Positions 1 through 39,255 of a DNA stretch of 39,255 nt are shown here, piece by piece. Position 1 is the first letter of the stretch. The number at the start of each line of letters is the position of its first letter. The notes under the pieces are model-generated. The model was not told where the DNA came from and made no database searches. It saw only the letters and a list, made by a program, of their open reading frames with translations. The stretch is from Chloroflexia bacterium (GTDB taxonomy: Bacteria > Chloroflexota > Chloroflexia > DTKN01): contig JAFGKG010000040.1 of assembly GCA_016928715.1 (NCBI GenBank), forward strand, positions 1 to 39,255. Reading direction: 5' to 3'. The position numbers and the translations under genes were made by a program.

Positions 1-93
1 ATGGCTCCTCCTTTCTTCTTGCAGAGATTAGAGTGCCATGATACAAGTCTGTCCCTTATTTTTCAAGATCTGCGATCTACTGAGACTTTATAA

Positions 94-279
94 TCACGCT
101 TTTTCATTTTTCTTGCCAACCCTTTCAATCTGACGCTGCCCAGTATAACGGTACGTCGTCGGGGTTGTGCCGGAGGTGCAGCGGTCCTCGGCCTGCAGGG
201 TGGTCTCCGGCGACCACTCCAGATTGAGGATGATGACGTGGTTGGCGCCATTGACCGTCACTCCCCGGCGCCGGAGCAA
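94..279 (-). pseudogene. RHS-repeat core-like remnant
   Basis: A short minus-strand frame contains GTTPTTYRYTGQRQ (about nt 130-165). This matches the YRYTGQR signature at the start of the RHS-repeat associated core. In intact proteins the signature is followed by a LYYYxARWYDP-type stretch. Here it runs into IERVGKKNEKA and a stop, so the core is lost. No intact RHS gene surrounds it and no convincing ribosome site precedes it. I read it as the decayed tail of a large RHS/YD-repeat surface protein. The identification rests on one short motif. Confidence 0.35.
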
Positions 280-298
280 GAAATCGTTTATCGCCCAC

Positions 299-384
299 TT
301 GGTCGAGCCAGGAGCCCGGCAAATTCATGCCAGGAGCCCCAGAGATTCGTGCCGAGAGCCCTACAAATTCATGCCAGGAGCCCC
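299..384. repeat. Four-unit 22-bp tandem repeat, family 1
   Basis: Units begin at about 299, 321, 343 and 365, exactly 22 bp apart. The clearest unit reads aaattcatgccaggagcccc (321-340 and 365-384, identical). The unit at 343 is diverged, and the unit at 299 keeps only the gccaggagccc part. Read on the minus strand the units contain ggggctcctggcatgaattt. The array runs into a second 22-bp array starting near 389. Confidence 0.8.
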
Positions 385-388
385 TACT

Positions 389-542
389 TTTGTCCCTACA
401 TCCCGGATGTTAAAAGGCTACATCCGGGATGTAGGATTCGAACATCCCGGATGTAGGGTTTGTACATCCAGGATGTAAGGTTCGAACATCCCGGATGTAG
501 GGTTTGTACATCCAGGATGCAAGGTTCGTAGGTCCCGGATGT
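389..542. repeat. Seven-unit 22-bp repeat of a 13-bp near-palindrome
   Basis: A 13-bp dyad, acatcc-N-ggatgt, begins at 398, 420, 442, 464, 486, 508 and 530, always 22 bp apart. The centre base is c, g or a, and the last two copies each carry changes in an arm. The spacers between dyads alternate (gtttgt or gttcga types), giving a 44-bp super-period. There are no unique spacers, so it is not a CRISPR array. Open frames through it encode only repeat-derived peptides. Confidence 0.92.
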
Positions 543-725
543 ACACTTTGCTGCGGAAGCGAGCGGTCCAGAAAAGGCGGGCCGATCACCCACTGCAGGA
601 TGTTTTTAACGTGCTTGCGCGCGTTGGCCAATGCGAGAAACCGGGCAAGCCCCTACAAAGTGTAAAGCTGACCGGCCTCCGATCCCCCGGTGGGTTCAGG
701 ACGGCAGCAGTTTAGGAGTTGAGGC

Positions 726-858
726 TAAATAACTTTCCGGTTTTGACCGGCTAAAGCCTCGACTCCGAAAGGACCCGTAAAAGGTCTCCAATTCCCGGAC
801 CGGAGTAGAGGCTTTAGCTGGTGACGGAGGACAGGCAGCAAAACCGGAAAGTTATTTA
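726..858. mobile_element. MITE-like element with perfect 20-bp terminal inverted repeats
   Basis: The left end taaataactttccggttttg (726-745) is the exact reverse complement of 839-858. Inside, 747-766 and 802-821 form a second imperfect inverted repeat (ccggctaaagcctcgactcc against its complement, two mismatches), so the whole 133 bp can fold into one long hairpin. It has no coding capacity. A 91-bp core (737-827) recurs at 14288-14378 with four mismatches. No clear target-site duplication is visible. Confidence 0.8.
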
Positions 859-986
859 ATTGCCATTCCTTACACAGCGGGACGCACATTGGCCGATTCA
901 TATAAGACGCCGACCGGCCGAAAATCGTTTCATACCCCACTCTTTGTTGGTGCTGGTCAGGAGACCAGCGCTGGCGGGAGTTACCC

Positions 987-1226
987 CTACATAGAATCCC
1001 GCCGAACAGGAGCCAGATCCAGCACGGTTAGTGTTTCCCTGAGCACCTGCCGGCCGCAGGCGTTGGCCGCGGCCAGGGTGACGGTATAGGTGCCTCTGGC
1101 GGCATGGCTGTGGATCACCACCGCGCCGGTGGCGGTCACGCCGTCGCCCAGCGCCCAGGTGAAGGGGATCGGCTCCGTGCCGCCGGCACGGGCGGTAAAG
1201 GTCACCCCCTGGCCGGCGGTGGGGCT
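987..1226 (-). pseudogene. C-terminal PKD-domain remnant
   Basis: The minus-strand frame reads PTAGQGVTFTARAGG, then WALGDGVTATG and GTYTVTLAAANACG. This is one PKD-like beta-sandwich repeat with the usual WxxGDG and YTVTL signatures, and it ends at a normal stop. It closely resembles the last PKD repeat of the exported protein at 28890-31691 (QAGGTAPLDWRWAVGDGLTATV, written here across two motifs: AGGTAPLDW and AVGDGLTAT). No start codon, signal peptide or upstream domain exists, and the frame closes at 1272. It is probably the surviving tail of a surface protein removed by rearrangement. Confidence 0.65.
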
Positions 1227-1249
1227 AGAAAGTTGTCGCTTCCCAACTT

Positions 1250-1278
1250 TTGCCCAAAGCCCCAGGCTGTGCTATAAT
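1250..1278 (+). promoter_or_regulatory. Promoter for the GT-C-like gene
   Basis: TTGCCC (1250-1255) lies 17 bp from TATAAT (1273-1278). Transcription would start near 1285, about 40 nt before the ATG at 1327. Confidence 0.65.
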
Positions 1279-1326
1279 CGCCCCGGATTGCAATTCTTCC
1301 CCCATCGAACGGCCGGCGAGGAAACG

Positions 1327-3645
1327 ATGCGTCCAAAGTGGATCCAAATTGCCGCGCTGCTGCTTTTGCTCCTGGGTGGGCTGCTGCTGGACCTGCACCT
1401 GCAGGGCCGGCCGGCGGCCGAACTCGACGTGGGCGGGCGGGACCTGGGCTTTGTGCGGGGCTTTTCCAGCAAGGAATGGGGCGACGTGCTGCCCGGGCCC
1501 CACGGCCCCGAGACCGAGACCTACCGTTGGATGGGTCCGCACGGTATTTTGCACATAGGCACGGTGCGGGGCGGGCCGCCCCTGCTGCTGCACCTGCGCC
1601 TGCTCAGCGGCCGGCCGGCTGAGACCCCCCCACCCCAGGCTACCCTGCGCGTCAACGACCAAGTCGTCGCCGCATTCGCCCTCTCCCCACTGCTGAACGA
1701 GTACGCCTTCATCCTGCCCCCCACCGTCCTGCAGGGCGGCGCGCTGCAGGTCGAACTGGAGGTCGAGACCTTCCAGGCGCAGGGCGACGACCGCGAACTC
1801 GGCCTGATCATGGAACGGGCCCGGCTGGAGACACTGGGGGGAACGAGCGGCGGCAGCCTGGTGGATCGCCTGGCCCAACTGCGGCCGGCCTACACCCTGA
1901 TCGGCCTGCTGGCAGCCCTGACCGCCCTGGCCCTGGAACTGGCCTTTGGCCCGGCTTGGGGCTGCGGGGCCGGCCTACTGGCCCTGGCCGGGCTGGCCGC
2001 GGCCTGGAAGCCGGAAAGCGCGCTGCGCGCCGGCCCCACCCTGCTGGCCCTGCTGCTGCTCGGCACGGCCATCGCCGGCGGGCTGCGCCTGCTGAGCCCA
2101 CACTGGCGGCGTTGGGCGCGCTGGCTGGGCCGGCGCGCCGAGTGGGTGCTGCTGGTCCTCTTTCTGCTCGGCCTGCCGCTGGCCTTTGCCCCTCACATCG
2201 AGGCCGACGGGGTCGAGTATTACGCCTACCTGCGCTCGCTGGCCTTTGACGGGGACCTGCACTTTGCCAACGAACTCTCCCTGGAGGTGCCCTTTGCCCA
2301 CGTCCCCTACGGACTGGGGGCCAAAAAGACGGCCACCGGATACGAGCCGAACTATGCCTCGGTCGGGCCGGCCATCGCCTGGGCGCCCTTGCTGCCGGCG
2401 GGCCACCTCACCGCCCTGGCCGGCCACGCGCTGGGCCTGGACTGGACGCTGGATGGCTACAGCGAGCCCTACGTGGTCTGGATCTGCTTTGGCAGCACCC
2501 TATCGGCATTGGCCAGCCTGCTGCTGGGCTACGACCTGCTGCGGCGGCTCTATGGCAGCGCCCTCGGCCTGCTCTCCACCCTGGCCACTTTTTTCGGGGC
2601 CGGCCTGTTCTACTATGCCTTTTACAAGCCCGATTTCGCCCACGCCCTGGCCGCCTGCGCGGCGACCGTATTTGTCTACCTCTGGCACCGCTCGCGGGAG
2701 GTCCCGGACGCCGCCGCCCCCTCCGTGCTGCACCGAAGCACCCGGCAGTGGTTTTGGCTGGGACTGGCCGCCGGCTTTATGTCAACCCTCTACTGGATCG
2801 ATGCCCTGCTGGTGCTGCTGCCGGCCGCCGAGGTCGCCTGGGAGGGGCTGGCCCTCCTGCGCGAGCGGCACTGGCGCGGGCTGCGCAACCTGTCGATCGG
2901 CGGCGGCCTCTTTGCGCTGGCCTTTACGATCGGCTTTTTTCCGCAGATGCTGGCCTGGAAGATCCTCTTTGGACAGTGGTTCACCGTGCCGCAGGAGGGT
3001 TTCGCCACCCCGCAGGGGCTGGCCGTATTGGAACTGCTGCTCTCGCCCCTGCACGGGCTGCTGCCCTGGACGCCCATCGCCGCGCTGGGCCTGCTGGGAC
3101 TGCTGCTGCTGGCCTGGGAGCATCGGCCCTGGGGCAGCTACGTCCTGCTGGCCATGGGAGCCTATTTCCTCTATAACGCCACCCTGCCCAGTTGGCACGG
3201 CGGGGGCACGTTTGGCCTGCGCCGATTGGTCAACGCCTATCCGCTGTTCCTGCTGGGGGTCGGGGCCTTGCTGCAGCGACTGCGCCGCTGGCGGCCGGCC
3301 GCCGCCGCGCTGGCCGCCTTTTTGCCCACGCTGTGGGGACTGGTGATCCTACTGCGCTACCTGGCCTACACCATCCCCCACTATCCCTCCGAACTGGAAA
3401 ACCTCTCCCTGGGCGAGTTCCTGCTCGCCCCGGATCATTTCCCCCTGGACCGCCTCCCCGCAGCGCTGGAACTGGCCTGGTTCTGGCAGTGGGGCCGGCG
3501 CCTGCTCAACGACTGGAGCTGGCCCTACCTGCTCTACGGCCTGGTATCACTGGGATTGTTCGTGGTGATCTCGTGGGGGGTGTGGAAAGCACTGCGGCGG
3601 AGGCGACCAAGTCGGTCCTCCGCACCTCTCGCTCGCCCGGAATGA
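1327..3645 (+). CDS. GT-C-like polytopic membrane protein (putative glycosyltransferase)
   Basis: The ATG at 1327 is chosen because GAGG stands 6-7 nt before it and the promoter lies upstream; the frame is open further 5' but that part runs through the PKD remnant. The product is 772 residues. A membrane segment (about 7-25) is followed by a beta-rich extracytoplasmic domain (about 30-170), then many Leu/Ala-rich membrane segments. After the first segments of the core comes D294-G-V-E297-Y with YLRSLAFDGDL, an acidic loop in the place used by the catalytic acidic residues of family-39-like GT-C enzymes. The same motif occurs in the shorter protein at 33613-35043, so the two are paralogues. 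Likely role: transfer of a sugar from a lipid-linked donor at the membrane. Donor and acceptor cannot be read from sequence. Its stop is 6 bp from that of the convergent thioesterase gene. Confidence 0.75.
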   Translation: MRPKWIQIAALLLLLLGGLLLDLHLQGRPAAELDVGGRDLGFVRGFSSKEWGDVLPGPHGPETETYRWMGPHGILHIGTVRGGPPLLLHLRLLSGRPAETPPPQATLRVNDQVVAAFALSPLLNEYAFILPPTVLQGGALQVELEVETFQAQGDDRELGLIMERARLETLGGTSGGSLVDRLAQLRPAYTLIGLLAALTALALELAFGPAWGCGAGLLALAGLAAAWKPESALRAGPTLLALLLLGTAIAGGLRLLSPHWRRWARWLGRRAEWVLLVLFLLGLPLAFAPHIEADGVEYYAYLRSLAFDGDLHFANELSLEVPFAHVPYGLGAKKTATGYEPNYASVGPAIAWAPLLPAGHLTALAGHALGLDWTLDGYSEPYVVWICFGSTLSALASLLLGYDLLRRLYGSALGLLSTLATFFGAGLFYYAFYKPDFAHALAACAATVFVYLWHRSREVPDAAAPSVLHRSTRQWFWLGLAAGFMSTLYWIDALLVLLPAAEVAWEGLALLRERHWRGLRNLSIGGGLFALAFTIGFFPQMLAWKILFGQWFTVPQEGFATPQGLAVLELLLSPLHGLLPWTPIAALGLLGLLLLAWEHRPWGSYVLLAMGAYFLYNATLPSWHGGGTFGLRRLVNAYPLFLLGVGALLQRLRRWRPAAAALAAFLPTLWGLVILLRYLAYTIPHYPSELENLSLGEFLLAPDHFPLDRLPAALELAWFWQWGRRLLNDWSWPYLLYGLVSLGLFVVISWGVWKALRRRRPSRSSAPLARPE

Positions 3646-3651
3646 CGAAAT

Positions 3652-4062
3652 CTATGCGCCCGGCACCAGCATGAACTTGCCCTGGCCCTGGGCCAGGATC
3701 CGCTCCTGCTCGTCGCGCACCTCGGCCTCGGCCCAGACCAGCCGGCCCCGCCGGCCGGTCACCCTTCCCCGCACCAGCACCGGGGCCCCGATGGGCACCC
3801 CCTGCCCGCGCATACGCACCTTGAGCTCACCGGTCACGGCCAGGCCCTCGGCGTGGAGCACGGCGTGGGCCATGGCCTCGTCCAACAGGGTGGCGACCAG
3901 ACCGCCGTGCATCAGGCCCGGATAGCCCTGGTAGACCTCAGTGGGCACAAAACGGGCCCGCACGCCCCGCTCCAAGCGCTCAAATTCCAACTGGAGGCCG
4001 ATGGGGTTCTGCTTGCCGCAGGCAAAACAGTAGGCTTCGTAGGGCATGATCAACTTCCTCAC
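3652..4062 (-). CDS. PaaI-type hotdog-fold thioesterase
   Basis: A 136-residue single hotdog domain. The N-terminus has CFACGKQNPIGL (C12 and C15), typical of a PaaI subfamily. The hotdog helix carries GLMHGGLVATLLDEAMAHA (HGG at 52-54, D61), where the family binds the acyl-CoA thioester and places its acidic catalytic residue. Members hydrolyse acyl-CoA thioesters; the acyl group is not predictable here. Two starts are possible, ATG at 4062 and ATG at 4047 (MPYEAYC). The second begins right at the conserved region. It is convergent with the GT-C-like gene. Upstream lies a dispersed inverted repeat, and I see no clear promoter. Confidence 0.85.
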   Translation of the reverse strand: MRKLIMPYEAYCFACGKQNPIGLQLEFERLERGVRARFVPTEVYQGYPGLMHGGLVATLLDEAMAHAVLHAEGLAVTGELKVRMRGQGVPIGAPVLVRGRVTGRRGRLVWAEAEVRDEQERILAQGQGKFMLVPGA

Positions 4063-4064
4063 CC

Positions 4065-4162
4065 GGTTGAACCGGAACCAAAAAGAACCACAAAGGACAC
4101 AAAGGAAACGAAGGGGAAAAAACCTTGTGTCCCTCGTGTCCTTTGTGGTTGAAATCCTTGTT
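4065..4162. repeat. Dispersed inverted repeat, 'ccacaaagg' family, copy 1
   Basis: A perfect 15-bp inverted repeat: aaccacaaaggacac (4086-4100) pairs with 4136-4150. It is flanked by ggttgaaccggaacc on the left and gaaatccttgtt on the right. The same flanks occur at 24682-24735, and the arms recur at 5551-5628. It lies between two minus-strand genes. Confidence 0.8.
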
Positions 4163-4197
4163 ATTTGGGCAAGAATTTCAATGGTAAGGTAAAGGAT

Positions 4198-5520
4198 CTA
4201 GGGCAGCGGGGTGGGCGTGGGCAGCGCCTCGGGCGTAGGGGTAGGCGTCGCCGCCCCCTGCGGCAGGGGCCGGCCCAACAGGTAGGCCGCCGCCGCGTCC
4301 AACTGCGGGTCGCGCTCGGCCTCAAAATCCTCCGGGGTCAGCGGCACGACCAGATCCGGGGTCAGGCCGACGTCCTGGATGCGGCGCTCATTGGGGGTCA
4401 GCCAGTGGGCCACCGTAACCCGCAGCGAAGAGCCATCCTCCAGGTCAAAGACGTGCTGGATGGAGCCCTTGCCAAAACTCTGCTCGCCGACCAGGGTTGC
4501 CCGTCCGAAATCCTGGAGCGCCCCGGCCACGATCTCGGAGGCGCTGGCCGAACCGCCGTTGATGAGGACGACCATGGGCAGATCAAAGGCCTCGGCATCC
4601 CCGCCGATCACGGGGTGGGGCAGCAGGTTGTCCTCACGATCGGACTGGTAGGTGGCCACCCCGTCCTCCACAAAGCGGCCCAGGACCTCCTGTGCGGCCC
4701 GCAGGTAGCCGCCGCCGTTGTTGCGCAGATCCAGAATCAAGCCGGTGGGGTTCTGTCGGAGCAGTTCCTTCAATCTCTCGTCGAGTTCCTCGGAGGTGGC
4801 CTCGCCAAAAACGGAGAGTTGGACGTAGGCCAGGCCGTCCTCGCGCAGTTCCCCCTCCACGCTGAGGATTTCGATGCGCGCCCGGGTGATGGTCACCTCA
4901 AAGGGGGCCTGGCCCTCGCGCAGGATGGTCAGGACGACGTCGGTGCCGGCCGGCCCCTTGATGTAGGCAATGACCTCCTCCAGGGGCATGCCCTCCACGT
5001 CCATGCCGTCCACCGCCAGCACCACATCGCCCTGGCGCAGGCCGGCCTCGGCCGCCGGGGTCTCGTCGTTGACCGGGCCCAGGATAACCGGAAAATTATC
5101 CTCGTAGTCGATGTAGGCGCCGATGCCCTCATAATCGCGCTGCAAATGGGTCCGCGAGACGTCGGCCTGGGCCGGCGTAGAGAACAGTGTATAACGGTCC
5201 CCCAGCGAATCCACCATGCCCCGGATCGCACCATAGACCATGCCTCGGGAATCGATCTCGGTCGGGTCGTAAAAGTTTCCCTCCAGCAGAGACCAGACCT
5301 GCCAAAAGAGCTCAAACTGCTCCTGCAGCTCCTCCGGAACGGTCCCCTCCGCCAGATAGGTGTCCGGGGTCTCGGCCGGTTCGGGCGTGCCGACAAAGGG
5401 CAGCTGGATGCCCTGGGAACTGCCATAGAGAAAGCCCGTAATTCCCCCGGCGACAAAAGAGATGCCCACCAAAAACACCACGGCCAGGCTCAACAACAAA
5501 ATACGACCACTTGAATTCAT
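4198..5520 (-). CDS. S41 family carboxy-terminal processing protease
   Basis: Start ATG at 5520 follows AGGGGG; longer frames begin inside a repeat. The product is 440 residues. An N-terminal membrane anchor (about 7-32) exports it. A helical CTP N-domain (about 60-125) precedes a PDZ domain (about 130-210; GLRQGDVVLAVDG). The tail-specific protease core follows, with LILDLRNNGGGYL (261-273), catalytic S326 in NGGSASASEI and general-base K351 in SFGKGS, 25 residues later as usual for the Ser-Lys dyad. The C-terminus is a PTPTP-rich tail. These enzymes cleave exported proteins near their C-termini, guided by the PDZ domain. Substrates are unknown. Its likely promoter overlaps the uvrA stop, and a dispersed hairpin repeat lies in its leader. 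Confidence 0.92.
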   Translation of the reverse strand: MNSSGRILLLSLAVVFLVGISFVAGGITGFLYGSSQGIQLPFVGTPEPAETPDTYLAEGTVPEELQEQFELFWQVWSLLEGNFYDPTEIDSRGMVYGAIRGMVDSLGDRYTLFSTPAQADVSRTHLQRDYEGIGAYIDYEDNFPVILGPVNDETPAAEAGLRQGDVVLAVDGMDVEGMPLEEVIAYIKGPAGTDVVLTILREGQAPFEVTITRARIEILSVEGELREDGLAYVQLSVFGEATSEELDERLKELLRQNPTGLILDLRNNGGGYLRAAQEVLGRFVEDGVATYQSDREDNLLPHPVIGGDAEAFDLPMVVLINGGSASASEIVAGALQDFGRATLVGEQSFGKGSIQHVFDLEDGSSLRVTVAHWLTPNERRIQDVGLTPDLVVPLTPEDFEAERDPQLDAAAAYLLGRPLPQGAATPTPTPEALPTPTPLP

Positions 5521-5550
5521 CAAATTCCCCCTAAAACGGCAGAGACGGAC

Positions 5551-5628
5551 CCCCAAAAAGAACCACAAAGGGCACAAAGAATACAAAGGAAAAATTCATG
5601 AGCTTTGTGGTTGAAAGCCTTGTTCAAT
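5551..5628. repeat. Dispersed inverted repeat, 'ccacaaagg' family, copy 2
   Basis: Shares the aaaaagaaccacaaag left arm with copy 1 at 4081. The arms aaccacaaag (5561-5570) and ctttgtggtt (5603-5612) are perfect complements. The right flank (gaaagccttgttcaatacgcaa) resembles the right flank of copy 3 at 24715. It sits in the likely untranslated leader of the S41 protease gene. Confidence 0.75.
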
Positions 5629-5692
5629 ACGCAAAAAACTCACCGATAAGCTGCTAAAATATTCCGGGAGCATTCATCGCGCCTCGAGACCC

Positions 5693-5720
5693 ATCATACC
5701 GCAAAAAACCGTTTTGTCAA
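5693..5720 (-). promoter_or_regulatory. Promoter for the S41 protease gene
   Basis: Minus-strand TTGACA (5720-5715), a 16-bp spacer and TATGAT (5698-5693). The -35 box overlaps the uvrA stop codon (5717-5719). It implies a leader of about 165 nt that includes the repeat at 5551-5628. Confidence 0.6.
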
Positions 5721-8584
5721 CCCAAATAGGGCTGGAGAAAGCGACCGGTATGGCTCTGGGTCACCCGCACGATCTCCTCCGGTGCACCCTGGGCGACGAC
5801 GCGCCCGCCGCCCTCGCCCCCCTCCGGGCCTAGATCGATAACCCAATCGGCCGACTTGATCACATCCAGATTGTGCTCAATGATCACCACCGTGTTGCCG
5901 GCATCCACCAGGCGATTCAGGACCTCCAACAAGCGATCGATGTCGGCAAAGTGCAGGCCGGTGGTGGGCTCGTCCAGGACATAGAGCGTCCGGCCCGTAT
6001 CGCGCCGGCCCAATTCTGCGGCCAGCTTGACGCGCTGGGCTTCGCCACCGGAAAGGGAGGGGGCCGGCTGCCCCAGCTTGAGATAGCCCAGGCCCACGTC
6101 ATACAGCGCCTGCAGTCGATTGCGCACACTCGGCACCCGCGAGAAAAAGCGGATGGCCTCCTTTACGGTCAGATCCAACACCTCCGCGATATTCAAACCC
6201 TTGTAACGGATCTCTAGGGTCTCGCGGTTGTAGCGCAGGCCCTGGCATTCCTCGCAGGGCACATAGACGTCCGGCAGGAACTGCATCTCGATCTGCAGGA
6301 TACCGGCCCCCTCGCAGGCCTCGCAGCGGCCTCCCTTGACATTAAAGCTAAAGCGAGCCGGGCCATAGCCCCGAACGCGCGACTCGGGAACGCGGGAAAA
6401 GAGCCGGCGAATGGGGCCAAAGAGGCCCGTATAAGTCGCCGCGTTCGAACGGGGCGTCCGACCGATCGCCGATTGGTCGATGGCAATGACCTTGTCCAGG
6501 TGTTCAAAACCCTGCAGGCTGTCGTGGGCGCCGGCCGGTTCCTTGGCCCGGTGCAGCAACTGGGCCAGGCGGCGATAGAGCGTATCAATCACCAGGCTGC
6601 TTTTGCCCGAACCGGAAACGCCCGTCACGCAGATCAGGCAGCCCAGGGGAAACGACAGCTCCAACTGCTTCAGATTGTGCTCGCGGGCCCCGGACAGGAG
6701 CAGGCGCTTGCCGTTCCCCGGCCGCCGCCGCGCCGGCAGGGCAATCTTGCGCCGGCCGCTGAGATACTGCCCGGTCAGGGAATGCTTGTGCTGCAAAATC
6801 TCCGCCGGCGGCCCACTGGCCACCACCTGGCCGCCCTGCTCCCCCGCGCCCGGCCCCATGTCGACCACCCAATCGGCGCTGCGGATCATGGCCGCGTCGT
6901 GCTCGACGACCAGGATGGTATTCCCCTGGTCGCGCAACTGCTGTAGGGTCTGAATGAGATTGTCATTGTCCCGGGCGTGCAGTCCCACGGAAGGCTCGTC
7001 CAGGACATAGATACAGCCCATCAAGGTCGCCCCGAGCTGCGTGGCCAAGCGAATGCGCTGCGCCTCCCCGCCGGCCAGGGTCGCCGTGGATCGATCCATC
7101 GTCAGGTAGTCCAGGCCCACGTCCTGCAAAAAGCCCAGGCGGGCGACAAGCTCGCGCAGGATCGGCGCGGCAATTTGGCGCTCTCGTTCCCCCAAGGGGC
7201 TGTCCGCCGCCGTTAACTCGTGTACCCAGGCGTAGACCTCGCCTACCGACATGGCCACAATCCGGTCAATAGAGCGGCCGGCCACCTTGACCGCCAGGCT
7301 CTCCCGACGCAGCCGCGCACCCCGACAGCGGGGACAGATGCGCGGCGCCATGTAGCGCTCGATCCGAGAACGCACCCGGGCGGAACTCGTCTCGCGATAG
7401 CGGCGGCGGAGCTGGGGGATCACCCCCTCAAAGGTCGTCTCCACCTCCTTTTCCTCCCCATCGCTGCCCCGGTAACGCATCGGCACGACCTCGCCGTTGC
7501 TGCCATAGAGGACGATGCCCATGTGCTCGGGAGCCAGGTCCCCCACGGGCTCGCCCGTCGAGAAAGCATAGTGTTGGGCCAGGGACCGCAGCAGGGCCTG
7601 ATAGTAGGCCTTGCTCTGCCGGCCCAGGTCCTCCCAGGGCGCGATAGCGCCCCTTTCCAGGGACAGCGCAGCGTCGGGCACGATCAAGTCGGGGTCCAAC
7701 TCGAGCACCGTACCCAAACCGGTGCACTCGGGGCAGGCCCCGTGGGGATTGTTAAAGGAGAAATGGCGTGGTTCCGGTGTCTCCATCGAAATGCCACAGT
7801 GGGCGCAGGCCAGGTGCTCGGAGAAGAGCAGATCCTCGCCGCCGTCCACCTGCACCAGCAGGACCCCTCCGCCCAAGCGCAGGGCCGTTTCAACCGAATC
7901 GGCCAGGCGGCCCCGCTCCGGCGAAACGACCCGCCCCTCTTCATCCCGGCGTATCACCAGGCGGTCCACCACCAGTTCGATACTGTGGGGGCGATAACGG
8001 TCCAGTTCGATCTCCTCATCCAGGGCATAGACCGTACCATCCACGCGCACCCGGACAAAACCGGCCTTGCGGGCGTCCTCCAGGACCTTTTGCTGGCTGC
8101 CCTTGCGCTCCCGCACCAGGGGGGCCAGCAACTGCAAGCGCGCCCCCTGGGGCAGCTCGAGGATGCGGTCCACGATCTGCGAGGGAGTCTGCCGGCTGAT
8201 CTCCCGGCCGCAGCCGGGACAGTGCGGCCGGCCGACGCGGGCAAAAAGCAAGCGCAGGTAATCATAGATCTCGGTCAGCGTGCCCACGGTGGAACGGGGA
8301 TTGCGGCTGATGCCTCGCTGGTCGATGGCCACGGTTGGTGACAGGCCCTCTATCGCGTCCGCATCCGGCCGGTCGAGCTGTCCCAAAAACTGCCGGGCGT
8401 AGGCCGAGAGGCTCTCCACGTAGCGACGGCGCCCCTCGGCATAGATGGTGTCAAAAGCCAGCGAGGATTTCCCCGATCCGGACAGCCCGGTGATGACAAC
8501 CAGGCGATCGCGGGGAATCTCCAGGTCGACATCCTTCAGATTATGCTGGCGCGCGCCACGGACAACGATCGAGTCCTGCGACAT
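5717..8584 (-). CDS. uvrA: UvrA, excinuclease ABC subunit A
   Basis: The product is 955 residues, close to the usual 940-950. Start ATG at 8584 is preferred to the one at 8590 because the GGGGG upstream is then about 7 nt away. First ATPase half: Walker A GLSGSGKS (33-40), zinc ligands beginning C122-PGC-125, then CAHC and CPEC later in the inserted domain, and signature [11 protein letters not shown]. Second half: Walker [11 protein letters not shown], CEACxGxG and CEEC zinc site, signature [11 protein letters not shown], Walker [12 protein letters not shown]. UvrA dimers scan DNA for distortions and load UvrB in nucleotide excision repair. The first signature has Ala where LSGGE is usual. 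uvrB lies 12 kb away on the same strand. A direct repeat overlaps its likely promoter. Confidence 0.97.
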
Positions 8585-8668
8585 ACACATGCCCCCAAAA
8601 TAGGCCTGACCGCCAAGTTCGAAAAACGACCACTACACCTCATCACAGCCGGCGGGCACAAACAATCC

Positions 8669-8707
8669 ATATCTGGACATTGTACTATATCTGGACAAGG
8701 GACGCAA
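8669..8707 (-). promoter_or_regulatory. uvrA promoter with direct-repeat candidate operator
   Basis: Minus-strand TTGCGT (8707-8702), a 17-bp spacer and TACAAT (8684-8679). Two identical 11-mers, atatctggaca on the plus strand, lie at 8669-8679 and 8687-8697, 18 bp apart, flanking the -10 box. That placement suits a repressor site. It does not match the Bacillus-type GAACxxxxGTTC SOS box or the E. coli CTGT-N8-ACAG box. Confidence 0.45.
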
Positions 8708-8745
8708 GTTTTGTAGAATATGACCGGGTCTTTTCCTGCTGATAC

Positions 8746-8774
8746 TTGGCATTTTAGCCAGAAGCGCTTATAAT
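8746..8774 (+). promoter_or_regulatory. Promoter for the formyltransferase-kynureninase pair
   Basis: TTGGCA (8746-8751), 17-bp spacer, TATAAT (8769-8774). It is divergent from the uvrA promoter. The leader to 8887 is about 105 nt. It contains aagttattcttttacag (8791-8807), a motif shared with the dispersed repeats near 14393 and 37885. Confidence 0.7.
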
Positions 8775-8886
8775 TGTCTAAGGAGGCGGCAAGTTATTCT
8801 TTTACAGATCCTAAAGCCGCGCACTATACAAAACCGAACCAGAAGCCCTTTCATTGAAGCTTGAATAGAATAACAAGGAACGGATC

Positions 8887-9597
8887 ATGCCCCTACGATT
8901 TGCCTTGTTGGTACTCCGGGACCATCCCTACGGAAGAGAGATGCTGCGAATTCTGCTGGAGCGGGGGTTCCGTCCTGCTTTGGTATTGGAAGAGGCCTCT
9001 CCCCTCGCCGACGAGGAGCGGGCGAAATTCCTCGCCCGCATTGCCGGCCAGCCCATACCACCGACGATCGCCGAACTGGTGGATGACCGGATTCCCCGCC
9101 AGGAGGTGGGCAACCACAATGCCCCCTCCTGCAAGGAGGTCCTGGAAACAATTGGGCCCAAGATCCTCGTCCTCGGCGGCACCCGCATCATCCGTTCCCA
9201 AATCCTCGATATCCCCCAAGCGGGCACCGTCAACGCCCACCCCGGACTACTCCCCGGGCTCAGAGGATCCTCTTCGGTGGCCTGGGCCCTGTACAAAGAC
9301 CTGCCCATCGGCTCCACGGTCCATTACGTCAACTCGGAAATCGACGCCGGCCCGATCATCCTGCAGCGGCCGCTCCCCGTGCATCGGGGGGAGACCTATG
9401 AACGGCTTGTCCGGCGCATGCTGACCCTGTCTGGGGAATTGATGGCCGAGACACTCGCCCTTTTCGCAGAGGGCAGGGCCCAGGGAATCCCCCAGGATTC
9501 GTCCATTGGCGAGACGCTGCGGGTAATCCCAGCAGGGCTTCTGGCCCAGGCCAAAGCCCGTCTGAAGGAGGGCCGCTACAGCCATTTTGTCGATTAA
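8887..9597 (+). CDS. Formyltransferase-fold enzyme
   Basis: The product is 236 residues; ATG at 8887 follows AAGGA by 6 nt. It has the formyl_trans_N fold of GART and methionyl-tRNA formyltransferase. The catalytic triad is visible: N116 and H118 in TVNAHPGLLPGLRG, and D153 in EIDAGPII. Such enzymes use 10-formyltetrahydrofolate to formylate an amine, and a relative (PurU) hydrolyses it. The second domain of Fmt is missing, so a tRNA substrate is unlikely. A kynureninase-like gene follows after 51 bp on the same strand and is probably co-transcribed. That makes a role on an arylamine or formylkynurenine-like substrate conceivable, but this is only inference. Sugar-amine formyltransferases are an alternative. 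Confidence 0.82.
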   Translation: MPLRFALLVLRDHPYGREMLRILLERGFRPALVLEEASPLADEERAKFLARIAGQPIPPTIAELVDDRIPRQEVGNHNAPSCKEVLETIGPKILVLGGTRIIRSQILDIPQAGTVNAHPGLLPGLRGSSSVAWALYKDLPIGSTVHYVNSEIDAGPIILQRPLPVHRGETYERLVRRMLTLSGELMAETLALFAEGRAQGIPQDSSIGETLRVIPAGLLAQAKARLKEGRYSHFVD

Positions 9598-9648
9598 AAG
9601 GACCGCGACTACTGCCGCGAATCGTTGACCTACCAGGAGGAGGCCCCT

Positions 9649-10926
9649 ATGGATGAAAGCAGCTTCAAGGCCGATCGGGAATTCGCCCGACAGTTGGACC
9701 GCACCGACAAACTGGCCAACCTTCGCCAGGCCTTTGTCTTTGCCGAGGCCGAACTGATCTATGTGGATGGCAACTCCCTGGGCCGGCTGCCCCGGCGGAC
9801 AGTGGAACGCATGCGTGCCGTGGTGGAGGAGGAATGGGGTCGTCACCTCATCCAAAGCTGGAACAGGGGTTGGTACGAGGCCCCGGCGCGGGTGGGCGAA
9901 AAGCTGGCCCAACTGCTGGGAGCAGCGCCAGGCCAGGTCATCCTCAGCGATTCCACCTCGGTGAATCTCTTCAAGCTAGTGCTGGCTGCCTTGAGGCTGC
10001 GGCCGAGCCGCAGCCACATCGTCAGCGACGTACTGAACTTTCCCACCGACCTCTACGTGGTCCAGGGATGTATCCACCTGCTGGGCCAGGGCCACGAACT
10101 GGAACTCATCCCCTCTCCAGACGGGATCGCCGTGGACCCACAGCTTCTACTCCATACCATCGACGAGCAGACCGCCCTGGTCACTCTCTCCCACGTCACT
10201 TTCAAGAGCAGTTTTCTTTACGATGCCGCTGCGGTGACCGAGCGCGCTCACCAGGTGGGCGCGTTGGTCCTGTGGGACTTGAGCCATTCAGCCGGCGCGG
10301 TGCCCATCGAGCTGGACCGTTGGGGTGTAGACCTGGCGGTAGGATGCAGCTACAAGTACCTCAACGGAGGTCCGGGGGCGCCGGCCTTTCTCTACGTCCG
10401 TCGCGACCTACAGAAGAAAATCGAATCCCCCATTTGGGGCTGGTTCGGGCAGCGAGACCCCTTTGCCTTTGACCTGGAGTACGACCCGGTCGAGGGCGTG
10501 GGACGTTTTCTGGTGGGCACACCACCGATCCTCTCCCTCCTGGCCCTGGAGCCGGCCTTGGACCTGATCCTGGAGGCCGGCATCGAAGCACTGCGCCAAA
10601 AGTCGGTGCAATTGACCTCCTACCTGGTCTATTTGGCGGATACTATCCTGGCCCCGCTGGGCTTTAGCCTGGGCTCTCCTCGGGATCCAGGCCGGCGTGG
10701 CTCCCACGTCAGCATTCGCCACCCCGAGGGTTACCGTATCAACCGCGCCCTGATCGAGGAAATGCAGGTCATTCCCGACTTTCGCCCACCGGACAACATG
10801 CGTCTGGGATTGTCCCCACTGTACACCTCTTTCGCTGACGTGTGGGAGACGGTGGATCGTATCCGGCGGGTTATAGAGCAAGAACGCTATTTCGGTTATC
10901 CCCAAGACCCACTACCCGTGACGTAG
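9649..10926 (+). CDS. Kynureninase-like PLP-dependent hydrolase
   Basis: The product is 425 residues, within the usual kynureninase size (about 410-430). ATG at 9649 follows AGGAGG with an 8-nt gap; an upstream TTG at 9625 has no such site. Fold-type I motifs: YVDGNSLGRLP (38-48), D210 in LWDLSHSAGAVPIEL contacting the PLP ring nitrogen, and K236 in CSYKYLNGGPG forming the Schiff base. GWFGQRDPF follows, as in kynureninases. Kynureninase cleaves kynurenine to anthranilate and alanine. Tryptophan dioxygenase and formamidase genes are not nearby, so a related beta-keto amino acid substrate is possible. It follows a formyltransferase-fold gene in the same transcription unit. Confidence 0.87.
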   Translation: MDESSFKADREFARQLDRTDKLANLRQAFVFAEAELIYVDGNSLGRLPRRTVERMRAVVEEEWGRHLIQSWNRGWYEAPARVGEKLAQLLGAAPGQVILSDSTSVNLFKLVLAALRLRPSRSHIVSDVLNFPTDLYVVQGCIHLLGQGHELELIPSPDGIAVDPQLLLHTIDEQTALVTLSHVTFKSSFLYDAAAVTERAHQVGALVLWDLSHSAGAVPIELDRWGVDLAVGCSYKYLNGGPGAPAFLYVRRDLQKKIESPIWGWFGQRDPFAFDLEYDPVEGVGRFLVGTPPILSLLALEPALDLILEAGIEALRQKSVQLTSYLVYLADTILAPLGFSLGSPRDPGRRGSHVSIRHPEGYRINRALIEEMQVIPDFRPPDNMRLGLSPLYTSFADVWETVDRIRRVIEQERYFGYPQDPLPVT

Positions 10927-10937
10927 ACAAGCTCCCC

Positions 10938-10966
10938 TTGAAATCCGGGGGAAATTTGTGTATAAT
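10938..10966 (+). promoter_or_regulatory. Promoter of the AOR locus
   Basis: TTGAAA (10938-10943), 17-bp spacer, TATAAT (10961-10966). Transcription would start near 10973, just before the riboswitch aptamer. Confidence 0.75.
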
Positions 10967-10988
10967 GAAACTGAGAATAGAATACCCG

Positions 10989-11084
10989 GGTCTCCGAGTC
11001 ACGGTTGCTAAAGGATCTCCCATGCGCCGGGGCCGGCAGGGTACGGTGGGAAACTACCGCGCCTCCCAGTACGGAAAGGAGACC
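10989..11084 (+). promoter_or_regulatory. Molybdenum/tungsten cofactor (Moco/Tuco-type) riboswitch
   Basis: The leader matches my memory of the Moco RNA motif: CTCCGAG near its start, and a GGTGG-GAAA-CTACC hairpin (11045-11058; GNRA tetraloop) followed by CGCGCCTCCC. The closing stem P1 pairs GGTCTCC (10989-10995) with GGAGACC (11078-11084). It lies between the promoter and an AOR gene, whose product needs a tungsto- or molybdopterin, so the context agrees. The 3' strand of P1 is also used by the downstream terminator. Whether the ligand is Moco or Tuco cannot be decided here. Confidence 0.8.
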
Positions 11085-11127
11085 ACCGGTCACTCCCCAA
11101 GGAGGGCCAGGTGGTCTCTTGCTTTTT
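11079..11127 (+). terminator. Riboswitch expression platform: intrinsic terminator
   Basis: GAGACCACC (11079-11087) is the exact complement of GGTGGTCTC (11110-11118), followed by TTGCTTTTT. The loop contains a further ctcc/ggag pairing. GAGACC is shared with the P1 stem of the aptamer, so P1 and the terminator exclude each other. Confidence 0.8.
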
Positions 11128-11300
11128 CGGGAAAAAAACTGTTCGGCATACTCACTGCCAGGCTGCAAAAGGAGGTGAACCGCATCCTAAAACGGCCGTT
11201 GGGCGCCAAGTTCGAGTTTCGGCGCAAAGCTGTGCCGAGCACGTTGGAAGAAACGCCGAGGTCGTTGGACCTGGGCTGAGCAGAAACAAGGAGACAGAAA

Positions 11301-13046
11301 ATGAGCAAAATCCTACGCGTCAACATGGAAAACCGGACCGCAGAGTTTCAGGAGGTCCCCGATCAGTACGCCTTGATGGGCGGGCGCTGGCTGACGACCT
11401 CGATCGTCTGTGACGAGGTCGAACCGACCTGCCATCCCCTGGGGCCCAAGAACAAGATCGTAGTTGCCCCAGGGATCGTAACCGGGACCGCCGCGCCCAC
11501 CAGCGCGCGCATCTCGGTGGGCGGCAAAGCCCCTCTGACCGGCACCATTAAGGAGGCCAATGCCGGATCGATCTTTCCCTACCGCATGGCCCAAATGGGC
11601 CTCAAGGCCATCATCATCGAGGGGCAGCCCGAGGATCCGGAGCAGTTCTGGCTGCTAGAGGTGTCGAAGGACGGCGCGACCTTTCAGCCGGCCGACGAGT
11701 ACTGCGGCCAGATGCTCTCCGAATCCTTCCAGGCCCTCTATGAGCGCTACGGCGACAAGACCCCGATCATGGGCATCGGCACCTCAGGAGAGATGCGCAT
11801 GTCCATGGCCGGCATCTGCTTCAACGATCAGGATGGCCGGGCCACCCGCTACGCCGGCCGCGGCGGGCTGGGAGCGGTACTGGGTTCCAAGGGCCTCAAG
11901 TTTATCGTGCTCGATTACAGCGACGCCCCCGGCGTGGAAATCGCCGACAAGGAACTATTCGACACGGGCCGCAGAAAACTGCGCGATGCGCTGCGCGAGC
12001 ACCCGGTCACCAAGCCCGGCGGCGCCCTGAACAGCTATGGCACGGCCGTGCTGATCAATATTCTGAACGAGGCCGGCGGCCTGCCCACGCGCAACTTTTC
12101 CCGCGGCACCTTTGAGGGCGCGGCCAAGATCGCCGGCGAGGCCATCAACGCCGCCTGCCAGGAGCGCGGCGGCGCCGGAATGACCGGGCACGGCTGCAGC
12201 CCTACCTGCATCATCCAGTGCTCCAACGTCTGGCCGGACGAGGACGGCAACGAGGTCGTCTCCTGCATCGAGTACGAGTCCGACTGGGCCTTGGGCGCCA
12301 ACTGCGAGATCGACGACCTGGACGCCATCGCCAAAATGGTCAAGCTCTGCAACGAGTACGGCCTGGACACCATCGAGGCCGGCGTGACCATCGGCGTGGC
12401 CATGGAGGCCGGCCTGGCCGAGTTCGGCGACGCCAAAAAGGCCATCAAGCTACTGAAAAAGATCGGCAAGGGCAAGGGCATCGGCCGCATCCTGGGCCAG
12501 GGTGCCGCCTTCACCGGCCGGGCCTACGGCCTGACCCGCGTTCCCACCGTCAAAGGCCAGGCCATGCCGGCCTACGAGCCCCGCGCGGTCAAGGGCATCG
12601 GCGTCACCTACGCCACCAGCACCATGGGCGCCGACCACACCTCCGGCTATACCATCGCCCCCGAGATCCTGGCCGTGGGCGGTGACTTGGACGCCCTGGA
12701 GATCCAGGGCAAGGCCGAGACCTCGCGCAACCTGCAGGTGGCCACCGCCTTCCTGGACGCTACCGGGCACTGTCTCTTTATCGCCTTTGCCATCCTGGAT
12801 ATCGCCGAGGGCTTTCAGGGTATGATCGAAGAGTGCAACGGCGTACTGGGCACGAACTGGACGGCCGACGACGTCACCGCTATCGGCAAGGAAATCCTCA
12901 AAAAGGAGCGGGGCTTTAACGAGGCGGCCGGCTTTGGTCCCATGGACGATCGCATTCCCGAGTTCATGCACCTGGAGAAACTGCCGCCGCACAATGTGAC
13001 CTGGGACGTTCCCGACGAGATGCTGGACAGCGTGTACGACTTTTAG
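11301..13046 (+). CDS. Aldehyde ferredoxin oxidoreductase family enzyme
   Basis: The product is 581 residues; ATG at 11301 follows AAGGAG by 7 nt. The N-terminal half has AOR features: GGRWLTTSI, APGIVTGTAAPTSAR (pterin-binding N-domain) and GRGGLGAVLGSKGLK. Candidate [4Fe-4S] ligands are C299, C303 and C307 in CSPTCIIQC, with C491 in ATGHCLF. P. furiosus AOR uses 288/291/295/494, so the first spacing here (Cx3C) is one residue longer. The enzyme oxidises aldehydes to carboxylates, or reduces acids, with ferredoxin, using a bis-pterin W or Mo centre in the cytoplasm of anaerobes. The specific aldehyde is not predictable. It is controlled by the leader riboswitch and followed by MoaD-like genes, a common arrangement. 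Confidence 0.93.
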   Translation: MSKILRVNMENRTAEFQEVPDQYALMGGRWLTTSIVCDEVEPTCHPLGPKNKIVVAPGIVTGTAAPTSARISVGGKAPLTGTIKEANAGSIFPYRMAQMGLKAIIIEGQPEDPEQFWLLEVSKDGATFQPADEYCGQMLSESFQALYERYGDKTPIMGIGTSGEMRMSMAGICFNDQDGRATRYAGRGGLGAVLGSKGLKFIVLDYSDAPGVEIADKELFDTGRRKLRDALREHPVTKPGGALNSYGTAVLINILNEAGGLPTRNFSRGTFEGAAKIAGEAINAACQERGGAGMTGHGCSPTCIIQCSNVWPDEDGNEVVSCIEYESDWALGANCEIDDLDAIAKMVKLCNEYGLDTIEAGVTIGVAMEAGLAEFGDAKKAIKLLKKIGKGKGIGRILGQGAAFTGRAYGLTRVPTVKGQAMPAYEPRAVKGIGVTYATSTMGADHTSGYTIAPEILAVGGDLDALEIQGKAETSRNLQVATAFLDATGHCLFIAFAILDIAEGFQGMIEECNGVLGTNWTADDVTAIGKEILKKERGFNEAAGFGPMDDRIPEFMHLEKLPPHNVTWDVPDEMLDSVYDF

Positions 13047-13057
13047 CCAAGACGTGG

Positions 13058-13087
13058 CCGGCGGGGGGTGAGATTATCCCCCGCCGG
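13058..13087. terminator. Hairpin after the AOR gene
   Basis: A perfect 10-bp stem (ccggcggggg, 13058-13067, with 13078-13087) begins 12 bp after the AOR stop. No T-run follows, so it may slow or process the RNA rather than act as a classical intrinsic terminator. Confidence 0.45.
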
Positions 13088-13121
13088 GTAGTCCGTTCTG
13101 GCGAACGCATTGCCCGGCTGC

Positions 13122-13167
13122 CCTCCTCCCCTCTCGGGCCAGATTTGGCCTTTGAGAGGGGAGGAGG
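13122..13167. other. Very stable 14-bp hairpin
   Basis: cctcctcccctctc (13122-13135) is the exact complement of 13154-13167. The loop contains a further ggcc...ggcc pairing. No T-run follows. It lies between AOR and the promoter at 13219 and may be transcriptional insulation or a repeat remnant. Confidence 0.6.
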
Positions 13168-13218
13168 ATGTCAAACCGGGGGGATCAAGTTAGATGGTCT
13201 ATTTACGGAATAGCCAAC

Positions 13219-13247
13219 TTGTAACCTCCGGACAGCCATGGTACAAT
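13219..13247 (+). promoter_or_regulatory. Promoter for the MoaD-like/YeaQ gene group
   Basis: TTGTAA (13219-13224), 17-bp spacer, TACAAT (13242-13247). Start near 13254. It gives the small genes a supply independent of the AOR riboswitch. Confidence 0.65.
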
Positions 13248-13272
13248 ACGCTCAGAGCACGTGAGGTTAGAC

Positions 13273-13563
13273 ATGACCGAGAGCAAAACGTTGGACGTTT
13301 ATCTTTATGGCAAGCTGCGCCGTTTCAGCGACAGCCAGCGCCCCGACGCCCTCTCCCTGGTCCAGGTCCAGGTGGGCGCCGGCGACACCATCCGCGACGT
13401 CCTGCAGCGGCTGGGCGTACCCCTGGAGCAAGTCGGCGCCAACGTCTTTTACAACTGGAAATACTCTGCCCTGAGCCGCGAGGTCGCAGAGGGGGGGAGA
13501 CTGGCCGTCTTTCCCGACGACATGCAACTGCTCTACAAGTGGTATTTTGAAAAAGAGGAATAA
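13273..13563 (+). CDS. MoaD/ThiS-like beta-grasp protein without C-terminal GG
   Basis: The product is 96 residues; ATG at 13273 is preferred to GTG at 13261 because GAGG lies 6 nt before it. The pattern of a short beta strand (LDVYLYGKLRRF), a helix after DTIRDVLQRLGV, and a late strand around GGRLAVFPDDMQLL fits the ubiquitin-like MoaD/ThiS fold. In MoaD the C-terminal GG is thiocarboxylated by a MoeB-type enzyme. Here the chain continues into LYKWYFEKEE with no GG, so it cannot carry sulfur that way. It may be a structural or regulatory relative, perhaps linked to the AOR. It sits 13 bp before the next gene. Confidence 0.7.
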   Translation: MTESKTLDVYLYGKLRRFSDSQRPDALSLVQVQVGAGDTIRDVLQRLGVPLEQVGANVFYNWKYSALSREVAEGGRLAVFPDDMQLLYKWYFEKEE

Positions 13564-13575
13564 AAGGAGTACAGT

Positions 13576-13836
13576 ATGGGCATCCTCAGTTGGATCATCT
13601 TTGGGGCCATCGCCGGCTGGATCGCCAGCCTGATCGCCGGCAGCCGCGACCGCCAGGGCTGCCTGCTCAACATCATCGTGGGCGTCGTCGGGGCCTTTAT
13701 CGGGGGCTTTATCGTCGAATTCCTCACCGACCGACCCTTTGAGTATGGCTTTAATCTAAACAGCTTTGTCGTCGCCGTGCTGGGCGCACTGGCTTTTTTG
13801 TTAGTCACGGGCATGGCCCGCCGGCGCCGGCGCTAA
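13576..13836 (+). CDS. GlsB/YeaQ/YmgE family small membrane protein
   Basis: The product is 86 residues; ATG at 13576 follows AAGGAG by about 7 nt. It has the family pattern of three short glycine-rich membrane helices: GILSWIIFGAIAGWIASLIA at the N-terminus, NIIVGVVGAFIGGFIVEFL in the middle and VVAVLGALAFLLVTG at the end. A basic tail (ARRRRR) stays in the cytoplasm. The family was once called transglycosylase-associated and is linked to envelope stress, but its biochemical role is unsettled. It lies between two MoaD-like genes and is probably co-transcribed, which says little about its job. Confidence 0.87.
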   Translation: MGILSWIIFGAIAGWIASLIAGSRDRQGCLLNIIVGVVGAFIGGFIVEFLTDRPFEYGFNLNSFVVAVLGALAFLLVTGMARRRRR

Positions 13837-13861
13837 CCTTTGAACGTACAGGAAGAAACGG

Positions 13862-14101
13862 ATGCAAGTCCAGGTCCGCCTCTATGCGACCCTGCGCCAA
13901 TACGCCCCCCACACCCAAATTGGCGAACCGGTGCCCTGGCAACTGCCCCCGGGCAGCAGCGTCGCCGAGTTGATCGCACAACTACCGGTCCCGGACCAAG
14001 AGGTCAAACGCATATTTGTCAACCACCGCGCGGTCAAACCGGACCACCTACTGCAGGACGGCGACCGCGTCAGCCTCTTCCCCCTGGTGGCCGGCGGATA
14101 G
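13862..14101 (+). CDS. MoaD/ThiS family sulfur carrier protein
   Basis: The product is 79 residues; ATG at 13862 follows AGGAAG. MQVQVRLYATLRQYAP is a typical MoaD first strand-helix, GSSVAELIAQL starts the central helix, IFVNHRAV is the third strand and LQDGDRVSLFPLVAGG ends in the GG needed for thiocarboxylation. MoaD donates sulfur to precursor Z to form molybdopterin with MoaE. No moaE, moeB or moaA is in the window. Its place next to an AOR gene suggests supply of the pterin dithiolene for that enzyme, or a dedicated sulfur relay. Confidence 0.88.
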   Translation: MQVQVRLYATLRQYAPHTQIGEPVPWQLPPGSSVAELIAQLPVPDQEVKRIFVNHRAVKPDHLLQDGDRVSLFPLVAGG

Positions 14102-14111
14102 GACCGGAGCG

Positions 14112-14255
14112 CTAGGGGAAAATTTTGCCCAGATTCAGCATGCCGTTCGGGTCAAAGGCCCGCTTGATCCACCGCATCACCGCCGCCTGACCGCCCTATC
14201 TCCAGGTACAGCCGCCGGCCGGCTCCGAGGCCATGTTCTCCAATGATCCCCCCAG
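14112..14255 (-). pseudogene. Broken C-terminus of a GlcD-type FAD-linked oxidase
   Basis: Two minus-strand frames carry adjacent parts of one domain. The downstream part reads MRWIKRAFDPNGMLNLGKIFP and a stop (14112-14177 and a few codons more); this is the usual end of GlcD/lactate-oxidase flavoproteins (RAxDPNGxLNPGKIF). One frame away, GIIGEHGLGAGRRLYLEIG (about 14197-14252) has the GEHGxG active-site loop. A frameshift near 14190-14200 separates them. Nothing of the FAD domain remains; a dispersed repeat begins just upstream. GlcD-like oxidases often sit beside AOR genes, so this may be the stump of a former partner. Confidence 0.75.
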
Positions 14256-14271
14256 CGACAGGCTAAGGAGC

Positions 14272-14378
14272 GGCAAGGAATACCTTGCCGGTTTTGACCG
14301 GCTAAAGCCTCGACTCCAAAAGGACCCGTAAAAGGTCCCCAATTCCCGGACCGGAGTTGAGGCTTTAGCCGGTGACGG
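14272..14378. repeat. Second copy of the MITE-like core
   Basis: 14288-14378 matches 737-827 over 91 bp with four mismatches and no gaps. The outer 20-bp inverted ends of the first copy are missing. On the left there is instead a small hairpin cggcaagg-aata-ccttgccg (14272-14291). It borders the broken GlcD remnant and the PadR promoter region. Confidence 0.85.
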
Positions 14379-14456
14379 TAAACAGGCAGCCAAAGTTGTT
14401 CTTTTACAGGTGCCAAACGGGTCAGGCGCGAAAGACATCTAGTTACAAACCGGCTA

Positions 14457-14485
14457 TTGACAAAATGAGAATAGTGTGATATAAT
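14457..14485 (+). promoter_or_regulatory. Consensus promoter for the PadR gene
   Basis: TTGACA (14457-14462), 17-bp spacer, TATAAT (14480-14485): a perfect sigma-70-type match. Start near 14492 would leave only about 15 nt before the ATG at 14508, just enough for AGGAGG at 14494-14499. Confidence 0.88.
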
Positions 14486-14507
14486 TCTTATGCAGGAGGA
14501 AAGAACG

Positions 14508-14891
14508 ATGCCAGGACCGCACCGATGGCGACGAGGACAATCCCGACGGCTGGCGCGCATGCTGGAACCAGCGCTGCTTTTGCTACTACACAATGGCCCA
14601 GCCCACGGCTACACCCTACTGGAGCAACTGGCCTACTTTGGCCTGGGCGAACTGCACCCCAGCGCTGTATACAGGGCGCTGCGGGACATGGAGCAGCAGG
14701 GCTGGCTCGCATCGAGCTGGGAGGAAGAACAGACGCAGGGGCCGCCGCGCCGGGTGTACCAGCTTACGGCCATGGGCGATGAGATCTTGGCCCATTGGGT
14801 CAACGACCTGGAGGAAACCCAGGGTTTGATTGCCCGCCTGCTGTCGTCCTACCGCCGTCATATGGAGGAGGGCGAGGGCCGATTTCATTGA
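14508..14891 (+). CDS. PadR family transcriptional regulator
   Basis: The product is 127 residues. ATG at 14508 is preferred over ATG at 14490, because AGGAGG lies between them and the promoter would start transcription after 14490. The winged-helix pattern is clear: LLLLLHNGPAHGYTLLEQL, GELHPSAVYRALRDMEQQG (recognition helix), WLASSWEE then GPPRRVYQLTAMGDEIL (wing). A C-terminal helix (LEETQGLIARLLSSYRR) would dimerise. PadR proteins usually repress their own operon and respond to small ligands. The perfect promoter would need such a repressor. Two DUF5320-like genes, an Fe-S scaffold and a radical SAM gene follow on the same strand, so they are likely targets. Confidence 0.9.
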   Translation: MPGPHRWRRGQSRRLARMLEPALLLLLHNGPAHGYTLLEQLAYFGLGELHPSAVYRALRDMEQQGWLASSWEEEQTQGPPRRVYQLTAMGDEILAHWVNDLEETQGLIARLLSSYRRHMEEGEGRFH

Positions 14892-15002
14892 GGCCATCCC
14901 GACCCGCCCACAGCCAGAACAAGGCCAAGGCGGGGGCGGTTTCAAAGCAGCCCCATCGCCAGGCGAGACTGGAAAAAAATAACCTGCAAGGAGGTGAATC
15001 GT

Positions 15003-15245
15003 ATGCCAGGATTTGACAGAACCGGACCGAGAGGCGAAGGACCGCTGAGCGGCTGGGGACGCGGGGGATGTGCTCCCTCCGACCCGGCTGCCGGCGGACG
15101 GAACTATCCAACACCCTCTGCGGGCCCCGCTCCCGTTTATCGCGGACGGGCACCCCTCTTTGGCTTTGGCCGCCCCCGCTGGGGCTTGGGCCGCGCCTTC
15201 CGAGGGCGTGGTCGGCCAAGAGGCCGGGGGCGCGGACGGTGGTAA
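15003..15245 (+). CDS. DUF5320-like Gly/Arg-rich small protein
   Basis: The product is 80 residues. ATG at 15003 follows a near-perfect AAGGAGGTGA by 5 nt. The N-terminus MPGFDRTGPRGEGPLSGWG matches the start of DUF5320-type proteins (PGxDRTGPRGxGPxTG). The rest is low complexity: Pro/Gly/Arg with a strongly basic tail (RGRGRPRGRGRGRW). There is one Cys. No function is known for the family; its members often sit beside Fe-S scaffold, NifX/NifB-like and Mrp ATPase genes in anaerobes. The second member at 15324 shares the N-terminal motif, so the two are paralogues. Confidence 0.72.
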   Translation: MPGFDRTGPRGEGPLSGWGRGGCAPSDPAAGGRNYPTPSAGPAPVYRGRAPLFGFGRPRWGLGRAFRGRGRPRGRGRGRW

Positions 15246-15323
15246 TCAGCTAAAAACCGGCCAGCGCTTTGGCCCCATATGTTGAACGAATTGTAAAGTC
15301 AAGAGAAAAAGGAGGTAAACGAC

Positions 15324-15716
15324 ATGCCAGGTGGAGATCGCACAGGACCCCGAGGAATGGGACCCATGACTGGACGCCGGGCCGGCTACTGCGCCGGTTA
15401 TGACGCCCCCGGTTTTGCCAACCCGGTTCCCGGCCCCGGCTTTGGTATGGGCCGCGGTTGGGGTGGGGGCTGGGGCGGGGGTGGTGGAGGCTGGGGCCGT
15501 GGTCGCGGTTGGCGACACGGTTACTATGCCACCGGGATGCCCGGATGGGCTCGCTATGGGTACGGAACTGAATGGGGTTACGGCCCCCCGGTCCCCCCAC
15601 CCTCCCCACAGGAGGAGGCCGGTTTTCTCAAGCAGCAGGCGCAGCAACTACAACAGCAACTGGACGCCATTAGCCAGCGGCTTGACGAACTGGAAGGGGA
15701 AAGCCAAACCGGTTAG
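15324..15716 (+). CDS. DUF5320-like protein with C-terminal coiled coil
   Basis: The product is 130 residues; ATG at 15324 follows AAGGAGG. MPGGDRTGPRGMGPMTGRRAG then YCAGYD is the family signature, usually written PxGDxTGPxGxGPxTGRxxGYC. A Gly/Trp/Tyr-rich middle (about 35-95) is followed by a Gln/Leu heptad segment (about 100-125; LKQQAQQLQQQLDAISQRL) likely to form a coiled coil, as in typical DUF5320 proteins. Function unknown. It precedes an IscU/NifU-like scaffold gene, in keeping with the frequent link of this family to Fe-S or Mo-Fe-S cluster handling. Confidence 0.82.
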   Translation: MPGGDRTGPRGMGPMTGRRAGYCAGYDAPGFANPVPGPGFGMGRGWGGGWGGGGGGWGRGRGWRHGYYATGMPGWARYGYGTEWGYGPPVPPPSPQEEAGFLKQQAQQLQQQLDAISQRLDELEGESQTG

Positions 15717-15831
15717 GGCCTAACTGCTAAAATCCTTGTACACCGTGCAGGGATTTGGGCTGTGGAACAGTCCTTTTCTGTTCTAGCTACACCAGGTTAG
15801 GTATTCAGCCTGAAATAGGGTAGACCCCTGG

Positions 15832-15866
15832 GGCGGGTCGTGGCGCTGGCAGCGCCGCGACCCGCC
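15832..15866. other. Strong two-stage GC hairpin before the Fe-S scaffold gene
   Basis: GGCGGGTCG (15832-15840) pairs exactly with 15858-15866, and inside it GGCGCT pairs with AGCGCC. Together they form a 15-bp interrupted stem with a 3-nt loop. No T-run follows. It lies 115 nt before the scaffold start. Confidence 0.65.
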
Positions 15867-15981
15867 TCGGTGGGCCGGCCTCTATAGGGCCGCGCCCTTG
15901 AATTTGACTTTTTCCCCAAAGCCCTATATGATGTACTTTCTCAAAAACGCCCTGGAGCGACAAGCGCAACAGGAGGTCTTG

Positions 15982-16434
15982 GTGGGTAACGATTTTGATC
16001 GCGCTATGGAGGAACTGCAGCAACAAGTCTTGCAGGAAGCCTTGGCCTACTATTCGGCCAAGGTGGTGCAAGAGTTCTACAATCCCCAGAACCTGGGTCT
16101 CATGCTCGAAGCGGATGGTTACGGCCGAGTCCTGGGCTCCTGCGGCGACACAATGGAGATGTACCTGCGACTGGACGGGGGAAAAATCGTCAAAGCCGCC
16201 TTCATGACCGATGGCTGTGGGGCAACCATCGCTTGTGGCAGCATGCTGACCCAGATGGTCGAGGGCAAGTCTGTAAAAGAGGCCGCCGCCGTCACGCCGG
16301 AGGAGTTGACCGAGGCCCTGGACGGGCTGCCCCCGGACCATGCCCACTGTGCTATACTGGCCGTCGACACCCTCCGAGCCGCCCTGGAGCAACGCCCCCC
16401 AGGAGACGACAGCATCGAGATGTCCCAGAATTGA
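15982..16434 (+). CDS. IscU/NifU-like Fe-S cluster scaffold protein
   Basis: I choose GTG at 15982 because AGGAGG (15971-15976) lies 5 nt before it; the frame is open upstream (TTG at 15898, ATG at 15928) without a ribosome site. The product is 150 residues. YSAKVVQEFYNPQNLG matches the IscU start. Cluster ligands align as C54 with D56 in GSCGD, C79 in DGCGATIACGS, and C123 in HAHCAILAVDTL. C85 is an extra Cys where IscU has Ser. IscU-type proteins assemble [2Fe-2S]/[4Fe-4S] clusters and pass them to client enzymes. A radical SAM gene follows, and AOR and other Fe-S enzymes are near. No IscS-type desulfurase is in the window. Confidence 0.87.
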   Translation: MGNDFDRAMEELQQQVLQEALAYYSAKVVQEFYNPQNLGLMLEADGYGRVLGSCGDTMEMYLRLDGGKIVKAAFMTDGCGATIACGSMLTQMVEGKSVKEAAAVTPEELTEALDGLPPDHAHCAILAVDTLRAALEQRPPGDDSIEMSQN

Positions 16435-16510
16435 GACCCGTACAAAGCAGTCCGCCATGCCCATCCTCGGCTCCGCCGAGGCGGGCACCCCAAAGGACGA
16501 AAATATCTGT

Positions 16511-16537
16511 GTAGGGCAAGGCATGCCTCGCCCCTAC
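16511..16537. repeat. Dispersed palindrome, GTAGGG...CCCTAC type
   Basis: GTAGGG (16511-16516) and CCCTAC (16532-16537) enclose the perfect palindrome aggcatgcct (16519-16528). It resembles the element at 28791-28835 in its ends. Confidence 0.6.
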
Positions 16538-16570
16538 GGGAAGGTCTATTTACGAAGCAGGAGGGTTTTT

Positions 16571-17560
16571 TTGAATACAGCAGACCCAAGATCCGACGAC
16601 AAAGGCCCTGACGAAAGCACCGGCATGCTCGCCTTTGGGCCGGTCCCGTCCAGACGCCTGGGGCAGAGCCTGGGGGTGAATCACATCCCCCCCAAGACCT
16701 GCACCTACTCCTGCGTCTACTGCCAATTGGGCCGCCTGGGCAAAATACAGGTCGAGCGCCAGGCATTCTACGAGCCGGAACAGATCCTGCGTGCAGTACA
16801 GGAAAAGATCGAAAAGGCACGGCAGGCCGGCGAACGCATCGACTATGTCACCTTTGTGCCCGACGGCGAGCCCACGCTGGACATCAACCTGGGCCGGACG
16901 ATCGCTCTACTGCGGCCCTTGGGCCTCCCCATCGCCGTGATCAGCAATGGATCGCTCATCGGGCGGGAGGACGTACGCCAGGACCTGGCCCAGGCGGACT
17001 GGGTCTCGCTCAAGGTCGACGCGGCCGAGGAGGAGGTCTGGCGACGGGTCAATCGGGGCCACCGAAAACTGCAATTGTCCACGATCCAGGAGGAAGCGAT
17101 CGAGTTCTCGCGCCATTTCCAGGGGGAGCTGGTCACCGAAACCATGCTGATCGCGGGGGTCAATGATGGCGAGCAGCAGGTACAGGCCGTGGCCAACTTT
17201 TTAGCCCAACTGCGGCCGGCAGTGGCCTACCTGGCCATACCCACCCGCCCGCCGGCAGAGCCGTGGGTCAAGGCCCCCGATGAGCAGGTCGTCATCCGGG
17301 CCTGGCAGGTTTTGGCTGGACAGGTCGAACAGGTGGAATATCTCATCGGCTACGAGGGCAACGCCTTTGCCTGCACCGGCAATGTGGAGGAGGACCTGTT
17401 GAGCATCACGGCCGTCCATCCCATGCGCCAGGAGGCGGTGGAGGATCTGCTGGAGAGGGCCGGGGCCAACTGGAGCGCGGTGCGCACTCTCATCGAACAA
17501 GACCAGCTCTTTGAGAGCAGCTACCAGGGACACCAGTTTTATATGCGCAAGCTGCGTTAG
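16571..17560 (+). CDS. Radical SAM protein
   Basis: TTG at 16571 is chosen because AGGAGGG (16559-16565) lies 5 nt before it; ATG at 16625 (MLAFGPVPSRR) is an alternative that begins at the conserved region. The TTG form has 329 residues. FGPVPSRRLGQSLG precedes the cluster motif C44-TYS-C48-VY-C51 (Cx3Cx2C), which binds the SAM-cleaving [4Fe-4S] cluster. GEPTLD follows, typical of the SAM-binding GGE-like strand (here DGEPT). The C-terminal part has a winged-helix-like region (AVEDLLERAGANWSAVRTLI). This is the family of uncharacterised radical SAM proteins with an N-terminal GPVPSRRLG. The substrate is unknown. It follows the Fe-S scaffold gene and could receive its cluster. Confidence 0.88.
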   Translation: MNTADPRSDDKGPDESTGMLAFGPVPSRRLGQSLGVNHIPPKTCTYSCVYCQLGRLGKIQVERQAFYEPEQILRAVQEKIEKARQAGERIDYVTFVPDGEPTLDINLGRTIALLRPLGLPIAVISNGSLIGREDVRQDLAQADWVSLKVDAAEEEVWRRVNRGHRKLQLSTIQEEAIEFSRHFQGELVTETMLIAGVNDGEQQVQAVANFLAQLRPAVAYLAIPTRPPAEPWVKAPDEQVVIRAWQVLAGQVEQVEYLIGYEGNAFACTGNVEEDLLSITAVHPMRQEAVEDLLERAGANWSAVRTLIEQDQLFESSYQGHQFYMRKLR

Positions 17561-17598
17561 CCATCCACGTAATGCTGGCGCACCGAAGTAAAATTGGG

Positions 17599-18069
17599 TT
17601 ATTCCAACAGGCCCGCCCGTCGCAGTGCGCCCCACAGCCGCTCCTGCCAAAGCGAGCCGTGCAGCAGATCGCGCATTTTTGCGGCCTGCTGCAGCCGTTC
17701 CCAGTGGGTGACGATAAAGGCAAAGCGCTTCCAGCGGCCGCAGCGGATGGGCGGCGTGAGGCGCTGCAGGGGGCCTAGGCTGACCTTGTAGTAGAGCACG
17801 TCGGCGCGGGGATGCCCGGCTTCGGCCGGCAGCAGCTCCCGGCGGGGCAGCATCTCCCAGTCCCGTACCTCGGCCAGGTAGCGTACCACGCCCCCCTCCG
17901 AGCCAAAGACGCCGGCCGGCTGGTAGAAGGCGATGTAACGGGCCGTGGAGGCCCGGGGCGGCAGTTTGGCCACCGGAATGCGGTACCAGGCCTCCTTTTG
18001 GGCCCGCCGCAGGTCCTGGGCGCTCTTTAGTACGGCAATCAGAACGGTATCGTATGGATCTGTGTGCAT
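17599..18069 (-). CDS. Conserved hypothetical protein
   Basis: The product is 156 residues; ATG at 18069 follows GGGAGGG and a promoter lies upstream. The pattern YDTVLIAVLKSAQDLRRA, WYRIPVAKLPP, ARYIAFYQPAGVFG, then HPRADVLYYKVSLGPLQRL and RWKRFAFIVTHWERL recalls a family seen in archaea and Chloroflexota with a small alpha/beta domain. The IAFYQ and YLAEVRDWE pieces suggest an EVE/PUA-like or nuclease-associated fold, but I cannot confirm it. No membrane segment or catalytic motif stands out. It is convergent with the radical SAM gene. Its promoter overlaps the end of the preceding PflX-like gene, so it may be expressed separately. Confidence 0.75.
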   Translation of the reverse strand: MHTDPYDTVLIAVLKSAQDLRRAQKEAWYRIPVAKLPPRASTARYIAFYQPAGVFGSEGGVVRYLAEVRDWEMLPRRELLPAEAGHPRADVLYYKVSLGPLQRLTPPIRCGRWKRFAFIVTHWERLQQAAKMRDLLHGSLWQERLWGALRRAGLLE

Positions 18070-18104
18070 CGTTTCCCTCCCCCAATCTATGCACTTACAG
18101 ATTC

Positions 18105-18133
18105 ATACTAGCACAAACATGGGCCTTTGTCAA
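18105..18133 (-). promoter_or_regulatory. Promoter for the conserved hypothetical gene
   Basis: Minus-strand TTGACA (18133-18128), 17-bp spacer, TAGTAT (18110-18105). The -35 box overlaps the stop codon (18130-18132) of the PflX-like gene. Confidence 0.65.
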
Positions 18134-19068
18134 GACGATTCGGAGCAGGTGTCCTCCTCCTCCAGCTCTTGCAGCCAGCCGTTCTCCAGGCCGGCCCGTT
18201 CAAAGGCCTCTATCGCAGCATCGTATTCCTCCCAGTTCAGCTTGCGCCCCAGCAGCGGGTCGCCCAAAGCCCGGTGGGCCGGAAAGTACTGTGCCAGCAG
18301 ACTGACGTGCACGGTGGGGGAAATCTCCCGGGCGATCCAGCGCAGCACCTGGGGGGTGCCGGCAAGACCGCCGGGCAGCACCAGGTGGCGGATGATGAGG
18401 CCGCGCACGGCCAGGCCCTGCTCATCCAACTCTAACTCGCCGACCTGGCGGTACATCTCTTTCAAGGCGGCCCGATTGATCTCGACATAACGGGAAAAAC
18501 CCGAGAACTCGCGCGCCGGTCCATCCTGCCCATACTTGGCATCGGGCAGGTAAATGTCCACGATCCCCTCCAGCAGGCGCAGGGTCTCTAATTCCTCGTA
18601 GCCGCTGCTGTTATAGACGAGGGGCAGGCGGAGCCCCTCCGCCACGGCCAAGGACAGTGCGGCCAGGAACTGGGGCACAAAATGGGCCGCCGTGACCAGA
18701 TTGATATTGTGGCAGCCGCGCTGCTGCAATTCCAGCATCATGCCGGCCAGATCCGTCAGCTCGACCTCCTGGCCCACCCCCAACTGGCTAATGGGATAAT
18801 TCTGGCAGAACTTGCAGCGGCCGCTGCAGTAAGTAAAAAAGATCGTGCCCGAGCCGCGGCTTCCGCTGATGGGGGGTTCCTCCCCAACATGGGCATTCCA
18901 ACTAGCGACCATGGGGCGAAAGCCGGCCTGGCAGAAACCCCGCTCCCCCTCCAGCCGGTCCACACCGCAATGGCGGGGGCAGATACAGCAATGGCCCAGT
19001 CGGGCCAGGGCCTCGTCGGCCCGGCGCTGGAGTTCGCCGGCCGGCAATCGCAGGTAGCCAGGCCGCAT
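18130..19068 (-). CDS. PflX-like radical SAM protein
   Basis: The product is 312 residues; ATG at 19068 directly follows the stop of the preceding gene, with GGGAGG inside that gene's end. The Cys-rich N-terminus (CCICPRHCGVDRLEGERGFC, 27-46) may bind a second cluster or zinc. The radical motif is C81-SGR-C85-KF-C88 (Cx3Cx2C) as in pyruvate formate-lyase activases. YNSSGY and IYLPDAKYG are conserved in the PflX (COG1313) group. Activases create glycyl radicals, but the PflX group is not clearly tied to one substrate and no glycyl-radical enzyme is in this window. It is translationally coupled to the NERD gene upstream and probably belongs to a uvrB-NERD-pflX transcript. Confidence 0.87.
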   Translation of the reverse strand: MRPGYLRLPAGELQRRADEALARLGHCCICPRHCGVDRLEGERGFCQAGFRPMVASWNAHVGEEPPISGSRGSGTIFFTYCSGRCKFCQNYPISQLGVGQEVELTDLAGMMLELQQRGCHNINLVTAAHFVPQFLAALSLAVAEGLRLPLVYNSSGYEELETLRLLEGIVDIYLPDAKYGQDGPAREFSGFSRYVEINRAALKEMYRQVGELELDEQGLAVRGLIIRHLVLPGGLAGTPQVLRWIAREISPTVHVSLLAQYFPAHRALGDPLLGRKLNWEEYDAAIEAFERAGLENGWLQELEEEDTCSESS

Positions 19069-20394
19069 TTACTCCCTCCCGGGGATATTGAGCAGCCAGA
19101 CCACCGGCTTGCCCTCAAAGGGCTCACCGTTGACCGAGGCGACCATGGTAATCGCGTCCGGGCTGACTGGCCGGGGTACCACGCAAAATCCCTCCACGCG
19201 CTCTTTGGGCCAGGCCACCAGGACCCGTTGGGGAAGGGACAGTTCGGGATCCACCCGATACTCATTCCCCACATTGTCCCGAACCGAGATATTGACATCG
19301 TCCAGGGGCAATCGCACCGAGCGCGTACCCCGGTTGACCAGGGCCCAGTAAAAGGTAATCCGCGAGGGCAAGAACTCGACCCGGCGCAGGGTCACCTCGA
19401 CCTCGCCATTGGCAAAGGCGCTCTCCCGGGTCACCGATTGGTCTACGTAATACACCAGCGGGACCGGCGTCTGATCGCCCGCCGGCGGGATAGTCGGCAG
19501 CACAATCGGGGTCGGTGACAGCGTCGGAGTGGGGGTGGGCGTCGGCTGCAGGCCGGCCCAAATTCGTTCCCACGTCCCCGAAAAAAAGCCCGCCACCACT
19601 CCGACAAGCAGCAACACCGCCAGCAGCAGAGCGGTACGGCGCATCCAGATGGCCCAAGGGCGGGGGGCCGGCCGGGGAAGGGCCCCCGCCTCCGGTGTTT
19701 CCTCCGCAGCAGGCTGCGGTATCTCCTCCTCCTCCGCAATCAAGGCGGCCTCTTCCGGAGTAGGCCAGCCCTCCTCGACCAGGCCGCCCTCACCGACCAG
19801 CAGATTGACATCGTGCCAGGGCTCGCAGCGCAGCAGTTGCGGAATCCCCAAAAGCTCGTCCTCAGTCAGCGAGATCTCGGAACTGGTCGCCGTCACCAAG
19901 TAGGTTGGCAGTTCATCCAAGCCCTTCAGATCGACCTTCCAGTCGAGGATGACCTCGGAGTCGGGGTGGATAGAGGGGGAGATCACCACTAAGCGTTTGC
20001 TAGTGCGAAAATCCACGCTCGCCGCCCGATGGCGCGAGAAGAGGTTCCGGCGGTGCTGATTGAGGAAATTGCTGAGGCGGTAAAAATACGAGATGACCTG
20101 GTTATAGGGATTGCGCCGGTCCGGGTTGATCAAGTGCTCCTCCCCATTGGCGTCGATCACGCGCCAGCGGCCATTGACCCCACCGATTACACGGCCGTCA
20201 CAATGCTTCAACTCGATCACAAAGCCGCCGTTCGGCTTGAAAATGGCCAGATCGACCGCTTGTCCCCCCACCGTAAAGCTGGCCAAAATCAGGTAGAGCT
20301 CATCCAGCCGGGCCAAGCCCCGGGCCAGGGCAACAATGGCTTCCCGCTCTTGGGGATGTTCTGGGATTTCACCAACCCAAACCTGTACGGTCAT
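19069..20394 (-). CDS. NERD-domain membrane protein with exported beta-rich domain
   Basis: The product is 441 residues. An N-terminal NERD (nuclease-related) domain spans about 8-170, with D48 in VDLAIF and E61-x-K63 in FVIELKHCDG, as in the D...ExK core of the restriction-endonuclease fold. An acidic/proline linker precedes one membrane helix (253-271; TALLLAVLLLVGVVAGF), a TPTPTPT linker, and a C-terminal beta-rich region (about 315-441) resembling DUF4352-type Ig-like domains. So the NERD part should be cytoplasmic and the tail outside. The ribosome site before ATG 20394 is weak, but uvrB ends only 35 bp upstream, so coupling is likely. NERD function is undefined; nuclease activity is inference. 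Confidence 0.83.
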   Translation of the reverse strand: MTVQVWVGEIPEHPQEREAIVALARGLARLDELYLILASFTVGGQAVDLAIFKPNGGFVIELKHCDGRVIGGVNGRWRVIDANGEEHLINPDRRNPYNQVISYFYRLSNFLNQHRRNLFSRHRAASVDFRTSKRLVVISPSIHPDSEVILDWKVDLKGLDELPTYLVTATSSEISLTEDELLGIPQLLRCEPWHDVNLLVGEGGLVEEGWPTPEEAALIAEEEEIPQPAAEETPEAGALPRPAPRPWAIWMRRTALLLAVLLLVGVVAGFFSGTWERIWAGLQPTPTPTPTLSPTPIVLPTIPPAGDQTPVPLVYYVDQSVTRESAFANGEVEVTLRRVEFLPSRITFYWALVNRGTRSVRLPLDDVNISVRDNVGNEYRVDPELSLPQRVLVAWPKERVEGFCVVPRPVSPDAITMVASVNGEPFEGKPVVWLLNIPGRE

Positions 20395-20429
20395 AATAGA
20401 AAGAGTAAAACGTAATGAGTAAAGCGTAA

Positions 20430-22430
20430 TTAGCGGCCCCGCAGGCGCGCCTCCACGGGGTCATCCTCCAACAGGGCCTTGAGTTCAAAGAGTTGGTCCC
20501 GCAGCAGCGCGGCCTTTTCAAACTCTAGGTTGCGGGCGGCCTCCCGCATCTGGCGCTCCAAATCCTCGATTAGCCGGCGCGCCTCTTCCTTGGGAATGCT
20601 GGGCACACGGTAATCGGCAGTCTCCTCGGCCACCTTGCGCACGCGGTCGGTCAGATCGCGAATCCCCTTGACGATCGTCTGGGGCACAATGCCGTGCTCC
20701 TCGTTATAGTCGATCTGTTTTTGACGACGGCGGTCCGTCTCGGCAATGGCCTCGGCCATAGCGGGCGTGACCTTGTCAGCGTACATGATCACCGTGCCCT
20801 CCTCATGTCGCGCCGCCCGCCCCATAGTCTGGATCAGCGAGGTCGTGGAACGCAAAAAGCCCTGCTTGTCGGCATCCAGGATGGCGACCAGCGAGACCTC
20901 GGGCAAGTCCAGGCCCTCCCGCAGCAGGTTGATCCCCACGACCACGTCGTACACGCCCAGCCGCAGGTCGCGCAGTATCTCGACCCGTTCCAGCGTGTCC
21001 ACCTCTGAGTGCAGGTAGTGGGTCTTGATCCCCATCTCGGCCAGATAATCGGCCAGGTCCTCGGACATGCGCTTGGTCAGGGTAGTCACCAGGGCCCGCT
21101 GCCCCTTGTCCACACGGGCACGGATCTCGGCCAGCAGATCGTCGATCTGGCCCTCGGTGCGGCGGACCAGCACCTGCGGATCCACCAGGCCGGTAGGGCG
21201 AATGATCTGCTCGGCGATATGGGCCGAATGCTGGTGCTCGTATTCGGCCGGCGTGGCCGAGAAATAGACGACCTGGTTGATGCGCTCCTCAAACTCCTCG
21301 AAGGTAAGCGGGCGATTGTCCAGCGCTGAGGGCAGGCGAAAGCCATAATCCACCAGGTTCTGTTTGCGCGAACGGTCCCCACCATACATCGCCCGCACCT
21401 GGGGCAGGGCAATGTGCGACTCGTCCACGAACAAGAGCCAGTCATCGGGGAAATAGTCCAGCAGGGTCCAAGGAGCCTGACCCGTCTTGCGCCGGGACAG
21501 GTGCATGGAATAGTTCTCGATCCCCCCGCAGGTGCCGGTCTCGCGCAGCATCTCCAGATCGTAACGAGTGCGCTGCTCCAGGCGCTGGGCCTCCAGCAGC
21601 TTGCCCTCCTCCTGGAAGGTCTTGAGGCGCTGCTCCAGCTCGGCCTCGATATCGACGAGAGCCTCCTCCAGGCGGTCACGCGGGGTGATAAAGTGCTTGG
21701 CCGGAAAGATGCGCAGCTCGGCCGGCTCCTCCAAGACCTCCCCAGTGAGGGGGTCGATCACCGTCAGGCGCTCGATCTCGTCTCCCCAGAACTCGACGCG
21801 CATGGCCGTATCGCGATAGGCGGGAAAGATATCCACCGTATCCCCGCGCACCCGAAAGGTACCCCGACGAAACTCGTAATCGTTGCGCTCGTAATAGATA
21901 GCTGTGAGGTGGCGCAGCATGCTATCGCGGCGGCGTATCTCGCCCCGGCGCAGGTCCAGAACGTCCCGCCCATAATCGACCGGGGAACCCAGGGAGTAGA
22001 TACAGGAGACACTGGCCACCACCAGCACGTCACGGCGGCTCAGAATGGCCTCCGTAGCCGCTAGGCGTAGCTTTTCGATCTCTTCATTGATGTCGGTGTC
22101 CTTTTCGATATAGAGATCCTGGGCGACCACATAGCTTTCCGGCTGATAATAATCATAGTAGCTGACAAAATACTCTACGGCGTTGTGCGGAAAAAAGTCC
22201 CGGAATTCGCTATAGAGCTGGGCGGCCAGGGTCTTGTTGGGCACCAGAACCAGGGTCGGTCGCTGCACGCGTTCGACGATGCCGGCCATCACGTAGGTCT
22301 TGCCCGTGCCGGTGGCCCCCAGCAAAGTCTGTCGTTTATAGCCCTTCCCCAGCCCCTCGACGAGTTGCGCCAGGGCCTGGGGCTGGTCACCCGTGGGCTT
22401 GAAATCAGAAACGAGTTCAAAACGGCTCAT
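20430..22430 (-). CDS. uvrB: UvrB, excinuclease ABC subunit B
   Basis: The product is 666 residues, the usual size. ATG at 22430 follows AGGAG. Walker A is GATGTGKT (38-45). The beta-hairpin region [10 protein letters not shown] inserts between DNA strands at lesions. FVDESH carries the Walker B acid, and the helicase C-domain has [17 protein letters not shown] and [16 protein letters not shown]. The C-terminal UVR motif ([20 protein letters not shown]) binds UvrC. UvrB verifies damage delivered by UvrA, then recruits UvrC for incision. uvrC is not in the window. It is divergent from the HD-domain gene and followed by the NERD gene. Confidence 0.97.
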
Positions 22431-22473
22431 CGCCTGTTTCTCCTGACGGTGCAAATTTGACTACCGAACGACC

Positions 22474-22479
22474 ATTATA
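22474..22479 (-). promoter_or_regulatory. Likely -10 box of the uvrB promoter
   Basis: Minus-strand TATAAT (22479-22474) lies 43 nt before the uvrB ATG. No good -35 is visible at 16-18 bp (TCGCCC at 17). The direct repeat found at uvrA is not present here. Confidence 0.35.
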
Positions 22480-22521
22480 CACCAAGTTGGCGGATTGGGC
22501 GAATTTGCAGACCGCCCCAGC

Positions 22522-22550
22522 TTGCACAACGCGCCCGCTTCAAGTACAAT
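22522..22550 (+). promoter_or_regulatory. Promoter of the HD-domain gene (leaderless)
   Basis: TTGCAC (22522-22527), 17-bp spacer, TACAAT (22545-22550). The ATG at 22557 is only 7 nt after the -10 box, so the transcript should begin at or next to the start codon. Confidence 0.7.
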
Positions 22551-22556
22551 AGACCC

Positions 22557-23072
22557 ATGCACACACACGGCGCCATCTACCGCATCTGGCAATTCCTGGC
22601 CTCCCTGTGGGCGCTGGCCGCGCCCCTGGACGAAAGCCCGGCCCAACAACGGCTGTCACCCGGCGAGTACACGCTATTTCAGCGCCTGCCCCGTTACGAC
22701 CGCGCCCACAGTCTGCGCGTGTTCGTGCTGCTGCGCCAACGGGGCGTGGGGGATCCCCTGCTGCTCAAGGCCGCCCTGCTGCACGATGTCGGCAAGGCCC
22801 CTCTCGGTGAACACATTCCCCTGTTCTATCGCGGCCCCCTGGTGCTGGCCCGGCGGATCCCCCGCCTGTGGAGCTGGTTGGCGCGGGAGCGGCCGGCCGG
22901 CCATCCCCTGCGCCCCTTTTGGCTCTATGCTCACCACGCCCAACGCGGTGCCGCTATGCTCCGGCAGGCCGGCAGCCCCGAGGCTGTAGCGACCCTCGTC
23001 GCTGTCCACCACGACGAAAAGCCCCCCGGAGCAGCCGCCCGGCTGCTGCGAGAGGCCGATGGGCAGGCCTGA
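22557..23072 (+). CDS. HD-domain protein (putative phosphohydrolase)
   Basis: The product is 171 residues. HD-superfamily metal ligands are visible: H51 in YDRAHSLRV, H76-D77 in LLHDVGKAP, and later His-rich segments (WLYAHHAQRG and VAVHHDEKP). This pattern fits the HDIG-type subset with LLHDVGK. HD domains hydrolyse phosphate esters of nucleotides or related compounds; the substrate here is unknown. No second domain is present. The promoter -10 box ends 6 nt before the ATG and no ribosome site exists, so translation is probably leaderless. It is divergent from uvrB and convergent with the metalloprotease gene (18 bp between stops). Confidence 0.83.
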   Translation: MHTHGAIYRIWQFLASLWALAAPLDESPAQQRLSPGEYTLFQRLPRYDRAHSLRVFVLLRQRGVGDPLLLKAALLHDVGKAPLGEHIPLFYRGPLVLARRIPRLWSWLARERPAGHPLRPFWLYAHHAQRGAAMLRQAGSPEAVATLVAVHHDEKPPGAAARLLREADGQA

Positions 23073-23090
23073 CACGCTGTTTCTAACTGC

Positions 23091-24665
23091 TCACTCCTCC
23101 GCCCAAGGATAGGTCGGGGCCAAGTCCAGGGGAATATCGGCCAGACCCTCATAACTCCGCCCCAGCACATCGGGCAGACGCACGTAGCGGTCCACTAAAG
23201 CTTTGGCCGCGCCATAATCGCCCCGGCCCTCCAGGCGCAGCAGGATGGCGGCCAGTTCTTTGGTCGCCGCGGCGGTCTTTTTAGGGTCGATGCGGAACCG
23301 GCCGCTGCCCGCATCATGGCGCACGGCAGCAGCCTCCTGGAAAAAGTTAAAGGCCAACAGGTTCGCCCGGGCATGCGCACCCCTCCCCCCCCGCCGAGTC
23401 AGCCGAAAGATATTGGCCAGGTAGGCGACAGGGACCATGTCGGCCCACTCGGAGGGGAAAAAGCCCTCCCGGACCAAAAAGAGCACATTGTACAGGCCCA
23501 CAATTTCGGCCTTGCACTCCTCGATGGTACTGTACAAGTCCTGCAGGGACTGGTGCACCGGCAGCGGGCCCTCCGGGCCCTCGATCACCTGCGCCCCCAG
23601 GGCGTGGCTGATCTCGTGCAGCAGGACGTGCACAAAGTCGGGTTCAAAGGCCAAGGCGTCCACCTGTTCCCGGTCCAGCAACTGCTCGGCGATCGGCTGG
23701 ACGATGTGTTCGAACTTGGCGCGAATGATGTTCTTGAGCATGACTTTTTTGGTGCCCACGGCGGTGCGCACACGACGGTCGTTGGGCAGGACAAAGGCCA
23801 CCGGGATACCCACTGTGGCCAGGAGACCGGCGCTATAGACCGCATCGGCAACCACAATCGGAGAGGCCAACCCCTCCGCCCGGCCCTGATAGGCCTTTTC
23901 CACCGGCAGATGGGCGGCCATGGTCGGCAAATAGTCCACCAAGTCGTGAAAGCGAGCGCTTTCCTGCAGGTCCCGCAGCCCCACCATCGCCTGGTAGGCC
24001 GCCTTGTAGCCAAAGAGCTTGTCCTCATAGAGCTCGTAAGGGCCAAAGAGCGCCTCGATGGGGCCATCCTGCAGCGCAACCCAGAGGCAGTCGCTCTCGA
24101 AATAGTCATCGTCGAGCAGGGCCTGGGCCCGCCGGGAGAGATAGTCGGAAAGCGCTCCGTGGTCAGAGAGGGCCGCGGCGGAGGAGAGCGCCTCGGCGGC
24201 CGGCTCCAGCCACTCGCGGTAGACCTGGTGATAGGGCCGGGCGACCAGATCCGGCCCCCGCCGGCGGATGACACTGAAATAGCCCTGAAAGGCCCCCCGA
24301 TCCACCGGATGGCCCTCCAGCCAGGCCTCAAATTCCAGCTTGGACATGTCGGCCGGGTAAAAATCCCCGCCCGGCGACCGCGGCCTGTCGCCCACAAAGG
24401 GCTCGTCGTCGGCATAACGGTCCCAGGGGCCGGCCATCAGATCAAAGAGCCGCCGGCGCAGCCGATCTTGGGGATCATCCGAAGCGGCCAAGTCCTGCCG
24501 CAGAGCCAAATTGGCCGGATCTATCTGGCGCAGGTGAATCTGGCCCAACAACCGGCCGGCCTCGATCAGCCGCTGCACCATAGCCCACTGCGCCGGATCC
24601 AGGTCCTTCCTCTCGGCAGTCAAGGCTACCGGGGCAAAGCGGTCCAGGCGTTGCTGAATGTCCAT
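23091..24665 (-). CDS. M49-like zinc metallopeptidase
   Basis: The product is 524 residues; ATG at 24665 follows GGGAGGAG. The zinc motif H350-EIS-H354 lies in HVLLHEISHALG, and EECKAE (382-387) follows about 30 residues later, resembling the EECRAE motif of dipeptidyl peptidase III (M49). M49 enzymes have HExxxH; here the spacing is HExxH. FEPDFVHVLLHEISHALG and the long alpha-helical surroundings agree with bacterial M49-like proteins. There is no signal peptide, so it acts in the cytoplasm, perhaps on short peptides. E382, E383 or E387 is the probable third zinc ligand. Loss of activity cannot be excluded. It lies downstream of the plsX/MNIO-like genes, separated by a dispersed repeat. Confidence 0.8.
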   Translation of the reverse strand: MDIQQRLDRFAPVALTAERKDLDPAQWAMVQRLIEAGRLLGQIHLRQIDPANLALRQDLAASDDPQDRLRRRLFDLMAGPWDRYADDEPFVGDRPRSPGGDFYPADMSKLEFEAWLEGHPVDRGAFQGYFSVIRRRGPDLVARPYHQVYREWLEPAAEALSSAAALSDHGALSDYLSRRAQALLDDDYFESDCLWVALQDGPIEALFGPYELYEDKLFGYKAAYQAMVGLRDLQESARFHDLVDYLPTMAAHLPVEKAYQGRAEGLASPIVVADAVYSAGLLATVGIPVAFVLPNDRRVRTAVGTKKVMLKNIIRAKFEHIVQPIAEQLLDREQVDALAFEPDFVHVLLHEISHALGAQVIEGPEGPLPVHQSLQDLYSTIEECKAEIVGLYNVLFLVREGFFPSEWADMVPVAYLANIFRLTRRGGRGAHARANLLAFNFFQEAAAVRHDAGSGRFRIDPKKTAAATKELAAILLRLEGRGDYGAAKALVDRYVRLPDVLGRSYEGLADIPLDLAPTYPWAEE

Positions 24666-24681
24666 CGTCTCCTCCCAAGCC

Positions 24682-24735
24682 GGCTGAACCGGAACCAAAA
24701 CAAGACCACCAGTGGAAATCCTTGTTCAATGTGCA
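24682..24735. repeat. Dispersed repeat, 'ccacaaagg' family, truncated copy 3
   Basis: Keeps the flanks of copy 1: gctgaaccggaaccaaaa on the left (24683-24700) and tggaaatccttgttcaat on the right (24713-24730). The inverted-repeat centre is reduced to agaccaccag. It separates the MNIO-like and metallopeptidase genes. Confidence 0.7.
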
Positions 24736-24755
24736 AGCATCTCCCCATTGAGGGA

Positions 24756-25550
24756 CTATGGGCGGCCCAGTTCCTCCTTCAAGCGCAGCACCTGCTCCAA
24801 GAGGGTCTGCGCGTCCCGCCAATACTCCAAGGTGACCACGCCGGGCCTGGTCCGCTGCAGGAGCCAGGACAGCAAGGTGTAATCCTGCTCGCGCAGGGGA
24901 TCGTGGGCGTCCACCAGGTGACCATTCTCGGTCAGGCGGGGAGCACTGAGGTGCAGCTCGCTGACCCGATCCAGAGGCAAGCGCTGCAGGTATTCGCGCG
25001 GGTCGTGATAGCCCCAATTCCAAGCGGCGGTCTGGGCGGACGAGATGTCCAAGAGGAAGGAACAGCCGGTGGCCTCCAGTACGGCGGCGATGGTCTCGGG
25101 ATCGCTCTCGGGGTCCTTTTCCATCCCGGGCAAACCCGGGGCATTCTCCAAAAGCAAGGACACCCCCAACTCCTCGCGCAGTCCACGCACCCGGGTGAAA
25201 AAATGTTCCAGGTGGGGACCCAGGTCCAGGGCGGAGGGCTGGCGACCACGCTGACGGGCCTCCTGCAGCACTTCCCAGGGCCACAAAGAGATATACACCG
25301 AGAGCCATGGCGCGTCGACCAGGGAGAGCAGCTCCTGCAACTCGATCAGTTGGGCTTCGGTCAGCGGCGCGCCCAGGAGGTTGCCCCCATGGAGCAGCAG
25401 TTGCTGTCCAGAAGCGAGCTGTCGGAAACGCTCTACCTCCTCCCGGGGCATCCAGGTGGTCACCTCCAGGAAATCGGGGCGTATCTCTTGGCGCGACCAT
25501 AGCTTGGCCAAGATCGCTGAAGCCTGTACGGCCAGACTTGGAGAAGGCAT
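24756..25550 (-). CDS. DUF692/MNIO-like TIM-barrel protein
   Basis: The product is 264 residues from ATG 25550; the ribosome site is weak (GAGAAAG), and a TTG at 25589 would add 13 residues overlapping plsX. The order of motifs fits DUF692 (multinuclear non-heme iron oxidases such as MbnB and TglH): DFLEV (E29), LLLHGG (H54), LLLENAP (E135), FLLDISSAQTAAWNWG (D168), ELHLSAP (H200), LVDAHDPL (D214, H216), TLEYW (E242). These acidic and His residues lie where the family binds iron. MNIO enzymes modify Cys-containing peptides. I cannot exclude a xylose-isomerase-like sugar enzyme. It follows plsX by 35 bp on the same strand. Confidence 0.75.
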   Translation of the reverse strand: MPSPSLAVQASAILAKLWSRQEIRPDFLEVTTWMPREEVERFRQLASGQQLLLHGGNLLGAPLTEAQLIELQELLSLVDAPWLSVYISLWPWEVLQEARQRGRQPSALDLGPHLEHFFTRVRGLREELGVSLLLENAPGLPGMEKDPESDPETIAAVLEATGCSFLLDISSAQTAAWNWGYHDPREYLQRLPLDRVSELHLSAPRLTENGHLVDAHDPLREQDYTLLSWLLQRTRPGVVTLEYWRDAQTLLEQVLRLKEELGRP

Positions 25551-25585
25551 GTCTTTCTCTCGGGCTTGAAAGCGCTTGAAACGAC

Positions 25586-26605
25586 TCAATGCTGATCAGG
25601 TGTGGCGGGAATCGCCTGCAGCGCCTGGGCCACGGCCTCTACGGCCCCACAGGACACCGATTCACAGGCGACCCGCACGGCATTTTGGATCGCATAAGCA
25701 TCGGAACGCCCGTGGGCAATGATCGTAACGCCACGTAGACCCAGCAGCAGGGCTCCCCCGTACTCACGATAGTCCAGGCGGGCCTTGACCCGACGAAAGG
25801 CCGGCCGCAAAAAAAGGCCGGCCCCCAGTTTGCTCCAAAAAGAGCGGCTCAACTCTTCGCGCAGCAGGGTTTCGAATAGGGCTGCCGCGGCCTCGGTACT
25901 CTTGACCACCATGTTGCCCACAAAACCATCCGCGACCACCACCTCGGCGGCATTGTGCAGCAGCATATCCTTGGGCTCGACATTGCCGACAAAATGGAGG
26001 CCGGGAGCCTCCCGCAGCAGGGCGTGAGCCTGCTGTACCAGGCGATCGCCCTTGCTCTCCTCCTCCCCATTGGCGATCAGGGCTATCCGGGGGTTGCGCA
26101 ATCCGAACACACCCTCCGCATAGACAGCGCCCATGTAGGCGAACTGGAGCAGGTATTCCGGGCGGCAATCGGTATTGGCCCCAATATCCACCAGCAGGAA
26201 CGTGCCCGAGGGGTGCGGAAAGGCTGTGGCCAGGGCCGGCCGCTCCACGCCGGGCAGCCGCCCCAGGACCAACGTGGCCGCGGCCATGACCGCCCCACTG
26301 TGGCCGGCGGAGACAAAGGCCTCGGCCTCTCCATCGCGCACCAGGTATACGCCCCGCACGATGGAGGAATCTTTGTTGCGGCGCACAGCCATGGCGGCGT
26401 GATCGTGCATCTCGATCACGTCCGGGGCGTGCACAATCGGCAGGGACAGGCCGGCGGTATCGTGTCTGGACAGCTCGGCCCGGACCTCCTCTTCACGGCC
26501 TACTAGAACGATCTCTAGCTCATAGGCGCGGGCGGCGGCTACAGCACCGGCTACGGGAATCCCCGGGGCATGATCCCCCCCCATCGCATCGAGAACGATC
26601 CGCAT
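25586..26605 (-). CDS. plsX: Phosphate acyltransferase PlsX
   Basis: The product is 339 residues, the usual length. ATG at 26605 follows GGAGG by 6 nt. MRIVLDAMGGDHAPGIPVAGA is the family start; VSAGHSGAVMAAATLVLGR, LLVDIGANTDCRPEYLLQFA, ALIANGEEESKGD and VADGFVGNMVVKSTE are PlsX blocks. The enzyme converts acyl-ACP to acyl-phosphate, the donor for PlsY in the first step of phospholipid synthesis, and acts at the membrane surface. It is usually beside rpmF, fabH or fabD, but here a small unknown gene precedes it by 47 bp and an MNIO-like gene follows. Confidence 0.95.
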   Translation of the reverse strand: MRIVLDAMGGDHAPGIPVAGAVAAARAYELEIVLVGREEEVRAELSRHDTAGLSLPIVHAPDVIEMHDHAAMAVRRNKDSSIVRGVYLVRDGEAEAFVSAGHSGAVMAAATLVLGRLPGVERPALATAFPHPSGTFLLVDIGANTDCRPEYLLQFAYMGAVYAEGVFGLRNPRIALIANGEEESKGDRLVQQAHALLREAPGLHFVGNVEPKDMLLHNAAEVVVADGFVGNMVVKSTEAAAALFETLLREELSRSFWSKLGAGLFLRPAFRRVKARLDYREYGGALLLGLRGVTIIAHGRSDAYAIQNAVRVACESVSCGAVEAVAQALQAIPATPDQH

Positions 26606-26652
26606 GCCAGCCTCCAGCTCAGCTCCACGGCCCCCGTCCAAACGGATGGTCG

Positions 26653-26982
26653 TTATTGACGATAACCGTAGGTCTGGGTGCAGATAGCCCGGAAACTGTT
26701 GGGCTTGGCCGACTCGATGTGCAGCTCGTGGACGACCTCTGCAAGTTCGCCCTCGATACTGACAATGCCATCGGTCGTCTCGGCAGAAGCTACTTCTTCC
26801 CCACTTGAGGCGTCGCTCAAAACTACTTTGTAAGGCACCGACGGATCCATACCCTCGATCACCAGGGAATAGGCCCAGTGGGTCAACCCCGAGGCTGGGG
26901 GCTGAACCTTTCCCTGGTAGGGCATCTGCGCCTCGATGGTCTCCTGGGACGTCTCTAATTGCAGGCTGCCACCATCAGTCAT
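26653..26982 (-). CDS. Small protein of unknown function
   Basis: The product is 109 residues; ATG at 26982 follows AAGGAGG by 6 nt, and a promoter stands at 27018-27046. I do not recognise the family. The sequence looks beta-rich: LTHWAYSLVIEGMDPSVPYK, VVLSDASSGEEVAS and IVSIEGELAEVVHELHIES. It has no signal peptide or membrane segment. One Cys lies near the C-terminus (AICTQTYGYRQ). It is 47 bp from plsX on the same strand, so it is probably the first gene of a plsX-MNIO unit. Confidence 0.75.
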   Translation of the reverse strand: MTDGGSLQLETSQETIEAQMPYQGKVQPPASGLTHWAYSLVIEGMDPSVPYKVVLSDASSGEEVASAETTDGIVSIEGELAEVVHELHIESAKPNSFRAICTQTYGYRQ

Positions 26983-27017
26983 CAAATCCTCCTTGCACTG
27001 TTTATGCCAACAATGCC

Positions 27018-27046
27018 AGTGTACCACGTCCCGATGATGTCGTCAA
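27018..27046 (-). promoter_or_regulatory. Promoter for the small protein-plsX unit
   Basis: Minus-strand TTGACG (27046-27041), 17-bp spacer, TACACT (27023-27018). It is back to back with the promoter at 27085. Confidence 0.65.
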
Positions 27047-27084
27047 GTTGGAAACGGCTTTTTTTGATTACGAACAGGTTGCAC

Positions 27085-27113
27085 TTGACAAAGCCCTTGG
27101 GCTATGTTACATT
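27085..27113 (+). promoter_or_regulatory. Promoter for the ECF-type ATPase gene
   Basis: TTGACA (27085-27090), 17-bp spacer, TACATT (27108-27113). The 60-nt leader contains a 7-bp GC hairpin, CGGCCGG (27137-27143) with CCGGCCG (27154-27160). Confidence 0.72.
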
Positions 27114-27179
27114 GCCCCCGCAAATCGCATTCAAAGCGGCCGGACAGGTCTGACCGGCCGGTTCAGCACGGAGCAACGT

Positions 27180-28772
27180 ATGATTCAGTTGCGAGATCTC
27201 GGTTACCGCTATCCAGAAAGCGACCGTCCTACCCTCAAGAACATCCACCTGGACGTCCCCGAGGGCGAGTTTTTGCTGGTCGCCGGCCCCTCCGGCGCGG
27301 GCAAGTCCACCCTGCTGCGCTGCCTTAACGGCCTGGTGCCCCACTTTTACGGCGGCGCCCTGACCGGTCAGATCGAGGTCTGCGGGCAGAACCCGGTCAG
27401 CGCCGGGCCCCGCCAGATGAGCGTCCACGTGGGCCTGGTCTTTCAGGATCCCGAGTCGCAGCAGGTGGCCAGCCGGGTGGAGGACGAGATCGCCTTTGCT
27501 ATGGAAAATCACGGCCTGCCCGAGACGACCATGCGCAAACGGGTGGAGGAAGTCCTGGACCAGCTTGGACTGGCCCAGCTGCGTCAACGGCGGCTGGAAA
27601 CCCTCTCTGGAGGAGAGCGCCAGCGGGTGGCCATCGCCGCCGTGTTGACCATGCAGCCCCGCCTGCTCGTGCTGGACGAGCCCACCTCGCAACTGGATCC
27701 CCAGGGAGCCGAGGAAGTGCTGGACAACCTGCTGCGGCTGAACCGCGACCTGGGGCTGACCATCGTCCTTTCGGAACACCGCCTGGAGCGAGTGGTGCGC
27801 CACGCCGACCGCATCCTGTACCTGCGGGGAGTTGGCCAAGCGGCCCTGGTGGGACCGCCCCGCCAGATCCTGCAGCAGGTCGCCCTGGTCCCACCGCTGG
27901 TGGCCCTGGGCAAGGCGTTGGACTGGCAGCCACTGCCCCTAACCGTGCGCGAGGCCCGCCGCTTTATCCCGGTACAGGACCACCGGGTTGAAGCAGAACC
28001 GCCGTCGCCACCGGTCAACGACAGCGAGCCGGTCATCCAAATCGAAAATCTTTCCTTCTCCTACAACGGCCGGCCGGCCCTGCGAGACGTACAGCTACAG
28101 ATCCAAGCCGGCCAGATCGTGGCCCTGATGGGGCGCAACGGCTCTGGCAAAACGACCCTGCTCAAGCAGATCGTCGGCCTGCTGCACCCCCAGCAGGGCC
28201 GGGTGCGGGTGGCCGGGCTGGATACGCGCCAGTCTCCCCTGGAGCGGCTGATCGAGCAGGTAGGCTATGTCCCCCAGAACCCCAACGCCCTGCTCTTTGC
28301 CGACACGGTCGGCCAGGAGCTGGACTTTACCCTGCGCCAGCACGGCCGGCCGGCCGGCGACTATGGCGAACTGCCCGAACTCTTGGGGCTGGGCCCCCAT
28401 ATGCAGCGCTACCCCCGCGATCTCAGCGTGGGGGAGCGACAGCGGGTAGCCCTGGCCGCCATACTGGTCGGCCGGCCCCAGATCATCCTGCTGGACGAGC
28501 CCACCCGCGGCCTGGACTATGAGCAAAAGGAGGCCCTGAGCAGCTTTTTGCGGCAGCAGCGCGACCGGGGCCGGACCGTCGTCCTGGCTACCCACGACGT
28601 CGAACTGGCCGCTCGCTGCGCCGATCGGGTCGTCCTGCTGGCGGAGGGCCAGGTGCTACTGCAAGGACCGGCGCGCCAGGTCATGACCGACTCGCTGACC
28701 TTTTCGCCGCAGGTCAACCGCCTCTATCGCGACCCCCGCTACCTGACCGTCGAGGACGTCCTGGACGACTAG
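27180..28772 (+). CDS. ECF-type transporter ATPase with two fused ABC domains
   Basis: The product is 530 residues; ATG at 27180 follows GGAG. Two complete ABC domains lie in tandem. The first has Walker A GPSGAGKS (36-43), LVFQDPESQ (Q-loop), LSGGERQRVA and LLVLDEPTSQLD. The second (about 285-520) has GRNGSGKT, YVPQNPN, LSVGERQRVALAA and IILLDEPTRGLD. DPESQ and the overall pattern are typical of ECF (energy-coupling factor) ATPases, and the fused form resembles YkoD-type proteins. They drive uptake of vitamins or metal ions with a T component and an S component, but neither is within the window. The second signature LSVGE departs from LSGGQ/E. Confidence 0.9.
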   Translation: MIQLRDLGYRYPESDRPTLKNIHLDVPEGEFLLVAGPSGAGKSTLLRCLNGLVPHFYGGALTGQIEVCGQNPVSAGPRQMSVHVGLVFQDPESQQVASRVEDEIAFAMENHGLPETTMRKRVEEVLDQLGLAQLRQRRLETLSGGERQRVAIAAVLTMQPRLLVLDEPTSQLDPQGAEEVLDNLLRLNRDLGLTIVLSEHRLERVVRHADRILYLRGVGQAALVGPPRQILQQVALVPPLVALGKALDWQPLPLTVREARRFIPVQDHRVEAEPPSPPVNDSEPVIQIENLSFSYNGRPALRDVQLQIQAGQIVALMGRNGSGKTTLLKQIVGLLHPQQGRVRVAGLDTRQSPLERLIEQVGYVPQNPNALLFADTVGQELDFTLRQHGRPAGDYGELPELLGLGPHMQRYPRDLSVGERQRVALAAILVGRPQIILLDEPTRGLDYEQKEALSSFLRQQRDRGRTVVLATHDVELAARCADRVVLLAEGQVLLQGPARQVMTDSLTFSPQVNRLYRDPRYLTVEDVLDD

Positions 28773-28790
28773 GCAGCGCCTAAAGTCCGA

Positions 28791-28835
28791 TAGGGGCAGC
28801 CACATCCCCCAACTTGTTGGGGCGGGCTGCCCCTA
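28791..28835. terminator. Long GTAGGGGC-type hairpin between convergent genes
   Basis: taggggcagcc (28791-28801) pairs exactly with 28825-28835, and inside it ccccaac (28807-28813) pairs with gttgggg (28816-28822). It follows the ATPase stop by about 20 bp and faces the end of the exported protein gene. It has no T-run but may stop transcription from both sides. Its ends resemble the palindrome at 16511. Confidence 0.55.
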
Positions 28836-28889
28836 CTTGGGCCTTCAAGTGGAGCTGTTTTGGCGGCCAGGCCTGGGCCGCTGCCGGGA

Positions 28890-31691
28890 CTAGGGCGCAG
28901 CATTCTTGTACAACAATGGCCGGTAGCTCTTGTGCAGTGACGGGCAAGAGACGCTCAACACAAATTGCTCCCGCCGGTAGCCACTGCCGGCGCAGTTCCA
29001 CACCTCCAGCGTCACTGTATAGCCCCCGGAGGCGCTGTAGAAGTGGGTGGGCGCGGCCACGGTCGCCGTCAGCCCGTCGCCAACGGCCCAGCGCCAGTCC
29101 AGGGGCGCCGTCCCGCCGGCCTGGGCCGAAAACGCTGCCTGGCAGCCGGTCACCTCGGCCGTGTAGGTGAGCCACTCGACCGGCCGGCAGGGCGCTTCGC
29201 AGGCCAGATCGACCACTCCGAACGCCGTGACCGAGTAGAGGCCGCCGCAGTTGTACACACTGAGGGTATAGGGATAGCTCCCGTCGCCGCCGAAATCCAC
29301 CGTCGGGGTCGGCAGCGCGCTCGACCCAAAGGCCCCGAAATCCCAACTGTAGCTATAGGGCGCCGTGCCGCTCAGTTCGGCGGAAAAGGCGGCCTGGCAG
29401 CCGGAGAAGGCCGTAGTCACACTGAGCACGGCGACCGCCTCGCAGGGCGGTTCGCAGGCCAGTTCGACCAGGCCGGCGGCCGTGTCCGAATAGGCGCCGC
29501 TGCAGTTCCGCACGATGAGGGTGTAGGGATAGCTGCCGTCGGCGCCAAAATCCACCGTCGGCGTCGGCAGCGCGCTCGACCCAAAGGATCCGAAATCCCA
29601 ACTGTAGCTGTAGGGCGCGGTGCCGCTCAGCACGGCGCCAAAGGCGGCCTGGCAGCCGGAGAGAGCCGTGGTCACGCTGACGATCTGGATCGGCTCGCAC
29701 TGGGTCGTAAAGGACCAGGTGTAGGGCTCCAGGAGGTTGGAGGCCCAATCGCGCGCCCCAGCCACCGTGACCGTGTAGCGGCTGTCCGGGAGCAGGTCGA
29801 CGTGGTCGAGATAGGCCACGGTCCGCGAGGGGTTCCACCCCACGGACCAGCCGCCGGGATCGGGCTGGCTGGCATAGCCCAGGCTGCCGCTGAGAATGGC
29901 CTCGCTAAATGTGAGCACCAACGCGGCCGAAACGGGCACCTCCAGCGCCCCGGGCGGCGGGCTGGTACCTACCAACTGGGGCGGCAGGGTATCCACGGTG
30001 AAGGAAATGCCCGCCCCGGGGATTTCGTCGTGCTGCAGCCAGTCGCGGGTCCGGCTGCGCAGATGATGCGTCCCCTCGGCCAGGCCGCCGGCCAAAAAAG
30101 TCCAGGACTCACGCCCCTGCGCCGGCAGCCAGACCCCCCCGTCCAGGTTCACCGCCACGCTATAGACGCCGGAGGCCGTATCGCTGGCCACGCCCGTGAC
30201 CAGGACCTGGCTGCTGCTGAACCACTGCCCGGCCTCCGGCTCCAGGATGAGCGAACGTGGGGGCAGACTGTCGGCCAGAGCGGCCGCTGCCGGGGCATAG
30301 ACCAATCCCTGGGCATCGGTCAGCCGGGCCACGCTCCAGACCGCCTGGCCATCGGAGAACAGGGCGGTCGTGCTGACCTGAAAGCTCACGGTCACCGCCG
30401 CTCCGGCTGTAATCGCGCCCGTCCAGGTGATGGCCTGGTGGATGGGATCGTAGCCATAGCGGCCGCTGCTGGCCCAGAGGCTGCCCGGTCGATACACGGT
30501 GTCGGCCGGGATGGGGTTGTCCAGCCAGGCGGTCGTCGAGAGGGCGTGGTTGGGCAGATGCAGGGTATAGGTCAGGGGCAAATGCAGGGCCGGCTCGAAA
30601 AAGGCCGGCTCGACCCCCTGGGTGGAGCCACAGAAGCTGGGCCGGACGTCGGCAGGGATGAGCAATTCGTTGTCGACCCAAAGGTCGTGATCCTGGTAGG
30701 GCGTACCGCTATCCTGGTGCGGCCAGACCAGCAGGATGCGCTCCGGCGTCGCCAGGGGCCACGGATGCGGCTGGGTATCGTAAAAGGCCGGCTCGTAGGT
30801 CTGCCGCACCTCGGGCAGCCAATTGAGCCCATTGCAGCTCACCCGGTAGGCCAGGTCAAAATAGCCGGAAAAGGTCTTGGCATAGATGAGCAGAAAAGCG
30901 CCGTCGGCCAGGACGATGGGCTGGGAGTCGTGAGTGTTTAGATCGGTAGAGACCGGGATCTGGGGCACGTCCCAATCGTAGGGGTCGTAGGAAGCCTTGG
31001 CGTAGAGATCCAGGTTGCTCGATCCCACCTGGTAGCTGACGAGGTAGAGGCCATCGCGCTCGCGATAGGCCAGGCGGGGGAGTTGGGCGTTGGCCGGGCT
31101 GACCTGGGTCCGCCGGGCATCCCAGGTCACGCCCTCGTCGGTAGAGCGGGCGATGTAGCTGGGCCCGGAGAGCCGATGGTAGGCCATAGTCAGGGAGCCA
31201 GCGCCGGCGCGGACGACGCTGGGGTTGATCTCGCCTGGAGTGGCCCAGCCCAGGTCCAGCGCGCCCCGATCCGTCCAGTCGGTCAAGCCATCGGTGGAGG
31301 TCGCCCGATGCAGGCGATAGCTGCCCGATCCGGTCTCGTCGACCAGATAAAAGAGAACGAAACGATCCGGCCCGAGCTGGAGCAGGGAGGGATGGCGCTC
31401 GTTGCGCCAGGCCTCGCCCAGGACCCACTGCGGCGTACTCCAGGTCTCGCCGTCGTCGTCGGAATAGACGGCGTACATGTCGCCATAAAAGTCGGACAGG
31501 CGAATCCGCTCCAAGATCACCAGCAGCCGCCCACTGGGCTGCACGCGAATAATGCTCGGCTGGTAATCCAACTCGGGCCCATCATAGATCGGCCCCCGGT
31601 AGCGGGGGCCGGCGCCTGAGAACAGGGGCATGGCCAGCAGGAAAAGCAGCGGGAGCAATAAGCGAGCAGAACGCCTGGCAAGAGACCGCAT
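28890..31691 (-). CDS. Exported BNR/Ig-like/PKD surface protein
   Basis: The product is 933 residues; ATG at 31691 follows GGAGGAG. A signal peptide (about 1-28; LLLPLLFLLAMPLFSGAG) leads to BNR/sialidase-type repeats (about 30-350) with YSDDDGETWSTP and RSTDEGVTWDA motifs. A DUF11-like segment (about 370-480), an Ig-like domain and a Big_5 domain (ALEVPVSAALVLTFSEAI) follow. Then come three PKD-like repeats with paired Cys, two of them nearly identical (GTAPYSYSWDFG). The C-terminus LHKSYRPLLYKNAAP resembles the LPLxxxN tails of Chloroflexota exported proteins. Sialidase catalytic residues (Arg triad, Tyr) are not evident, so a carbohydrate-binding or adhesive role is more likely than hydrolysis. 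A histidine kinase gene lies upstream. Confidence 0.85.
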   Translation of the reverse strand: MRSLARRSARLLLPLLFLLAMPLFSGAGPRYRGPIYDGPELDYQPSIIRVQPSGRLLVILERIRLSDFYGDMYAVYSDDDGETWSTPQWVLGEAWRNERHPSLLQLGPDRFVLFYLVDETGSGSYRLHRATSTDGLTDWTDRGALDLGWATPGEINPSVVRAGAGSLTMAYHRLSGPSYIARSTDEGVTWDARRTQVSPANAQLPRLAYRERDGLYLVSYQVGSSNLDLYAKASYDPYDWDVPQIPVSTDLNTHDSQPIVLADGAFLLIYAKTFSGYFDLAYRVSCNGLNWLPEVRQTYEPAFYDTQPHPWPLATPERILLVWPHQDSGTPYQDHDLWVDNELLIPADVRPSFCGSTQGVEPAFFEPALHLPLTYTLHLPNHALSTTAWLDNPIPADTVYRPGSLWASSGRYGYDPIHQAITWTGAITAGAAVTVSFQVSTTALFSDGQAVWSVARLTDAQGLVYAPAAAALADSLPPRSLILEPEAGQWFSSSQVLVTGVASDTASGVYSVAVNLDGGVWLPAQGRESWTFLAGGLAEGTHHLRSRTRDWLQHDEIPGAGISFTVDTLPPQLVGTSPPPGALEVPVSAALVLTFSEAILSGSLGYASQPDPGGWSVGWNPSRTVAYLDHVDLLPDSRYTVTVAGARDWASNLLEPYTWSFTTQCEPIQIVSVTTALSGCQAAFGAVLSGTAPYSYSWDFGSFGSSALPTPTVDFGADGSYPYTLIVRNCSGAYSDTAAGLVELACEPPCEAVAVLSVTTAFSGCQAAFSAELSGTAPYSYSWDFGAFGSSALPTPTVDFGGDGSYPYTLSVYNCGGLYSVTAFGVVDLACEAPCRPVEWLTYTAEVTGCQAAFSAQAGGTAPLDWRWAVGDGLTATVAAPTHFYSASGGYTVTLEVWNCAGSGYRREQFVLSVSCPSLHKSYRPLLYKNAAP

Positions 31692-31785
31692 CCTTTCTCC
31701 TCCTCGCCAAGACCTATAATCCGAAACGCCCCAGCGAAACATCCCCGCATCACCGGAGCGCCCCTAGGAAACGCTAGTTTCTGCC

Positions 31786-33279
31786 CTACATGGCCCCACC
31801 CGCCGCTTCCCGCGGCTGTTCGGGAATGCGCACCTGCCAGCCGCCGCCCTCGGCCTGCTGCAGGGGCAGGGCAACGGTAAACACGCTGCCCTTGCCCTCC
31901 ACGCTCTCGGCCCAAATCCGTCCGCCGAGGGACAGGATGGTCCAACGAGCCACCGAGAGACCCAGACCGAGGCCCTGCGTCTTGGCCAGTGCCCGCACCT
32001 TGCGGCCGCGGAACAGCTTGTCAAAGATATAGGGCATCTCGTCCGAGGGAATGCCAATGCCGGTATCGGCCACGCTGATCAACACCTCGTTCCCCGACCG
32101 CCGGGCGGTAACAAAAATCACCCCCTTCTCGGTATAGGCCACGGCGTTGGTCAGCACCTCGTTGAGCGCCCGAAGCAAGCCCCGAGGGGCCTGCAGGGAA
32201 ACAATCTCGCCCTCGATCACCAGGTTGAGGACCAGCTTTTTCTCCTCCGACTTGGCCCGATGGGGCTCGATGGCCTCGGCCAACAGCTCCCGCAGCGGGA
32301 CCATTTCCGCCAAATCCTCGGTACCGATCCAGGTCCGCCCGTCCTCCTCAATCTCGGAAAAGCGGGTCAAGCGTTGGACAATCCGGGTGAGGCGCTGCCC
32401 ACTCTCGTTGACCAGTTCCCAGAGCGAGTGGTCATCCTCCGAGACGACCTGAGCCAACAGTTCCAGGCCGGCGTTGAGCGAGGTCAGCGGAGAACGTAGT
32501 TCGTGGGAGACACTCTCCAAAAAGTCGCCTTTGAGCCGATCGAGCACCACGATGTGCTCGAACAAGCGGGCGTTTTCGATGGCCACGGCGGCCTGGTTGG
32601 CAAAGGCGGTGAGCAGGTCCAGGTCATCGGGGGTAAAGTGGCCGATACGCACGCGGTTATCCACATAGAGCACACCGATGCAGCGATTCTTGACCAGGAG
32701 GGGGACGCAGAGAATAGAACGTAACACATAGGTAGCGATGCTGACACTGTCGGCGAAACGGGGATCCTCGCTGGCATTGTCCGTGAGTACCGGCTCGGTT
32801 GCCTCGGCAACGCGGTTCACCACGCTCCAGCTGACCTGGAAGGATTCCTCCTCCAGGTCCTGGCGGCGCATATTGCGGGCCACGGCAAAATGGAGCTGTC
32901 CACTGGCCTCGTCGCGCAGCATCAAAAAGCCCCGCTCCGCCCCGGTCACGGCAATGGTGCGGTCCATCACGATCTCGAGCAAATCGGCCAACTGCAGGGT
33001 CGAGTTGATCAGTTGGCTCACCTCAAACAATGTGAGCAACTGCTTGCGTTCGCGGTTCATCTCGGAGAAATCGCCATAAGCGGCACGCAACAAGGGCAGG
33101 AGGCGGGTAGTAAAATGATAGGCCACACGCAACTCGTCCACCAAATCTTCCGGACGCTGCTCGCGCGCAGCCGAGCGCCCTTTCTTGTTCACCTGTTCCA
33201 GAAAAGGTTCCAGGCGATCAATAAAGCCCGTCAGTTCACCCTCAATGTCCTGCATTTGCTGCAGCAGCGATTGCACCAT
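31786..33279 (-). CDS. Soluble GAF-domain sensor histidine kinase
   Basis: The product is 497 residues; ATG at 33279 has a GGGGTGGTAGG stretch before it. There is no membrane segment. A helical N-terminus (1-80) precedes a GAF domain (about 85-240; GFLMLRDEASG, CVPLLVKNRCIGVLYVDN). HisKA follows with phosphoacceptor H259 in SVSHELRSPL, then HATPase_c with N-box NEVLTNAVAYT, G1 DTGIGIP and G2 GLGLGLSVAR. It should sense a cytoplasmic small molecule or redox state and phosphorylate a response regulator, but none is encoded in the window. C191 and C200 in the GAF domain could be redox-active; this is speculative. A frameshifted small ORF precedes it on the same transcript. Confidence 0.93.
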   Translation of the reverse strand: MVQSLLQQMQDIEGELTGFIDRLEPFLEQVNKKGRSAAREQRPEDLVDELRVAYHFTTRLLPLLRAAYGDFSEMNRERKQLLTLFEVSQLINSTLQLADLLEIVMDRTIAVTGAERGFLMLRDEASGQLHFAVARNMRRQDLEEESFQVSWSVVNRVAEATEPVLTDNASEDPRFADSVSIATYVLRSILCVPLLVKNRCIGVLYVDNRVRIGHFTPDDLDLLTAFANQAAVAIENARLFEHIVVLDRLKGDFLESVSHELRSPLTSLNAGLELLAQVVSEDDHSLWELVNESGQRLTRIVQRLTRFSEIEEDGRTWIGTEDLAEMVPLRELLAEAIEPHRAKSEEKKLVLNLVIEGEIVSLQAPRGLLRALNEVLTNAVAYTEKGVIFVTARRSGNEVLISVADTGIGIPSDEMPYIFDKLFRGRKVRALAKTQGLGLGLSVARWTILSLGGRIWAESVEGKGSVFTVALPLQQAEGGGWQVRIPEQPREAAGGAM

Positions 33280-33546
33280 CCTACCACCCCAATTCTCGCT
33301 CCTATAGCGGGTATTGTCAGTTCAAACCGCTGCCACTCCCTTTTTGGAACTGCAGCAAGGCCTGGACTGCTCCCTTCCAGCCCTGGTAGTACCGCTTCCA
33401 ACCAGCCCGGTTGTGGACGCTGCTGAGCAATCAAGGCGTAACTGCGCCCCAGCACATTGCCCGGCAGATCCAAGATCTGGGCTGTGCTGCATCCCGTATC
33501 CCGAGATCGCCAGAATAGCCTCTTTTGGTTTTACGGGGGTGGACAC
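33231..33546 (-). pseudogene. Frameshifted small ORF before the histidine kinase
   Basis: GTG at 33546 has a strong AGGAAGGAGG 7 nt before it and a promoter upstream, so translation should start (MSTPVKPKEAILAISGYGMQ). That frame then becomes Cys/Ser-rich and stops at 33322. The neighbouring frame gives a protein-like stretch, LPGNVLGRSYALIAQQRP then GWLEAVLPGLEG and REWQRFELTIPAIGARIG, running to 33231 and overlapping the kinase start. The switch lies near 33470-33490. It may be a one-base indel, an error in the sequence, or a programmed shift. I do not recognise the family. Confidence 0.4.
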
Positions 33547-33580
33547 GATCGACCCTCCTTCCTACGATGCCATTAATTAT

Positions 33581-33609
33581 ATTATAGCGGAAAAATGTCC
33601 GGGAAGCAA
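33581..33609 (-). promoter_or_regulatory. Promoter of the histidine kinase unit
   Basis: Minus-strand TTGCTT (33609-33604), 17-bp spacer, TATAAT (33586-33581), in an AT-rich patch. Confidence 0.6.
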
Positions 33610-33612
33610 GCC

Positions 33613-35043
33613 CTAGCCACCGGGATTGTCGTAAAAAGTCTCCCGCTCCCAGAGCAGCCGGCGCAGCAGGTCGAATCCCTGCCGCGGGATTTCGACCAGC
33701 ACCCGCCGGGGCAGACGATCCCAGAGCAGGCCGGCCTCGCGGTCGGCCTCGTACAGCCCCCAATGCAGGATCAAAGCGCCGTTCCAGAGCGCAAACAGCC
33801 CCCCCAGCCCGATCAGCAGCCCAGCCGGCCAGCCCTTTTTCCGCAGCCAGGCCAGCAGCGCGGCCAGGCCGAGGCAAAAGATCACAGCGCAGTTGATAAA
33901 ACGGCGCTGGCCGAAGGAACCGGGGCTCTGCCAGGTCAAAAAGGTCCCGGCGATATAGACCTGGGCCAGAAAGGCCAGGGTCAGGGCGCCGCTCAACAGG
34001 CGGTCCCGCCTCCAGAGCAGCGCCAGGCCCAGCAGGGCCAGCAGCAGCAGGGGACTCCAAACCAGCAGTCCGTACTGCGGACTGAACAGGACTCGGAAAA
34101 AGTGCGGGCTGGACCAATCAAACTTGTAGCCAACGGTGACATTGGGGCCGAAACGGCCGTTGAGCACGCGGTAGGCCAGAAACTGCGGCCAGATGCCCAG
34201 CAGCAGGCCCAACAGCAGCAAGAGGTGCCGGCCGAACCGCCGGCGGAAAGCGGGCCAAAGCTCGCGACCCCGCTCAACAATTATCCGCCCATAGTCCAGC
34301 AGCGCCTCCAGGGCGGGGATGAGCAAAAAGAGACCATCCTGCTCCCGCACCAGGTACATCAGGCCTCCGAGCAGGCCCAGCAGCAGGTACTGGGCCTGCC
34401 GGCGGTCCCCCCGGCTGTTGTGCCAGACCGTCACGAATAGGGCCACGCAAAAGAGCGAGACGCTGTGCGACCAGGGGGGGTTGACGTGGCTGTAAAAAAT
34501 GACCGGCGTGGCCATAAAGACCAGGGCCACGGCCAGAGCCGAGGCCAGGGCCGAAAAGTACTGGCGGCAGAGCCGATAGGATAACCAAAGGCCGGCCCCG
34601 GCATAAAAGACCGAGGCATAGCAGACGGACAGAATGTAGGGGCGGGAGAGGCCATCGGCCTGTAGCGGGGCGCCCAAAGCCTTGGAAATCAGGACGACAC
34701 CGTGGGCCAACAGATAGGCCGGGGACCAGAGCAGGGCCGTGCCCACCGGGGCGACGTTCAGGGGTAGGCCCGTGTGTGGATCGCGCTTGTACAATACGCC
34801 CTCGATGCCGGCCTGGGGGTTCTGCTGCATAAAATAGCTGTATTCGTCCGTAAAGTCCAGGTCTCCATCAAAGAGCAACGAGGGCAAATAGGAAAAATAC
34901 TCCACCGAGTCCACCGCGTACAGGCGGGGAGTCAGCAGGAGCAGCGAAAACAGGAATAGAATGAACAGAGCGACCCACCCCGGGTCGACCTGGCGCAGCC
35001 AGGCCCGTCCAGCATGGGTCGCTCGAGAAAGCATTTCGGCCAT
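33613..35043 (-). CDS. GT-C-like polytopic membrane protein (putative glycosyltransferase)
   Basis: The product is 476 residues from ATG 35043, with AGGA just before it; the start lies 4 bp after the stop of the large exported protein gene, so the two are coupled. About 10 membrane helices are visible. After the first (about 23-40) comes D45-S-V-E48-Y with YLPSLLFDGDL, the acidic loop shared with the 772-residue protein at 1327-3645. Both then have a periplasmic-type loop and VGTALLWSPAYLLA or VGPAIAWAPLLPAG. This form lacks the N-terminal beta-rich domain of its paralogue. GT-C enzymes use lipid-linked sugars; the neighbouring exported protein may be an acceptor, which is inference. Confidence 0.78.
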   Translation of the reverse strand: MAEMLSRATHAGRAWLRQVDPGWVALFILFLFSLLLLTPRLYAVDSVEYFSYLPSLLFDGDLDFTDEYSYFMQQNPQAGIEGVLYKRDPHTGLPLNVAPVGTALLWSPAYLLAHGVVLISKALGAPLQADGLSRPYILSVCYASVFYAGAGLWLSYRLCRQYFSALASALAVALVFMATPVIFYSHVNPPWSHSVSLFCVALFVTVWHNSRGDRRQAQYLLLGLLGGLMYLVREQDGLFLLIPALEALLDYGRIIVERGRELWPAFRRRFGRHLLLLLGLLLGIWPQFLAYRVLNGRFGPNVTVGYKFDWSSPHFFRVLFSPQYGLLVWSPLLLLALLGLALLWRRDRLLSGALTLAFLAQVYIAGTFLTWQSPGSFGQRRFINCAVIFCLGLAALLAWLRKKGWPAGLLIGLGGLFALWNGALILHWGLYEADREAGLLWDRLPRRVLVEIPRQGFDLLRRLLWERETFYDNPGG

Positions 35044-35047
35044 GTTC

Positions 35048-37762
35048 CTAAGGACTGGACGCTCCAAGCTGCAGCGGCACGGCCTCGACCGATCCGCCGC
35101 TCCAGCTCATCGTACCCTCTACTTGCAGCAGCGTCGCGGCGTCCTCCTCGACCCGGGCTTGCACCAGGATCCAGGGCGTCAGGCGATTCGAGATCCGCTC
35201 CCGCGAGATCACCTGCTGCTCATCCCATTGGAGCAGCTCACCGTAGGCGCTCCAGGCGCGCAGCAGGTGGAGCCCCTCGGGCAGGTCGAGTTGCAGCGTA
35301 CCGTTCAGAGGCGTATCCGCCTCACGGCGAGCGGCCAACCACAGCAGCACCTCCTCACCTGGCGCGGGCTGCTGGGGCTCGGCCAGGAGCAACAACTGGG
35401 CCGGCCGGGGTGCGGGCAAGCTCCCGGCCCCATCCACAGGACGGTAGGCCGTTACGACGAGGGGCAAATAGACGCTCGAGATACCGCTGACCGAAAGCGA
35501 GGAACAGTACACGGAAGAAAAGTTGCCCGGCAGCGAGCCATAGCCAGCGCCATCCTCGTAGCGCAGATAGACCGTATGCAAGTCCGGGCTTTGCGTGGGT
35601 GGACCCCCATAGGCCAGGTTCCAGACATAGTCCTGCGGCGGGGACTGATAGTCAAAGGCCCTCCAGGGGCCATTGGCCCGGTTGGCCAGCCAGATGTTGG
35701 CCACACCGCTCTCGTCGTCCAAGGCGTATAGGTCTGAAACGGTCACGAGTAGCTCGGTCGTGGTAGGCACGCCCATGTTCAGGGTCGGCGTGGTCCCGCT
35801 GTAGGGCGGAAAGAGGTCAAAGGCAATTGTATCGGAGAACACCCCAGCGTTGTCGGCACGGTCGCGGTACTTGGCATAAACCCGGGCCGTCCCGGTCAGC
35901 GGATCGCGCGGCGCCAGGAAGAAATAGATGTCGGGATGGTAGCTGATCCAAACCGTCTGGGTCAGGCCCTCCTCCCACAGGGCCATATCCTCCAGGCCAC
36001 TGCAGCTATACTCCTCGGCCATACTGTCCAGGTCTTCCGAGTTAACCATGACGAACTCGCGGTTGGTATATTCGTTGCCCCCATTGAGGACCATGCTGGC
36101 CGTCAGGTAACTATCATACTTGATGACGTCGTTATAGACCTGCGATTCATGTCCCATCTCATCGCGGAACTGGGCATAGACATACTCCCAACTGCAGCCA
36201 TAGGGGGTCTCGAGCAAGCGCCAGTTGTAAACAAAGGGGCTGTAATCCATCCAGCCGGGGCTATCCCGAAAGTCGGCATAGTTGCCATAACGCATCTCGG
36301 TTACCGGCTGGCCGATCTCCGAGTCGGCCCAGAGGCGCATAGCTACATCCAGCCGCTGGGTAAATTGTGTGCTGGAATAGGGTTCGTGGGCATAGATATT
36401 GACCCAACCGTAGGGGCGTGGATCGGGCGTGGAGGTTGGCGTCGGCGTTGGGGTAGAGGTTGGCGTCGGCGTCGGGGTAAAGGTTGGGCTGGGAGAGAAG
36501 GTCGGCGTAGCCGTAGGCGGCGTGGTCGGCGTCGCCGGTAGTTGGATGGTGCCCTTGCCGTAATAGACATCAAACTGGCCGGGCGCATAGTCCTGCCAAA
36601 AGACGTGCCCAAAACCGCCGGGCTGGGCCACAACTTCCGGATAGTAGGAGGAGCTGCCATTGTTCGAGACGTTCTCATCGCCCAACCAGGTCGAACCGCA
36701 GTTGGTCGAATGGGAGAAATAGGTCTCGGTACTGGTGTTGCGATAGTCGGTCCAGACTACGTAGAGGTTGCAGCCCTCGGCCGAGATAGCTGGCCAGAGC
36801 GCCTTGGCCGGCGTGGAGGAAACGCGCATGGTACTGCTCCACTGGCTGCCGTCCCAACGGCGAAAGAGGGTCTGGAAACGGTCCGCCCCGTCGATCTCAT
36901 CCTCCCAGACGATAAAGACATCGCCGATCTCGTTGGCCGCGATGCGCGGAAAGTGCGAGGCTGAACCATTGGAGGAGATGTTGTTGGGCGTCTGCCAGGA
37001 ACTGTTGACGTACTTTGTATAGTAAATCTCCCAGTTGGGCTGGCTGTTGTTATTGCGCCAGACCACGTGGGGTACATCGTTGGCATCGATGACAATGTTC
37101 GGCTCCAGATCCTGTCCCCCCAATACCTGTGAGAGATTGCTGGTATTGCCCCAGGTCCCGCCGGCCGGCTTGTGCCGCACATAGACGTCAAAGTTCTGCT
37201 CGGTAATCTGGGTTTCCCAAACCACCCAGAGGCCATTTTGGCTGTCGACGGCAATGACCGGATAGATCGAGTTGTTCGAGTCGTCAGAGAGGTTGGCCAC
37301 ACCCGACCAAGTGCCCCCCGCTTGTTTGTAGGCATAATAGATCTCGTAGGGGCTGCCGCCGCTGCCAGTCCAGACCATGTGGACCGTACCGTTGCCGTCC
37401 AGGGCCAGGGTGGGATTCACATAACCGGGGTTGTTGCTGGGGCCGGCCCATTCCCACAAGGGCCAGGTGGAGCCCTGGCCGCGCACATAAGCCGGGCCGT
37501 TGGCCGAGTTCAAGGTACCCTCCATCCAACCCACATGCAGATAATCATCGTCGGCGATGGCCGCCCGCACATGTTGGGAGGCGTTCTCGCCAACGCCCGG
37601 ATTGCCCGAATTAGAAAGATTGCGCGGGGTCGTAAAGGAGCTGAACAAACGCCCCGCACTGACCGTGCGCGGCTGCACTCCCTCCAACGGGGACAAGAAC
37701 AACCATGCCCCCAACAAAACGATGGCTAAAAACCCTATCAGCAGGCCGATTCTCTTATTCAC
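35048..37762 (-). CDS. Large exported BNR-type surface protein
   Basis: The product is 904 residues from GTG 37762, with AAGGAG 7 nt before it; an ATG-less extension upstream lacks a ribosome site. A membrane/signal segment (about 4-22; GLLIGFLAIVLLGAWLFLS) precedes repeated BNR-like blades (about 40-365): LHVGWMEG, VHMVWTGSGG, LWVVWETQ, PHVVWRNN, VFIVWEDE, LYVVWTDYRN, each about 50 residues apart. A Pro/Thr linker (TPTPTPTSTP) leads to a beta-rich region of unknown family (about 410-760), then SVYLPLVVTAYRP and a final DUF11-like domain. It is probably a cell-surface beta-propeller protein. It is coupled to the GT-C-like gene downstream. Confidence 0.82.
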   Translation of the reverse strand: MNKRIGLLIGFLAIVLLGAWLFLSPLEGVQPRTVSAGRLFSSFTTPRNLSNSGNPGVGENASQHVRAAIADDDYLHVGWMEGTLNSANGPAYVRGQGSTWPLWEWAGPSNNPGYVNPTLALDGNGTVHMVWTGSGGSPYEIYYAYKQAGGTWSGVANLSDDSNNSIYPVIAVDSQNGLWVVWETQITEQNFDVYVRHKPAGGTWGNTSNLSQVLGGQDLEPNIVIDANDVPHVVWRNNNSQPNWEIYYTKYVNSSWQTPNNISSNGSASHFPRIAANEIGDVFIVWEDEIDGADRFQTLFRRWDGSQWSSTMRVSSTPAKALWPAISAEGCNLYVVWTDYRNTSTETYFSHSTNCGSTWLGDENVSNNGSSSYYPEVVAQPGGFGHVFWQDYAPGQFDVYYGKGTIQLPATPTTPPTATPTFSPSPTFTPTPTPTSTPTPTPTSTPDPRPYGWVNIYAHEPYSSTQFTQRLDVAMRLWADSEIGQPVTEMRYGNYADFRDSPGWMDYSPFVYNWRLLETPYGCSWEYVYAQFRDEMGHESQVYNDVIKYDSYLTASMVLNGGNEYTNREFVMVNSEDLDSMAEEYSCSGLEDMALWEEGLTQTVWISYHPDIYFFLAPRDPLTGTARVYAKYRDRADNAGVFSDTIAFDLFPPYSGTTPTLNMGVPTTTELLVTVSDLYALDDESGVANIWLANRANGPWRAFDYQSPPQDYVWNLAYGGPPTQSPDLHTVYLRYEDGAGYGSLPGNFSSVYCSSLSVSGISSVYLPLVVTAYRPVDGAGSLPAPRPAQLLLLAEPQQPAPGEEVLLWLAARREADTPLNGTLQLDLPEGLHLLRAWSAYGELLQWDEQQVISRERISNRLTPWILVQARVEEDAATLLQVEGTMSWSGGSVEAVPLQLGASSP

Positions 37763-37885
37763 TGCCGCACTCCTTACTCTCTCCTGACAAGCGCATCGGC
37801 GCCGTCGGCTATTCCAGGATGGAAATCCACCAGGCCGGCTCGACATCGCCTGACAAACTTGCCGACCAGGACTTGCTGCAAAAGA

Positions 37886-37931
37886 ATAACTTTCCGAGAG
37901 ACCCGCAGGGTCTTGGCTTGCGGAAAGTTAT
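37886..37931. repeat. Short inverted repeat, 'ataactttccg' type
   Basis: ataactttccg (37886-37896) pairs with 37921-37931, around an inner agacccgcagggtct palindrome. The arms resemble the ends of the MITE-like element at 726-858 (ataactttccgg). The flank aagaataactttcc is the complement of motifs near 8791 and 14393. Confidence 0.7.
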
Positions 37932-37943
37932 CTTGACAGATCC

Positions 37944-38885
37944 CTAGCGCACCGAGGTCACGCGTACATTATCAAAGTACACGTCGCCCAAAGATAGGGC
38001 GTACACTCCTATCTGGCCCTGCTCCAACGTCGCGTCCTGGGCCTCCAGGATAAGCTGACCGTTCAAATAGACCGAGAGTTGCGGGCCCTCGGCCACTGCC
38101 TGCACATTGTACCACTGGCCGGACTGATAGCCGGGTCCATCCGCCTGATCCAGCACCGTGACGCTGTCCCCCTGGACCAACTCGAGCAAGCGGGTACCGG
38201 ACTCGCCGTGCTCGTGGTTCAGGAAGCGAAAGCGATAGAAAGCGCCATCCTGGTAGCGTATGACCAGTCCAATCTCCAGGTTGTATTCGGGGTAAATGTC
38301 CACGCTATAGACGTAATCGGACCAGACCTCCCCAACAACATTGATCATACCGACGATCTGCATGCCGCCGGCCCCAATATTGAGATACAAGGCCTCCTGG
38401 CGCTGCTCCCAATGGGCCATGTTGCCGGGATCAAAGCTCAGAAAGGCGCTCTGCCAAGCGTTCAGAACTCCCTGAGCAGCAAAATCCTCTTCCAACAGGA
38501 TCGTGCCGCCGGCCGCGGCCACCGGCGCATAGGCCGGTGCCGGGGGCAGGGGCGCCTGCGGCTGATAGTCTGGCAGGGGCTGCAAGTCAAAGTCAATCAG
38601 CGCCTGTTCCAGGTCCTTGATGCGCAGATTGGCCTCGGCAACCTTGTCCTGGGCAACCCACATCTCGATATCGGCGACAATGCTGTCCAGATAGGATATA
38701 TCCCGGCCCTGAGAACGCAGATCCTCGACCTGAGACTTGAGAGTCTCGTAGCGTTCCAGGTCGATCTGGTCATCCTGGCGCCCAGGGGAAGCCCCCAGGG
38801 GATTGCCCCAGACAAAGAGGACTACAAATACGACCGCGACGAGCATCAAGCCCACACCGACAACCCACCTTGCTCTTGGTGACAT
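37944..38885 (-). CDS. Membrane-anchored coiled-coil protein with concanavalin-like domain
   Basis: The product is 313 residues; ATG at 38885 follows AAGGAGGAG. One N-terminal membrane helix (about 8-25; VVGVGLMLVAVVFVVLFVW) anchors it. A helical stretch (about 38-95; LERYETLKSQVEDLRSQG, EANLRIKDLEQALIDF) may form a coiled coil. After a Pro/Ala linker a C-terminal beta domain (about 128-313) has LLEEDF, WSDYVYSVDIYP, GLVIRYQDGAFYRF, GQWYNVQAVAEGPQLSVYLNGQLI and YFDNVRV, the pattern of LamG/DUF1080-like concanavalin folds. It likely binds a glycan outside the cell. Catalytic residues are not evident. Confidence 0.8.
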   Translation of the reverse strand: MSPRARWVVGVGLMLVAVVFVVLFVWGNPLGASPGRQDDQIDLERYETLKSQVEDLRSQGRDISYLDSIVADIEMWVAQDKVAEANLRIKDLEQALIDFDLQPLPDYQPQAPLPPAPAYAPVAAAGGTILLEEDFAAQGVLNAWQSAFLSFDPGNMAHWEQRQEALYLNIGAGGMQIVGMINVVGEVWSDYVYSVDIYPEYNLEIGLVIRYQDGAFYRFRFLNHEHGESGTRLLELVQGDSVTVLDQADGPGYQSGQWYNVQAVAEGPQLSVYLNGQLILEAQDATLEQGQIGVYALSLGDVYFDNVRVTSVR

Positions 38886-38977
38886 TTTTTCTCCTCCTTG
38901 CATCCAAAAGTGGAGAGGTCGAAATTGCAGATTCCAAAAGTCCCTCCCCAAGCATATTTCCCAGGCTATTTCGCGTC

Positions 38978-39006
38978 ATTATAGCATACAGCCTATGAAA
39001 GTGCAA
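38978..39006 (-). promoter_or_regulatory. Promoter for the coiled-coil surface protein gene
   Basis: Minus-strand TTGCAC (39006-39001), 17-bp spacer, TATAAT (38983-38978). It gives a leader of about 85 nt. Confidence 0.7.
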
Positions 39007-39131
39007 CCAGATTTATATTACAGCTTCCTGATCCTGCTTGCCTGACGTTAGGTGGACGACTGGTGGGCGCAGAGACGGTTAAAAGTTAAAGGTTGACCGT
39101 TGACGGTTAGGGCAAGAGATTGCCATCGGCC

Positions 39132-39255
39132 CTATTGGGTCGGGGGATGGAGCGAACGGACCAACTGGAGGATGCGCTCGGCGCGCCAGCGGTAGGTGTA
39201 CTGTTGGACGGCCTCCTGAGCCCGCCCGGCGCGGGCGGCGGCCTCGGTGGGGCGC
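39132..39255 (-). CDS. C-terminus of a glycosyltransferase (partial)
   Basis: The frame enters from the right edge and stops at 39132. The 40 visible residues include RPTEAAARAGRAQEAVQQYT and YRWRAERILQLVRSL. An ending of the form A..ar.aVq.YTYrhRaerIL is common at the C-terminus of CgeB-like or GT4-type glycosyltransferases. The rest lies outside the window, so the family is a tentative call. Confidence 0.55.
   Translation of the reverse strand, partial: RPTEAAARAGRAQEAVQQYTYRWRAERILQLVRSLHPPTQ

Follow-up and report, generated by a model that had tools for sequence, protein, structure and literature searches.

The analyzed window, i.e., the whole 39,255-nucleotide contig C80 of a draft Chloroflexia genome (G000; 3.54 Mb in 226 contigs, 88.9% complete, with 5% contamination), carries a tandem array placed between two gene fragments, both on the minus strand: a helicase C-terminal piece (approximately 110-290) and a PKD piece (approximately 1005-1245). 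These fragments bear out the proposal of the first-pass annotation that the genes around the array are broken. The left part of the array (the B part, described below) starts at the breakpoint of the helicase fragment. About 170 bp downstream of the array, at positions 726-858, there is a hairpin (MITE-like) element with perfect inverted repeats of 20 bp (TAAATAACTTTCCGGTTTTG) and, inside them, another inverted repeat of 22 bp; its second copy was found at 14279-14394 and dozens of copies are present in the genome. A link between the array and this element was considered and rejected, since dozens of hairpin copies occur without the array. The window also contains a Moco (molybdenum/tungsten cofactor) riboswitch (10980-11097; 62.5 bits), located a short distance upstream of a gene for an aldehyde ferredoxin oxidoreductase (11301-13046).

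The array proper (398-542, plus strand) is composed of seven dyads of the form ACATCCNGGATGT, starting at 398, 420, 442, 464, 486, 508, and 530, that is, with an exact period of 22 bp. Five of the seven are perfect, i.e., dyads 1, 3, and 5 (ACATCCCGGATGT; 398-410, 442-454, and 486-498, respectively), dyad 2 (ACATCCGGGATGT; 420-432), and dyad 4 (ACATCCAGGATGT; 464-476), while dyad 6 (ACATCCAGGATGC; 508-520) has one mismatch and dyad 7 (AGGTCCCGGATGT; 530-542) has two, both in the inward arm. The first spacer, TAAAAGGCT (411-419), directly follows dyad 1. Within the window, 11 matches to the dyad with at most two mismatches were found, compared with a mean of 1.41 in shuffled sequences and with none of 100 shuffles reaching this number, which excludes chance for the window. 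The TRF tool reported a period of 22 with 0% indels both for the dyads (420-543) and for the units on their left (307-384). The dyad positions, the shuffles, and the TRF result all agree with the earlier description of seven near-palindromes in an unbroken 22-bp period. A coding repeat was ruled out, since 22 bp is not a multiple of three, the frames of the plus strand are interrupted within the array, and those of the minus strand stop at or beside unit 1.

On the left, the dyads are preceded by the B part (306-397, plus strand), i.e., four 22-bp units resembling GAGCCCnnCAAATTCRTGCC, the last of which is transitional. They keep the phase of the dyads, as had been noted before, and the identity of positions 321-340 and 365-384 was likewise found in the sequence. 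The other two claims made about the geometry of the array stood only in part. A 44-bp super-period is present in C80 (TRF: 44 bp, 91%) and in C165, another contig carrying an array, and it is absent from the two remaining arrays (C30 and C110), so it looks like a local two-unit duplication and no general feature of the arrays. The placing of the dyads on one face of the DNA is approximate, as 22 bp corresponds to 2.1 turns at 10.5 bp per turn, and with the resulting drift of about 34 degrees per unit successive sites are not strictly on one face.

Besides the array of C80, three more were identified on other contigs of the draft genome: C110:196-340 (reverse), C30 at approximately 11868-12019 (reverse), and C165:30431-30584. 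When laid out in one orientation, all four contain exactly seven units and no indels in register. The array end is sharp, since in the 22 bp beyond unit 7, 9-12 of the 12 positions are unlike the dyad. The first spacer is TAAAAGGCT in C80, C110, and C30 and TAAAAGTCT in C165, and the second one is AGGATTCGA or its close variant across the arrays. B-type units precede the dyads in the same 22-bp phase at all four loci; they are clear in C80 and C110 (the only two places in the genome matched by the B-unit pattern) and degenerate in C30 and C165, which have AGTCAAGGCTYAAATCCCCCGA in common before unit 1. Outside the blocks the sequences of the four loci are unrelated and identity drops to about 25%. 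The draft contains 21 perfect dyads, all of them within the four arrays, and no isolated perfect sites. The first-pass annotation had reasoned that a unit scattered over many loci with random phase and number would be ordinary expanding repeat DNA. The search gave the opposite outcome, as the unit was found at four loci, always in the 22-bp phase and seven times at each. Comparable non-coding short-period arrays are rare, as judged from a 422-kb genome sample.

The seven dyads, the nearly identical first spacer, the B-like units on the same side, the absence of indels, and the unrelated flanks together indicate a common ancestor of the four arrays, a single seven-unit block that was copied in its entirety. 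Units of different arrays that correspond in position differ by 17.1% of their bases, and units in non-corresponding positions by 27.5%; none of 5000 shuffles of the unit order reached the observed value (p 0.005 without unit 1). The seven-unit block therefore predates the copying and the spacers diverged afterwards, and the same in-register likeness rules out four independent expansions. As three of the four arrays are localized within 700 bp of a contig end, the repeat-rich surroundings may have broken the assembly near the arrays, and further copies may be missing from the draft.

The neighborhood of the arrays is not conserved: there is no constant gene neighbor across the four loci and the neighboring genes are unrelated. 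In C165, the array lies near the 3' end of a gene encoding an HU-type DNA-binding/DUF4469 protein (L026:6083-6781), whose stop codon falls inside the last array spacer. The possibility that this gene was truncated by the array was rejected, since its alignment with a paralogue encoded at the end of contig C147 reaches residue 230 of 232; the gene looks whole and the array merely supplies its stop codon. Contig C147 carries a different tandem array (L078:518-662; 3.3 copies of 44-bp units, 97% alike), whose sequence is unrelated to the dyad array and near which a piece of the hairpin-element sequence is present. The C110 array, also near a 3' end, is accompanied by an unassigned open reading frame (ORF) with a weak SpoIIAA-like match, followed by an Fe-S/FlpD-type gene. 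The C30 array is placed about 235 bp upstream of the start of an ORF without a Pfam match, and the C80 array lies among gene fragments. A strand bias was rejected as well, because the GC skew of the four contigs disagrees with the array orientation.

The array was absent from 157 other genomes of the class (in the set searched, the order is represented by this genome alone) and, with two mismatches allowed, from 399 other genomes sampled across the phylum. No match was found in 72,556 plasmids or 50,697 phages. The search of GTDB r220 and IMG/VR revealed no array, just single dyad pairs at other spacings (in Nonomuraea, Streptomyces, a Lachnospiraceae MAG, and one viral contig), which were taken as chance matches. 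In the open literature searched, the dyad sequence was found only in one unrelated mouse paper. So far, the arrays are known only in this genome.

Comparison of the four arrays in register revealed that dyads and spacers changed very unequally. In units 2-5, none of the 48 dyad-arm columns varies, versus 15 of the 36 spacer columns (Fisher p 4e-7), and the center base varies between arrays in all four units. For units 1-7, the variable columns number 6 of 84 in dyads and 31 of 63 in spacers (p 6e-9). Within the spacers, the initial AGGGT varies to an intermediate degree (10 of 35 columns), and the last four bases are nearly free (21 of 28). Changes in dyad arms are confined to units 1, 6, and 7, they affect one arm, and the opposite arm never compensates, which indicates that the sequence itself is conserved and not merely the pairing. 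Template-switch correction was considered and rejected, as under it the arms would drift together while remaining matched and no such pattern was found. In units 1 and 7 of all four arrays, the decayed arm is always the inward-facing one (all six affected units) and the outer arms are intact.

A dimeric binder would be expected to leave the center base free and to keep the 6-bp arms fixed, and the pattern, known from four related copies of a single draft genome, is most simply read as selection on a DNA sequence that such a dimer recognizes. The pattern fits the binding of a dimeric protein better than the neutral drift of a minisatellite or an RNA hairpin. The confinement of all 21 perfect dyads to the arrays suggests a binder that would need arrays rather than single sites. 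The array is a dispersed tandem-repeat element, probably functional as a binding array. More specifically, we give slightly better than even chances to the view that these blocks of about 240 bp, dispersed, non-coding, and derived from one seven-unit ancestor, act in cis and that their seven dyads are bound by a dimeric, sequence-specific protein. Each block is composed of roughly four B units and, after them, exactly seven units of 22 bp with the ACATCC-N-GGATGT dyad. A putative dimeric protein of the host would occupy the seven dyads side by side, and the spacing of neighboring dimers, about two helical turns, would make cooperative binding possible. The bound dimers would build a nucleoprotein complex, which would serve either the chromosome (its anchoring or segregation) or a mobile element. 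The varying position of the arrays relative to genes and the absence of isolated perfect sites speak against this view, and the selection argument draws on a few related sequences from one incomplete draft. The earlier suggestion that the dyads are loaded by a dimeric protein is partly supported, by the four loci with a constant phase and unit number and by the invariance of the dyads against the diverged spacers.

The strongest competitor, which we regard as unlikely but still worth serious attention, is a selfish or passive non-coding satellite, i.e., a short tandem repeat copied by recombination or transposition, with no binding role, whose palindromic core would reflect the origin of the repeat and not selection. 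By the definition used for prokaryotic satellites (PMC6749651), a family has four or more tandem units, each 10-200 bp long, and occurs at several places in the same genome, and the four dyad arrays fall under it. Dispersed families of this kind were described in Leptospira interrogans and Methanocella conradii, and such families without known function exist in a few prokaryotes (PMC6749651). Like them, the arrays consist of tandemly repeated non-coding DNA that was copied within one genome to several loci. The repeat-rich area, with the hairpin element close by and three arrays near contig ends, also speaks for a satellite, as do the terminal units, in which decay is strongest, just as it is in satellite arrays, and the 44-bp pattern, which resembles a local two-unit duplication. 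However, the arrays differ from prokaryotic satellites in their constant unit number, apparently selective conservation of the dyads, and two unit types in one phase; each of the four loci has exactly seven copies, without indels, and dyads and spacers of one ancestry changed very unequally, although drift or homogenization would treat both alike. The arrays also share with REP/BIME and MITE-type repeats their intergenic, palindromic, and dispersed character. They differ from these repeats in the low copy number, the lack of a REP-type hairpin, and the fixed seven-unit array: REP/BIME are high-copy palindromes of 20-40 bp, whereas the perfect dyads found here are 13 bp long and confined to four seven-unit arrays. 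Nor do the arrays correspond to CRISPR, which has repeats of 24-48 bp and unique spacers of similar length, whereas here the unit is 22 bp and the 9-bp spacers are mutual variants.

Non-coding multiple sites with cooperative loading of dimers are known from centromere-like arrays of the plasmid parC/parS type, which are bound by ParB or ribbon-helix-helix proteins. The block bound by a dimeric protein would resemble them in its multiple non-coding sites and putative cooperative dimer loading, and it differs from them in being present in four dispersed copies. Two ParB_N genes are localized on contigs C224 and C158, neither of which carries an array. For the canonical 16-bp parS, one near match (on another contig) was found versus one in the reversed control, and the array sequence is unrelated to it. 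That the array represents a new chromosomal anchoring or segregation site, i.e., a fixed seven-dyad array at several loci of one chromosome with a putative dimer recognizing arrays and not single sites, seems to us rather doubtful.

It is improbable that the arrays are what a plasmid or mobile element left at several chromosomal loci, either a replication origin of the iteron type or a transposase end with multiple sites. The likeness to iteron origins lies in the head-to-tail 22-bp units and in their number: the R6K gamma origin has seven 22-bp iterons, pPS10 has 22-bp iterons as well, and the binding of iterons is dependent on their helical spacing (PMC4980987). Iteron origins of plasmids carry tandem sites of 17-22 bp, and the array offers seven candidate 22-bp sites, as read from the sequence. 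The location of the C80 array between gene fragments, common for mobile DNA, and the B part abutting the broken end of the helicase fragment would agree with this origin. On the other hand, classical iterons are direct repeats, whereas the array units are near-perfect symmetric dyads, present at four chromosomal-looking loci and without a match among the plasmids and phages searched. No adjacent rep gene, and no Rep or transposase, was found among the ORFs examined beside the arrays (HU/DUF4469, PIN, lipoprotein-like, PKD, and unassigned), with contig ends limiting the view at three loci, and there is no inverted partner array on the same contig.

It is even less probable that the array acts as an RNA element, whose transcript would form hairpins acting on mRNA or terminating transcription. 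Both strands fold far better than shuffled sequences (z -8.2 and -11.5), but good folding is expected of any tandem palindrome. Compensatory stem changes, which characterize structured RNA, were not found in the alignment of only four sequences (covariation term +0.38), the arm changes being uncompensated; furthermore, there is no Rfam match in the array and its position relative to genes is inconsistent. Finally, the arrays are hardly operators of one transcription regulator: cooperative repressors typically have dyads at a distance of about two turns and the C30 array lies upstream of a gene start, but the other copies follow genes or are distant from a start, with unrelated neighbors, this lack of a constant position makes a simple operator unlikely, and the isolated perfect sites that a transcription regulator would usually have are missing.

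The dyads and spacers of these arrays provide a clean internal control for judging whether a bacterial satellite is functional. If a protein does bind the arrays, the chromosome of this lineage would carry a DNA mark that exists only as arrays and is dispersed over several places, and the seven-dyad block would add another kind of multi-site nucleoprotein platform to plasmid iterons, partition sites, and REP clusters.
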